From an uncultured Chloroflexota bacterium (GTDB lineage Bacteria; Chloroflexota; Chloroflexia; Chloroflexales; Chloroflexaceae), in NCBI GenBank assembly GCA_937120965.1, contig CAKZKA010000171.1, forward strand, positions 1 to 48,533: DNA of 48,533 bases. The letters run 5' to 3'. Shown one piece after another: positions 1-48,533 of the stretch (the first letter of the stretch is position 1; each line of letters starts with the position of its first letter). The notes under the pieces are model-generated. The model did not search any database. It saw only the letters and a list, made by a program, of their open reading frames with translations, and was not told the DNA's origin. Both the position numbers and the translations under genes were made by a program.

Positions 1-146
1 GGTTCCCCATCTCCCAACCGCTAGCAGGAGCGGCTGGCGCCCTCTCAGGCAGGGGCATGGGGAACCCCGGGTTCCCCATCTCCCAACCGCTAGCAGGAGC
101 GGCTGGCGCCCTCTCAGGCAGGGGCATGGGGAACCCCGGGTTCCCC
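1..146. repeat. 69-bp tandem repeat, two full copies plus partial third
   Basis: The sequence starting GGTTCCCCATCTCCC recurs with an exact 69-base period at 1, 70 and 139 (the third copy stops after a few bases). Each unit begins with GGTTCCCC and ends with GGGGAACC, so each is an imperfect hairpin. It is built from the palindromic modules seen in other spacers, but this is the only place where they form a perfect head-to-tail array. It lies just before the first gene and may continue beyond the left edge. Confidence 0.9.
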
Positions 147-195
147 GTATTTTCAGAAGCGTGACCGCTGAACCAGCAAGAAAAGGTTCATAACC

Positions 196-1446
196 ATGGC
201 ACAGACCCTCAGCGAGCAGATCCTCTCCCGGGCCGCGGGCCGACCAGTGTCTGCAGGAGAGGTGGTAACGGTCAATGTGGACCTGGTGATGATGCACGAC
301 AGCCTGTCACCGAGCATCATCCGGGTATTGCACGAAGAACTCGGCGCCGAGCGCGTCTGGGACCCGCAGCGCGTTGCGGTGGTGATTGACCATGTGGCCC
401 CGGCTGCCAGTGTACAGACGGCGGAGAAGCAGGCCGAAGTGCGGCGCTGGGTGCGCGCCCAGGGTATCGCTCATTTATTCGATGTCGGGCGCGGCATTTC
501 GCACCCGGTGCTGGTGGAGGAGGGGCTGGCGCGCCCCGGCATGGTCATCGTAGGGAGCGACAGCCATTCTACCGCCTACGGCTGCGTGGGCGCCTTCGGC
601 ACCGGGATGGGCACCACCGACATCGCCCTGGCTGCCGCCACCGGCCGCACCTGGTTCCGCGTGCCCGAGACGGTGCTGGTGCGCGCCCGGGGCCGCTTTC
701 GCCCTGGCGTGAGCGCCAAGGACCTGGCGCTCAAGGCCGCGCGCCTGCTTCGCGCCGATGGGGCTACCTATGCCGCCGTCGAGTGGCACGGGGTCGAGTT
801 CCTCAGCGTGATGGAGCGGATGACCCTGGCCACCCTGTCCATCGAGGTCGGCGCGAAGGCCGGCATCGTGCCACCCACCGGCCTGTTGCAAACGATCCCG
901 GAGTGGCTGCGCGTCGAGGAGGGCGCCCGCTACAGCCGCGTGGTCGAAATTGACCTCGACGACCTGGAGCCACAGGTCAGCGCGCCGCATACGGTGGACA
1001 ACGTGACCGATCTGCGCGACCTGGGCCGCGTCGCGGTGGATGTGGTCTACCTGGGCACATGTACCAACGGCCACTACGAGGATATGGCGGCCGCGGCGCG
1101 CATCCTGCGGGGGCGGCGCCTGGCGCCCGGCGTGCGTATGCTGGTGGTGCCGGCGAGCGCCCAGGCACTGCAAATGGCCGCTGAGGATGGCACCCTGGCA
1201 ACCCTGCTGGCCGCTGGCGCGACCATCGGTACCCCGGGGTGCGGCGCCTGCATCGGACGCCACATGGGCGTGCTTGCGCCTGGCGAGGTCTGCCTGTTCA
1301 CCGGCAATCGCAACTTCCGTGGGCGCATGGGCAGCCCCGAGGCGCGTATCTACCTGGCCTCCCCCGAAGTCGCCGCGGCAACTGCGCTGACGGGGTACAT
1401 CACCCATCCGCAGGAGGTGGTTGAGGCACGCTACGCCGAGCCGTAA
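196..1446 (+). CDS. hacA (lysT): Homoaconitase / 3-isopropylmalate dehydratase family, large subunit
   Basis: 416 residues, the usual length of the large subunit of two-part homoaconitase or isopropylmalate isomerase. It would hydrate and rehydrate homocitrate to homoisocitrate with a [4Fe-4S] cluster. The three cluster cysteines are visible: Cys289 in LGTCTNG and Cys349/Cys352 in GTPGCGACIG. Substrate-pocket motifs VVIDHVAP (62-69) and GSDSHSTAYG (120-129) are intact. A purine-rich AAAAGG precedes the ATG. The small subunit, a homoisocitrate-type dehydrogenase and LysW follow on the same strand, so a lysine (alpha-aminoadipate) role is more likely than leucine. The family alone does not separate HacA from LeuC; the call rests on context. 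Confidence 0.85.
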   Translation: MAQTLSEQILSRAAGRPVSAGEVVTVNVDLVMMHDSLSPSIIRVLHEELGAERVWDPQRVAVVIDHVAPAASVQTAEKQAEVRRWVRAQGIAHLFDVGRGISHPVLVEEGLARPGMVIVGSDSHSTAYGCVGAFGTGMGTTDIALAAATGRTWFRVPETVLVRARGRFRPGVSAKDLALKAARLLRADGATYAAVEWHGVEFLSVMERMTLATLSIEVGAKAGIVPPTGLLQTIPEWLRVEEGARYSRVVEIDLDDLEPQVSAPHTVDNVTDLRDLGRVAVDVVYLGTCTNGHYEDMAAAARILRGRRLAPGVRMLVVPASAQALQMAAEDGTLATLLAAGATIGTPGCGACIGRHMGVLAPGEVCLFTGNRNFRGRMGSPEARIYLASPEVAAATALTGYITHPQEVVEARYAEP

Positions 1447-1617
1447 GCGGGCAACCCGGCTTGCCCCGCCGCGCGTATGGCTTCAGAATCGGGGTAACTA
1501 CACAAGCCCACGGGGCGGATTGGGCAGGGCACAAGCCCTCCTGGAAAAACCTCTTCTCACCGCGTCGTTGTGCGGCGATGCCGCAGTGGTGCTGACGCTG
1601 AACCACGGAGTACACCT

Positions 1618-2115
1618 ATGGCCCGTGTCTGGATATTTGGCGCCGACATCAATACCGATCAGATCGTTCCGGGGCGCTACGCGCCGTACATGCTGAAGAA
1701 CGAGGACGATCTGCGCAAGTACCCGTTCATCGAACATCGTCCCGAGTTTGCCGCCAATGTGCGTCGAGGAGACATCATCGTGGCCGGGAACAACTTCGGC
1801 TGCGGAAGTTCCCGCGAGTACGCGCCCCTGGCGCTGCGCATGGTCGGCATCGGCGCAATCATCGCGCCACTGTTTGCCCGCATCTTCTTTCGCAACGCCC
1901 TCAACCTCGGCATCCCCTGCTTTACTGCCGATCTCACCCGCGAGCTACGCGATGGCCAGGAGGTGGAACTGGACCTGGAGCAGGGCCGCATCCATACCGA
2001 TGATGGGCGCACGATCCAGTTGCCGCCGCCTCCGGCCTTCCTGCGCGAGGTCTGGGCCGCAGGGGGGATTGTGCCGTTCTATCGCATGTATGGACGGTTC
2101 CCCGGCGAGGGCTGA
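1618..2115 (+). CDS. hacB (lysU): Homoaconitase / 3-isopropylmalate dehydratase family, small subunit
   Basis: 165 residues, normal for the swivel-domain small subunit that closes the active site over the large subunit. The start MARVWIFGADINTDQIVPGRY matches family N-termini, so I use ATG 1618 rather than an upstream in-frame ATG at 1570. NNFGCGSSREYAPLAL (about residues 59-74) is the conserved substrate-loop motif. The gap from the large subunit is 171 bases of weakly repeat-like sequence. The stop TGA (2113-2115) is also the first three bases of the repeat edge TGAGGTGAACATAG, so the gene ends exactly where an intergenic repeat begins. Confidence 0.87.
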   Translation: MARVWIFGADINTDQIVPGRYAPYMLKNEDDLRKYPFIEHRPEFAANVRRGDIIVAGNNFGCGSSREYAPLALRMVGIGAIIAPLFARIFFRNALNLGIPCFTADLTRELRDGQEVELDLEQGRIHTDDGRTIQLPPPPAFLREVWAAGGIVPFYRMYGRFPGEG

Positions 2116-2245
2116 GGTGAACATAGTCCGCGCGCGGGAGGGTTTGGGTGTAGAGGCGCGGCGGCGCCGCGCCTCTACACCCTCCCAGGAACCAACCCGC
2201 CAGCGGGAAGGATGTGGGAGGGCTGCGCCCTCCCAGGAACATCGC
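2113..2245. repeat. Composite palindromic intergenic repeat inside the lysine cluster
   Basis: Begins with the edge TGAGGTGAACATAG. It continues with a 33-bp perfect palindrome at 2148-2180 (core GCGGCGCCGC, arms GTGTAGAGG/CCTCTACAC) and ends with the hairpin GGGAGGGCTGCGCCCTCCCA (2216-2235). The same chain recurs at 5704-5830. It separates two genes that should be co-transcribed, so the modules are probably transcribed and could fold as RNA hairpins. Confidence 0.85.
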
Positions 2246-2274
2246 TTTTTATCTGCCGACGCAAGGACGATAGC

Positions 2275-3279
2275 ATGCGAGTCTGCATCATTCCCGGCGA
2301 TGGGATCGGCCCGGAGGTGATCGGCGCCGCCGCGCAGGTGTTGCGCGCCCTGGTTCCCGAGGCGGCGATCGAGGAGGCCGAAGCCGGCTGGGGCGCCTTT
2401 GAGCGGCATGGCGTCGCGCTGCCCGCGGCAACGCTGGCGGCAGCGCGGGCCGCCGATGCTATTCTCTTTGGCGCCGTGGCCTCGCCCAGTCACGCCGTGC
2501 CCGGCTACCGCAGCCCGATTGTGCAACTGCGCCGCGATCTCGACCTGTACGCCAATATTCGCCCGGTCAGCAGCGCTGACGCGCAGCGAAGCGTTGACCT
2601 GGTCATCGTCCGCGAAAACACCGAAGATCTCTACACCGGGCGCGAGCGGCTGGAGGACGACGGCGCCATGGCCATCGCCGAACGGGTGATCACCCGGCGG
2701 GCCAGCGCCCGCATCGCCCATACCGCCTTCGACCTGGCGCGCCGCCGCGCTGCCGCTCTCGGGCGACCCGGGCGCGTGACGGTGGTACACAAAGCCAATG
2801 TGCTGCGCGTCAGCGATGGCCTGTTCCGCGAGACGGTTCTGGCCGTGGCCCGCGACTACCCCGAGGTTGCTGTGGAGGAGATGCTGGTGGACGTGGCAGC
2901 GATGCGCCTGGCCCAGACACCCGAGCGCTTCGATGTGCTCGTCACCACCAACATGTTTGGCGACATTCTCTCCGATGTGGCCTGCATCAACGGCGGGGGG
3001 TTGGGATTGGCCGCCTCGGCGAACCTGGGTGACGGGCGGGCGCTGTTCGAGCCGGTACACGGCGCAGCGCCAGATATTGCCGGCCAGGGAACGGCGAACC
3101 CCCTGGCGGCAATCACCTGTGTGGCAATGCTGCTGGAATGGCGGGGCCTGCCGGCCGCGCGCCTGCGCGCCGCCATCGCCGACGTGCTGCGCGACGGCCC
3201 CCACACGCCTGATCTGGGCGGCGCGGCGAGGACCACCGATGTTACAGAGGCCGTGCTTGCGCGACTACGGTATCGCTGA
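2275..3279 (+). CDS. hicDH: Homoisocitrate / isocitrate / 3-isopropylmalate dehydrogenase family
   Basis: 334 residues, a typical length for beta-decarboxylating dehydrogenases that oxidise a 2-hydroxy-3-carboxy acid with NAD(P)+ and a divalent metal. Recognisable segments are the N-terminal IPGDGIGPEV, the substrate-binding segment SPIVQLRRDLDLYANIRPV, VIVRENTEDLYTGRE, and the metal/cofactor region TNMFGDILSD with GLAASANLG and FEPVHGAAPDIAG. With homoaconitase upstream and LysW downstream, homoisocitrate is the likely substrate, giving 2-oxoadipate. ATG 2275 is chosen because the family motif MRVCIIPGDGIGPE starts there; the upstream in-frame extension is translated repeat. The stop TGA (3277-3279) coincides with a repeat edge TGAGGTGAAAATA. 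Confidence 0.85.
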   Translation: MRVCIIPGDGIGPEVIGAAAQVLRALVPEAAIEEAEAGWGAFERHGVALPAATLAAARAADAILFGAVASPSHAVPGYRSPIVQLRRDLDLYANIRPVSSADAQRSVDLVIVRENTEDLYTGRERLEDDGAMAIAERVITRRASARIAHTAFDLARRRAAALGRPGRVTVVHKANVLRVSDGLFRETVLAVARDYPEVAVEEMLVDVAAMRLAQTPERFDVLVTTNMFGDILSDVACINGGGLGLAASANLGDGRALFEPVHGAAPDIAGQGTANPLAAITCVAMLLEWRGLPAARLRAAIADVLRDGPHTPDLGGAARTTDVTEAVLARLRYR

Positions 3280-3410
3280 GGTGAAAATATGGGGAAACCA
3301 GGTTTCCCCAACTGCGGTGAGCCTGTCGAACCGCACCCCTGCCTGTGGAGGCGGCAAGCCCTCCCCACCGGGAGGGTGTGGGAGGGCGAAGCTCTCCCAG
3401 AAACAATTAA
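3277..3410. repeat. Composite palindromic intergenic repeat between hicDH and lysW
   Basis: Starts with TGAGGTGAAAATA at the hicDH stop codon. It holds the hairpin TGGGGAAACCAGGTTTCCCC (3291-3310), the phrase GGTGAGCCTGTCGAACC also found near 46570, and a GGGAGGGCGAAGCTCTCCCA hairpin ending near 3400. The remaining 70 bases to lysW show no gene. Confidence 0.8.
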
Positions 3411-3483
3411 GTTCATTCTGGCGTGGTGCGGCACAGCCGCACAGGCGCCTGTGGCGCAGATCACAACGAAAGGAACATCCCGA

Positions 3484-3651
3484 ATGATTGCCACCTGTCC
3501 CGAATGCGGCGCCGAAGTCACCCTCCCCGAAGACACCATGGAGAGTGAGATCATCGTCTGTCCCGAGTGTGGCGCCGAACTCGAAGTTGTCAGCCTGAAC
3601 CCGCCCACCCTGGCCCTGGCCCCGGAGGTCGAGGAGGACTGGGGCGAATAG
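3484..3651 (+). CDS. lysW: LysW, amino-group carrier protein of lysine biosynthesis
   Basis: 55 residues. Two CPECG zinc knuckles (Cys5/Cys8 and Cys26/Cys29) form the small zinc domain, followed by an acidic tail ending EVEEDWGE. The C-terminal EDWGE is the signature of LysW: its last glutamate is ligated to the amino group of alpha-aminoadipate and carries the intermediate through the later steps. The start ATG 3484 (MIATCPECG) follows an AAAGGA ribosome-binding site. lysX begins 11 bases after the stop, so the two are almost certainly co-translated. The tail makes this a very specific identification despite the small size. Confidence 0.95.
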
Positions 3652-3662
3652 AGGAGCAACGT

Positions 3663-4505
3663 ATGCGTATCGGTGTTCTCTGCTCGCGCATCCGCGCCGA
3701 GGAGAAACTACTCTTTACCGAGCTGGAGCGTCGTGGTCTCGATTACGAGAAGATCGACGACCGTGAGCAGATCTTCAACCTGCACCAGCGCGAATACCCC
3801 TTCGATGTGGTGCTGGAGCGCTCGATCCAGCACAGCCGGGCGCTGTACATGTTGAAGATCATGAACGATGCCGGGGTGCCAACGGTGAACAGCTACCATG
3901 TGGCGCTGACCTGCGGCGACAAGTTCCTCACCACGCAGGCCCTGGTGCACGCCGAAGTGCCCACTCCGCGCTGCCTGCTGGCCTTCACCCCCGAGAGCGC
4001 CCTTGAAGCGATGGAGCAACTCGGCTACCCGGTTGTGCTCAAGCCGGTGATCGGCTCCTGGGGGCGCATGGTGAGCAAGATCAATGACCGTGACGCCGCC
4101 GAGGCCATTCTCGAGCATCGCGACGTGCTCGGCAATTACCAGCACTCGATTTTTTACATCCAGGAGTACATTGACAAGCCCGGGCGCGATATTCGCTCGT
4201 TCGTCATCGGCGACGAGTGTATCGCTGCCATCTACCGCACCAGCGAGCACTGGATCACCAACACCGCGCGCGGCGGCATTGCCAGCGCCTGCCCGGTAAC
4301 CCCTGAACTGGCCGACCTGAGCGTGCGTGCGGCCCATGCCGTCGGTGGCGGGGTGGTGGCGATCGACCTGCTCGAGACCCGCGACGGGCGCGTGCTGGTG
4401 AATGAGGTAAACTACACCATGGAGTTTCGCAACTCGATCGAAACAACCGGGGTGGACATCCCGGCGCGGATCATCGATTATGTGCTGGAAGTGGGCCGCA
4501 GGTAG
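3663..4505 (+). CDS. lysX: LysX, alpha-aminoadipate--LysW ligase (ATP-grasp)
   Basis: 280 residues, the length of characterised LysX proteins and of the RimK-type ATP-grasp fold. It would use ATP to join the amino group of alpha-aminoadipate to the C-terminal glutamate of LysW. Visible segments: N-terminal [20 protein letters not shown]-grasp [37 protein letters not shown], and metal/nucleotide residues in [26 protein letters not shown] 3663 lies directly downstream of lysW with GAGGAG before it. The related ArgX uses glutamate instead; I cannot assign substrate specificity from sequence alone, but HacAB and HicDH in the cluster favour aminoadipate. Confidence 0.92.
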
Positions 4506-4550
4506 GGCCGAAGCACGGGCCAGATCAACGCCCTGGTCAACAGGAGAACC

Positions 4551-5588
4551 ATGAGTATCCGGGTTTCCGTCGTGGGCGCGAGCGGCTACGTAGGGGGCGA
4601 GCTGCTGCGGCTCTTGCTCTGGCACCCTGCGGTGGAAGTGGCACAGGCGACCAGTGGGCGCAACGCCGGGCGCTACCTCTACCAGGTGCACCCCAATCTG
4701 CGCGGGCGGACGAGCCTGCAGTTTGTGCATCCGGATCGGTTGGAGCCGTGCGATGTATTGTTCCTGGCATTGCCCCACGGCGAAGCGGCGCGCAGCTTCG
4801 CGCGCTACGCGGAGCTGGCCGGGCGGATCATTGACTGCTCGGCCGATTTCCGGCTGCGCGACCCGGCGGCCTACGCCCGCTGGTACGGCGAGGAGCACCC
4901 CGCCCCTGAGTGGCTCGACCGCTTCGTGTACGGGCTGCCCGAGGTCAGCCGCCCGGCCCTGCGCGAGGCGCGCTACGCCAGTGGGGTAGGCTGCAACGCT
5001 ACGGCTACCAACCTGGCCCTGCTGCCGCTGGTGCGCGCCGGGCTGGTGGATCCGCAGCAGCCGGTGATTGTCGAGGTCAAGGTCGGTTCGTCGGAGGGCG
5101 GGGCGGGCGCCTCGGAAAGCAGCCACCACCCCGAGCGCGCCGGCGCGGTGCGCTCATTTGCTCCGGTGGGCCATCGCCACACCGCTGAAGTCGAGCAGGT
5201 GACAGGGTTGCACAACGTCCATCTATCAATCACCTCGGTTGAACTGGTGCGGGGCGCCCTGGCAACGGCGCACGTCTTTGCCGCCCGCCCGGTGACGGAA
5301 AAAGATCTCTGGCAGGCCTACCGCGCCTTTGCGCGCGATGAGCCGTTTGTGCGCATCGTCAAGGAGCGGCAGGGGATCTATCGCTTCCCCGAGCCAAAGA
5401 TCCTCGCTGGCAGCAATTACGCCGACATTGGCTTCGCGCTGGATACGGCCACGGGCCGGATAGTAAGCATCTGCGCCCTCGATAACCTGATGAAAGGCGC
5501 CGCCGGCAGCGCGGTGCAGTGTATGAACCTTATGCTCGGCCTCGATGAAACGGCAGGGCTGGAGTTTCCAGGACTGCATCCGGTCTAG
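4551..5588 (+). CDS. lysY: LysY / ArgC-type N-acyl-aminoacyl-phosphate reductase
   Basis: 345 residues. It has the ArgC-family Rossmann motif VGASGYVGGELLRLL (8-22) and the catalytic cysteine Cys148 in SGVGCNATA. It should reduce the LysW-bound aminoadipyl phosphate to the semialdehyde with NADPH. The same family includes ArgC of arginine synthesis, and in some organisms one enzyme serves both. Placement 45 bases after lysX, with an AGGAG before ATG 4551, supports the lysine role. The kinase that would supply its substrate (LysZ) is not in the window. Confidence 0.87.
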   Translation: MSIRVSVVGASGYVGGELLRLLLWHPAVEVAQATSGRNAGRYLYQVHPNLRGRTSLQFVHPDRLEPCDVLFLALPHGEAARSFARYAELAGRIIDCSADFRLRDPAAYARWYGEEHPAPEWLDRFVYGLPEVSRPALREARYASGVGCNATATNLALLPLVRAGLVDPQQPVIVEVKVGSSEGGAGASESSHHPERAGAVRSFAPVGHRHTAEVEQVTGLHNVHLSITSVELVRGALATAHVFAARPVTEKDLWQAYRAFARDEPFVRIVKERQGIYRFPEPKILAGSNYADIGFALDTATGRIVSICALDNLMKGAAGSAVQCMNLMLGLDETAGLEFPGLHPV

Positions 5589-5703
5589 GAGCAATACGTT
5601 GAAGTGGACGCGGCGCTTCAGACCCTCCTCCCAGCCTCCCCCCGCTGGAGGGAGACGCCAGGCTCCCGCCCCCAGCGGGTGAGGGCTGAGGCGGGGCGGT
5701 CAC

Positions 5704-6015
5704 CCTGAGGTGAACATAGCCCGCCCGCGGGAGGGTTTGGGTGTAGAGGCGCGGCGGCGCCGCGCCTCTACACCCTCCCAGGAACCAACCCGCCAGCGGG
5801 GAGGGTTTGGGAGGGCTGCGCCCTCCCAGGAAAAACTCATGTTCATCTTGTCGTTGTGCGGCGCAGCCGCAGGGATGGCTGAGGTGAAAATAGGCGGCCC
5901 GGGGTTCCCTATGCCCCTGCCTGCTGGGGCGCCAGGCACCCCCAACAGCGGTTGGGGTGTGGGGAAACCGGGTTTCCCCACACCCCTCGAGGAGCTGTGC
6001 CGCGCAGCCGCATAG
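5704..6015. repeat. Composite palindromic repeat block
   Basis: Starts with TGAGGTGAACATAG and carries, in order: the 33-bp GTGTAGAGG palindrome (5741-5773), GGGAGGGCTGCGCCCTCCCA, the CGGCGCAGCCGCA edge hairpin with a second TGAGGTGAAAATAG (5880), and a GGGAAACCGGGTTTCCCC hairpin (5961-5980). Just before it, 5637-5690 holds a separate CCCGCTGG/CCAGCGGG inverted repeat. The remaining sequence to 6160 shows no gene. Confidence 0.85.
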
Positions 6016-6175
6016 ACGGCTGATTTGAAAGCTACTGCTGGCGAACCCGGGTACGCAGGCCTCTCGCCCGCATACGGGCCGGAGGCTCGCGCGCTCGGCG
6101 AGGCCAGAACGGGGGTTGTCAGCAGTGCCTGTAACAGCACCGGGTCCGTGGGCCTGAAGGTATGGAGGCGTGCAG

Positions 6176-7822
6176 GTGAAACCCCGCTATCCGCCCGCGC
6201 TGGCGCCCGCTTACCCTGGCGCGCCTGTGCTCCACCGGGCAGGCCTGCTGATCCTGGGGTGGTCGCTGGCAGTGCCGATCCTGCTGTTCGCCATCTTCCA
6301 CACCTACGGCTTCGACGACCCCTACATCACCTACCGCTACGCCATGAACCTGGCCGCGGGCCATGGGTTCGTCTACAACCCCGGCGAGCGCGTGTTGAGT
6401 ACCACGGCCCCCCTCTACGCGCTGCTGCTGGCCCCCTTTGCCGCTCTGGGGTTGGATGTTCCGCTGATCAGCAACCTGATCGGCTGTGTCAGCCTGGGAG
6501 CGGGAGCGCTGGCCCTGTGGCGGCTGGGGAGCCTGGCGGGAATGCCGGTCGCTGGCGGGGTAGCCGCGCTCCTCTACCCGCTCAGCCCGTACCTGGTGCT
6601 GACCCTCGGCGCGGAGACGACATTCTTCATGGCCCTGACCCTCTGGGGCTTCGTGACGCTGGCGACGGGCCACCCTGCTGCGGCCGGTCTACTCCTGGCC
6701 GGGGCGACCCTCACACGCGCCGATGCGGCCCTGGCCGCGGTCATTGGCGGATCTGCCCTGCTGCTGGAGGCTGCCAGCGCGAAGCTGCGACAGGACGGGC
6801 CGGCCTTGCCTGCCCGACTCTCCACCCACAAGACTGATACTTCAGGCGCAACTCGCGAGCCGCCAGGAGAGCCTCCCCGGAAGCCGTTCCCTCTGGCCGA
6901 CGATGGGACAGCCGCCCCGCATGTCCCTCTGGCGGGCAGGTGGGTGGGGCGCATCCCTCCCCTGCTGCGCTTCAGCGGCGCCTATCTGCTCATCGTGGCG
7001 CCCTTCCTCGGCGCGGCCTGGATCTATTTTGGCGCGCCACTGCCGGCGACACTGGGCGTCAAGCGCAGCCAGGCCCACCTCCCCGGCAGCCGCAGCTACC
7101 TGGCTGGCCTGGGCCAGCAACTCGCCGGGCTGGGGCAACGGCCCCTGTTCTGGCCCCTGCTCGGCCTGGCGCCGCCGGGGCTGATGATGGGGTTACGGCA
7201 GCAGGGTCCGCTGCTCCTGCCGCTGGTGTGGGGCGGCCTGCACGCCCTGGCATACAGCCTGCTCGGCGTCACCGCCTACTTCTGGTACTACGGCCCGGCG
7301 GCGCTGGCCCTGATCACCGCCGCCGCGCTGGGAGCCGAGGCCCTGGTCGCCTGGTTGCGCCCGTGGCGGAGAGCGTGGGCCAGCGCCGTCGTCGTCAGCG
7401 CCCTGGTCGGCCTGATTCTGGCGGCCCAGGGCCTGGCGCTGGCCCGGATGGCAACCCATCCCGACCCCCGCCTGCCACTCTACCGCGCTGCCGGTCAATG
7501 GCTGGCCGCCAGTACTACCCCTGACAGCCGCGTTGGCGCCCTCGAAGTTGGCGTCATCGGCTACTACGGTGGCCGTCCGATGGTAGACTTCGCCGGGCTG
7601 ATCCAACCCGAGGTGGCCCGAACCTTCGAGACGGGCGGAGGGTACGAAGCGGCGGCGCGCCGGGCCGTGGCGGTCTACCGGCCTGCATATCTGGTCAACC
7701 AGGAGACCGCCATGCCCCTCATCAGCAACGACCCGGACCTGGCGGCCCGTTGCGCAGTCGTAGCCGAGTTTCCCGATCCGCGTTATCCCACACCGCTGAC
7801 CATCTACCGCTGCGCCTGGTGA
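6176..7822 (+). CDS. Polytopic GT-C fold glycosyltransferase-like membrane protein
   Basis: 548 residues, largely hydrophobic with many predicted membrane spans from about residue 22 onward. The first loop carries the acidic pair Asp47-Asp48 in GFDDPYITYRYA, the position of the catalytic acid in GT-C/GT39-type enzymes that move sugars from lipid-linked donors outside the membrane. A hydrophilic insertion lies around residues 215-250, and the C-terminal part is a short soluble domain. Two in-frame GTG codons are candidates: GTG 6170 is only one base after GGAGG (6164-6168), while GTG 6176 is at the normal seven bases, so I prefer 6176. The acceptor cannot be told from sequence. The gene stands alone between repeat blocks. 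Confidence 0.72.
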   Translation: MKPRYPPALAPAYPGAPVLHRAGLLILGWSLAVPILLFAIFHTYGFDDPYITYRYAMNLAAGHGFVYNPGERVLSTTAPLYALLLAPFAALGLDVPLISNLIGCVSLGAGALALWRLGSLAGMPVAGGVAALLYPLSPYLVLTLGAETTFFMALTLWGFVTLATGHPAAAGLLLAGATLTRADAALAAVIGGSALLLEAASAKLRQDGPALPARLSTHKTDTSGATREPPGEPPRKPFPLADDGTAAPHVPLAGRWVGRIPPLLRFSGAYLLIVAPFLGAAWIYFGAPLPATLGVKRSQAHLPGSRSYLAGLGQQLAGLGQRPLFWPLLGLAPPGLMMGLRQQGPLLLPLVWGGLHALAYSLLGVTAYFWYYGPAALALITAAALGAEALVAWLRPWRRAWASAVVVSALVGLILAAQGLALARMATHPDPRLPLYRAAGQWLAASTTPDSRVGALEVGVIGYYGGRPMVDFAGLIQPEVARTFETGGGYEAAARRAVAVYRPAYLVNQETAMPLISNDPDLAARCAVVAEFPDPRYPTPLTIYRCAW

Positions 7823-7914
7823 CCGGGCCGGCCCCGGTTTTATCGGCGCCTGTGGCCAGACCGCCCCCTGACCGCCCGATGCAGGCGCACAGGGCACCCC
7901 GGTTGCCCCGCTTT

Positions 7915-8220
7915 TCACCTCAGCCATCCATGCGGCTGCGCCGCACAACGCCAGAGTGAAAATATTTGTTCTTGGGAGGGCTGCGCCCTCCCAAACCCTC
8001 CCGGTGGGGAGGGCTTGCCGCCCCCGCCGGCAGGGGGATGGGGAAACCCGCTTTCCCCGTATTTTCACCTCAGCCATCCATGCGGCTGCGCCGCACACTA
8101 TGGGGATGAACATAGACCCTTGGGAGGGCTGCGCCCTCCCAAACCCTCCCGGTGGGGAGGGCTTGCCGCCCCCACCGGCAGGGGGATGGGGAAACCCGCT
8201 TTCCCCATATGTTCACATTA
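7915..8220. repeat. Two tandem copies of a composite palindromic repeat
   Basis: The chain ATTTTCACCTCAGCC, CATGCGGCTGCGCCGCAC, AGTGAAAATA, GGGAGGGCTGCGCCCTCCCAAACC, CTTGCCGCCCCC and GGGGAAACCCGCTTTCCCC appears twice in the same order (about 7916-8065 and 8066-8217). The spacer from 7823 to 7914 shows no gene. Confidence 0.85.
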
Positions 8221-8245
8221 GATGGTTCGCCTGGCGTAGTATAAT
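8218..8245 (+). promoter_or_regulatory. Putative promoter for the MshEN-type gene
   Basis: A perfect -10 hexamer TATAAT at 8240-8245 lies 60 bases before the ATG. The best -35 at 16-base spacing is the weak TTAGAT (8218-8223). It starts exactly where the repeat block ends. Confidence 0.45.
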
Positions 8246-8305
8246 GAAAATCCTAACGTTGTACGCTCTCAGCAAGTGACTTGTCCATGTCGAGGAACGT
8301 TCGCA

Positions 8306-9055
8306 ATGAAACAGTGCCCTAACCCTTGCCCGGTTGTCGCCGCTAACCGGAATAGCATGGCCGCGCTGCGGGCACACCTGCTCGAAGGCTACCAGTGCCT
8401 CGACGCCTGGCTGGCACTGAGTCAGTTGGTAACAGACGTGCGCCAGCGTCGCGACTGCCTCGAGCGTGCCGCAGTGCTGGCGCCGGAAAATGAAGACATT
8501 CAAGTCGCCTATCTCGAAGCCGTGCTGGTGGTCGAGCCCGATAACCGGGCGGCCATTACCCGGCTCAATGAGATACGCACCCTGCGTCTTCTCTCAGATG
8601 TTAAGACCTCGCACTTCCACGAACAGCCCCGGGCGCGGCTGCTGGGCGACATTCTTGTTTCAATGGGCGCGATTTCGCCGGCAGAACTGCGCGAGGTGCT
8701 GCGCACCCAGCAGACTGGCACCCCGATCACCACGGATCGGCGGCTCGGGCAGTTACTGCTTCGCCAGGGCATGATCACGCCAAGCAAGCTCGCCCACGCA
8801 TTGATCATTCAGCAGCAGGAGCGCAGCCGGCTACGCATTGCGCCACAGGTGCTTGGCGAGTATCTAGTGGAACAGAACTACATCACCCCACAGCAGCTTG
8901 AACTGGCCCTGGCCGAGCAACTCCGCCTCGATCAGAAGAACCAGCGCCTCAGCCTGGGGCAGATCCTGGTGCGTCTGAACATGATCAGCGAGTCGCTGAT
9001 CGAGCGTGCTGCCAAGGAACACGAGCGGGCCTTCTGGGCCAAGTATGGTTATTGA
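8306..9055 (+). CDS. Stand-alone MshEN / GspE N-terminal-type repeat protein
   Basis: 249 residues. The N-terminal hundred residues look helical and TPR-like (ERAAVLAPENEDIQVAYLEAVLVVEPDN). The rest is four units of about 35-45 residues, each with an LG..L....I....L..AL pattern, starting at LLGDIL (112), RLGQLL (136), VLGEYL (172) and SLGQIL (206). This is the pattern of the N-terminal domain of type II secretion and type IV pilus ATPases (GspE/PilB, MshEN), some of which bind cyclic di-GMP. No ATPase domain follows. ATG 8306 is preceded at nine bases by GAGGA and is preferred over an upstream GTG at 8276. The function is unknown; a nucleotide-sensing or adaptor role is an inference. Confidence 0.68.
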   Translation: MKQCPNPCPVVAANRNSMAALRAHLLEGYQCLDAWLALSQLVTDVRQRRDCLERAAVLAPENEDIQVAYLEAVLVVEPDNRAAITRLNEIRTLRLLSDVKTSHFHEQPRARLLGDILVSMGAISPAELREVLRTQQTGTPITTDRRLGQLLLRQGMITPSKLAHALIIQQQERSRLRIAPQVLGEYLVEQNYITPQQLELALAEQLRLDQKNQRLSLGQILVRLNMISESLIERAAKEHERAFWAKYGY

Positions 9056-9057
9056 GC

Positions 9058-9150
9058 GCCCATACGGCTGCGCCGCGCAAGGCCAGAGTGAAAATAACTA
9101 CTCTTCTTGAAAGGGCCACACCCTCCCAGGACCTCCCCTCAGGGAGGGGC
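9058..9150. repeat. Short intergenic repeat fragment
   Basis: Contains the edge hairpin CATACGGCTGCGCCGCGCAAGGCCAGAGTGAAAATA followed by a degenerate CCCTCCCAGGA and the CCCCTCAGGGAGGGGC hairpin, which ends just upstream of the fmdB promoter. Confidence 0.7.
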
Positions 9151-9153
9151 GTA

Positions 9154-9162
9154 TGGTATAAT
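9154..9162 (+). promoter_or_regulatory. Extended -10 promoter of the FmdB-type gene
   Basis: TGGTATAAT, a perfect extended -10, lies 52 bases upstream of ATG 9214. No good -35 is visible at normal spacing, as expected for an extended -10 promoter. Confidence 0.6.
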
Positions 9163-9213
9163 CAGCGTGTTCGAACACGTCCGTTTCTCTTCTCTCAGCA
9201 TCGAGGTAGCGCC

Positions 9214-9450
9214 ATGCCGATGTACGAATACCGGTGTCTTGCCTGTGAAAGCCGCTTTGACCGCCTGCGCCGGATGGACCAGGACGATGCCGATGTAACC
9301 TGCCCCCACTGCCAGAGCGGCCAGATCCAGCGACGCCTGTCGCTCTTTGCTACGGCGACCCGGAGCGGCGCGGCGCCCGTCGAGGCTCCGGCAAGCGCGT
9401 CGGGTGGCGGGTGCTGCAGTGGCGGGTGCTGTAGCGCGCGAACGGCGTAG
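9214..9450 (+). CDS. FmdB-family zinc-ribbon protein
   Basis: 78 residues. The N-terminus MPMYEYRCLACESRFDRL and the second knuckle CPHCQSGQIQRRLS form the zinc ribbon of the FmdB/regulatory-protein family (CxxC-x about 20-CxxC). The tail is Gly/Ser-rich and ends with a cysteine cluster GGGCCSGGCCSARTA, common in this family and possibly a second metal site. The start is fixed by the conserved MPMYEY and a GAGGT at 9203. Members are widespread; a regulatory role is suggested only by the family name. Confidence 0.85.
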   Translation: MPMYEYRCLACESRFDRLRRMDQDDADVTCPHCQSGQIQRRLSLFATATRSGAAPVEAPASASGGGCCSGGCCSARTA

Positions 9451-9532
9451 CTCTAGCTTGCCTCTGCCACCAGCACAGAACTGACCGTTGCGCCGGCGAC
9501 GTAGCTGGCGAACCCTGGAAGCGGAAGGCTCT

Positions 9533-10621
9533 ATGATCGCCTATAACTCCACTGCCGCTGGCAACGCTGCCGCCGGCACGGCCAATGGGGGCCACGTGAC
9601 AGGAGATCCTCTTCCTCTGGCGAGCACACCCGCCTACCGTGCCCGGCTGGCCGGTAGCGGTGAGCAGCACCTGGTTCACCACCTCGTTACCACCCTCGGC
9701 GACCACTTTCCCCGGCCCCTGCTGATCAACTACTATGTCTCGCTCAAGACCAACCCCTTCGTCGTCCTCACGGGGCGCGAAGGCGCAGGTAGGGCAGCCC
9801 TCGCCGCCGGTTTCGCCGCAGCGCTGGTCGGGCACGAGAGTGGGCAGGTGATCACGATTGGCTCGGATCGCTGGGCGCGACGCTACAGCCAGAGCAGTTA
9901 CTACCGCGGCATTCACGAGCGCTTCGGCGTCAGCCAGTACCTCGAGACGCTTCACGAGGCCGCCGCCCCCGAAAATAGCGGCAAGGTCTATCTGGTGTTG
10001 CTGAAGGGCCTGACCGCCGATGAGCTGGATCTGTACCTCAACCGGCTGGTGCGCCCCGGTTGTCACGGAGAACGCTACCTTGCCCTTCCTGGCGTGCCGA
10101 CGACCGAACAGCCCCCGGTACCGCCGAATTGCTTCATCACCGCGACGATGCACATTCCGCGGGGCGTGACCACACTCGAACTGGAGGCGCTTCAGCACGC
10201 TGGCCAGATCGAGTTTAGCCCCGACCTGCGGCGCGCGCCTGCCATTCCCGCCATCCCCTTGCCGCCCGTGGGCCTGCAACGGGTGATGCTGCGCGCCGTT
10301 GACCATGACCCTCGCAAGGCGCGCACCCGGCTCACCGCCATTCTCGGCCCCGGCTGGACACGCCGACTCGGCCCCTCAGCCGAGGTGGTGCGCCTCCTGG
10401 TTGAAGGGGGCGCCAGCATCCCCCGCGACATTAACGACGCTGTGCTCCTCTACGTCGCCAATAGTTTCGATGAAGAAGGACGCGGGTTGTTTGACCCCCT
10501 CGATGCGTGGCACAATGCCCGCCAGGCCTACGATGCCCAGATCATCCAGCGCCTGCTCTGGCGCGTGAACTGGCAACAGCGCTCCCTGCGCCACCGCCTC
10601 GCCGATATGTTGCGCCGCTGA
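9533..10621 (+). CDS. P-loop/AAA-like protein with degenerate Walker A
   Basis: 362 residues. Residues 77-90 read VVLTGREGAGRAAL, which has the shape and position of a Walker A loop after a beta strand, but Arg replaces the invariant Lys. Later segments VYLVLLKGL and NCFITATMHIP sit where Walker B and sensor-1 strands of AAA+ NTPases fall. The C-terminal third (RDINDAVLLYVANSFDE onwards) is helical and could be a lid domain. No partner gene is adjacent. It may bind nucleotide weakly or be a structural relic; I do not recognise a named family. ATG 9533 has GGAAGG upstream and avoids an arginine-rich extension. Confidence 0.6.
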   Translation: MIAYNSTAAGNAAAGTANGGHVTGDPLPLASTPAYRARLAGSGEQHLVHHLVTTLGDHFPRPLLINYYVSLKTNPFVVLTGREGAGRAALAAGFAAALVGHESGQVITIGSDRWARRYSQSSYYRGIHERFGVSQYLETLHEAAAPENSGKVYLVLLKGLTADELDLYLNRLVRPGCHGERYLALPGVPTTEQPPVPPNCFITATMHIPRGVTTLELEALQHAGQIEFSPDLRRAPAIPAIPLPPVGLQRVMLRAVDHDPRKARTRLTAILGPGWTRRLGPSAEVVRLLVEGGASIPRDINDAVLLYVANSFDEEGRGLFDPLDAWHNARQAYDAQIIQRLLWRVNWQQRSLRHRLADMLRR

Positions 10622-10626
10622 CGCAT

Positions 10627-10655
10627 TTGCATTCACTCCCGACGTGTGGTATACT
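10627..10655 (+). promoter_or_regulatory. Strong sigma-70-type promoter of the tRNA pair
   Basis: -35 TTGCAT (10627-10632), a 17-base spacer and -10 TATACT (10650-10655) preceded by TGG, about 20 bases before the first tRNA. It begins just after the stop codon of the preceding gene. Confidence 0.8.
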
Positions 10656-10675
10656 CTCAGAAGCGTCGAGGTCGT

Positions 10676-10752
10676 GGCCCCATCGTCTAGCGGCCTAGGA
10701 CGCCACCCTCTCAAGGTGGAGATCGCGGGTTCGAATCCCGCTGGGGTCACCA
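10676..10752 (+). tRNA. tRNA-Glu (CTC)
   Basis: Acceptor stem GGCCCCA pairs with TGGGGTC. The anticodon arm CCACC-CTCTCAA-GGTGG gives anticodon CTC. The T arm is CGGGTTCGAATCCCG. Discriminator A and CCA (10750-10752) are encoded. It is followed after four bases by tRNA-Asp, so both are one transcript. Confidence 0.93.
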
Positions 10753-10756
10753 AGAG

Positions 10757-10832
10757 GGACCCGTGGTGTAGCGGTTAACATGCAGCCCTGTCAAGGCTGA
10801 GATCGCGGGTTCGAATCCCGTCGGGTCCGCCA
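10757..10832 (+). tRNA. tRNA-Asp (GTC)
   Basis: Acceptor GGACCCG pairs with CGGGTCC. The anticodon arm CAGCC-CTGTCAA-GGCTG gives anticodon GTC. The T arm is CGGGTTCGAATCCCG. Discriminator G and an encoded CCA end the gene six bases before a terminator hairpin. Confidence 0.93.
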
Positions 10833-10837
10833 GACAC

Positions 10838-10873
10838 AAGAAGCTCACACGTGCGGTGAGCTTCTTTGTTTTT
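10838..10873 (+). terminator. Intrinsic terminator of the tRNA operon
   Basis: Perfect 11-bp stem AAGAAGCTCAC / GTGAGCTTCTT with a 7-base loop, followed by TGTTTTT. It directly follows tRNA-Asp. Confidence 0.9.
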
Positions 10874-10969
10874 GCCAGACTAACGATAAGTTGGGGAGCG
10901 CCTCCTATGAGGGTACGGCGTCCCACAACAGGGCAGGGGCGGGTTCCAGGGAAGAACCCTTATCGGTCT

Positions 10970-11137
10970 GCGGCGCAGCCGCAAGGGATCCATTCGCGAG
11001 GCGCACAACGCCAGCATGAAAATAGTATTGTTCGTGGGAGGGCTGCGCCCTCCCACACCCTCCCCGCGGGCGGGTTGTTTCCTGGGAGGGCTGCGCCCTC
11101 CCACACCCTCCCGCGCGCGGGCTATGTTCACCTCAGG
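10970..11137. repeat. Composite palindromic repeat block
   Basis: CGGCGCAGCCGCA edge hairpin, ATGAAAATAG, two GGGAGGGCTGCGCCCTCCCA hairpins (11036-11055 and 11083-11102), and the terminal edge CTATGTTCACCTCA. It separates the tRNA operon from the convergent minus-strand gene; no coding sequence is seen between 10876 and 11190. Confidence 0.85.
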
Positions 11138-11190
11138 ACTCTGAGGCTCGCCTCAGGGTCCCTCTTCATTTCTTGCGCTTGCTGTGCGCC

Positions 11191-11547
11191 CTACGACGAT
11201 AGCAAGATGATCGGCACAACCATCAGCGCGCCCAGGACTAGAATCAGGCCGAGGAGCTTCAGTTGCTCCACCGTGCGGCGAGCGGCAAGTTGCTCGCGCG
11301 CGGCGGGAGCGTAGGGCACGTTCGGCAGCTCGCCGAGCAACACCTGCCCGAGCGACCCCGGGGCGGTGATCAGGGTCCTGAGCACAGTCTCGATCAACTG
11401 GCGGGTTGTGATCAGCGGCGGCGCCCAGTACGCCTCGTCGGGACTGACCGGCACGCCGGTGAGGGCGCAGCGCAGCTCACCGTCAACGACGAGGGGGGGC
11501 CGCTGGCCTTCTACTGCGTCGGGTGGATTGCTCAGTTCTACAGGCAT
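11191..11547 (-). CDS. Small tail-anchored protein of unknown function
   Basis: 118 residues. The N-terminal half has an ordered motif CALTGVPVSPDEAYWAPPLITTRQLI. The last 22 residues (KLLGLILVLGALMVVPIILLSS) are a single hydrophobic span right at the C-terminus, so the protein is probably anchored by its tail with the body in the cytoplasm. An AGGAGG site precedes the ATG at proper distance (11554-11559 on this strand), which supports a real gene. I do not recognise a family. It lies downstream of the aminotransferase-side repeat and is the last gene of the minus-strand pair. Confidence 0.7.
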   Translation of the reverse strand: MPVELSNPPDAVEGQRPPLVVDGELRCALTGVPVSPDEAYWAPPLITTRQLIETVLRTLITAPGSLGQVLLGELPNVPYAPAAREQLAARRTVEQLKLLGLILVLGALMVVPIILLSS

Positions 11548-11591
11548 TGGTCCGGTTCCTCCTGATTTGAACGTGTACCACGAAGACGCCA

Positions 11592-11686
11592 GGATAAATA
11601 ACTATTCCTGGGAGGGCTGCGCCCTCCCAAACCCTCCCCTCAGGGAGGGGCGTGGGGAAACCCGGTTTCCCCGTATTTTCACATCA
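11592..11686. repeat. Composite palindromic repeat between two minus-strand genes
   Basis: GGGAGGGCTGCGCCCTCCCA, CCCTCCCCTCAGGGAGGGG and GGGGAAACCCGGTTTCCCC modules end with TATTTTCACATCA. Read on the minus strand, this edge (TGATGTGAAAATA) supplies the TGA stop of the aminotransferase gene. Confidence 0.8.
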
Positions 11687-12844
11687 GGTAACACGGCGCA
11701 CGAAACGCTCGATGCGCTCAAGCGCCTCCTCGATCTTGTCCAGCGCCGTTGCATAACAGGCGCGCACATAGCCAGCGCCGCTCGGACCGAAGGCATCGCC
11801 GGGGATCACCGCAACGCGCTCCTCGGTCAGAAGGCGCTCACAAAACTCTTCACTGCTCATCCCCAGGTGGCCGACGTGTGGAAAGGCGTAGAAGGCGCCC
11901 TGTGGCTCAAAGGTAGGCAGGCCGATCTCTCTCAACCCGCCGACGATGACCCGGCGCCGTCGGTCGTACTCGTCGCGCATAGCGCGCACGCTTTCTTCGC
12001 CGAAGCGCAGCGCCGCCAGGCCAGCATACTGGCTCATCGTAGGCGCAGACATGATCGCATACTGGTGCACCTTCCGGGCTGCGGCGGTAATGTCTGCCGG
12101 AGCAGCGAACCAGCCCAGCCGCCAGCCAGTCATAGCATAGGCCTTGGAGAACCCACCGAGCAGGATGGTGCGCTCGCGCATGCCGGGGAGCGCCGCGAAA
12201 CAGGTGTGCTTGACCCCGTAGACCAGGCGATCGTAGATCTCATCGGAGATAACCAGCAGATTGTGCCGTTCGGCCACCGCGGCGATTTCGAGCATTCGCT
12301 CGGGTGACAGCACCGCGCCGGTCGGGTTATTGGGATAGCCGATCAGAATGGCCCTAGTGCGCGGAGTAATCGCCGCCTCCAGAGCCGCGCCGGTTACCTG
12401 AAAGCCGTCCTCCACCCGCGTCGGCACATACACCGGCTTCGCGTCGGCGAACAGCACAGCGGCCGGATAGGCCACGAAGCACGGCTCCGGCACAAGCACC
12501 TCGTCGTCGGGGTCGAGCACCGCAAGAGTGGCGATGAGCATAGCCTCGCTCACGCCGACGGTCATCAACAGCTCGTCCTCCGGGTTGTAGTCGGCGCCAT
12601 ACAAACGGTTGAGGTGGGCGGCCAGAGTGACGCGCAGTTCCAGCAGACCCGAATTGGAGGTGTAGGCAGTGGTTTGATCGATCGAGCGCTGGCCAGCCGC
12701 GCGAATATCGGCAGGCGTCATCGCATCGGGTTCGCCGACCCCCAGCGAGATCACGTCAGGCATACTGGCTGCGATGTCGAAAAAGCGACGAATCCCGGAG
12801 GGCGGCACCGCGCGAACACGACGCGCAATTCGTTGGGACCCCAT
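11684..12844 (-). CDS. Class I/II PLP-dependent aminotransferase
   Basis: 386 residues of the aspartate-aminotransferase fold I. Lys234 in GGFSKAYAMTGWRLGW is the PLP Schiff-base lysine. PNNPTG (171-176), Asp201 and Tyr204 (DEIYDRLVYG) bind the cofactor, and the C-terminal GYVRACYA carries the substrate-carboxylate arginine. The N-terminus MGSQRIARRVRAVPPSGIRRFFD is typical of the AspC/PatA-like subgroup. ATG 12844 follows AGGAG; a longer frame upstream runs through spacer. Substrate could be aspartate, alanine, an aromatic acid or aminoadipate; sequence alone does not decide. It is far from the lysine cluster, so a LysJ role is not implied. Confidence 0.88.
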   Translation of the reverse strand: MGSQRIARRVRAVPPSGIRRFFDIAASMPDVISLGVGEPDAMTPADIRAAGQRSIDQTTAYTSNSGLLELRVTLAAHLNRLYGADYNPEDELLMTVGVSEAMLIATLAVLDPDDEVLVPEPCFVAYPAAVLFADAKPVYVPTRVEDGFQVTGAALEAAITPRTRAILIGYPNNPTGAVLSPERMLEIAAVAERHNLLVISDEIYDRLVYGVKHTCFAALPGMRERTILLGGFSKAYAMTGWRLGWFAAPADITAAARKVHQYAIMSAPTMSQYAGLAALRFGEESVRAMRDEYDRRRRVIVGGLREIGLPTFEPQGAFYAFPHVGHLGMSSEEFCERLLTEERVAVIPGDAFGPSGAGYVRACYATALDKIEEALERIERFVRRVT

Positions 12845-12889
12845 AGCTTGCTCCTGTCGAGCGCGCCGCAGGTTGTTGCAGCGCACGCT

Positions 12890-12898
12890 ATCATACCA
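12890..12898 (-). promoter_or_regulatory. Extended -10 promoter of the aminotransferase gene
   Basis: On the minus strand the sequence reads TGGTATGAT, about 45 bases before ATG 12844. The -35 is not obvious. A similar TGGTATGCT lies further upstream near 12945-12955. Confidence 0.5.
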
Positions 12899-13039
12899 CG
12901 CTGCTGCAACCAGGATGTATGAGGCTGCGCAGCGTGGATCCAGTGCCAGCATACCACTCTAATGCGCCACAGGCCATGGACATTCGTGGTACCATCGGAG
13001 CGAAAGGTGGAAGAATCCGGGTATCCCACCACGCCTTCG

Positions 13040-13480
13040 CGGGAGTTGTTCCTGGAAGGGCGTAGCCCTCCCAAGCCCTCCCACCAGGGAGGGGTTTGGG
13101 GAAACGCGGTTTTTCCATATGTTCACTTCAGCCATCCATGCGGCTACGCCGCACAACAACGAGATGAACATAGATTTTTCTTGGGAGGTCTACACCCTCC
13201 CAAACCCTCCCCGCGGGCGGGTTGGTTCCTGGGAGGGCGTGGAGGCGCGGCGGCGCCGCGCCTCCACGCCCAGACCCTCCCGCGGGCAGGCTATTTTCAC
13301 CTCAGTCGTCCATGCGGCTGCGCCGCACAACGCCAGAATGAAAATATTTGTTCTTAGGAGGTCTACACCCTCCCAAACCCTCCCCGCGGGCGGGTTGGTT
13401 CCTGGGAGGGCGTAGAGGCGCGGCGGCGCCGCGCCTCTACGCCCAGACCCTCCCGCGGGCGGGCTATTTTCACCTCAGGA
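13040..13480. repeat. Composite repeat block with a 125-bp direct duplication
   Basis: Positions 13180-13304 and 13354-13478 are near-identical chains (GGAGGTCTACACCCTCCCAAACCC to GGCTATTTTCACCTCAG). The 29-bp palindrome in each (13239-13267 and 13412-13440) differs at one base in each arm, GTGGAGG/CCTCCAC against GTAGAGG/CCTCTAC, so pairing is preserved. Other modules present are GGGGAAACGCGGTTTTTCC and two GCGGCTGCGCCGCAC edges. No coding sequence is seen between 12845 and 13485. Confidence 0.88.
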
Positions 13481-13485
13481 GACCG

Positions 13486-15549
13486 ATGAAAAAGCTTGCG
13501 CTCCCCGCGTTCGATCTCGCTCCGCCGGGTGGAGAACGCGCCCACGTCGCCGAGCGACCCTGGCTGCTCTGGCTGGCGCTGGCGGGCCTGGCACTGGGCG
13601 CGTTTCTGCTGCGCGCCGTAACCATCGGCCAGACGCTGCCGTTCGTGGATCATCCCGATGAGCCGGTGCATCTGGAGCAGGCGCTCACCATGTTGCGCAC
13701 CGGTGATCCGAATCAGCAACTCTTCTGGAAGCCGTCGCTGCACACCTACCTGCTGCTGATGGTCGTGCAGGCCTGCTACCTCTGGGGGCACGCGACGGGG
13801 GTCTATGGTCCTCTGCACGAGATGCTGATTACGACCCACATTGTCACCACCGTGCCGGAGTTCTTTCTGGCGGCGCGGCTGCTCACGGCCTGCTTCGGTG
13901 CGCTGACGGTGCTGGCCGCGTATGGCCTGGGCGCGCGGGGCTGGAACACTGGCGCCGGGCTGGTCGGGGCGCTGCTGGTCGCAGTGCTGCCGCTGCACCT
14001 GCGCTTCTCGCAATGGGCCACTACCGACGTCCTGGCGACGATGCTGACCACCCTGGCCCTGGGAACGGCTGTGCTGGCCCTGCGCGACGGCACGTGGCGG
14101 GCCTACCTGACGGCAGGGGCCTTTGCCGGCCTGGCAGCTTCAACCAAGTACAACGCCGGGGTTGTGGCGGGGGCGATTGTGGCCGCGGCGGCCCTGCGCG
14201 CCTGGAACGGTCGCCGTAGCGGGTGGCGCCATCCGGCTGGGGAGATAGCGCGCCTGTTGGGAGCAGGTCTTGCGGCCATAGCGACCTTCATTGCGGGTAC
14301 ACCCTACGCGCTGCTGCGATGGAGCCAGGTGCGCGCAGGGATCATCGAGCAGTGGAGCAATTACGGTGGCGGCAATGGTCACTACCGTGGCGCGTGGAAC
14401 GTGGGGGGTTATGTCGAGTTTTTTCTGGGGGATGGCCTGGGTTTGCTCGCCTGCCTGATCGTGCTGGCGGGCCTGCTGATCCTGGCCAGGCGTCGCCCGG
14501 CGGTGCTGGGGGTCTGGCTTGGTTTTGCGACGCCCTCGCTGCTGCTGCATCTCTCGCGGCCAACCCATTTTATGCAGAACATGCTGCCCCTCCTGGTGGC
14601 CTGCGCCCTCCCGGCAGGGGTAGCAGCGGTTGAGCTGCCGCGCCTGCTGGCCCCGCGCTCCACAGCCATGCGCTGGTTCACCCTGGCAGCCCTGGTCCTG
14701 GCGCTGGCGCTACCTCCGGCGCTGCGCTCGGCTGCGGAGGTGAGCCGCCAGGCCGCCGGTGATAGCCGCCGGCAACTGCTAAACTGGATTGACGCCAACG
14801 TGCCCCCGGGCGCGCGCCTGGCTGCCGAATTGACGCCTGTGCCCGGCCCCGGCGAGCCGCGCTGGAGCTACGTCCCCCGTCTGGCTGACCACGACCTGGC
14901 CTGGTACCGCGCCCAGGGCTTCGCCTACGTGATCGCCACGTCGCACAGTTGGGGGCGGATCGCCGTGCCGGAGGCGTATGCGCCGCTGCTGCCCGCCACC
15001 GTCGCCGAGTTCGGGCCGCGCGTGCGGCGCGAAGAGATGCTCGGTCCGCACATTCTGGTCATTGCTACCGGCCTCGGCGCTGGCGATGCGCGCCACCCCC
15101 TGGGCGATGCGGTGCGCATCGGCGAGGCGTGGCTGCGCGGTGTGACCATTGGCGATCCTTCGGGAGAGGGCGAACCGCCGATGCTTGTGCCCGCCACGAC
15201 CTTTACCCCGGGTGGGGTGCTCGGTCTGCGCACGTTCTGGGAGGTTGACGGTCCATTCACCACCGATTACTACATCTTCGTCCACCTGGTTGACGCGGAG
15301 GGCCGTCGCCCGACCCAGCGCGATGCCCCACCCTGGCAGGGACGCTACCCGACCAGCGTGTGGCGCCCCGGCAGCCTGGTGGTGGACCACAACGACGTCT
15401 ATCTGCCGCCGACTATGGCGCCGGGCGTGTACCGCGTCATCGTGGGTATGTACGATCCCGTCAGCGGCGCGCGACCACCGGTGACAGTGAATGGCACGCC
15501 GCTTCCCGAGGGCGCCGTTGAGGTGGCGACGATCACTGTTGGGCGATGA
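13486..15549 (+). CDS. GT39-like glycosyltransferase with C-terminal extracellular beta domain
   Basis: 687 residues. A first hydrophobic span (about 26-44) is followed by VDHPDEPVHLEQ (54-65), the acidic loop of dolichyl/polyprenyl-phosphate mannosyltransferase-type GT39 enzymes, then about ten further hydrophobic spans to about residue 420. Two soluble parts follow: about 420-550, like the periplasmic tail of related enzymes, and about 555-687, a beta-rich domain (LRTFWEVDGPFTTDYYIFVHLVD). It probably transfers a sugar from a lipid carrier at the outer face of the membrane; the acceptor is unknown. ATG 13486 has AGGAG directly before it, formed at the junction with the repeat edge CACCTCA. 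Confidence 0.78.
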   Translation: MKKLALPAFDLAPPGGERAHVAERPWLLWLALAGLALGAFLLRAVTIGQTLPFVDHPDEPVHLEQALTMLRTGDPNQQLFWKPSLHTYLLLMVVQACYLWGHATGVYGPLHEMLITTHIVTTVPEFFLAARLLTACFGALTVLAAYGLGARGWNTGAGLVGALLVAVLPLHLRFSQWATTDVLATMLTTLALGTAVLALRDGTWRAYLTAGAFAGLAASTKYNAGVVAGAIVAAAALRAWNGRRSGWRHPAGEIARLLGAGLAAIATFIAGTPYALLRWSQVRAGIIEQWSNYGGGNGHYRGAWNVGGYVEFFLGDGLGLLACLIVLAGLLILARRRPAVLGVWLGFATPSLLLHLSRPTHFMQNMLPLLVACALPAGVAAVELPRLLAPRSTAMRWFTLAALVLALALPPALRSAAEVSRQAAGDSRRQLLNWIDANVPPGARLAAELTPVPGPGEPRWSYVPRLADHDLAWYRAQGFAYVIATSHSWGRIAVPEAYAPLLPATVAEFGPRVRREEMLGPHILVIATGLGAGDARHPLGDAVRIGEAWLRGVTIGDPSGEGEPPMLVPATTFTPGGVLGLRTFWEVDGPFTTDYYIFVHLVDAEGRRPTQRDAPPWQGRYPTSVWRPGSLVVDHNDVYLPPTMAPGVYRVIVGMYDPVSGARPPVTVNGTPLPEGAVEVATITVGR

Positions 15550-15992
15550 AGCGCCGCTGCCCTTGCCGGCAAGGTCGCGGCGCCCCAGTTTTCAATCCGG
15601 CGTGCTCCGATGTGCAGGAGTATGGGGAAACCCGGGTCTCCCCATACTCCTCTAACGCTGCGGGCAGGGGCGCGGGATACCCCGTGTCCCGTGGTTTGCT
15701 CTCCGGGGCGAGGGGGGAGGGTATGACCTCCCCAGAACGTCAGCGGGCGCCGCGCAAACGGGGCGCGGCAGGGCCAACGCAGGCCGCGCAAACGGGGCGC
15801 GGGGTGAAGGGGCGTCTGCGCCCGGGAGCGCGCCGCCGTAGCTACCACCGGGTTGTGGAACAACCGCAAGCGCCTCGCTGTCTCAACGCCTGGCGACAGG
15901 CTTGTGGCCGATCCGGCCTCAAACACGGCAGGTTACCGGCAGGAGTGGATGCGGGTCACAGGGCGGGCCGGGGTGCGGTCGCGGCCCGGCGC
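15550..15992. other. Non-coding spacer with palindromes and a short direct repeat
   Basis: No convincing gene. Contains a TATGGGGAAACCC/GGGTCTCCCCATA hairpin (15620-15647), a GGGGAGGGTATGACCTCCCC hairpin near 15715-15736, and a direct repeat CCGCGCAAACGGGGCGCGG at about 15752 and 15786. A long plus-strand frame here has no family features. Confidence 0.6.
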
Positions 15993-16415
15993 TTAAAACG
16001 GCACGTCCTCATCGCCTGGAGCATCGCCAGCCTCGGAGACGGCTACGGCCTCGGCGGGCACGCCGGGGCGATTGTCGAGGAAGAGCACGTCATCGGCGCG
16101 AACATACGTGCGTGAGCGGGGCTGATTGGTGGCCTTGTCGGTCCAGGTATCGGTGCGCAGGGCGCCGCTGACACGGACGCGACTGCCCTTGTGCAGGTAG
16201 CTGTTGCAGAGTTCGGCCAGACGTTCCCACGCCTCGACGGTGGTCCAGTCGGTTTCATACTCCCGCCGGCCATCGGCGTCCTGGCCGCCGAAGCGCTTCG
16301 TCGCCACGCGGAAACGGCAGACGGCGACGCCCGTAGAGATGAAGCGCATCTCCGGGTCTGCCCCCAGCCAGCCGAGCAACTCCACGCGATTGATCGTGCC
16401 CTTCACCTGTGTCAT
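15993..16415 (-). CDS. ssb: Single-stranded DNA-binding protein
   Basis: 140 residues. The OB-fold core runs from VKGTINRVELLGWLGADPEMR to YVRADDVLFLDNR, with the conserved RFRVATKR and TDWTTVEAWERLAELCNSYLHKGSRVRVSGALRT segments. The C-terminal tip DEDVPF matches the acidic protein-docking tail (consensus DDDIPF). The linker is short. ATG 16415 has AGGAC upstream. It coats single-stranded DNA during replication and repair and recruits partners through its tail. It is the last of three minus-strand genes. Confidence 0.93.
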   Translation of the reverse strand: MTQVKGTINRVELLGWLGADPEMRFISTGVAVCRFRVATKRFGGQDADGRREYETDWTTVEAWERLAELCNSYLHKGSRVRVSGALRTDTWTDKATNQPRSRTYVRADDVLFLDNRPGVPAEAVAVSEAGDAPGDEDVPF

Positions 16416-16721
16416 GGTCCTGGTGCCTTTCTTGAACCTGGGCCGGGCGTTGCGCGGCGCCCGGCAGCGCCTATGGCTGATCAGCCCACCAGGTAAACCG
16501 GATCACCAGGTGAAAGGTTACGCTACCCAACGGAGAGCGCAAGATGTGAACAAGGGCCAGGGAAGAGCTTTGTCCTCCTGGCAAGTGATCCAACCAGGTC
16601 GTCCGCACAGGATCGCCGGCGCATCGGACACGCTCTGGAAGAGGAGGACCGAGGAAGGCAAAGCCCTCCCCGAAGCCAGCTTCTCTGACCAGGCGTGCAA
16701 GGGAAGTTGCCAGATGAAGCA
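16416..16721. other. Spacer without recognisable gene
   Basis: About 300 bases between ssb and the winged-helix gene. Apart from short imperfect inverted repeats around 16490-16515 I see no coding sequence, RNA gene or palindromic module. It probably holds the ssb promoter. Confidence 0.4.
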
Positions 16722-16991
16722 CTAATCCAGCAATTCCAGCAACTCGCGCACAGCGTGACCTTGCTGGGCGGGATGGCGCATCGGGGCCTCTTCATGGATG
16801 TCGTAGCGATTCTGGCGCCCGTCACGAGTATGGCTAATGTAGCCGGCGTCGTGCAGGTCGCGCAGAATACGCTGCACCGCGCGCTCGGTGATACCGACCT
16901 GCGCGGCGATCTCGCGAGCGGTGGCGCTGCGATTACGCGCAATACAGAGGAGTACCTGCGCGTGATTGGTGAGAAACGTCCAGTGAGCCAT
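16722..16991 (-). CDS. Winged-helix (MarR/ArsR-like) DNA-binding protein
   Basis: 89 residues, essentially one winged helix: MAHWTFLTNHAQVLLCIARN is followed by REIAAQVGITERAVQRILRDLHDAGYISHTRDGRQNRYDI, a clear helix-turn-helix and wing, then a short tail ending LLELLD. ATG 16991 is chosen because the conserved WTFLTNH start follows it; an upstream in-frame ATG at 17036 adds 15 arginine-rich residues and is less likely. It lies 52 bases after the methyltransferase gene on the same strand and could be co-transcribed. The target is unknown. Confidence 0.78.
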   Translation of the reverse strand: MAHWTFLTNHAQVLLCIARNRSATAREIAAQVGITERAVQRILRDLHDAGYISHTRDGRQNRYDIHEEAPMRHPAQQGHAVRELLELLD

Positions 16992-17043
16992 TGCTTTGTT
17001 GCCCGTTGCTCGAGGCGCGCGACACCGTAGTCGCACGCGGTGG

Positions 17044-18027
17044 TTACCGATCGTTGAGAAACTCGGCGGGTAGACTGTCGCCCCATCGCAGGTCGCGGGC
17101 CATACGCCAGGTCGCGCCTGCTGAACGGGTGACGCTGAGACGGCGGATACCCTCAGGGGTGCAGAGGGTCAGTTCGATATGGCCGGAGCGCACGAGGGGA
17201 TGGCGCAGGATGCGGGCGCCGATGGTTTCTCCAGGTTGGCGCGCAACGGCGATGTAGGCATACTTTTCGTCTTCGTAGCCCAGTTCAGCGCCCTTCAGGG
17301 CCCGATGTAGCCGCCCACGGGCGAGGCGACGGGCAAAGTGGCACCAGTCGTCGGCGGGCAGCGGGCAGGCCTCCTGGTGGGGGCAGGGAGCAATCAGGAT
17401 GGCGCCGGCGGCGCGCACCTGTTCCCGGGCAGCGCGGATGCTCGCCCAGCCGCGGGGGGTGCCCGGCTCGATCAGCACCAGGGCGCCGCTGGCCCGCTCC
17501 CATAGCCGCGCGATCAGGGAAGTACGGGCCTCCTCGGGCAATTCGCCCAGAACGTAGGCTGCGGTCACGAGATCGTGGCGCGGCGCGTCCCAGGCGGCGG
17601 TAAGGTCGGCGCGGACCCAGGCGGCGGCGCGAACGGCGGGAGCGGTTGCGGTGGCGGCGAGGCGCTGGCCAAGGGCGAGCATATCGCGATCGGCCTCGAT
17701 CAGGGTGGCTCGTTCCAGGGCCGGCCAGATGCGTATGGCTGCCCACAGCGCAGCGCCGCTGCCGGCGCCAGCGTCGAGCAGGGTCCGGGGCGCAAAGCCG
17801 GGCAGGCGCGCCGCGAGTTCTTGCAGCGCGGCGGCGCAGGCGGCGTAGGTGGCAGGCATACGCGTAGCCGCGTATGCCGCGGCAGCCAGCGGGCCGCGCG
17901 GCGGTAGCCCCGCCGCCGGGTCGCGGTAGCGCGCCGTGGCTTCGGCGGTGACGCGGGCCAGGCTGCGGGGGTCGTAGCTGCGCAGTTCACGCTCCAGACT
18001 CAGCCTCAGGTCGTTCGGGAGGTCCAT
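17044..18027 (-). CDS. Rsm22-family small-ribosomal-subunit methyltransferase
   Basis: 327 residues. SAM-binding motif I is LLDAGAGSGAALW (83-95); EADRDML follows motif I and IEPGTPRGW lies further on. CPHQEACPLPADDWCHF gives Cys215, Cys221 and Cys229 (C-x5-C-x7-C), with a further cysteine at 289. This spacing resembles the iron-sulfur site of the mitochondrial homologue METTL17/Rsm22, so an Fe-S cluster is plausible. The family assists small-subunit maturation; catalytic activity is uncertain. The C-terminal beta region (GARILRHPLVRSGHIELTLC) is typical. It is the first gene of the minus-strand trio. Confidence 0.85.
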   Translation of the reverse strand: MDLPNDLRLSLERELRSYDPRSLARVTAEATARYRDPAAGLPPRGPLAAAAYAATRMPATYAACAAALQELAARLPGFAPRTLLDAGAGSGAALWAAIRIWPALERATLIEADRDMLALGQRLAATATAPAVRAAAWVRADLTAAWDAPRHDLVTAAYVLGELPEEARTSLIARLWERASGALVLIEPGTPRGWASIRAAREQVRAAGAILIAPCPHQEACPLPADDWCHFARRLARGRLHRALKGAELGYEDEKYAYIAVARQPGETIGARILRHPLVRSGHIELTLCTPEGIRRLSVTRSAGATWRMARDLRWGDSLPAEFLNDR

Positions 18028-18039
18028 AGGTTCCTGTTG

Positions 18040-18150
18040 TGACCAGCGGGGAAACCGGGTTTCCCCATCGTCTGCCTATGTGGAGGGTTTGGGAGAGCTG
18101 CGCCCTCCCAGGGCCAAACCTGTTTTCATCCTGTCAGGGTGCGGTACATG
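18040..18150. repeat. Palindromic repeat fragments
   Basis: GGGGAAACCGGGTTTCCCC hairpin (18049-18067) and a GGGAGAGCTGCGCCCTCCCA hairpin with a CCTGTTTTCATC edge (18091-18131), belonging to the common spacer family. Confidence 0.75.
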
Positions 18151-18164
18151 CTCACACTTCTCCT

Positions 18165-18222
18165 GGGAGCGCGGGCATCTTGCCCGCATCCAGACCCTTG
18201 CGGGCGGGACGCCCGCGCTCCC
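18165..18222. repeat. GGGAGCGCGGGC-type inverted repeat (intact copy)
   Basis: 58-bp element with ends GGGAGCGCGGGC and GCCCGCGCTCCC and inner GCCCGC/GCGGGC arms. A second copy lies at 30656-30817, enlarged by about 106 bp that carry a parS-like site. Confidence 0.8.
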
Positions 18223-18372
18223 GGGGTGGCGCCTTACCCCAAATGTGAATACGCACACCGGCGCGCCACCTTGCGCGCGGGTATATGATAGTGTCAGGAG
18301 CAGATTAGCCGGTCCGAGCGTTGTAACGCAAATGAGTCGCGAACTTTGTGTCTTTTAGCGTGTGGACTTCAT

Positions 18373-18410
18373 TATAATGGTCTCCTGCGCTATGTGCACT
18401 ACTCATAGCG
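18373..18410 (+). promoter_or_regulatory. Possible promoter with 5-prime leader hairpin upstream of the beta-propeller gene
   Basis: A perfect TATAAT at 18373-18378 is followed, where transcription should begin, by a CGCTATG/CATAGCG stem with a 9-base loop (18388-18410). No good -35 is visible. The MITE at 18506-18706 lies between this site and the gene at 18811, so it may be a displaced promoter. Confidence 0.35.
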
Positions 18411-18505
18411 GGCGGTTGGGGGGGTATAAGGGCTGGTGGTCACAGCCATCGCGTCCTGATGTGAGCGGATGGGGAAAGCGGGTTTCCCCATCCCCCTCCC
18501 TGAGG

Positions 18506-18706
18506 TTCAGGGGCGGACAGAACGTATGAGCGCCGACGGGCGTGATGGCGTTGGGATGCGCTGGTTGGCTCCCGCCCCCTCCCCCTCTCCAGCGAAGCTG
18601 GAGAGCCTGCGCTGAGCCTGTCGAAGCGGGGAGACCAGAGCCGCGCGCGGGGGCGTTCCAGTGCGGTACACGCCACGTTGGCTCGGATGTTCTGTCCGCC
18701 CTTAAA
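18506..18706 (-). mobile_element. MITE copy 1 (about 200 bp, terminal inverted repeats)
   Basis: Ends TTCAGGGGCGGACAGAAC and, inverted, TTTAAGGGCGGACAGAAC (16 of 18 identical). Flanking direct repeats TCCCTGAGG (18497-18505) and TTCCTGAGG (18707-18715) match 8 of 9 and look like a target duplication in a palindromic repeat. An internal CTCTCCAGC/GCTGGAGAG hairpin is present. No coding capacity. Reversed relative to the other four copies. Confidence 0.85.
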
Positions 18707-18810
18707 TTCCTGAGGGGAGGGTTTGGGAGGGATCTGCCCGATGGGGAACTTCTGGCAAGGCAAGCGGAGGGCCTGCCGCATCGAGGCGGCGGCGCCCTCA
18801 GGGAGGGTCT

Positions 18811-19563
18811 ATGGCAGCCTCGATTCGCTCAAGCCGGGTCTGGTTACTGTTCGCCGCGCTGGTCGCCGTCGCCGCCCTGGTGGGGGCATCGGCGCCGTAT
18901 GCTCAGGCAGCGGTGTTGCAAGGCGCGCTCGCTGCGCCTCCCACTGCGCCCGACCCACAATCTGGTTTGACCTGGACGGCCTGGCAGGATCTCGGCGGTA
19001 CGCTAACCTCCGCGCCGGCAGCCGTCTCATGGGGCCGGGAACGCATAACCGTCTTTGCGCGCGGGGGGAACGGTGAGATCATTCAAACCTACAAAGAAGG
19101 CGGTGGAGCCTGGTCACCATGGCGCACGCCGCCTGAACTGCGCGGCGTGATCCTCCGCTCAGCGCCGTCGTGCGCCTCGTGGACGGCGGGGGCCATCAAC
19201 TGCGTTGCCCTGCGCGAGGGTTACGGCGGCGTTTTCCAGTTCTACTGGAACGGGCGCGGCTGGGCCGCGAACGACCTTGGCGGCGACGCGACCTCGGCGC
19301 CGGCAATTGTGGCCTGGGGCGCCGGACGCCTGAGCGTCTTTGTTCGGAATAGCAACGGGAACCTCATCCATCGCTACTGGCAACACGATGTTACCGATTG
19401 GACCCCGCCGCGGTGGGAGGCGGTCGGGAGTGGAACCATCACCTCGGCGCCGGCGTGCGGCTCACGCGAAACCGGGATCATTGACTGCTTCGCCCTTGGC
19501 CCCAACGGTGTAGTCATGCAGCTCTACTACGACGAACGGGTGGGAGCGCGCTGGGTCGGATAG
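18811..19563 (+). CDS. Secreted PLL-like (DUF346) beta-propeller, N-terminal part
   Basis: 250 residues to the first stop. A signal peptide is clear: VWLLFAALVAVAALVGASA followed by PYAQA, with cleavage likely near residue 33. The mature part has repeats of about 45-50 residues with the pattern LGG-T-TSAP-W-R-VFARGGNGEI, the signature of PLL/fucolectin-like DUF346 propellers that bind sugars. Paired cysteines per blade (for example CASW and INCVAL) could form disulfides. The stop TAG at 19561-19563 cuts the protein in mid-domain, and the reading continues in the same frame to 19872. ATG 18811 has GGGAGGG at proper spacing. Confidence 0.75.
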   Translation: MAASIRSSRVWLLFAALVAVAALVGASAPYAQAAVLQGALAAPPTAPDPQSGLTWTAWQDLGGTLTSAPAAVSWGRERITVFARGGNGEIIQTYKEGGGAWSPWRTPPELRGVILRSAPSCASWTAGAINCVALREGYGGVFQFYWNGRGWAANDLGGDATSAPAIVAWGAGRLSVFVRNSNGNLIHRYWQHDVTDWTPPRWEAVGSGTITSAPACGSRETGIIDCFALGPNGVVMQLYYDERVGARWVG

Positions 19564-19872
19564 AATCAGCTCCTGGGCATGGCGACGTTCCGCGCGACGG
19601 CGCCCATTAGCGCCGTCGGGTGGAACCGCAATCTGCTCGACCTGTTCGCGCGCGGCCCGGATATGCGGCTCTACCAGATCACCTACAGCGGTGGGTGGAA
19701 CCAACCGTGGTCGGTGATCGAGGAGCGCCCGCTGCTGAGCGCGCCGTCCTGCACACAGGTTGAGCCGGGACGGCTGGACTGTTTCGCGCAGGTGCTCGAC
19801 CCGCAGGCGCAGAATGCCAGCGCTTTCAACCTGGCCCCCGGCCTGGCGTACCGCTACGCGCAGCGACGGTAA
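19564..19872 (+). pseudogene. C-terminal part of the beta-propeller gene after an in-frame TAG
   Basis: Directly after the TAG, the same frame reads NQLLGMATFRATAPISAVGWNRNLLDLFARGPD and on to QRR at 19872, with two more blade-like repeats (SAVGW...LFARG; SAPSCTQVEPGRLDCFAQ). No frame change is needed, so a single substitution such as TGG to TAG (Trp to stop) explains the break. It may be a recent pseudogene, a sequencing error, or readthrough. An internal ATG at 19579 has no convincing ribosome-binding site. Confidence 0.75.
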
Positions 19873-19903
19873 GACCGCAGCGGCGCCCGGCGTCAGGCAG
19901 GGA

Positions 19904-20668
19904 TCAGATATCCGGGGGTGGTTCGGGTTCGCCGATCATGTCGCCGTACCAGCGCTCCAGCCACTCCAGGGCCTCATAGAGCCGTCCGGCGGGCATGCGG
20001 CGATAGGAAGAAATGCCAAAGTTGCGGTACAGCCCGCTGAGGGCGCCCCAGTACTCGTTGCGGCGGGTGCGCTCGCCGAGGGTGTGCACCACCCTGCGCA
20101 CCGTCTGGGCCAGCCGGGCGGCCTGGGGGTCGTCAACGGCTGCGCCGCGGGCGGCCCAGGGATCGGCGCCCGGGCTTTCATCGCCAGCGGGGGCGGTGTC
20201 GAGCTGCCGCTCGATCAGCACCTGCTGGCGAGCCAGGTTCGCGATGGCCATGGCCCCGACATAGGCCTGCTCGGCGTGACCCTGCTGGGGTCGGGGGGCA
20301 ATCAACCCATCGCCGCTGTCGAAGCCCTGGGGGCGGAAGGCCTGCCAGAGCAGCGAGGCTGCTTCGCGCTGGAACAGGGCCAGGCGATCGCGAAGGGCCG
20401 GATCGGGGATATGCTCGGGGTTCAGGGTAGTCAACCAGAGGGGTACCAGTTCGATCCGCAGGCACAGGCGCGTGGGCGCCCCGCCGTCGTGCGGCTCGGC
20501 GGCAAGGCGACGGGCGCCCTGGCGCAACAAGGGGTGCGCCTTTACCCGGCGCTCCTCCCGAGCCGCCGGCAATCCCAGCGCAGCACAGAGGTCGGCCAGG
20601 GCTACCAGGGTGCGGTTCGGGTCCAGCTCCAGACAGGCGACAATATCCCGGGCATAGAACCAGTGCAT
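19904..20668 (-). CDS. P22 antirepressor-like (P22_AR_N) protein
   Basis: 254 residues. Residues 1-115 (MHWFYARDIVACLELDPN to LALFQREAASLLWQAFRP) match the N-terminal domain of phage P22-type antirepressors, including the LDPNR..LADLC segment and the terminal FQREAA. The C-terminal half is helical (YRNFGISSYRRMPAGRLYEALEWLERWYGDM) and unlike common antirepressor tails. ATG 20668 is the family start; the frame upstream runs into a repeat. No other phage genes are nearby, so it is probably a domesticated regulator rather than a prophage. It is convergent with the beta-propeller gene, 31 bases apart. Confidence 0.75.
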   Translation of the reverse strand: MHWFYARDIVACLELDPNRTLVALADLCAALGLPAAREERRVKAHPLLRQGARRLAAEPHDGGAPTRLCLRIELVPLWLTTLNPEHIPDPALRDRLALFQREAASLLWQAFRPQGFDSGDGLIAPRPQQGHAEQAYVGAMAIANLARQQVLIERQLDTAPAGDESPGADPWAARGAAVDDPQAARLAQTVRRVVHTLGERTRRNEYWGALSGLYRNFGISSYRRMPAGRLYEALEWLERWYGDMIGEPEPPPDI

Positions 20669-20699
20669 GGGGTGGCTCCCGCAGGGTGTTGCTCGTGTT

Positions 20700-20815
20700 C
20701 CATCATCTCTGGCGGCTGCGCCGCCCACCAGAAACCAGGGGAAACCAGGTTTCCCCGTCCCCTGCCCGCCGGGGCGGCATGCCCCCGGCGCCGGTCGGAG
20801 GGCAGATAAACCTGA
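20700..20815. repeat. Palindromic repeat fragments
   Basis: GGCGGCTGCGCCGCC hairpin, GGGGAAACCAGGTTTCCCC (20739-20757) and a CCCCTGCCCGCCGGGGCGGCATGCCCCC module. Confidence 0.75.
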
Positions 20816-20849
20816 TCGCTCCACGCTAATCGTAGGGTACTCGCATCGG

Positions 20850-20945
20850 CTCATTTACGCAATCAGATATCATTATCCACAATATGGAGAAAAAATCCAC
20901 ATTTTGGATTTTCGATTACATGATACAATACGGCTATCGGTGTAT
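20850..20945. promoter_or_regulatory. AT-rich islet with DnaA-box-like sites upstream of glcD
   Basis: About 95 bases of markedly AT-rich DNA in a GC-rich window. It has a perfect DnaA box TTATCCACA (20873-20881), a 7-of-9 match AAATCCACA (20893-20901) twenty bases on, and a GATACAAT -10-like sequence (20922-20929). It may be the regulatory region of the glycolate-oxidase genes. Nothing else indicates a replication origin here. Confidence 0.4.
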
Positions 20946-20994
20946 TCAGCAACGTTCGTCACACACATAGTCGGGTAAAGAAGCGCAGCGGTGC

Positions 20995-21108
20995 TGCGTC
21001 TCTTCCTGGAAGGGCTTCGCCCGCGCAAACCCTCCGGCGCGGAGGGCTTACCACCCCCGTGGGCAGGGGCGTGGGGAAACCCGGTTTCCCCATATTTTCA
21101 CATCATGA
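20995..21108. repeat. Composite palindromic repeat before glcD
   Basis: GGAAGGGCTTCGCCCGC hairpin, CTTACCACCCCCGTGGGCAGGGGCGTGGGG and GGGGAAACCCGGTTTCCCC (21072-21090), ending with the edge TATTTTCACATCA eleven bases before the glcD start region. Confidence 0.8.
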
Positions 21109-21118
21109 GGAATAGAAC

Positions 21119-22567
21119 ATGAACCGCTCCCAACTCATCGAGGAGTTGCGGCACGTTGTGGGGCCCACCGGAGTAGTTGCCGACCCGGTGGCTCTGATGA
21201 CCTACGATGCCGATGGCTGTGTGATGGATACCGGCGAGCCGCAGGTGGTAGTATTACCCACCAGCGCCGAGCAAGTTAGCGCCGTGGTGCGTCTTGCCGC
21301 GCGCTACGGGGCGCCAATCGTGCCCCGCGGGGCCGGCACCGGTCTTGCCGGTGGGGCAACGCCCATCGGTGGCGGCATCGTGGTCAGCACGGCGCGGATG
21401 GACCGGGTGCTGGAGATCGATGCGCGCAACGGGCGCGTGCTCTGCCAGCCGGGGGTGATCAACTGGGAACTATCGCAACTGCTCAAGCCCTACGGTTACC
21501 AGTTTGCCCCTGATCCTTCGTCGCAAAAGGCCTGCACCGTCGGCGGCAACATTGCCAACAACGCCGGCGGCCCCCACTGTCTGAAGTACGGCATTACCTC
21601 CAGCCACGTACTGGGAGTGCAAATGGTGCTGCCCGACGGCTCGATCATCTGGACGGGGGACGGCAATCCTGCGCCAGTGGGCTACGATCTGACCGGGGTG
21701 ATCACCGGCAGCGAGGGCACCATCGGCCTGGTGACCGCGGCCTGGCTCAGGCTCACGCGGCTGCCCGAGGCGGTGCGGGTCGTCCTGGCCCTGTTCCCCG
21801 ACATTGCCGGCGCCTCGGCCAGTGTTTCGCAGGTGATCGCCAGCGGCTTTTTGCCCGCGGCGCTGGAGATTATGGACCGGCTGGCGATCAAGGCCGTCAA
21901 CGATATGTACAAACTGGGCCTGCCCGAACAGGCCGGCGCGGCGCTGCTGATCGAGGTGGATGGCGTAGACGACGGCCTGGACGAGTTGCTGGCCGACATT
22001 ACCGCTGTTTGCTGGCGCAACGGCGCGATTGATGTGCGACCCGCGCGCACGCCAGCGGAGCAAAATCAGGTCTGGGCGGCGCGGAAGAACGCCTTTGGCG
22101 CGATGGGTCGCCTGGCGCCAACGTACTACCTGGTTGACACAGTGGTACCGCGCACCCGTCTGCCCTACACGATGGAGCAGGTCGGGCGCATCTCGCAGGA
22201 GTACCGTTTGCCGATTGCGAATGTGTTCCACGCCGGCGACGGCAACCTGCACCCGATCATTCTCTTCGACCGGCGTGACCGGAGCCAGAACCAGCGCGCG
22301 CTGGAGGCGGCCACCGGGGTGATGCACGTGAGCATCGAGCAGGGCGGGGTCATCAGCGGCGAGCACGGCATTGGCGTGGAGAAGCAGGACTACATGACCC
22401 TGCTGTTCTCCACCGACGACCTGGCGGCGATGGCCGGGCTGCACCAGAGCTTCGACCCCTACGATCTCTTCAATCCGGGCAAGGTCTTTCCCAAGGGACG
22501 GGGTTGCGGGGAGCTGGCCGCCCTGCGCAAGGCGGGCGTGGCCTGGAGCGAGCTGAAGACGCGGTAG
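21119..22567 (+). CDS. glcD: Glycolate oxidase subunit GlcD (FAD-linked oxidase)
   Basis: 482 residues, the usual GlcD length. The FAD domain has [18 protein letters not shown] (FAD pyrophosphate loop) and [21 protein letters not shown]. The C-terminal cap carries [16 protein letters not shown] and [22 protein letters not shown], conserved in glycolate/D-lactate dehydrogenases. It oxidises glycolate to glyoxylate, passing electrons through GlcE and GlcF. Start ATG 21119 has GAGGA at 21107-21111, immediately after a repeat edge. glcE starts eight bases after its stop. Confidence 0.93.
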
Positions 22568-22575
22568 GTGCATCT

Positions 22576-23856
22576 ATGCTTCCAGCAGCGCTGACGCGCC
22601 AGTTGGTCGAGATTGTCGGCCCCGAGCGCATCTCTGAAGAAACGGCGCCGTTCGCCGTGCACGGTCGCTCCCCGGCGCTGGTGATCAGTCCCTCCTCGGT
22701 GGAGCAGGTGGCCCGCGCTGTCGCGGCCTGCCACGCCGCGCGCGTTCCGCTGGCGCCGTGGGGCGGCGGCACGCGTCAGCGGTGGGGCCGGCCTATCGCT
22801 GCGGAAACCTTTGTCGTCCTCCGCACGAGCGGGTTGCAGGCCATTCTTATGCATGAGCCTGACGATCTTACGATCTCGGTCGAGGCGGGGATGACCTTCG
22901 CGGCCCTGGATGCAGCCCTCGCCGCGCACAACCAGATGTTGCCCCTGGACCCGCCGCGGCCGGCCCTGAGCACCATCGGCGGCCTCCTGGCCTCCGGCGC
23001 AGATGGCCCGCGGCGCCTGGCCTACGGCACCAGTCGCGATCTGCTGATCGGCATCCGGGTAGTGGAAGCGACGGGCCGGATCAGTAAGGCCGGCGGTATG
23101 GTGGTGAAGAACGTCAGCGGCTTTGATATGATGAAGCTCTACCTGGGCAGCCTGGGCACGCTGGCGATCATCGTCTCGGCCAACTTCAAGCTGATGCCCC
23201 GGCCGCGGGCTGCGGCGAGCCTGAGCTGTTTCTTTGAGCAACCTGAGCGGGCCTTCAGGCTGATCACCGCCTTGAGCGCAAGCCAGCTCATCCCGGCCGC
23301 AGTGGAGTACCGTGAGGACGGGACCACGGCGAGCATCGAGGTGCGTATCGAGGGGTTGCCCGCCGCTGTCGAACGCCATGTGCGCGATGTGCGCCGCCTG
23401 GCTGAAGAGGCCGGCGCTGGCAGCGTTTCTGTCGTCGCCGAAGGTCTGGCCGCGGTAGAGGAACGCTGGGCAGACTTCAATGACGCGCCGCAGACGGTCG
23501 ATCTGGCCGCCGATGAACTGGTGGCACGGCTGAGTTGCCTCCCCGGCGCCCTGGAAGCGGCCCTGGGCGACGTGCGAGCCCGGGCCGCGCGGGAAGGGTT
23601 GCTGCTGCGCGTCCAGGCCCGCGCCCTCAGCGGGGTGGCCTACCTGCGCCTGCGGGGCAGCGACGAGCATCTGCGCGCCTGGCACGCAGCTATACTGGCG
23701 CGCTGGCCGCAACTCGTGGTTATTGGCGCACAGCCTGCTCTCGCTGCCGAATTGCCGGTCTGGGGCGCAGGCATTGCCAATCTGGATCTGATGCGGCGGA
23801 TCAAGCAGGAGTTTGATCCAGAGAATCTGCTGAACCCGGGGCGGTATGTGGTGTAG
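22576..23856 (+). CDS. glcE: Glycolate oxidase subunit GlcE (FAD-binding)
   Basis: 426 residues. FAD_binding_4 features are LAPWGGGTRQRWGRP (about 56-70), PPRPALSTIGGLLASGADGPRRL and GGMVVKNVSGFDMMKLYLGSLGTL. It ends with the family tail MRRIKQEFDPENLLNPGRYVV. GlcE pairs with GlcD in the glycolate-oxidase complex. ATG 22576 is nine bases from the glcD stop, so the two are probably co-translated. Confidence 0.9.
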   Translation: MLPAALTRQLVEIVGPERISEETAPFAVHGRSPALVISPSSVEQVARAVAACHAARVPLAPWGGGTRQRWGRPIAAETFVVLRTSGLQAILMHEPDDLTISVEAGMTFAALDAALAAHNQMLPLDPPRPALSTIGGLLASGADGPRRLAYGTSRDLLIGIRVVEATGRISKAGGMVVKNVSGFDMMKLYLGSLGTLAIIVSANFKLMPRPRAAASLSCFFEQPERAFRLITALSASQLIPAAVEYREDGTTASIEVRIEGLPAAVERHVRDVRRLAEEAGAGSVSVVAEGLAAVEERWADFNDAPQTVDLAADELVARLSCLPGALEAALGDVRARAAREGLLLRVQARALSGVAYLRLRGSDEHLRAWHAAILARWPQLVVIGAQPALAAELPVWGAGIANLDLMRRIKQEFDPENLLNPGRYVV

Positions 23857-23909
23857 ATTGTGAAACAAGGTGACCGTCCCCGCCTCGCTGCGGGCGGGAG
23901 CCCGACTCC

Positions 23910-24030
23910 TCCCTCTGAGGTGATCATATGGGGAAACCGGGTTTCCCCATACCCCTGCCTGTGGGGGCGGCAAGCCCTCCCAAGAACGCATATTTTCATT
24001 CCGGCGTTGTGCGGCGCAACCGCATGCGTC
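23910..24030. repeat. Palindromic repeat between glcE and the glcD-glcE fusion
   Basis: Edge TGAGGTGATCATATG, hairpin GGGGAAACCGGGTTTCCCC (23931-23949), and edge CATATTTTCATTCCGGCGTTGTGCGGCGCAACCGCATG. It lies within an apparent operon. Confidence 0.8.
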
Positions 24031-24099
24031 TAACGGGTTCAGGGGCAGGAGGCTCACGCGCCGCACCGGCCTGGTTGAGAAGGTGGAGACGCGCCAGCG

Positions 24100-26955
24100 A
24101 TGTTGCACTCAACCCTGGTTGCCGAACTGATCCGCGTCGTCGGAGCGCACGCGGTGGTGCGTGACCCCGACGCCCTGCGCACCTACGACGCTGACGCGAG
24201 TATGATCGTCGCCCGTGCGCCGGATGTAGCGGTGGCGCCCGGCACGCCCGAGGAGGCCGCCGCGGCAGTACGGCTGGCCGTCAGCGCCGGGTTGCCTGTT
24301 GTCGCCCGTGGCGCCGGCACAGGCGTCGCGGGGGGCGCCATTCCCCTGCGCGGGGGCGTGCTCCTGAGCACGGCGCGCATGGAACGCATCGAGGCGGTTG
24401 AGCCGCGCTCGCGCCGCGCCCTGGTGGGCGCCGGGGTGGTCAATGCCGAGTTAAACGCCCGCCTGGCGCCCCTGGGGTTGCAATTCGCCCCCGATCCCTC
24501 CTCGCAGAAGGCCAGCACCATCGGCGGTAACCTGGCCACCAATGCCGGCGGCCCCCATTGCCTGAAGTACGGCGTGACGACCAACCACGTCCTGGCGCTA
24601 GAACTGGTGCGCCCCGATGGAACGTTGCTGTGGACCGGCGATGGAACGCCCGATGCCGCTGGCTACGACCTGACCGGCGTAGTGGTGGGGAGCGAAGGGA
24701 CCTTCGGGGTAATCACGCGGGCACTGGTGCGCCTCACGCCGCTGCCCGAGGCCAACCGGGTAGTGCTGGCGCTCTTCCCCAACGTGATCGCCGCTTCGAC
24801 CGCAGTGAGCCAGATCATCGCCGCCGGGTCTCTGCCCACGTCGCTGGAGGTGATGGACCACAACGGTATTCGCGCGGTCAACCGGGCCTATGGGCTGGGC
24901 CTGCCCGAGGCCGGGGGCACAACCCTGCTGATTATCGAAGTGGACGGCGTCGCCGAGGGATTGGACGAGACCCTCGAAGAGATCCTGGAGCTGTGTCGGG
25001 CGCAGGGCGCCTTCGAGCTGCGTCCGGCGCGCACCCCCGCTGAGCAGGCACGCGTCTGGGCGGCGCGCAAGGCGGTAGCCGGGGCAATCGGGCGGCTGGC
25101 GCCGGCTTACCTGCTGGTAGATACAGTGGTGCCCCGTACGCGCCTGCCGCTGATGATGGAGCAGATCGAGCGCCTGCGGCGCGAGTGGGGTATGGAGGTC
25201 TGCAACGTCTTCCATGCCGGCGATGGCAATCTGCACCCTATGGTGCTCTACGACCCCCGCGACCCGGATCAGCGCGAGCGTGCCCACGCCCTCGCCGGGG
25301 CCGTGCTCAAGCTGAGCATCGAGCAGGGCGGGGTGATCAGCGGCGAGCACGGCATCGGCGTGGAGAAGCAGGAGTATCTGCCGCTGCTGCTCGATCCGCA
25401 CGAGCTGCAACTCCACGCCGCCGTGTACACCTGTTTCAACCCGGAGGATTGCTTCAACCCCGGCAAGATCTTCCCGGTGGCCCTGCGCCCGCACGACCTG
25501 GCCGCGCAGCGCCGGGCGCGCATCGGCAGCACGGCCGGACACGGGCCGGTGCTGGCGCATCTGTCGCCGTCCGCTTCCGGGTCAGTGCGCAACGGAGGGC
25601 GTATGGACCAAAGCGCAGGCCCGGAAACTGGCGACCGGCCGGGGGCCCCGGAGACCGGCGCGAACGGCGTTGACGCTGCGGCGCTGGCAGCGATCGTTGG
25701 AGCCGGACACGTGACCGCCAACGGCGCCACTCTCGCCATCAGCCCCGGTAGCGTCGAGGAACTCGCGCAGGTGGTGGCCTTCTGCCACCGCGCAGGCATA
25801 GCTGTGCGACCGTGCAGCGACATATCGCATGGCGACAACGCGTTCTCCGCGGCACGCCCGCTCCACATCGTCACCCGACGCCTGAACCGGGTACTGGCCT
25901 ACGAACCCGACGACCAGACAATCGGCGTGGAGGCGGGGATGAGTCTGGCGGAGCTTCAGGCGCTCCTGGCTGCCAACGGCCAGATGCTGCCCCTTGACCT
26001 GCACCGGCCCGAGGCAGCCACCCTGGGCGCGCTGGTCGCCACGGGCGCCGACGGGCCGCGCCGCCCGGGCTACGGCATCCTGCGCGACTGGGTGCTGGGC
26101 CTGACCATTGTCGAGGCCGATGGCGCCGTGTCGCGCCTGGGGGCGCAGGTGGTCAAGAATGTGAGCGGCTTCGACCTGGTCAAGCTGCTGGTGGGCAGCC
26201 ACGGCACGCTAGGAGTGATCGCGGCGGTGCGCCTGCGGGTCTTTCCGCGGCCACGCGCCACCGCCACGCTGACTGCCGCCTTCGACCGGCGCGAGCAGGC
26301 CCTGGCCTGCCTGGACGCAGTGGCGAACACGCGGCTACAGCCTACTGCCGCCGAACTGGTCGCCGGGCCGCTGGAGCGAAGGTTGCCGCTGGAATTTCCG
26401 CCTGGCGGAGCGCTGCTGGCCTTGCGGGCCGAGGGCCACCCGGCAGCGGTGGCGCAGCATATGCGCGCCTTGCGCGGCCTGGCCGCCGGAGCCGGCGCCC
26501 TGAGCGTGGAGGAACTGAGCGAAAGCGGCGAAAGCGCCCTGTGGGTAGAGCTAGCGCGCCGGGCCGCGCCCCCGGAGGAGCCTGGCGCGAGCCTGGTGCG
26601 CCTGTGCGCAGCGCCGGCGGATCTGGGGGCAGCCCTTGAGACGGCGAGCACCGAGGCGCTGTCGCGCCGGCTGACCCTCGGCCTCTGCGCCCGCGGCCTG
26701 AGCGGCGTAGCCTACCTCCAGGTCGAAGGGCCGGAGGAGCAGCGCCTCGACTTCCACGCGGCCCTGGTACAGCGCCTGCGCCACGCCCATCTGCTCGACC
26801 CCTCCCTGGCCAGGCGCGCGGCGCACCCCTGGGGCGCGCCGCCGCCCGCCCTGGCGCTGATGCGCGCCCTCAAAACTGAATTTGACCCCTTCGACCGCAT
26901 GAACCCTGGCGCACTGTTCTGGCGGGATGAAACGCCCGCGCCCTTGTCAGCCTGA
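24100..26955 (+). CDS. glcDE: GlcD-GlcE fusion protein
   Basis: 951 residues holding two complete FAD-dependent subunits. Residues 1 to about 475 are a second GlcD ([68 protein letters not shown]). Residues about 520-951 are a second GlcE (LHRPEAATLGALVATGADGPRR, QVVKNVSGFDLVKLLVGSHGTLG, MRALKTEFDPFDRMNPG). A low-complexity linker lies between. An internal in-frame ATG at 25603 (residue 502) is preceded by GGAGGG at 25594-25599, like a retained start of a once separate glcE. Start ATG 24100 has AAGGTGGAG upstream. Whether it replaces or complements the separate subunits is unknown. Confidence 0.9.
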   Translation: MLHSTLVAELIRVVGAHAVVRDPDALRTYDADASMIVARAPDVAVAPGTPEEAAAAVRLAVSAGLPVVARGAGTGVAGGAIPLRGGVLLSTARMERIEAVEPRSRRALVGAGVVNAELNARLAPLGLQFAPDPSSQKASTIGGNLATNAGGPHCLKYGVTTNHVLALELVRPDGTLLWTGDGTPDAAGYDLTGVVVGSEGTFGVITRALVRLTPLPEANRVVLALFPNVIAASTAVSQIIAAGSLPTSLEVMDHNGIRAVNRAYGLGLPEAGGTTLLIIEVDGVAEGLDETLEEILELCRAQGAFELRPARTPAEQARVWAARKAVAGAIGRLAPAYLLVDTVVPRTRLPLMMEQIERLRREWGMEVCNVFHAGDGNLHPMVLYDPRDPDQRERAHALAGAVLKLSIEQGGVISGEHGIGVEKQEYLPLLLDPHELQLHAAVYTCFNPEDCFNPGKIFPVALRPHDLAAQRRARIGSTAGHGPVLAHLSPSASGSVRNGGRMDQSAGPETGDRPGAPETGANGVDAAALAAIVGAGHVTANGATLAISPGSVEELAQVVAFCHRAGIAVRPCSDISHGDNAFSAARPLHIVTRRLNRVLAYEPDDQTIGVEAGMSLAELQALLAANGQMLPLDLHRPEAATLGALVATGADGPRRPGYGILRDWVLGLTIVEADGAVSRLGAQVVKNVSGFDLVKLLVGSHGTLGVIAAVRLRVFPRPRATATLTAAFDRREQALACLDAVANTRLQPTAAELVAGPLERRLPLEFPPGGALLALRAEGHPAAVAQHMRALRGLAAGAGALSVEELSESGESALWVELARRAAPPEEPGASLVRLCAAPADLGAALETASTEALSRRLTLGLCARGLSGVAYLQVEGPEEQRLDFHAALVQRLRHAHLLDPSLARRAAHPWGAPPPALALMRALKTEFDPFDRMNPGALFWRDETPAPLSA
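25594..25605 (+). promoter_or_regulatory. Internal ribosome-binding site and start codon inside glcDE
   Basis: GGAGGG (25594-25599), three bases, then ATG (25603), in frame with the fusion and at the GlcD/GlcE boundary. It could give a free GlcE-type product of 450 residues. Confidence 0.5.
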
Positions 26956-26996
26956 ACTACCGGTGGGGAAACGCCCGCCCTGGATGGAGAGCTGGT

Positions 26997-28376
26997 ATGA
27001 CCCTGACCACCCCTGATCGCGAGACGGTGAACATCCCTCTGGTGCCCTTCAGCGCCCGGGATCGTCCCAGTTCCGACATTATCAACACCTGCGTCCACTG
27101 CGGCCTGTGCCTTTCCTCATGCCCAACCTACCGCGAAACGGGGTTGGAGATGTCCTCGCCGCGCGGGCGAATCTACCTGATGAAAGCAGTGGACGAAGGA
27201 CGCATCGGCCTGGAGAGCGAAGTCTTTCAGGAGCAGATGAGCCAGTGCCTCAACTGCCGCGCCTGCGAAGCAGTCTGTCCCTCAGGAGTGCAGTACGGCG
27301 CGATCCTGGAGGCAAGCCGGGCGCAGATCGAGCAGGCGCGGGAGCGGGGGGCGCACGACCCCACGGCGCCAGCGACGCTGCCTCCGCGCCCATTGTGGCA
27401 ACGGGCGCTGCGCGGGGTGGTCTTTGGCGCCCTGTTCAAAGAGATGGGCCTGTTCCGAGCCTTCTCGGCTACAATGCGGCTCTACCAGCGCAGCGGAGCG
27501 CAGTGGATCGCCCGCAAGAGCGGCCTGCTGAGCTTGATCGGCATGGCCGATGCCGAACGGATGCTGCCGCCGATCAACCCACACTTCACCGTGCCCAGGG
27601 GGCAGATCTACCCCGCCGAGGGCGAACGCCGTTACAGTGTGGCCGTCCTCACCGGCTGCATCATGAGCACCGCCTTTGCCGGCGTTCACGAAGCCACCAT
27701 TCGCGTGCTGCAGAAAAACGGCTGCGAAGTGATCCTGCCCCCCGATCAGGGCTGTTGCGGGGCATTGCACACCCACGGCGGCGACCTCGACGGAGGCCGT
27801 GAACTGGCCCGGCGCAACATCGCCGCCTTTGAAGGGCTGGGGGTGGACGCGATCGTGATCAACGCCGCCGGTTGCGGCAGCACGCTCAAAGAGTACAGCC
27901 ACCTGCTTCACGACGATCCGCTCTGGCACGAGCGTGCAGCGGCCTTCAGCCGCAAGGTGAAAGACGTACACGAATTCCTGGCCGGCATCGAGTTCAACCG
28001 CGCCGACCTGGGCCGCCTCGAGGTGCAGGTGACTTACCAGGAACCATGTCACCTGGCCCACGCCCAGCGCATCACCGTCCAGCCGCGGACCCTGCTGATG
28101 GCCATTCCAGGGTTGCAGTTGCGCGAAATGCACGAGAGCGCCCTCTGCTGCGGATCGGCGGGCGTCTACAACCTGACCCAGCCCGAGATGGCCGCTCGGC
28201 TCGGCGCGCGCAAGGTGGACAACGCCCTGGCTACCGGCGCGCAGGTCATCGCCACGGCCAATCCCGGCTGCGCCCTGCAACTGGCGGGCGAACTGCGGCG
28301 GCGCAGCGAGGAGGTGCAGGTGCGCTACATCGTCGAGTTGCTCGATGAGAGTTACCGGCGTGGCGGGAGGGGCTGA
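26997..28376 (+). CDS. glcF: Glycolate oxidase iron-sulfur subunit GlcF
   Basis: 459 residues. Two [4Fe-4S] motifs are visible: Cys32/35/38/42 in CVHCGLCLSSCP and Cys84/87/90/94 in CLNCRACEAVCP. Two CCG-type cysteine-rich domains follow (DQGCCGALHTHGGD; ESALCCGSAGVYNL, with EPCHLAHAQR between). It would carry electrons from the flavin subunits toward the quinone pool. Start ATG 26997 follows GGAGAG, 41 bases after the fusion gene. The stop TGA (28374-28376) is the first part of the repeat edge TGAGGTGAATATAG. Confidence 0.92.
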   Translation: MTLTTPDRETVNIPLVPFSARDRPSSDIINTCVHCGLCLSSCPTYRETGLEMSSPRGRIYLMKAVDEGRIGLESEVFQEQMSQCLNCRACEAVCPSGVQYGAILEASRAQIEQARERGAHDPTAPATLPPRPLWQRALRGVVFGALFKEMGLFRAFSATMRLYQRSGAQWIARKSGLLSLIGMADAERMLPPINPHFTVPRGQIYPAEGERRYSVAVLTGCIMSTAFAGVHEATIRVLQKNGCEVILPPDQGCCGALHTHGGDLDGGRELARRNIAAFEGLGVDAIVINAAGCGSTLKEYSHLLHDDPLWHERAAAFSRKVKDVHEFLAGIEFNRADLGRLEVQVTYQEPCHLAHAQRITVQPRTLLMAIPGLQLREMHESALCCGSAGVYNLTQPEMAARLGARKVDNALATGAQVIATANPGCALQLAGELRRRSEEVQVRYIVELLDESYRRGGRG

Positions 28377-28556
28377 GGTGAATATAGCCCGCCCGCGGGA
28401 GGGTTTGGGAGGGCTGTGCCCTCCCAAGAAAAACCCATGTTCATCGCGGCGTTGTGCGGCGCAGCCGCATGGATGACCGAGGTGAATATAGCCCGCGCGG
28501 GAAGGTCTGGGCGTAGAGGCGCGGCAGCGCCACGCCTCTACGCCCTTCCAGGAGAA
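28374..28556. repeat. Composite palindromic repeat at the glcF stop
   Basis: Starts at the glcF stop with TGAGGTGAATATAG, then GGGAGGGCTGTGCCCTCCCA, the GTGCGGCGCAGCCGCATGGATG edge, a second GAGGTGAATATAG (28481), and the palindrome 28513-28541 (GTAGAGGCGCGGC..GCCACGCCTCTAC, imperfect copy). The remaining bases to 28640 show no gene. Confidence 0.85.
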
Positions 28557-28649
28557 CAATAATTTTGCATTCGGGCGTTGCGCGCCCCGCGACTGGCGCC
28601 TGGCAGGCCAGCACCTTCCCGAAGACGATTTGCGGATCACTAGTGGACA

Positions 28650-28682
28650 TCTAACATCTTTCTAACATTGCCGTGGTAGATT
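28650..28682 (+). promoter_or_regulatory. Direct repeat TCTAACAT and -10 upstream of htpG
   Basis: TCTAACAT occurs at 28650-28657 and 28661-28668, exactly 11 bases (one helical turn) apart. It overlaps where the -35 would be for TGGTAGATT (extended -10, 28674-28682). This is the layout of an activator-dependent promoter with a response-regulator-type direct-repeat site. Confidence 0.45.
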
Positions 28683-28738
28683 CGCGGCCAGATCACGATG
28701 TATACGCCGTCCATCTATTTCATCGTGGGGAGACATCC

Positions 28739-30610
28739 ATGACTGCGGACAAGGCTACGGCGAATCAGGCCGAGTCACTCACCTTCAAAGCCGAAGTGCA
28801 GCAAGTACTGCACATCCTGGCGCACTCGCTCTACACCGATCGTGAGATTTTCCTGCGCGAGCTGATCTCGAATGCCTCCGATGCGCTGAACCGCGTGCAG
28901 TTTGAAATGCTGACCAACCGCGACGTGCGCGACCCGGACGCGGAACTGGGGATCTGGATCGAGTCCGACCCGGATCAGGGCACGCTGACCGTGCGCGACA
29001 CGGGGATCGGGATGACCCGCGAGGAGCTGATCGAGCACCTGGGCACGATCGCCCAGTCGAGCGCGCGGGCCTTTGTCGAGCGCACCCGTGAGGCCAGTAA
29101 AGCTACCGCCAGCGAGATCATCGGTCAGTTTGGAGTTGGTTTCTACTCCGTATTCATGGTTGCTGACAGAGTTACCGTCGTCTCGCGCTCTTACCGACCC
29201 GAGGCCGAGGCGGCGATGTGGGAGAGCGACGGCAGCGAGCACTACACTGTTGGTCCCGCCGAGCGCGAAGGCCGCGGCACCACGATCACCGTGCATCTGA
29301 AAGACGATGCGAAAGAGTTTGCCCAGAGCTGGCGGATCGAGCAGATCATCAAACGTCACTCCGACTTCGTGGCCTTTCCGATCTACATGGGCGAGCGGCA
29401 GATCAACCAGCAAAAGGCCCTCTGGCGCCGGGCGCCGCGCGAGGTGGAGGCGGAGCAGTACCACAACCTGTACCGGCAATTGACCCTTGACACGGAAGAG
29501 CCGCTGCTGCACATACACCTCTCGACCGATGCGCCAGTGGATCTGCACAGCATTCTGTTCATTCCCGCCAAACGCGAGCGCGGGCTATTTGAGCGGCGCA
29601 TCGAGGGCAAGATCAAGCTCTACTCGCGCAAGGTGCTGATTATGGAAGAGGCCAGAGACCTGTTGCCGGCCTACTTCCGCTTCGTCGAAGGGGTGGTAGA
29701 CAGCGAGGACCTGCCGCTGAACGTCTCGCGCGAGAGTGTGCAGAGCGCGCCGGTGTTGCAACGGATCCGCAAGACCCTCACCGGGCGCCTGCACCGCGAA
29801 CTCAACGATCTGGCCGACAGCGATCCGCAGAAGTTTGCCCGCTTCTGGCAGGAGTTCGGCGTCTTCATCAAAGAAGGCGTGGCGATGGACTACGAGAACC
29901 GCAGCGAGTTGCTCAAACTGCTGCGCTTTCACACCACCCGCGGCGGCGACGAGCTGGTGACCCTGGGGCAGTACAAGAGCCGGATCGTTGATGGGCAACG
30001 CGAAATCTACTACCTGATGGCCTCGAGCCTCGACGCGGCACGCACCAGCCCGCACCTCGACCCCTTTACCGCCCGCGGCATCGAGGTGCTTCTGCTGCAC
30101 GACCTGGTGGACGGGCTGATGCTCTCGGGGCTGCGCGAGTATGAGGGGCTACGTCTGCGCAACGTTGATGAAGCCGATCTCGACCTGCCCGGCGTGGTCG
30201 AGGCGGCGCCCCCGCAGATCGACGATCAGCAGTTCACGCGCCTGGCCGAGCGGGCAGCCGCGGTGCTGGGCGAACGGATCAAGGAGGTGCGAGCCTCAAA
30301 GGTGCTCCGTGACAGCCCGGCGCGCCTGGTGAGCGACGAAGAGGGCCTGGGGCGCCAGATGCAGCGCATCCAGCAGGTGCTGGGGCAGGAGGTTGAGCAG
30401 CGTCCGCGCATTCTGGAACTGAACCCGGCGCACGGGCTGATCGCCGCCCTGGCCCGACGGCTCGAGGCGAACCCGGAGGACCCGGTGGTGACGGCGGCCC
30501 TGGAGCAGCTCTACGACAACACGCTGCTGCTGGAGGGGTTGCACCAGAACCCGGCAGCCATTGTGCCACGCCTGTTGACGCTGCTCGAGGCCGCGGCGCG
30601 GAACGAGTGA
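28739..30610 (+). CDS. htpG: Molecular chaperone HtpG (Hsp90)
   Basis: 623 residues. The N-terminal ATPase domain has LTFKAEVQQVLHILAHSLYTDREIFLRELISNASDA, VRDTGIGMTREEL and GQFGVGFYSVFMVAD. The middle domain includes LPLNVSRESVQ, and a C-terminal dimerisation part follows. The overall length is normal. It is an ATP-dependent chaperone for late folding of client proteins. ATG 28739 is chosen over an upstream in-frame ATG because GGGGAGA precedes it and homologues start here. No CIRCE element precedes it, unlike hrcA. Confidence 0.93.
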   Translation: MTADKATANQAESLTFKAEVQQVLHILAHSLYTDREIFLRELISNASDALNRVQFEMLTNRDVRDPDAELGIWIESDPDQGTLTVRDTGIGMTREELIEHLGTIAQSSARAFVERTREASKATASEIIGQFGVGFYSVFMVADRVTVVSRSYRPEAEAAMWESDGSEHYTVGPAEREGRGTTITVHLKDDAKEFAQSWRIEQIIKRHSDFVAFPIYMGERQINQQKALWRRAPREVEAEQYHNLYRQLTLDTEEPLLHIHLSTDAPVDLHSILFIPAKRERGLFERRIEGKIKLYSRKVLIMEEARDLLPAYFRFVEGVVDSEDLPLNVSRESVQSAPVLQRIRKTLTGRLHRELNDLADSDPQKFARFWQEFGVFIKEGVAMDYENRSELLKLLRFHTTRGGDELVTLGQYKSRIVDGQREIYYLMASSLDAARTSPHLDPFTARGIEVLLLHDLVDGLMLSGLREYEGLRLRNVDEADLDLPGVVEAAPPQIDDQQFTRLAERAAAVLGERIKEVRASKVLRDSPARLVSDEEGLGRQMQRIQQVLGQEVEQRPRILELNPAHGLIAALARRLEANPEDPVVTAALEQLYDNTLLLEGLHQNPAAIVPRLLTLLEAAARNE

Positions 30611-30655
30611 GGGCGCTCGCCACCGCCACAATAGGTGCAGGGTCACCCTGCTCCC

Positions 30656-30817
30656 GGGAGCGCGGGCAGCCTGCCTTCGAACGCTGACGCGGGCGGGATA
30701 CGAGTTTCACGTGAAACGCTCCCCAAGGAGCGCTGGGTCAACGCCCGCCTGAACGCCTTGCGCGACAACCGGCAATCCGAAATCTACCATCTGAACACGG
30801 TGGACGCCCGCGCTCCC
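30656..30817. repeat. GGGAGCGCGGGC-type inverted repeat with about 106-bp insert
   Basis: Ends GGGAGCGCGGGC and GCCCGCGCTCCC match the intact copy at 18165-18222. Between GCGGGCGGGA (ending 30698) and CGCCCGCGCTCCC (from 30805) lie about 106 extra bases carrying a parS-like site. Confidence 0.7.
30704..30717. promoter_or_regulatory. parS: parS-like ParB-binding site
   Basis: GTTTCACGTGAAAC is a perfect 14-bp palindrome identical to the core of the bacterial chromosome parS site (consensus TGTTTCACGTGAAACA; both outermost bases differ here). parS sites normally cluster near the replication origin. No parAB genes are in the window. Confidence 0.72.
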
Positions 30818-30869
30818 GGGTGTACGTGGTTACCCCGGCGCTGAACACGCGCGCCGCGTGCAGCCCCTG

Positions 30870-30898
30870 CTGACAAGCGGCCCGACTCGTGGTACAAT
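30870..30898 (+). promoter_or_regulatory. Promoter of the hrcA-grpE-dnaK operon
   Basis: -35 CTGACA (30870-30875), 17-base spacer, -10 TACAAT (30893-30898) preceded by TGG. The predicted start near 30905 is 41 bases before the CIRCE operator. Confidence 0.75.
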
Positions 30899-30945
30899 CT
30901 ACGACGGCGTGCACGGCGTGCACGCCACTGCTTTAGCTTCGCGCT

Positions 30946-30972
30946 TTAGCACTCTCTACTAGAGAGTGCTAA
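30946..30972. promoter_or_regulatory. CIRCE operator (HrcA-binding site)
   Basis: TTAGCACTC, nine bases, GAGTGCTAA: an exact match to the CIRCE inverted repeat bound by HrcA. It lies 222 bases before hrcA and downstream of the operon promoter, so HrcA should repress its own operon. Confidence 0.96.
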
Positions 30973-31044
30973 GAATTCATCCCAAAGCGGGGTAGACGGC
31001 CTGGCGGCTGCCCCGTACCTCGCGGAAACGCCACCGGCGTCCGC

Positions 31045-31105
31045 TGAGGGGCGTAGCCCTCCCCAACCCTCCGGCAGGGACGTGGGGAAACCAGGTTTCG
31101 CCACC
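31045..31105. repeat. Palindromic repeat fragments in the hrcA leader
   Basis: GAGGGGCGTAGCCCTCCCC-type hairpin and GGGGAAACCAGGTTTCGCC, degenerate members of the spacer family, between CIRCE and hrcA. Confidence 0.6.
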
Positions 31106-31194
31106 CTCCTTCAGGTTTTGAGATAGTCTCGAAACAGCGGCCAGGAGCAATGCAGCGATACGTGACCTACCATCAGAAGTGAGGATGCGCAGCT

Positions 31195-32316
31195 ATGTCG
31201 GCAGGGCTGACTGAGCGGCGGCAAGCCATTCTCAAGTTAGTGATACAGGAGTTCGTCGAGACGGCCTGCCCCGTTGCCTCGGAAACGCTGGTACGCAAAT
31301 ATCGGCTCAACGTCTCGCCGGCAACGGTGCGCAACGAACTGGCAGCGCTGGAGGAATTAGGCTACCTGACCCATCTGCACACATCGGCGGGGCGGGTGCC
31401 AACCGACGCCGGCTACCGCTTCTTCGTGGAGAACCTGATGGAGCGCACCGCCCTGCCCCTGGCGGAGCAGCGCACGATCCGCCACCAGTTCTACCAGGTG
31501 CGCGGGGAACTCGATCAATGGATCCAGTTGGCCGGGGCAGTGCTTGCGCGCACCACCCAGAACGCCTCGCTCGTCACACCGCCGCGCTCGGCGGAACCGC
31601 TGCGCTTCCGCAGTCTGGAGTTGATCGCCATCCACGACACCATGGCCCTGGCGGTGCTGGTGTTCCATGGCGGTATCGTCAAACAACAGACGGTCACGCT
31701 GGACGCGGTGCGGAGCGCTGAGGAGCTACGCCGCGCCGCGGCGCGTCTGAGCGATTACCTGGCCGATCAGACCTTGAGCGGCATCGAGGAGACCCTGGCC
31801 CGCCCGCCAGAGCAGCAGACGCTGATGCTCAGCGACTTCGAGCGCGGGCTGGTTGAGATGCTCGTGCGAGCTATGCAGACCTTTGAGGAGCAGTCGCGCG
31901 AACAGATCCACTCGGACGGGCTGATCGAAATGCTGAGCCAGCCAGAGTTCATCCCCGCTCTGGTGCGCGAGGATGCCGAGCGGGCGGTGGAGCGACTGCG
32001 CCGGGCGCTGGAGATCCTCAAGAGCGGGCGCGGCCTGGGTACGCTGATTCCCCAGGTGCTCGCCTCAGACGGGGTGCAGGTGATTATCGGCGGCGAAAAC
32101 AGCGCCGATGAGATGCGCGAATACAGCGTCGTGCTGGCGCGCTACGGGGTGGAGAATGCCATTGCCGGTGTGCTCGGGGTGATCGGCCCAACGCGCATGG
32201 CCTACCCGCGTTCAATCTCGACGGTGCGCTACATTTCGTCGTTGATGAGTGACTTGCTCGCCGAACTGTACAACGTGGAAAGTCGCATTTCGGAAGGCGA
32301 GGCGCTGGAAGAGTAG
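31195..32316 (+). CDS. hrcA: Heat-inducible transcription repressor HrcA
   Basis: 373 residues. An N-terminal winged helix ([67 protein letters not shown]) is followed by the GAF-like HrcA dimerisation domain ([44 protein letters not shown]). It binds the CIRCE element upstream and is kept active by GroEL/GroES in studied species. First gene of the hrcA-grpE-dnaK-dnaJ cluster. ATG 31195 has GAGGATG upstream. Confidence 0.94.
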
Positions 32317-32439
32317 GCCATCCGGGCGTGGGCCCGGGCTGTCACCCGACGCCTCCCCGCAGCCTGGAGCAGGCGCCCTGGCCCGCCCCGGCTGCCCTGC
32401 GCTCCGGCCCCGCCGTGGTAATAGACAAAGAGGAGAGCG

Positions 32440-32985
32440 ATGAGCGACGAACAGAACCTCGCTGCGAACGAAGCGGCAACCGCCGCCGATACCGCCCCTG
32501 CCGCCGAGACGACCGGGGCGGCGCAGGACGAATTGCAGACCAGGCTGGCCGAGGCTGAGGCGCAGGCCGCCGAGTATAAAGATCAGTGGCTGCGCGCCGC
32601 TGCTGATTATAAGAACTTCAAGCGCCGGGTCGAGATCGAACGCGCCGAACTGATCCGCAGCGCCAGTTCGGCCTTGCTGCTGAAACTGTTACCGGTGATG
32701 GATGACTTCGAGCGCGCCATCGCTAATATCCCCCCGGAGATTGCCGAAACGCCCTGGTGGGGCGGCACCCAGTTGATCGCCCAGAAGTTGCGCACCATCC
32801 TCGAAAGTGAAGGCGTGAAACCAATCGAGGCTTTAGGGCAAGACTTCGATCCCAACTTGCATGAAGCGGTGCTCTACGAAGAGGCCGAAGGCCAGGAAGG
32901 CAAGGTCATCGCCGAATTGCAGAAGGGTTACCGACTGGGTGACCGCGTGTTGCGCCCGAGCATGGTGAAAGTGGGACGCGGCTAA
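32440..32985 (+). CDS. grpE: Nucleotide exchange factor GrpE
   Basis: 181 residues. An acidic, alanine-rich N-terminus leads to the coiled coil (LQTRLAEAEAQAAEYKDQWLRAAADYKNFKRR) and a C-terminal beta domain (LGQDFDPNLHEAVLYEEAEG; VIAELQKGYRLGDRVLRPSMVKVGRG). It promotes ADP release from DnaK. It starts with AGGAGAG directly before ATG 32440 and ends 23 bases before dnaK. Confidence 0.93.
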   Translation: MSDEQNLAANEAATAADTAPAAETTGAAQDELQTRLAEAEAQAAEYKDQWLRAAADYKNFKRRVEIERAELIRSASSALLLKLLPVMDDFERAIANIPPEIAETPWWGGTQLIAQKLRTILESEGVKPIEALGQDFDPNLHEAVLYEEAEGQEGKVIAELQKGYRLGDRVLRPSMVKVGRG

Positions 32986-33008
32986 GCGCGATAGAGTAGT
33001 GAGGTTGC

Positions 33009-34895
33009 ATGCCCAAGGTTATTGGAATCGATCTGGGAACCACCAACTCGGTCGTGGCCGTGGTTGAGGCCGGCGAGGCCGTGGTAATCCCCAACGCCGA
33101 AGGAGCGCGGCTCACGCCCTCGGTCGTGGCGGTAAACAAGGCCGGCGAACGCATGGTGGGCCAGGTGGCCCGACGCCAGGCCGTGACCAATCCGGAGAAT
33201 ACGATCTTCTCGGTCAAGCGCTTCATCGGCCGGAAGTTCAACGAGCCAACGGTGCAGAAGGATCTCAGCCTGGTGCCCTACAAGCTCTCCAGCGCGCCGA
33301 ATGGCGATGTGCGCGTGCTGATGGGCGGGCGCGAGTACGCGCCCCCGGAGATTTCGGCCATGGTGCTGCAAAAGCTCAAGGCCGACGCCGAGGCCTATCT
33401 GGGCGAGCCGGTTACCCAGGCGGTGATCACCGTGCCGGCCTACTTCAACGATAGCCAGCGCCAGGCCACCAAGGACGCCGGCAAGATCGCCGGGTTGGAG
33501 GTGCTGCGCATCGTCAACGAGCCGACAGCTTCAGCCCTGGCCTACGGCCTCGACAAGAAGGGCAAAGATGAGGTGGTGGTGGTCTACGATATGGGCGGCG
33601 GCACCTTCGATGTCTCCATCCTCGAACTCAGCGAGGGCGTGGTGGAGGTGAAGGCCACCAGCGGCGATACCCACCTCGGCGGCGATGACTTCGACCAGCG
33701 CATCATTGACTGGCTCGCCGAGGAGTTTCGCAAGGAGCAGGGGGTCGATCTACGGCAGGACCGGATGGCGCTGCAACGGCTCAAGGAGGCTGCCGAAAAG
33801 GCCAAGATGGAGCTTTCCAGCGTCGGGCAGACCGAGATTAACCTGCCCTTCATTACCGCCGACTCCTCCGGCCCCAAGCATCTGAGCGTCACGCTGACGC
33901 GGGCGAAACTCGAACAACTGACCGGCGATCTGATCGAGCGCAGTATGGGGCCAGTGCGCCAGGCCCTGAGCGACGCCGGCCTCAAGCCCTCACAGATCGA
34001 CGAGGTGATCCTGGTTGGCGGGCAGACGCGCATGCCGGCCATCCAGGAGGCGGTGCGGAAGTTCTTCGGCAAGGAGCCGAATAAGTCGGTCAATCCCGAC
34101 GAAGTGGTGGCGATCGGCGCCGCCATTCAGGCCGGTGTGCTCGGTGGCGAAGTTAAAGATGTGTTGTTGCTCGATGTGACCCCGCTCACCCTGGGGATCG
34201 AAACCCTCGGCGGGGTGATGACTCCGCTGATCGAGCGCAATACGACCATTCCCACCCGCAAGAGTCAGGTGTTCTCAACCGCAAGCGACAATCAGCAGAG
34301 CGTTGAGATCCACGTGCTCCAGGGCGAACGTGCCGAGGCGCGCTACAATAAGAGCCTGGGGCGCTTTGAACTGTCGGGTATTCCTCCGGCGCCCCGGGGC
34401 GTGCCGCAGATCGAGGTGACGTTCGATATTGATGCCAACGGCATCGTGAACGTCACCGCCAGGGACAAGGCCACCGGCAAGGAGCAGCGTATCACCATCA
34501 CCGCCTCGTCGGGGCTGAGCGACGCGGAGATCGAGCAGATGGTCCGCGACGCCGAGGCCCACGCCGAGGAGGACCGGCGGCGCCGCGAGTTGATCGAGGC
34601 GCGCAACCAGGGCGATAGCCTGATCTACACCGCCGAGCGGTCCATGCGCGAGATGGGCGAGGCCCTCGATGGCGCCATCCGCACCGAGGTGCAGGATAAG
34701 ATCAGCGCCCTGCGAGCGGTGCTCGATAGCGATGACGTCAACGAGATCCGCAACAAATCGGCCGAATTGAGCGTCGCAATGCAAAAGATCGGCCAGGCGG
34801 CCTACGAGGCCCAGCGCGAGTCGGCGAATGGCGCCGATGACAGTGGCAGCAAAGCCGGCGACGACGTGGTCGAGGGCGAGTACAAAGTAGATTAA
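33009..34895 (+). CDS. dnaK: Chaperone protein DnaK (Hsp70)
   Basis: 628 residues. Nucleotide-binding motifs are [13 protein letters not shown] (5-17), [14 protein letters not shown] and [10 protein letters not shown]. The substrate-binding beta domain begins near [17 protein letters not shown]. The helical lid has a normal length, and the C-terminus ends VVEGEYKVD. It cycles with DnaJ and GrpE, both adjacent. Confidence 0.96.
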
Positions 34896-34957
34896 ACGTC
34901 CGATGGCCGGCGCTAGTGGTTGTAAGCGCCGGTCATCCCCGCCAAGGAACGAAACGT

Positions 34958-36082
34958 ATGACCACGGGCGCAAAGCGCGATTACTATGAAGTGCTCGGGG
35001 TGAGCCGCACCGCCAGCCAGGACGAGATCAAGAAGGCGTTCCGACGCCTGGCGCGCCAGTACCATCCCGATGTGAACAAGGATCCCGGCGCCGAGGCCAG
35101 GTTCAAGGAGATCAACGAAGCCTACGAGGTGCTCTCCGATGAACAGAAGCGAGCGGTCTACGACCGTTTCGGCCACAATGCCCCCGGCAGCATGGGCGGC
35201 GCGTATGACCCCTTCGAAGGCGCCGATCCCTTCAGCACGATCTTCGATGCCTTCTTCGGCGGGGCCACCGCCGGTCCGCGCACCCAGCGCGGCCCCCAGC
35301 GCGGCGCCGATCTGCGCTACAACCTGCGCCTGTCGTTTGAGGAGGCGGTCTTCGGTACTGAGAAGGAGATTGAGTATCGCCGCCTGGAGGTCTGCCCCAG
35401 TTGCCGCGGCAGCGGCGCCGAACCCGGCACCGACCCGGTGCGCTGCCCCAAATGCCACGGCTCCGGTGAGGTGCGCCAGCGAGCGCCCCTGTTCAATATG
35501 GTCACTGTGACCACATGTGACCAGTGCGGGGGAACCGGCTCGGTCATCCCTATTCCCTGCCGCGAGTGCCGCGGCGAAGGACGGGTGCGCCACCTCCGGC
35601 GCATTACGGTAAAGGTGCCCGCCGGTGTGGACGGCAATCAGCAGATCCGCATCAGCGGCGAAGGCGACGCCGGGCCGCGGGGCGGTCCCCACGGCAACCT
35701 CTACGTCGCCCTCGAGGTTCAGCCGCATCCGCTCTTTGTGCGCGAAGGCAACGATATTATCCTCGAATTGAAGCTCAACGTGGCCCAGGCAGCCCTCGGC
35801 GAAGAGGTCGACGTGCCGACCCTGGACGGGGTCGAGAAGATGCGTGTGCCCCCCGGCACCCAGACCGGGCAGACCTTCCGCCTGCGTGGCAAGGGCGTAC
35901 CCTTTCTGCGGCAGCAGGGCCGCGGCGACCAGATCGTGGTGACCCGCGTGGTCGTGCCCGAGCGCCTGAGCGAGCAGCAGCGGCGCCTCTTCCAGGAGCT
36001 GGCCCGTACCTTCGAGACCGAGATGCCCGGCGATCGCGACGAGGGGTTCTTCGGGCGCATCAAGGATGCCTTCGGGCTGTAG
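34958..36082 (+). CDS. dnaJ: Chaperone protein DnaJ (Hsp40)
   Basis: 374 residues, class A. The J domain is [35 protein letters not shown] with the HPD motif, followed by a Gly/Phe-type linker. Four zinc motifs are complete ([32 protein letters not shown]) and C-terminal substrate-binding domains follow. ATG 34958 follows AAGGA; a longer upstream frame is not supported. It lies 62 bases from dnaK. Confidence 0.95.
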
Positions 36083-36091
36083 GGTGCCGCC

Positions 36092-36835
36092 ATGGCGGAG
36101 GTACTGTACGGTCGCAACGCGGTGCGGGAAGCCCTGCGTGCGCGGCGGCGGGTGTTGAACCGCCTGCGCGTCTCCAGCGGCGTGCAGGAAACGGGGGTTA
36201 TTGCCGAGATTATCAAACTCGCCGGACGGGCCGGCGTTCCCGTGGAACGGGTGGAACGGCAGGTCCTCGATAAACAACTGCGCGAGGTAAACCACCAGGG
36301 CGTTGCCCTCGAAGTCGAAGCCTACCCTTACGTAGAACTGGAAGCCTGCCTGGCCCTCGCCGCCGACCGCAAGGAGGCGGCCCTGCTCTTACTCCTCGAT
36401 CACTTGCAGGACCCGCAGAATATCGGCACACTGCTCCGCACCGCCGAAGCAGTGGGCGCCCACGGCGTCGCGCTGCCGGGCCGCCGCGCCGCCGAGATCA
36501 CCCCCGCCGTGGTGAATGCATCGGCAGGCGCCACCGAGCATTTGCAGATCGTCCTGATCGGCAACCTGGCCCAGACCATCGCTGAATTGCAGCGCAACGG
36601 CGTGTGGGTGGTAGGGCTGGAAAACGACGAGACGGCGCGCGATATCAACACGGTGGATCTGGATATGCCTCTGGCGCTGGTCGTGGGGGCCGAGGGCGTC
36701 GGTCTGGCCCGTCTGGTGCGCGAGCGTTGCGATTTTCTGGTGCGTTTGCCGATCATCGGGCACATCGGCTCGCTTAATGCCGCCGTGGCGGGCAGCATCG
36801 CTCTGTACTTCGCCTGGCGCCAGCGAGCGCGCTGA
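36092..36835 (+). CDS. rlmB: TrmH/RlmB-family 2'-O-ribose RNA methyltransferase
   Basis: 247 residues. A small N-terminal RNA-binding part (EVLYGRNAVREALRARRRVLNRLRVSSG) precedes the SPOUT knot domain: DHLQDPQNIGTLLRTAEAVGAHGVALPGRR, LVVGAEGVGLARLVRERCDFLVRLPIIGHIGSLNAAVAGSIAL. The glycine-rich and SLNAAVA motifs bind SAM in the knot. It probably methylates 23S rRNA (Gm2251-type) or a tRNA. It begins nine bases after dnaJ and is probably in the same transcript. Confidence 0.9.
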   Translation: MAEVLYGRNAVREALRARRRVLNRLRVSSGVQETGVIAEIIKLAGRAGVPVERVERQVLDKQLREVNHQGVALEVEAYPYVELEACLALAADRKEAALLLLLDHLQDPQNIGTLLRTAEAVGAHGVALPGRRAAEITPAVVNASAGATEHLQIVLIGNLAQTIAELQRNGVWVVGLENDETARDINTVDLDMPLALVVGAEGVGLARLVRERCDFLVRLPIIGHIGSLNAAVAGSIALYFAWRQRAR

Positions 36836-36892
36836 TGCGGAGCGCAGCCGCATGGGCGGCCGAAAAATGGTGTCAACGCCGACCCGGGCCAC

Positions 36893-36921
36893 TTGAAGCG
36901 CAGCGCAGGCTGCGCTAGAAT
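36893..36921 (+). promoter_or_regulatory. Promoter of the 52-residue membrane protein gene
   Basis: -35 TTGAAG (36893-36898), 17-base spacer, -10 TAGAAT (36916-36921), 42 bases before ATG 36963. Confidence 0.65.
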
Positions 36922-36962
36922 GGCAGCGTAACCAACGGCCCCCTGTGTGCGTGGAGAGAACC

Positions 36963-37121
36963 ATGAAACTCAATCTGCTGCTCGCGCTTGCCCTGGTCGT
37001 GGCCGGAATGTACATTCTGGTTCTGCGCCGCCAACTTGAAGCAGCCCAGATGCGCGGCGAGATGTATCGGGAGATCTCGGCGCGCCTCGACCGGCGCGTG
37101 ACCGAGTTGACGTCGAAGTGA
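36963..37121 (+). CDS. Small single-pass membrane protein (52 residues)
   Basis: MKLNLLLALALVVAGMYILV is one membrane span, followed by a charged helix (RRQLEAAQMRGEMYREISARLDRRVTELTSK) likely to be a short coiled coil. It has its own good promoter and GGAGAG at 36952-36957. I recognise no family. The N-out or N-in orientation is not certain, but the positive charges after the span favour a cytoplasmic C-terminus. Confidence 0.65.
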   Translation: MKLNLLLALALVVAGMYILVLRRQLEAAQMRGEMYREISARLDRRVTELTSK

Positions 37122-37139
37122 AAGCGCAGGACCGGGGCA

Positions 37140-37203
37140 GGCTGCGCTGAACGTGACGTATTCCCGGGAGGGCTGCGCCCTCCCAAACCCTCCCGGTGCG
37201 GAG
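37140..37203. repeat. Palindromic repeat, left target of MITE copy 2
   Basis: GGGAGGGCTGCGCCCTCCCAAACCCTCCCGGTGCGGAG; the last ten bases are duplicated on the far side of the MITE. Confidence 0.75.
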
Positions 37204-37404
37204 TTTAAGGGCGGACAGAACATCCGGGCTAACGTGGCTTATACCGTATTGGAACGCCCCCGCGCATGGCTCTGGTCTCCCCGCTTCGACAGGCTCAGCG
37301 CAGGCTCTCCAGCTTCGCTGGAGAGGGGGAGGGGGTGAGAACCAAGCAGCGCATCCCAACGCCATCACGCCCGTCGGCGCTCATACGTTCTGTCCGCCCC
37401 TGAA
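37204..37404 (+). mobile_element. MITE copy 2
   Basis: Ends TTTAAGGGCGGACAGAAC and, inverted, TTCAGGGGCGGACAGAAC. Perfect 10-bp direct repeat CGGTGCGGAG on both sides (37194-37203 and 37405-37414). Internal CTCTCCAGC/GCTGGAGAG hairpin. Non-coding. Confidence 0.9.
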
Positions 37405-37470
37405 CGGTGCGGAGGGCGTGCCACCCCCGTAGGCAGGGGCATAGGGAAACCCGGTTTCCCCTACGTTCGT
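37405..37470. repeat. Palindromic repeat, right target of MITE copy 2
   Basis: CGTGCCACCCCCGTAGGCAGGGGCATAGGG and GGGAAACCCGGTTTCCCC, the continuation of the interrupted module chain. Confidence 0.75.
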
Positions 37471-37481
37471 ATCAGGCTACT

Positions 37482-38162
37482 ATGACCGCATGTTCCCAGG
37501 CACTGGCGGGAAATCCTGGTGAGAACGCCACACCCGCCCCAACGCTGCTCGCGCCCCTGACGATCCGGGCAGCGCGGATGGACGATATTCATGCCATTCT
37601 GGCCCTGCACCGCGAGGCGTTTGCCGACAAGTTCGGCAGCGCCTTCGGCGCGTGCGGCGCCGAGCGTGGTGTGGCAGCGCTCGCCAGCGCCTGGCAGCGG
37701 CAAGGAGCCTCGGCCTTGCGCGGTATGTTCGTGGCCGAGTACCAGCAGCAGATCATCGGCACCACCACCGTGCGCACCTGGGAGATGAGCAGCGATGACA
37801 GCGGGGCGGCGGAACTGGCCTTCCACGAAGAGCTGGGCCTGTTTGGCGCAGCGCGTTCACTCTTCGCCCTCTCGCTGCTGGATCATCGCATTCAGCGCGG
37901 CGAAGGCTTCGTGACCGACGTGGCCGTGCTTGCCCCCTACCGGCGCGGCGGCGTGGCGCGCGCCTTGCTGGCCCGAGCCGAACAGGAGGCGCGCCTGCGC
38001 GGGAAACGCTTCCTGGGGTTGTACGTTGCGGCGCGGAACGATGCCGCGCGGCGCCTCTACGGCAGCCTGGGCTTCTCCACCATCCGCGTGCGCCGGTCGT
38101 TCCTGGCCTGGCTGATCTTTGGTCAGGGAAGCTGGCACTATATGCGCAAAGATCTGTTGTAG
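37482..38162 (+). CDS. GNAT-family N-acetyltransferase
   Basis: 226 residues. LTIRAARMDDIHAILALHREAFADKFG begins the GNAT fold. FVTDVAVLAPYRRGGVARALLARAEQEARLRGKRFLGLYV carries motif A (acetyl-CoA loop YRRGGVA), and NDAARRLYGSLGF is motif B. The N-terminal 25 residues are extra. The acceptor is unknown. ATG 37482 lies just after a repeat edge and no clear Shine-Dalgarno sequence is seen. Confidence 0.8.
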   Translation: MTACSQALAGNPGENATPAPTLLAPLTIRAARMDDIHAILALHREAFADKFGSAFGACGAERGVAALASAWQRQGASALRGMFVAEYQQQIIGTTTVRTWEMSSDDSGAAELAFHEELGLFGAARSLFALSLLDHRIQRGEGFVTDVAVLAPYRRGGVARALLARAEQEARLRGKRFLGLYVAARNDAARRLYGSLGFSTIRVRRSFLAWLIFGQGSWHYMRKDLL

Positions 38163-38179
38163 AGGCCCATGCGGCGAAG

Positions 38180-38295
38180 TCGCGCAATGACAAGATGAAA
38201 ATAGCTTTTGTCCGGGGAGAGCTGTGCCCTCCCACACCCTCTCCGCCAGTGGGCTGTCTCCCGGAAGGGGGCCGTCTTCTCACAGCCTCCCGGTG
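38180..38295. repeat. Palindromic repeat, left target of MITE copy 3
   Basis: CAAGATGAAAATAG edge, GGGAGAGCTGTGCCCTCCC hairpin and the chain ending CCTCCCGGTG. Confidence 0.65.
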
Positions 38296-38450
38296 TTTAA
38301 GGGCGGACAGAACATTCGAGCCAGGGTGGCTTGTACCCCGTTGGAACACCCCCGCGCACGGCTCTGGTCTCCGCCAGGGGTGAGGACCAACCAGCGCATC
38401 CCAACACCATACCGCCCGTCAGCGCCCATATGTTCTGTCCGCCCCAAAAC
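38296..38450 (+). mobile_element. MITE copy 3 (shorter, internal deletion)
   Basis: Left end TTTAAGGGCGGACAGAAC and right end GTTCTGTCCGCCCC. About 45 bp around the CTCTCCAGC hairpin are missing. Flanks CCTCCCGGTG and CCTCCCGGCG match at 9 of 10. Confidence 0.8.
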
Positions 38451-38560
38451 CCTCCCGGCGTGGGGGGCCTGCCACTCCGATAGGCAGTGGCACGGTAAAC
38501 GCCGGCATTCCTGCCACCTCTTCGCCGAAGGTTGCGCTGCTCGAGGCTTGCCACATCGCG

Positions 38561-38566
38561 TATAAT
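38561..38566 (+). promoter_or_regulatory. Possible -10 of the response-regulator gene
   Basis: Perfect TATAAT 49 bases before ATG 38615. No convincing -35 at standard spacing. Confidence 0.35.
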
Positions 38567-38614
38567 TTGAGTTAAGATACCCTCAGCGGTACGGCAAGCC
38601 AGAAAGGATGTCGG

Positions 38615-38998
38615 ATGCACGTATTATTTGTGGACGACAACCCCCTGATGCAGCAAGTCATCAGCCGCTTCCTTATGAGCCAGGGCTACACAGTCGCCAT
38701 TGCCGATAGCGCCGAGCAAGCCCTGCACCTCACCCGACACGAGCAATACCGTCTGATGGTGATTGATATGCGCCTGCCGGATCGCGACGGCGCCGATCTG
38801 TTGCAGGCCCTGCGCCAGGAACCAGGTATGGCCTGCTGTCCAGCGATCGCGGTAAGCGGCCTGGGTGAGGACGACCGGGAGCGCACGGTTCTGGCAGGCT
38901 TTGATGCCTTTCTCTCAAAGCCTATCGATCTTGACGAGCTGCTGGCCGCGGTACGCCGCTATGTGGATACGGATCGGGCGCGGGCGTTTGGCGTCTGA
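38615..38998 (+). CDS. Single-domain response regulator (CheY-like receiver)
   Basis: 127 residues, just a receiver domain. Asp7/Asp8 (FVDDN) form the acidic pocket. Asp51 (VIDMRLPDRDG) is the phosphorylation site, Ser81 the switch residue and Lys102 (FLSKPID) the conserved lysine. There is no output domain and no kinase nearby, so it may act by protein contact. ATG 38615 follows AAAGGA. Confidence 0.9.
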   Translation: MHVLFVDDNPLMQQVISRFLMSQGYTVAIADSAEQALHLTRHEQYRLMVIDMRLPDRDGADLLQALRQEPGMACCPAIAVSGLGEDDRERTVLAGFDAFLSKPIDLDELLAAVRRYVDTDRARAFGV

Positions 38999-39050
38999 TG
39001 GCTTGTAAGCTGTGGTTCCGGCTCTCGGCCGATAGGTTCCCCCTTTTCAC

Positions 39051-39110
39051 CGCAGAGACGCAGCGTCTCTGCGTCTCGACGCCCGCACCCTCCCGGTGCA
39101 GAAGGCGCGC
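39051..39110. repeat. Degenerate GCAGAGACGC palindrome
   Basis: CGCAGAGACGCAGCGTCTCTGCG, an inverted repeat related to the GTAGAGGCGCGG palindrome family but with different arms, followed by CCCTCCCGGTG. No gene between 38999 and 39162. Confidence 0.6.
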
Positions 39111-39162
39111 CACATTGACAGCCAGGATTGCAAAAAATCGATCTTATAAGGCATGTAAAATC

Positions 39163-39852
39163 ATGCGAAAGTTGATCTTGTGGGATGTTGACGGGACCTT
39201 GCTGAGCACCGATGGCATTGCCGCTGATGCGATGCGCGAGGCCATGCGTCGCGTCGTGGGTCCGGCGGCGCCGATGGAGCGCACTTCGTATGCCGGCAAG
39301 ACAGACTGGCAGATTATTCGCGAGAGTTTCCCGACCTTGCCGCCCGACACGATTGCTGAGCGTCTTCACGAGTTCACCGCCACCTACCTGGGCTTGCTGG
39401 AGGCCCGGCGCGAGGCGCTGGTGGCCCGCTCGCGGGTCTTTCCCGGCGTGGTCGCCGCCCTGGAGGCCCTCGAGACGCTTGGCTACCAGGCGCCTCTGAC
39501 CGGTAACATCGCAGCGGTTGCCCATCTGAAGCTGGAGTGTGTGGGCCTGACGGCCTATCTGGATCTGGCGGCGGGCGCCTATGGCGATGACCATTACCAC
39601 CGACCGGACCTGGTGCCAATTGCTGCCGCGCGCGCCGCGGCGCGCTATGGGCAATCGTTTCAGCATGACCAGATTGTGATCGTCGGTGACACCCCCCACG
39701 ACATCGCCTGCGGTAAGCTCAACGGGGCCCGCACCGTGGCTGTCGCAACCGGCCCCTATCCCCTTGAGGAACTGCTGGACCACCGACCCGATGCCGCGCT
39801 GCCTGACCTGACCGACGTTGCGGCCGTGGTGGAAGCGGTTGCCGGCCGGTAA
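39163..39852 (+). CDS. HAD-superfamily hydrolase (phosphatase-like)
   Basis: 229 residues. Motif I is Asp8/Asp10 in LWDVDGTLL, motif II Thr113 in LTGN, and motif IV Asp176/Asp180 in GDTPHDIACG. The cap between about residues 18-90 is helical (C1 type, as in phosphoglycolate phosphatase-like enzymes). The substrate is not clear; glycolate metabolism 11 kb away makes phosphoglycolate a possibility, only as an inference. ATG 39163 is chosen because the motif-I strand starts there. Confidence 0.85.
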   Translation: MRKLILWDVDGTLLSTDGIAADAMREAMRRVVGPAAPMERTSYAGKTDWQIIRESFPTLPPDTIAERLHEFTATYLGLLEARREALVARSRVFPGVVAALEALETLGYQAPLTGNIAAVAHLKLECVGLTAYLDLAAGAYGDDHYHRPDLVPIAAARAAARYGQSFQHDQIVIVGDTPHDIACGKLNGARTVAVATGPYPLEELLDHRPDAALPDLTDVAAVVEAVAGR

Positions 39853-39861
39853 GCCTCCTTT

Positions 39862-40102
39862 CGCCGAAGGCGCCATTCGCGGGGCGCACAAAGCCAGAAT
39901 GAACATAGTAATACCAATTACCGTTGATGATGCCGCATTGCTTGAAGTGGTTTCAGGGGTTGTGCTGCCCAGCGTGGCAATCTACAATCCAAAATCCAAA
40001 ATCTAAAATGGTATAAGTGTTCCTGGGAGGGCGTAGAGGCGCGGCGCTGCTGCGCCTCTACGCCCAAACCCTCCCGCGCGCGGGCTATGTTCACCTCAGC
40101 GC
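39862..40102. repeat. Palindromic repeats and a short A/T-rich direct repeat
   Basis: AGCCAGAATGAACATAG edge (39891), then AATCCAAAATCCAAAATCTAAAAT (39986-40009, an AATCCAA-type direct repeat), and the palindrome 40032-40060 (GTAGAGGCGCGGCGC..GCGCCTCTAC, imperfect) with a final CTATGTTCACCTCA. No gene between 39853 and 40114. Confidence 0.7.
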
Positions 40103-40114
40103 GGCGAATGGCCG

Positions 40115-40987
40115 TCACGTCTCGAGGGGCATGGCGGGGTCATTGCCCCATTCGTTCCATGAGCCGTCGTAGATCGCCACGCGCCTGCCAGTGATGATCT
40201 CCAGGGCCAGGGCGACCGGAGTGGCCGAAACACCACCATTGCAGTACGCCACTACCTCGCGCCGCTCCAGGTCGTCGAGCGGCGTTCCGGCAGCAGCGAA
40301 GCGCGCCCGTAGTTCCTCCACCGGCGCAAAGGTGTGCAGGTCGGGTTCGAGCAGGGTCTGATAGAACACGTTGAGCGCGCCGGGGATGTGACCGCCACGC
40401 GCCGCACGGGACTCGGCGCCACGGTACTCGGCTTCATTGCGGGCATCGATCAGCAGCGCATCGCTGCCAAGAGCCGCCAGGATCTGCGCCGCGGTGCGGC
40501 GGAGTTCGGGCCGGGGCCGCGGGGTGAAGGTGGCCGGCGGGTACTCCGGCACGTCGGTGGTGAGCGGTCGCCCCTCGGCTTGCCATTTGACGAGGCCACC
40601 GTTGAGGATGCGAACATTGTCAAAGCCGTAGTAGCGCAGTACCCACAGCAGACGGCCCGCGAACATCGCGAACCAGTCGTCGTAGGCCACCACGACGCTG
40701 TCGTCGCCGATGCCCCGCTCGCCCAGCACGCGGGCGATCTGCTCCGGTGAGGCGACCTGCACCGGCACCGGGTCGTCCAGGTCAGCGATGTCGCGGGTCC
40801 AGTCGAGGTACACCGCGCCGGGGATGTGGCCAGCGGCATAGTCGGCGTGACGGGCGAAGTAGTGGGGTTTGGGCGCGGTGGGGGGCAGCACCAGGCCGCG
40901 CATATCCACGATCCGCAACTGCGGGTGGCCGAGGTGATCGGCCAGCCAGGCGGTACTTACCAGGGGGCCTTCGGGGAGGATAATCAT
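40115..40987 (-). CDS. Sulfurtransferase (tandem rhodanese domains)
   Basis: 290 residues, two rhodanese domains as in thiosulfate or 3-mercaptopyruvate sulfurtransferases. The first has VSTAWLADHLGHPQLRIVDMRG and HIPGAVYLDW. The second has LIDARNEAEYRGAESRAARGGHIPGALN and the catalytic Cys249 in YCNGGVSATPVAL. The active loop CNGGVS is nearer to the TST/MST loop than to single-domain rhodaneses; substrate cannot be told. ATG 40987 starts MIILPEGPLVSTAWL; a longer frame runs through a repeat. Confidence 0.88.
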   Translation of the reverse strand: MIILPEGPLVSTAWLADHLGHPQLRIVDMRGLVLPPTAPKPHYFARHADYAAGHIPGAVYLDWTRDIADLDDPVPVQVASPEQIARVLGERGIGDDSVVVAYDDWFAMFAGRLLWVLRYYGFDNVRILNGGLVKWQAEGRPLTTDVPEYPPATFTPRPRPELRRTAAQILAALGSDALLIDARNEAEYRGAESRAARGGHIPGALNVFYQTLLEPDLHTFAPVEELRARFAAAGTPLDDLERREVVAYCNGGVSATPVALALEIITGRRVAIYDGSWNEWGNDPAMPLET

Positions 40988-41014
40988 CGGCGCTCCATTT
41001 CCAGTCAGAAGGTT

Positions 41015-41110
41015 GTGCGGCTGCGCCGCACCCTGCAGGAACGAAAAGAGATTCTTCCGGGAGGGCTGCACCATCCCAAACCCTCCCCTCAGGGAGGGGC
41101 GTTTGCCACG
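41015..41110. repeat. Palindromic repeat between sulfurtransferase and helicase
   Basis: TGCGGCTGCGCCGCA, GGGAGGGCTGCACCATCCCAAACC and CCCTCCCCTCAGGGAGGGGCG modules. Confidence 0.75.
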
Positions 41111-41141
41111 CTGGCAGGGCAGGCATCGCCGGTCACCGGGA

Positions 41142-43646
41142 TCACCTGACCGCGCGTTCCAGGCTCACCTGCATACGTCGCACACGCTCGGCCAGCTCCT
41201 CGGAACTGACCCGTTCACGCAGGCGTTCGACCAGCAGGGGAAAGGCAAAGGGGGTCGGGCGGGGCGTCGGCACGATGGTGATGCGCCCGGCGGCGATGCG
41301 GTTGAGGGTCGCTTGCATGCGCTGGTGTTCGAGTTGTTGCTCCAGCACTTCGCGGCGGGCCTGGTACAGCAGCATGTTCTGCGGGTCGTACTGCTGGAAC
41401 ACGTCGTAGAACAGGTTGCTGCTGGCCTGCAGATGACGGGCGCTGCGCCGTTCGCCAGGCGGCCCCACAACGACCAGCCCGGCTACGCGGGCGATCTCGC
41501 GAAACTGCCGACGGGCCAGTTCGGCGGCATTGAGCGCGGCCAGCAGGTCGTCGGCCAGCCCTTCGGCCGAAAGCAGCGCGCGCAGGTCGGCCTCGTCCTC
41601 CAGAGGTGGCGGCTCCGCTGCGAGCAACTCGAAGCCATAGTCGTTGGCGGCCACGCTAAAGGTGCCGGGCCGGCGTCGGGCCAGACGGTAGGCCAGAAGC
41701 GCCGCCAGGCCCTCGTGAACCGATCGCCCCTCGAAGGGGTAGATGAACAGGTGGTGCCCATCCCGAGTGCGGGTGCGCTCCACCAGCAACTCATCTGCGC
41801 CGGGCAGGCGCGACCAGCGGGCCTGCACCGCCAGAACAGGGCGGAGAGCCTCCAATTCGGGGTCGTCGAACACGCCGTCGCGGGCGGCCTGGAGCCGTTC
41901 GCGCACCGCTGCGGCCAGTTCGGTTGAGAGGGGCAGACGCCCGCCGGTCCAGCGGGGCACGGCGCCATCGGCGGTGGAGGCCCGGCGTACCCAGGCGGTC
42001 ATCTCCTTCACCCGCACGAACTCCAGCACGCGCCCGGCGAAGGTGAAGCGGTCGCCGGGGCGAAGTCGGGCGATGAACGCCTCTTCGACAGTGCCGAGTT
42101 GTTCGCCGCCGAGGTAGCGCACCACTATGGCCGCGTCGGCAGTGATGGTGCCAATGGCCTGGCGGTGGCGACGGGCAATCGCGTCGTCGGTGACGCGATA
42201 GCGCCCATCGGCATCGCGGCTGACGCGGCGGTACTCAGGGTAGGCATCGAGGGCGCTGCCGCCACGGGTCACGAAGTCGAGGCACCAGTGCCACTCTTCG
42301 TCGCTGAGGGCATGGTATGCGGCAGTGCTGCGGACCTCGGCCAGCAGCGCTTCGGGGTGGAAGCCGCCGCCGAGGGCAACGGTGACCAGGTGCTGGGCCA
42401 GTACGTCGAGGGGCCGGACCAGGGGCGGGCGCGCCTCGATCTGCCCGGCGCCAATGGCCCGGCGCGCAGCGGCTGCCTCGATCAACTCGAAGGCATGGGT
42501 AGGCACACAGGTGGCCCGGCTGGGCGCGCCGGGGCGGTGACCACTGCGCCCGGCGCGTTGCAGCAATCGGGCGACACCCTTCGGGCTTCCCACCTGCAAC
42601 ACCCGCTCCACCGGACTGAAATCAACCCCCAGGTCGAGGCTGGAGGTGCATACGACACAGCGCAGGCGCCCACCACGCAGGCCGTCTTCGACCCAGGCGC
42701 GTACCTCGGGAGCCAGCGAGCCGTGGTGGAGGGCAATCAGGCCGGCCCACTCGGGGCGCGCGTCCAGCAGGGCCTGGTACCACTGCTCGGTCTGGGCGCG
42801 GGTGTTGGTGAAGACCAGGCAGCTTTCTACCGCCTCGATCTCGCGCACTACCTGGTCGAGCATGCGCAAACCCAGATGCCCGGCCCAGGGAAAGCGCTCG
42901 ATGATTTCAGGGATCAGGGCATCAATGACAATGGTTTTAGGTTGCTCGCCCTGGATCAGACGGGCCGTCGGGTGGGGCGCGGGCGCCGGTGCAGGCCCAC
43001 GCACGACCCGATTCCCCAGGAGCGTAGCCAGAGCCGTATCGAGGTTGCCAAGGGTGGCCGAGAGGCCCCAGGTGCGCAGGGCGGGGCGCCAGCGGCGCAG
43101 GCGCGCCAGGGCCAGTTCGACCTGTACACCGCGCTTGGAGGCCAGCAGCTCGTGCCATTCGTCAACCACCACACAGCGCAAACCGGCAAAGAGGCTCGCG
43201 GCGTCATCGCGGGCCAGGAGCAGCGACAGGCTCTCGGGGGTGGTAACCAGGGCCTCGGGGAGCTGGCGACGCTGGCGGGCGCGAGTAGCGGCGCTAGTGT
43301 CACCAGTGCGCGTCTCCACCCGCCAGGGCAGGCCCAGGTCCGCCAGAGGCGCCTGAAGCGTGGCGGCCGTATCGGCGGCCAGGGCGCGCAGGGGGGTGAT
43401 CCAGAGCACGCGGAGACCCGGCGGCCCGGCGTCGCCCGGCTGCAAGGCCTCGGCGACGGGGCCAAACCAGGCGGCGTAGGTCTTGCCAGTGCCGGTGGCG
43501 GCGTGGATCAGCCCGCTCTCGCCGGCCAGATAGGCGGCCCAGGCCGCGCGCTGGAAGGGAAAAGGGGTCCAGCCGCGCGCAGCGAACCAGGCGTCGAGCA
43601 CACCAGGGCCTGGCACAGAGGCAGGTTCAGTGGTCATGGGGCTCAT
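41142..43646 (-). CDS. Lhr-type DEAD/DEAH-box DNA/RNA helicase
   Basis: 834 residues from ATG 43646. Walker A is AATGTGKT (49-56) and the box is VVVDEWHELLASKRGVQVELALARLR; SATLGN (motif III) and QRAGRSGHRPG (motif VI) are intact. The C-terminal third is the winged-helix/beta part of the Lhr core (about 850 residues in the family). GLIHAATGTGKTYAAWFGP resembles the ligase-associated DEXH-box subgroup, but no ligase gene is nearby. It is probably a repair helicase. The start is unclear: a repeat edge CACCTCAGT lies directly before ATG 43646, leaving no ribosome-binding site. Confidence 0.85.
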   Translation of the reverse strand: MSPMTTEPASVPGPGVLDAWFAARGWTPFPFQRAAWAAYLAGESGLIHAATGTGKTYAAWFGPVAEALQPGDAGPPGLRVLWITPLRALAADTAATLQAPLADLGLPWRVETRTGDTSAATRARQRRQLPEALVTTPESLSLLLARDDAASLFAGLRCVVVDEWHELLASKRGVQVELALARLRRWRPALRTWGLSATLGNLDTALATLLGNRVVRGPAPAPAPHPTARLIQGEQPKTIVIDALIPEIIERFPWAGHLGLRMLDQVVREIEAVESCLVFTNTRAQTEQWYQALLDARPEWAGLIALHHGSLAPEVRAWVEDGLRGGRLRCVVCTSSLDLGVDFSPVERVLQVGSPKGVARLLQRAGRSGHRPGAPSRATCVPTHAFELIEAAAARRAIGAGQIEARPPLVRPLDVLAQHLVTVALGGGFHPEALLAEVRSTAAYHALSDEEWHWCLDFVTRGGSALDAYPEYRRVSRDADGRYRVTDDAIARRHRQAIGTITADAAIVVRYLGGEQLGTVEEAFIARLRPGDRFTFAGRVLEFVRVKEMTAWVRRASTADGAVPRWTGGRLPLSTELAAAVRERLQAARDGVFDDPELEALRPVLAVQARWSRLPGADELLVERTRTRDGHHLFIYPFEGRSVHEGLAALLAYRLARRRPGTFSVAANDYGFELLAAEPPPLEDEADLRALLSAEGLADDLLAALNAAELARRQFREIARVAGLVVVGPPGERRSARHLQASSNLFYDVFQQYDPQNMLLYQARREVLEQQLEHQRMQATLNRIAAGRITIVPTPRPTPFAFPLLVERLRERVSSEELAERVRRMQVSLERAVR

Positions 43647-43649
43647 ACT

Positions 43650-43800
43650 GAGGTGAAAATACGGGGAACCCGGGGTTCCCCATCCCCCTGCCGGCTGGGG
43701 CGCCAGTCGCTCCCAACCGCGGTTGGGACATGGGGAAACCGGGTTTCCCCACACCTCTGCCAGCGGGGAGAGTGTGGGAGGGCGCAGCCCGCCTGCGCAC
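43650..43800. repeat. Palindromic repeats upstream of the Lhr-type gene
   Basis: TGAGGTGAAAATA edge, GGGGAACCCGGGGTTCCCC (43662-43680), GGGGAAACCGGGTTTCCCC (43733-43751) and a GAGTGTGGGAGGGCGCAGCCCGC segment. Confidence 0.8.
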
Positions 43801-43869
43801 ACCTGTACACCCTCACCTCCTCCTGTCGCATTCCACGCCTTCTGTGCTCGGAAATGTCGTACCGAAGAG

Positions 43870-46107
43870 TCACATCGCTCCATCCTTCGGCGGCTGGTTC
43901 AGCACATCAGCGATGTTCCGCAGCTCCATCCACCACTGGAAGCGGGGCCGGGCATACTTCGGATCGGTCAGGCGGGGCAACTCCTCCAGACTGGCCAGGT
44001 GCAACCGGCCGCCGGTGTAGCCGATGAAGGCCCCATCGGCGCGACCGCTCCTGGCGTTCTCCAGCAAGAACTCCACACACTTGACCGCCAGCCGCGTCGC
44101 GTGGATGCGGTCGAAGGGCGAGGGGCTGCCGCCCTGCTGAAGATGGCCCAGAATGGACTGGCGCACCTCGAAGAGGTTGCCGCCTTCCTCCTCGAACAGG
44201 TTGCAGATAAAGGCGGTAGTGTAGACGGGGTTGGCACGCTCGTTGCGGATCACCAGCGCCAGGCGCTTGCCACGCTTGAACCAGTAGATCATCTCATCCA
44301 GATCGGCCTGCAGATCGCGCAGCTTGATGCCCACCTCGGGCAGATAGACCTGCTCGGCGCCGCTGGCAAGCCCGCCCATCAGGGCCAGGTAGCCGCAGTC
44401 GCGGCCCATCACCTCAACCACGAAGCAGCGGCGCGCCGCGACCGCCGACTGCTTGATGCGATCCACGGCCTCGACGATGTTGTTGAGGGCCGTATCGGCG
44501 CCGATGGAGAGTTCGGAACCGGGGAGGTTGTTGTTGATCGTGGCGGGCATGCAGATCAGCGGGATGTTGAAGGCCGGGAAAATGTGCCGCTCGGTGAAGA
44601 GCTTGTGCAGGGCCTGGTAGCCGGCCCAGCCGCCGATCATCAGGATGCCATTGATCTGGTGCTCTTCGATGTTGCGCGCCACCTTGTAGAGTTCAGAGCC
44701 CTGGGGCACCTTACGGTTGGTGCCCAGTTCCGCCCCGCCCATTGTGGCCCAGCCGCTCACGCTCATCCAGTCCATCTCGAAAATATCGCCGTCAATCAGG
44801 CCGTGGAAGCCGTTGCGCACCCCCAGGGTCTTATAGCCCTGGTGCAGAATCAGGCGCACAGCCGCGCGCACCGCGGTATTCATGCCCGGCGCGGGGCCGC
44901 CAGCGTGAACGATGGCAAAGCGCAAGGGCCTGGAGTTGGCGCCAGGCACCGGCGGCTGCGACTGAATGAGGGTGTGGAGCGTGTTGTAGGCTTCGATGAA
45001 ACTGCGTCCGCGCAACTGCATGGCGCGCTCGTAGTCGTGCGCGGCGATGGCCTCGGCGACGGCGTGGGTCTCAGCAACGCTTTGCATTAACGGCACGGGG
45101 GTGATGCGGTTCTCGCGGATGCCGATCACCTGCGGTTCGCGTTCGGGCGAGGATTTGAGCAGCTCTTCGACGGCAGTGTACCCCAGCAGGGTGCTCATCC
45201 AGCGGTCAAAGGCGCTGGGGACGCCGCCCCGCTGCACATGGCCGAGGATAGTTACCCGGGTATCCTCGCCGAGGCGCTCCTCCAGCACCTGCCGGACCTG
45301 CTCTGCCGTTATCGGGTTGCCGAAGCGGTCGTGGGCCCCTTCGGCGACGATCACCATGGTATCGCGGCGCCCGCTCTGCCGGCCGGCGCGGAGAGCGTCA
45401 CACATTTCAGTCTGCCAGTCGTCAGTTGCAGGCGGGCGTTCGGGGATAAAGACCCAGTCGGCGCTGCCGGAGATGGCGCCCATCAGCGCCAGGTAGCCGC
45501 AGTTGCGGCCCATCACTTCGACAACAAAGGTGCGCTGGTGGCTGGCAGCGGTGGAAGCGATGGCATCGAGGGCCTCGGTGATACGGTGGAGCGCGCTGTC
45601 GGCGCCGATGGTCATATCGGTGCCGGCGAAGTCGTTGTCAATCGAGCCGACCATACCCACCAGGCCGAGATAGGGGTGGCGCGCGGCGACCTCGGCGCTG
45701 ATCCGGCCCTCTTCCACCAGTTCGCGCAGTAACTCGGGCCATTCCTTGCGGAAGGTATTGGCGCCGGTGAGACTGCCATCACCGCCGATCACCACCAGCC
45801 GGTCAATGCCGTGGGCCAGCAGATTGGCCGCAGCGGTGCGCCGACCCTCACGGGTGCGAAACGCAGTGCTGCGGGCGGTGCCGATCACCGTCCCGCCCTG
45901 GTGCAGAATGCCCCCCACGCTGTACCAGTTCATCGGGTGGATCGACTCGCCACCCCTGACCATTCCCTCGTAGCCCTCGCGAATAGCGTAGACCTCGCAC
46001 CCCCGACTGATGGCGGTGCGTACTACGGCACGCACGGCGGCGTTCATCCCCTGCGCGTCGCCGCCGCTGGTCAGTACGCCAATGCGGATCTTCTGTCCGG
46101 CAGACAT
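43870..46107 (-). CDS. pfkA: Double-length (tandem) ATP-type 6-phosphofructokinase
   Basis: 745 residues, twice a bacterial PFK. The N-half (about 1-385) is complete: GGDGS at 108-112 with Gly111 as in ATP-dependent enzymes, SIDND at 155-159 with catalytic Asp157, and GHVQRGG. The C-half (about 395-745) keeps the fold (FAIVHAGGPAPGMNTAVR, VEVMGRDCGYLAL, ILGHLQQGG), but GGDGS is GGWAG (492-496) and the TIDND motif is TINNN (523-527), so both catalytic aspartates are Asn. This mirrors eukaryotic PFK, where the second half is regulatory. ATG 46107 is the natural start (MSAGQKIRIGVLTSGGDAQG). Confidence 0.92.
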   Translation of the reverse strand: MSAGQKIRIGVLTSGGDAQGMNAAVRAVVRTAISRGCEVYAIREGYEGMVRGGESIHPMNWYSVGGILHQGGTVIGTARSTAFRTREGRRTAAANLLAHGIDRLVVIGGDGSLTGANTFRKEWPELLRELVEEGRISAEVAARHPYLGLVGMVGSIDNDFAGTDMTIGADSALHRITEALDAIASTAASHQRTFVVEVMGRNCGYLALMGAISGSADWVFIPERPPATDDWQTEMCDALRAGRQSGRRDTMVIVAEGAHDRFGNPITAEQVRQVLEERLGEDTRVTILGHVQRGGVPSAFDRWMSTLLGYTAVEELLKSSPEREPQVIGIRENRITPVPLMQSVAETHAVAEAIAAHDYERAMQLRGRSFIEAYNTLHTLIQSQPPVPGANSRPLRFAIVHAGGPAPGMNTAVRAAVRLILHQGYKTLGVRNGFHGLIDGDIFEMDWMSVSGWATMGGAELGTNRKVPQGSELYKVARNIEEHQINGILMIGGWAGYQALHKLFTERHIFPAFNIPLICMPATINNNLPGSELSIGADTALNNIVEAVDRIKQSAVAARRCFVVEVMGRDCGYLALMGGLASGAEQVYLPEVGIKLRDLQADLDEMIYWFKRGKRLALVIRNERANPVYTTAFICNLFEEEGGNLFEVRQSILGHLQQGGSPSPFDRIHATRLAVKCVEFLLENARSGRADGAFIGYTGGRLHLASLEELPRLTDPKYARPRFQWWMELRNIADVLNQPPKDGAM

Positions 46108-46145
46108 ACGGTGCCCTCCCCTGTTCTCCTCTGGCTGTAGCTCCA

Positions 46146-46154
46146 ATCATACCA
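46146..46154 (-). promoter_or_regulatory. Extended -10 promoter of pfkA
   Basis: Minus strand reads TGGTATGAT, about 40 bases before ATG 46107. No good -35. Confidence 0.5.
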
Positions 46155-46321
46155 AATCCGGTCGCAGGCTGGGGTGAGGACTCAGGGTTCCCTATACCCC
46201 TCCCCGGGGCTGTCAGGTGGCAGTGGAGCAGGTAGGAGGATGGGGTATGTGGGGCCGGGAGGTTGCGCCCCCAAAAACCCTACACCCGAGAACTCCCCGG
46301 GGGAAGGTTTGGGAGCAGCGG

Positions 46322-46348
46322 GCAGCGGTGCTGCGCCGCTGCTTTTTT
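46322..46348 (+). terminator. Intrinsic terminator without a known upstream gene
   Basis: 9-bp stem GCAGCGGTG / CGCCGCTGC (one G-T wobble) with a 3-base loop, followed by TTTTTT. It lies on the plus strand, while the neighbouring genes are on the minus strand. It would end a plus-strand transcript of about 200 bases starting near 46150, or it may be coincidental. Confidence 0.55.
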
Positions 46349-46384
46349 CTTTCGTTGGTGCAGTATGTGGTAGAATCGCCGCCG

Positions 46385-47066
46385 CTGAGGTGAAAATATC
46401 CCGCGTGCGGGAGGGTTTGGGAGGGCTGCGCCCTCCCAGGAAACAACCCGCCAGCGGGGAGGGTTTGGGAGGGCTGCGCCCTCCCAAGAACAATAATATT
46501 TTCATTCTGACGTTGTGCGCCCCGCGCATGGGGCCTAACGTGAAAATATGGGGAAACCGGGTTTCCCCAGCTGTGGTGAGCTTGTCGAACCGCGCCCCTG
46601 CCTGGAGGGGCGCCAGCCGCTCCCAATAGCGGTTGGGAAATGGGGAAATCGGGCTTCCCCAACCCCCTCCCTGAGGGGAGAAGCCCGGTTCCCTCCCTCA
46701 GCGAGGGAGGGCCAGGGAGGGGGTAGCCCTCCCAGAGATACCCCATGGTCATCGCGGCGTTGTGCGCCCCGCGCATGGGGCCTAACGTGAACATAGGGAA
46801 CCCGGGGTTCCCTCCGCTCCTGTTCACCGGGATGCCAGGCGCCCCCAACGGCGGCTGGGGGGTGGGGAAACCGGGTTTCCCCACGCCTCTCCCTGGCGGG
46901 AGGGTTTGGGCGTAGAGACACAGCGGCGCTGCGTCTCTACACGTTTCATTTCATGCTGGCGTTGGGCGGCGCAGCCGCGTGGATGAGTGAACATAGGGGA
47001 AACCGGGTTTCCCCGCCTGCCTGCCCGATGGGAGGGTTGGGGAGGTTCCGCCCTCCTCCCAACCTC
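46385..47066. repeat. Largest block of composite palindromic repeats (about 680 bp)
   Basis: About ten modules in a row: TGAGGTGAAAATAT edge, two GGGAGGGCTGCGCCCTCCCA hairpins (46419-46438 and 46469-46488), GGGGAAACCGGGTTTCCCC (46551-46569), a GGGGAAATCGGGCTTCCCC variant (46641-46659), AGGGAACCCGGGGTTCCCT (46796-46814), GGGGAAACCGGGTTTCCCC (46864-46882), the palindrome 46912-46940 (GTAGAGACACAGC..GCTGCGTCTCTAC) and GGGGAAACCGGGTTTCCCC (46996-47014). No gene between 46108 and 47315. Confidence 0.9.
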
Positions 47067-47076
47067 CCCCCGCTGG

Positions 47077-47214
47077 TTTAAGGGTGGACAGAACATTCGC
47101 GCCAACATGGCTTGCACCGCCTTGGAACGCCCCCGCGCACGGCTCTGGTCTCGCCGGGAGTGAGGACCAACCAGCGCATCCCAACGCCATCACGCCCGTC
47201 GGCGCCCATACGTT
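47077..47214 (+). mobile_element. MITE copy 4 (right end truncated)
   Basis: Left end TTTAAGGGTGGACAGAAC (one change). The internal hairpin is deleted. The right end stops at CATACGTT, lacking the terminal repeat, yet a perfect 10-bp direct repeat CCCCCGCTGG flanks it (47067-47076 and 47215-47224). Confidence 0.8.
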
Positions 47215-47315
47215 CCCCCGCTGGGGGGAGGAGCTGGAGGTTCGCCTCCAGCGGGAGAGGTCTGGGGAGGAGTGATCGTCTTTTTTGAAACGTATCGGGT
47301 TTATAACCGGATTTC

Positions 47316-48281
47316 TTACCCTTTGTCCTGCTCAAACATGTCGCTCACCGATTCGCGGGTGTGGATGCGCCGGATGGCCTCGGCAAACAGCGGCGCCACG
47401 GAGACGACCTCGATCTTCGGCGAGAAGGTCACCGGTTGGGTCTCGATCGAGTCAGTGATGAAGAGCCGCTCGAGAGGGCTGGCGTCAATGCGCTCGACCG
47501 AGCCGGGCGTCAGCACACCGTGGGTAACCATGGCGTAGACCTTGCGGGCGCCGCGCTCGACCAGGCGTCTGGCCACTTCGGTCAGTGTGCCGCCGGAGAT
47601 GGTGAAGTCGTCAACGATCAGCGCCGTTTTGCCGGCCACATCACCGATGATCTCCAGCACCTCGGCGTGTTCATCGTGGCCCGCGCGCTCCTTGTTGGCA
47701 ATTGCCAGCGAGGTGCCGAGCGAGTTGGCGTAGCGGCGGGCCGCCTTGACGAAGCCGGCATCAGGCGAGACCACCACCAGATTGGGCAGCTCCAGCTCGC
47801 GGATACGTTCGACCAGCACGGGCATAGCGTACAGGTTGTCCACCGGCACGTGGAAAAAGCCCTGGATCTGGGGCGCGTGCAGGTCCATGGTCACCACCCG
47901 GTCGCAGCCGGCCACTTCGATACAGTCGGCACAGACGCGGGCGCGGATCGAGACCCGCGGTTCATCCTTCTTGTCGCCCTTGGCGTAGCTGAAATAGGGG
48001 ATCACGGCGGTGACCGAGGCGGCGCTGGCCCGGTTAAGCGCATCGATCCAGAAGAGCAGTTCCATGAAGCTGTCGTTGGTGGGGAAGACCGTACTCTGCA
48101 CGACGTAGGCTTCCCGCCCACGGACATTCTCCAGGATACGGACAAACGTGTTTCCTTCCGAGAAGGTTATGACTTCGCCCTTGCCCGGTTCGATCCCCAG
48201 GTGCTCGCAGATCCTGGCAGTCAGGCGCCGGCTGCTGCTCCCTGCAAAGACCACCATTTCCGCGTCATTTATTGCGTTCAT
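47316..48281 (-). CDS. prs: Ribose-phosphate pyrophosphokinase (PRPP synthetase)
   Basis: 321 residues. N-terminal MVVFAGSSSRRLTARICEHLG, the ATP region SIRARVCADCIEVAG, the metal-site DLHAPQIQGFF, VVSPDAGFVKAARR and the PRPP loop LIVDDFTISGGTLTEVA are present. It makes PRPP from ribose 5-phosphate and ATP for nucleotide, His and Trp synthesis. The PRPP loop (VDDFTISGGT) departs from the usual VDDIIDTAGT but keeps the two aspartates and the GGT. ATG 48281 has GAGG six bases upstream. Confidence 0.92.
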   Translation of the reverse strand: MNAINDAEMVVFAGSSSRRLTARICEHLGIEPGKGEVITFSEGNTFVRILENVRGREAYVVQSTVFPTNDSFMELLFWIDALNRASAASVTAVIPYFSYAKGDKKDEPRVSIRARVCADCIEVAGCDRVVTMDLHAPQIQGFFHVPVDNLYAMPVLVERIRELELPNLVVVSPDAGFVKAARRYANSLGTSLAIANKERAGHDEHAEVLEIIGDVAGKTALIVDDFTISGGTLTEVARRLVERGARKVYAMVTHGVLTPGSVERIDASPLERLFITDSIETQPVTFSPKIEVVSVAPLFAEAIRRIHTRESVSDMFEQDKG

Positions 48282-48315
48282 CGTTGCCTCGAGTCTCTGC
48301 CGACAGGTTGCGGGA

Positions 48316-48327
48316 ACCAGTATAGCA
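48316..48327 (-). promoter_or_regulatory. Extended -10 promoter of prs
   Basis: Minus strand reads TGCTATACT, about 40 bases before ATG 48281. Only a weak -35 (CACCTG) at 17 bases. Confidence 0.5.
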
Positions 48328-48378
48328 CGGGGGCGAGCGAGCAGGTGATGGCATCGCCCCTGCCCCGCCCCTCCCGGG

Positions 48379-48533
48379 TTTAAGAGCGGACAGAACATCC
48401 GGGCTAACGCGGCTTATACCGCATTGGAACGCCCCCGCGCATGGCTCTGGTCTCCTCTCTCCAGCGAAGCTGGAGAGGGGGAGGGGGTGAGGACCAAGCA
48501 GCGCATCCCAATGCCATAACGCCCGTCGGCGCT
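48379..48533 (+). mobile_element. MITE copy 5 (cut by the window end)
   Basis: Left end TTTAAGAGCGGACAGAAC, an internal TTGGAACGCCCCCGCGCATGG as in copy 2, and the CTCTCCAGC/GCTGGAGAG hairpin. The right end lies beyond the window. Confidence 0.8.

Follow-up and report, generated by a model that had tools for sequence, protein, structure and literature searches.

Glycolate oxidases of the Escherichia coli GlcDEF type are encoded by clustered homologs of GlcD, which bears metal- and FAD-binding motifs, of GlcE, and of GlcF, which contains two 4Fe-4S motifs and two CCG domains. To our knowledge, the role of GlcE within glycolate oxidase is poorly defined. In Chloroflexus aurantiacus, Caur_2133-2135 have already been published as actK, actL and actM of the proposed Cr alternative complex III operon, with Caur_2134/actL annotated as D-lactate dehydrogenase (PMC3150298); the sections of that paper considered here do not mention a fusion or the loss of a loop. 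In the portions consulted, the actL gene is also missing from two published glcDEF lists (PMC3150298, PMC8004040), and the match to our locus was made via gene order.

The window, a stretch of 48,533 nucleotides from an uncultured member of the Chloroflexaceae (contig CAKZKA010000171.1), carries a cluster of GlcD, GlcE and GlcF homologs in the order glcD1-glcE1-glcDE-glcF, all on the + strand and followed by htpG (Table 1). Like the E. coli-type enzyme, it combines the GlcD metal/FAD motifs with a GlcF of the same domain composition. Unlike this enzyme, it has a second D-E pair within a single ORF, and the E half of this fusion (E2) lacks the FAD loop. The four-gene order equals that of Caur_2132-2135, with actL corresponding to the fusion by order; the window genes match Caur_2133-2135 in both homology and order, where the assignment of genes to locus tags is inferred from order and description. 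The ORFs and Pfam domains bore out the gene order of the first-pass annotation, as well as its proposal of a duplicated glcDE pair of which the second is fused, with one adjoining glcF, and the predicted 951-residue fusion is indeed a single ORF without a stop (FAD_binding_4, FAD-oxidase_C and a second stretch of FAD_binding_4).

Table 1 Coordinates of the glc cluster within the window
Feature	Position	Strand	Details
glcD1, separate GlcD-type FAD/metal alpha-hydroxyacid dehydrogenase subunit	21119..22567	+	482 aa; PF01565 + PF02913; TIGR00387 445.6 bits
glcE1, separate GlcE-type flavin subunit	22576..23856	+	426 aa counted from ATG 22576; PF01565
glcE1 FAD-phosphate loop PWGGGTRQRWG, intact	22756..22788	+	
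Spacer glcE1/fusion, 243 nt	23857..24099	+	contains GGGGAAACCGGGTTTCCCC palindrome at 23930-23948
glcD2-glcE2 fusion ORF	24100..26955	+	951 aa, no internal stop; orthologue of C. aurantiacus Caur_2134/actL by position and order
GlcD2 half of fusion	24100..25530 (end approximate)	+	retains 16-residue motif and SGEHGIG
Fusion linker, variable	25531..25734 (boundaries approximate)	+	includes private GGAGGG 25594-25599 + ATG 25603-25605
GlcE2 half of fusion, GlcE-like domain without FAD loop	25735..26952 (start approximate)	+	
Site of lost PxGGGT loop, fusion residues 571-582 PCSDISHGDNAF	25810..25845	+	
glcF	26997..28376	+	459 aa; two 4Fe-4S motifs + two CCG domains

Both D1 and the D half of the fusion (D2) possess FAD_binding_4 and FAD-oxidase_C together with conserved catalytic motifs, and GlcF has its paired 4Fe-4S motifs and paired CCG domains. 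None of the three subunits reaches its NCBIfam equivalog cut-off: GlcD (567.9; D1 445.6, fusion 533.2), GlcE (284; 168.3 and 194.2) and GlcF (333; 298.8). As the glycolate-specific cut-offs were not reached, the substrate is unproven, and we assign the cluster to the GlcDEF type with glycolate or D-lactate as putative substrate. Among solved structures, the D half is closest in sequence and fold to D-lactate dehydrogenases (LDHD, Porcellio 9qgz/9qit and LctD of Ldh-EtfAB), which were matched over about 460 columns in a fold search with the fusion model; in contrast to the fusion, their solved chains comprise 464-471 aa and have no fused GlcE half.

In the same family, uninterrupted fusions like that of the window number 27 ORFs, spread over 23 genomes that include closed Chloroflexus genomes. 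Chance, a frameshift or an assembly artefact as the source of the fusion is ruled out, because the uninterrupted fused ORF recurs in these 23 genomes. Trees of both halves placed D with GlcD and E with GlcE and not with unrelated families (51 of 52 D rows and 51 of 56 E rows). The fused D halves formed a single clade of 19 rows sister to the D1 clade (support 100/100), and the fused E halves formed one sister to the E1 clade (100/96), which also includes a partial row, L044, not labelled as fused. When the E tree was repeated with 60 rows from a wider set of 81 E rows (77 for D), leaving out 21 (family f2, type-2 fusions, other GlcE-like rows, fragments and frameshifted pieces), the 29 fusion rows again formed a single clade (99/98). 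These trees indicate that the D and E genes were merged into a single ORF once, in the ancestry of the window's family, and that the fusion is old and common to many genera rather than recent. A second GlcD-GlcE fusion clade in the Chloroflexales (L074-L079; about 870-907 aa) differs from that of the window by its separate long branch in both trees and only 44-46% identity in D, and represents an independent fusion event. Among 967 matching records of a plasmid collection, none covered 80% of the fusion at a single locus. Our literature search, as far as its listings show, found no published description of such a fusion and yielded only PMC3150298 and PMC8004040.

The first-pass annotation held that the fusion keeps all motifs of both parts. 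D2 retains 169 of 175 GlcD1-invariant positions (compared over 30 rows of separate D and 29 of fused D), but the statement fails for E2, where the PxGGGT loop for FAD, reading PWGGGT in glcE1, is replaced by PCSDIS. Only 1/7 conserved loop positions are left in E2 of the window, compared to 68/89 of the other GlcE-conserved positions (counted on 30 E1, 10 loop-intact E2 and 18 loop-lost E2 rows). All 31 separate GlcE rows have the loop intact and 18 of the 29 fusion rows lack it; these 18 retain on average 0.90 of 65 of the 89 non-loop positions, a group-wise figure that is partly circular as the group is defined by the loop itself. Outside this count, the loop is lost in the contig-truncated L057 (G006), intact in L120 and not readable in L044/L103, which is one partial row, while six type-2 fusions comprise three with GGGT, one with GGGS and two without the loop. 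Because the loop holding the FAD pyrophosphate is lost, E2 most likely does not bind FAD in the normal way and is probably flavin-free, with a structural or docking role, although it may still hold FAD without a normal loop. The solved GlcE chain 2yvs (219 aa) aligns only downstream of the loop, and the structure model of the fusion (9 sequences; mean pLDDT 66.6, pTM 0.65) is too weak for judging the FAD site.

Loss of the loop is unevenly distributed: it occurs in 15 of 17 fusions located directly after a glcE1, but in only one of 10 other fusions. As the tree offers only two independent pairs for this contrast, neither of them informative, the association may be due to shared ancestry. Exceptions are G005 (L061), which retains the loop though adjoining E1, G009 (L055), which retains it despite a frameshifted E2, and the uncounted L057, which has lost it.

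From the observed gene order, homology, age and single-clade nature of the fusion, loop loss and conservation pattern, we infer, with moderate confidence, a model of substrate and catalysis, of which subunits pair and carry flavin, and of the route taken by electrons. The two GlcD-GlcE modules and one GlcF would constitute an alpha-hydroxyacid (glycolate or D-lactate):quinone oxidoreductase of the GlcDEF type. The second module is an old duplicate, in which D2 would be a competent catalytic flavoprotein and E2 a flavin-free structural or docking partner tethered to it. The GlcE flavin would most likely be furnished by the separate GlcE1, and electrons would pass via the Fe-S subunit GlcF to the quinone pool. 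A naturally fused D-E pair with a loop-less but otherwise conserved E half provides a direct handle on the question of a FAD-dependent versus a structural GlcE. The published entry for the Chloroflexus gene, given in the part of the source considered as 'D-lactate dehydrogenase' and absent from the two glcDEF lists, is corrected as well, the match being via gene order.

We consider it rather unlikely that D1-E1-F and D2E2-F are instead two enzymes, i.e. alternative complexes with a common GlcF, perhaps for glycolate and D-lactate, in which E2 does the GlcE job without a normal loop. D1-E1-F occurs without the fusion in G054, G055 and G011, and fusion-F without D1-E1 in G018, G051 and G013, so each module is able to exist alone, which speaks for two enzymes, as do the identity of only 58% between D1 and D2, the annotation of Caur_2134 (as given in the sections considered) and the nearest solved folds. 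On the other hand, the loop is kept in fusion-only genomes and lost in most fusions after an E1. Moreover, Candidatus Viridilinea (G015; one draft assembly) keeps E1 and the fusion while D1 is reduced to a C-terminal remnant, and this favours E1 acting together with the fusion in that genome.

A more far-reaching version of the mixed arrangement, which we regard as doubtful, would add a respiratory context. The catalytic subunit would be covalently joined to a 'pseudo-GlcE' devoid of flavin, with GlcE1 as flavin relay and GlcF as the one outlet. The genes would ancestrally have shared a block with those of alternative complex III and cytochrome oxidase, and a single respiratory assembly might perform both substrate oxidation and oxygen reduction. 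In Chloroflexus, GlcF is followed by ActB-E-A-G, SCO1 and COX genes, and ActB follows glcF in 15 genomes of the family. In contrast, htpG takes this place in the window, whose ACIII/COX set is located on a different contig (G000:C259), and the linkage is gone in the window's genus.

A view of E2 as a passenger in decay, with D2 alone being important and the E half disappearing, appears improbable. Between the window and G002, dN/dS was 0.05 for D1, 0.115 for E1, 0.10 for D2, 0.29 for E2 and 0.07 for F, and within the genus E2 ranged from about 0.23 to 0.40 compared to about 0.12 for E1. The higher E2 values are also compatible with slow decay, and E2 carries a frameshift in L055 and an altered C-terminus in L056. 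Yet they are well under 1, which suggests weaker but clear purifying selection on E2, and both the conservation outside the loop, in the window and in the 18 loop-lost rows, and an open ORF in 23 genomes argue against decay.

The first-pass annotation had further proposed a recent fusion by loss of a stop codon, and correctly located a GGAGGG and an in-frame ATG (Met502) in the linker, which it described as retained at the boundary. That a fresh duplicate was joined in this way and still starts at Met502 is highly improbable despite this site, given the single-clade old fusion, the fast-evolving linker of variable length, a spacing of just 3 nt, and the lack of Met502 and the upstream site in the nearest relatives. 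Of these relatives, L045 and L046 lack any in-frame start preceded by a Shine-Dalgarno-like site in the linker region inspected, and L054 offers just a TTG at a later point; the idea that Met502 is a relic start site is rejected. Upstream of the fusion, the window has its 243-nt spacer where glcE1 and the fusion gene overlap or abut in G002, G003 and G045. The ORF listing for glcE1 starts further upstream than the ATG used here, at a TTG at 22504.

In the window, the open reading frame coordinates and the Pfam domains agree with the earlier assignment of four genes, including an uninterrupted fusion of glcD and glcE (halves D2 and E2) in addition to the separate genes glcD1 and glcE1 (D1 and E1). 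The best named NCBIfam matches were the GlcD, GlcE and GlcF models, all below their own equivalog cut-offs, so that glycolate is a likely rather than a demonstrated substrate. Between an upstream Rsm22-type gene and glcD1 lie genes for a DUF346-repeat protein (18811-19563) and a P22_AR_N-domain protein (19904-20854); both also adjoin the cluster in relatives, the latter more widely.

Genes of the cluster in the window and their Pfam domains
Gene	Position	Strand	Pfam domains
glcD1	21119-22567	+	FAD_binding_4 and FAD-oxidase_C
glcE1	22576-23856	+	FAD_binding_4
fusion, 951 residues, without stop	24100-26955	+	FAD_binding_4, FAD-oxidase_C and a second FAD_binding_4 stretch
glcF	26997-28376	+	4Fe-4S and two CCG stretches

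The first-pass annotation had suggested a recent loss of a stop codon as the origin of the fusion, pointing to a GGAGGG and an in-frame ATG at the boundary (25594-25605), which are indeed present at these bases with a spacing of 3 nt. In a survey covering 41 genomes from 18 genera of the window's family, with clusters inspected in most genomes with strong matches, 23 genomes had uninterrupted fusions of the window type. These amount to 27 ORFs, since four of the genomes carry a second copy; three of the 23 are single-contig genomes of genus g9 (G044, G045, G047). Of two further fusion rows, one is truncated (L057) and one frameshifted (L055). Maximum-likelihood analysis placed the fused D halves in a single clade (support 100/100) and likewise the fused E halves (100/96), with the partial row L044 inside the latter as well. 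This phylogeny of the halves, proposed earlier as a check, placed each fused clade next to a clade of separate genes that includes family f4. The linker evolves fast and varies in length among the window's nearest relatives, and the GGAGGG-ATG is absent from the linker region of three of these (L045, L046 and L054). Since the fused clades are shared, the linker is variable and its motif has no counterpart in these three relatives, a recent stop-codon loss is unsupported, and the fusion is old.

All motifs of both parts had also been thought to be kept. This holds for D2, whose metal-binding and FAD motifs are intact and which retains 169 of the 175 columns invariant across 30 separate D rows, but not for E2. 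The loop that holds the FAD pyrophosphate in this family reads PWGGGTRQRWG in glcE1 versus PCSDISHGDNAF in the fusion. When the E tree was repeated with 60 rows, the loop was kept in all 31 separate E rows (GGGT or GGGS, one GAGT) and lost in 18 of 29 fusion rows. Of the E1-conserved positions, E2 of the window keeps 68/89 outside the loop and 1/7 within it. Mean retention in the 18 loop-lost rows was 0.90 outside (65 positions that loop-intact fusions keep) versus 0.41 in the loop, a contrast partly built in because the group was picked by its loop. Within this group, two other conserved positions are mostly altered as well: the second G of a later GG pair is kept in 4/18 rows and the R of NPGR in none. 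Another low-conservation run, at positions 220-232, is altered in loop-intact fusions too and is an E1/E2 difference. Between the window and its congener G002, dN/dS was 0.05 for D1, 0.115 for E1, 0.10 for D2, 0.29 for E2, 0.07 for glcF and 0.38 for the linker; by these values E2 is relaxed yet remains constrained. The alignment to the solved GlcE chain 2yvs is confined to the region downstream of the loop, so there is a parallel for a GlcE that lacks it.

Loop loss may be tied to a neighbouring glcE1: the loop is lost in 15/17 fusions directly after glcE1 versus 1/10 elsewhere, two contig-end rows (G001 and G004, both loop-lost) lying outside these counts. This link is a lead rather than a test, because there are just two independent pairs in the tree, both uninformative about it. 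Cases against or beside it are G005, whose fusion retains the loop next to E1, G009, where E2 is frameshifted and the loop is retained, and the truncated L057, in which the loop is lost. Neither module strictly requires the other, since D1-E1-F occurs without the fusion (G054, G055, G011) and fusion-F without D1-E1 (G018, G051, G013; loop kept in 3/3). In Ca. Viridilinea mediisalina (G015), E1 and the fusion are present, and the best D1 match, once the fusion and one paralogue of 39% identity were set aside, is a contig-internal remnant about 46-62 codons long. This C-terminal remnant (L130, ~5248-5385 of G015:C297) lies beside short repeats in a draft genome. No D1 was found in G056 of the same genus, where the contig stops just beyond E1. 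Provided that the assemblies are correct, D2 has to be the partner of E1 there. Separately, glcE1 of Oscillochloris sp. ZM17-4 (L043/L095) is split over two overlapping frames, either by a frameshift or as a pseudogene.

It is established for this family that the FAD of GlcD is the site of hydroxyacid oxidation and that electrons exit via GlcE and GlcF to quinone. D1 and D2 both look catalytic, as predicted from their sequences. The working unit would most likely consist of one or two D-E modules on a single GlcF, in which E1 would carry the GlcE flavin and E2 would serve D2 as a structural arm.

The locus is genuine, and the sequences of its Chloroflexus counterparts have been published; in the literature searched, we found no description of the fusion of D and E itself, of how old it is or of the loss of the flavin loop in its E half. 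For C. aurantiacus, Tang et al. (PMC3150298) name Caur_2133 actK (FAD-dependent oxidase), Caur_2134 actL (D-lactate dehydrogenase) and Caur_2135 actM (Cys-rich Fe-S protein), with genes for ActB, E, A and G, SCO1 and cytochrome oxidase (COX) lying downstream of them; the glcDEF list in that paper includes Caur_2133 and 2135 and omits 2134. The sequence order in this species is D1, E1, fusion, F and then an ActB-E-A-G/SCO1/COX-type set, and by this order actL is the fusion. In a C. aggregans metatranscriptome study (PMC8004040), glcDEF genes including Cagg_1528 and 1530-1531 peak at midday; Cagg_1529, omitted from that set, would by order be the fusion. ActB immediately follows GlcF in 15 genomes of the window's family; in the window, as in its congeners G002, G003 and G004, htpG takes that place, and the window genome has an ActB-E-A-G-SCO-COX set on a different contig. 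The upstream Rsm22-type gene is common to the window and Chloroflexus, which supports descent of both clusters from one ancestral locus. The window genome carries two alternative complex III sets, L126 (C259) and L127 (C221), one with SCO1 and COX genes.

A second fusion clade of six members from two families (L074-L079) is unrelated to the window-type event in the trees; its loop reads GGGT in three, GGGS in one and is lost in two. Elsewhere in the window genome, a 798-aa protein (L083, 3665-6061 of G000:C306), GlcD-like at residues 340-797 and with two FAD_binding_4 stretches, is perhaps an E-D fusion in reverse order, and relatives have similar long frames. A contig titled Candidatus Gracilibacteria carries a partial E2 (577 aa) and a GlcF (460 aa) that are the same as in the Chloroflexales-family genome G020 (loci L044 and L103), and both contigs have a length of 8819, so the title looks wrong.

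The intergenic spacers of the window contain the palindrome GGGGAAACCnGGTTTCCCC at 18048, 18471, 20738, 21073, 23930 and 31084. The copy at 23930 lies in the spacer between glcE1 and the fusion, and G002 and G003 have no spacer there. With at most one mismatch, the palindrome has 1993 sites in the 5.18-Mb genome (control, 0).
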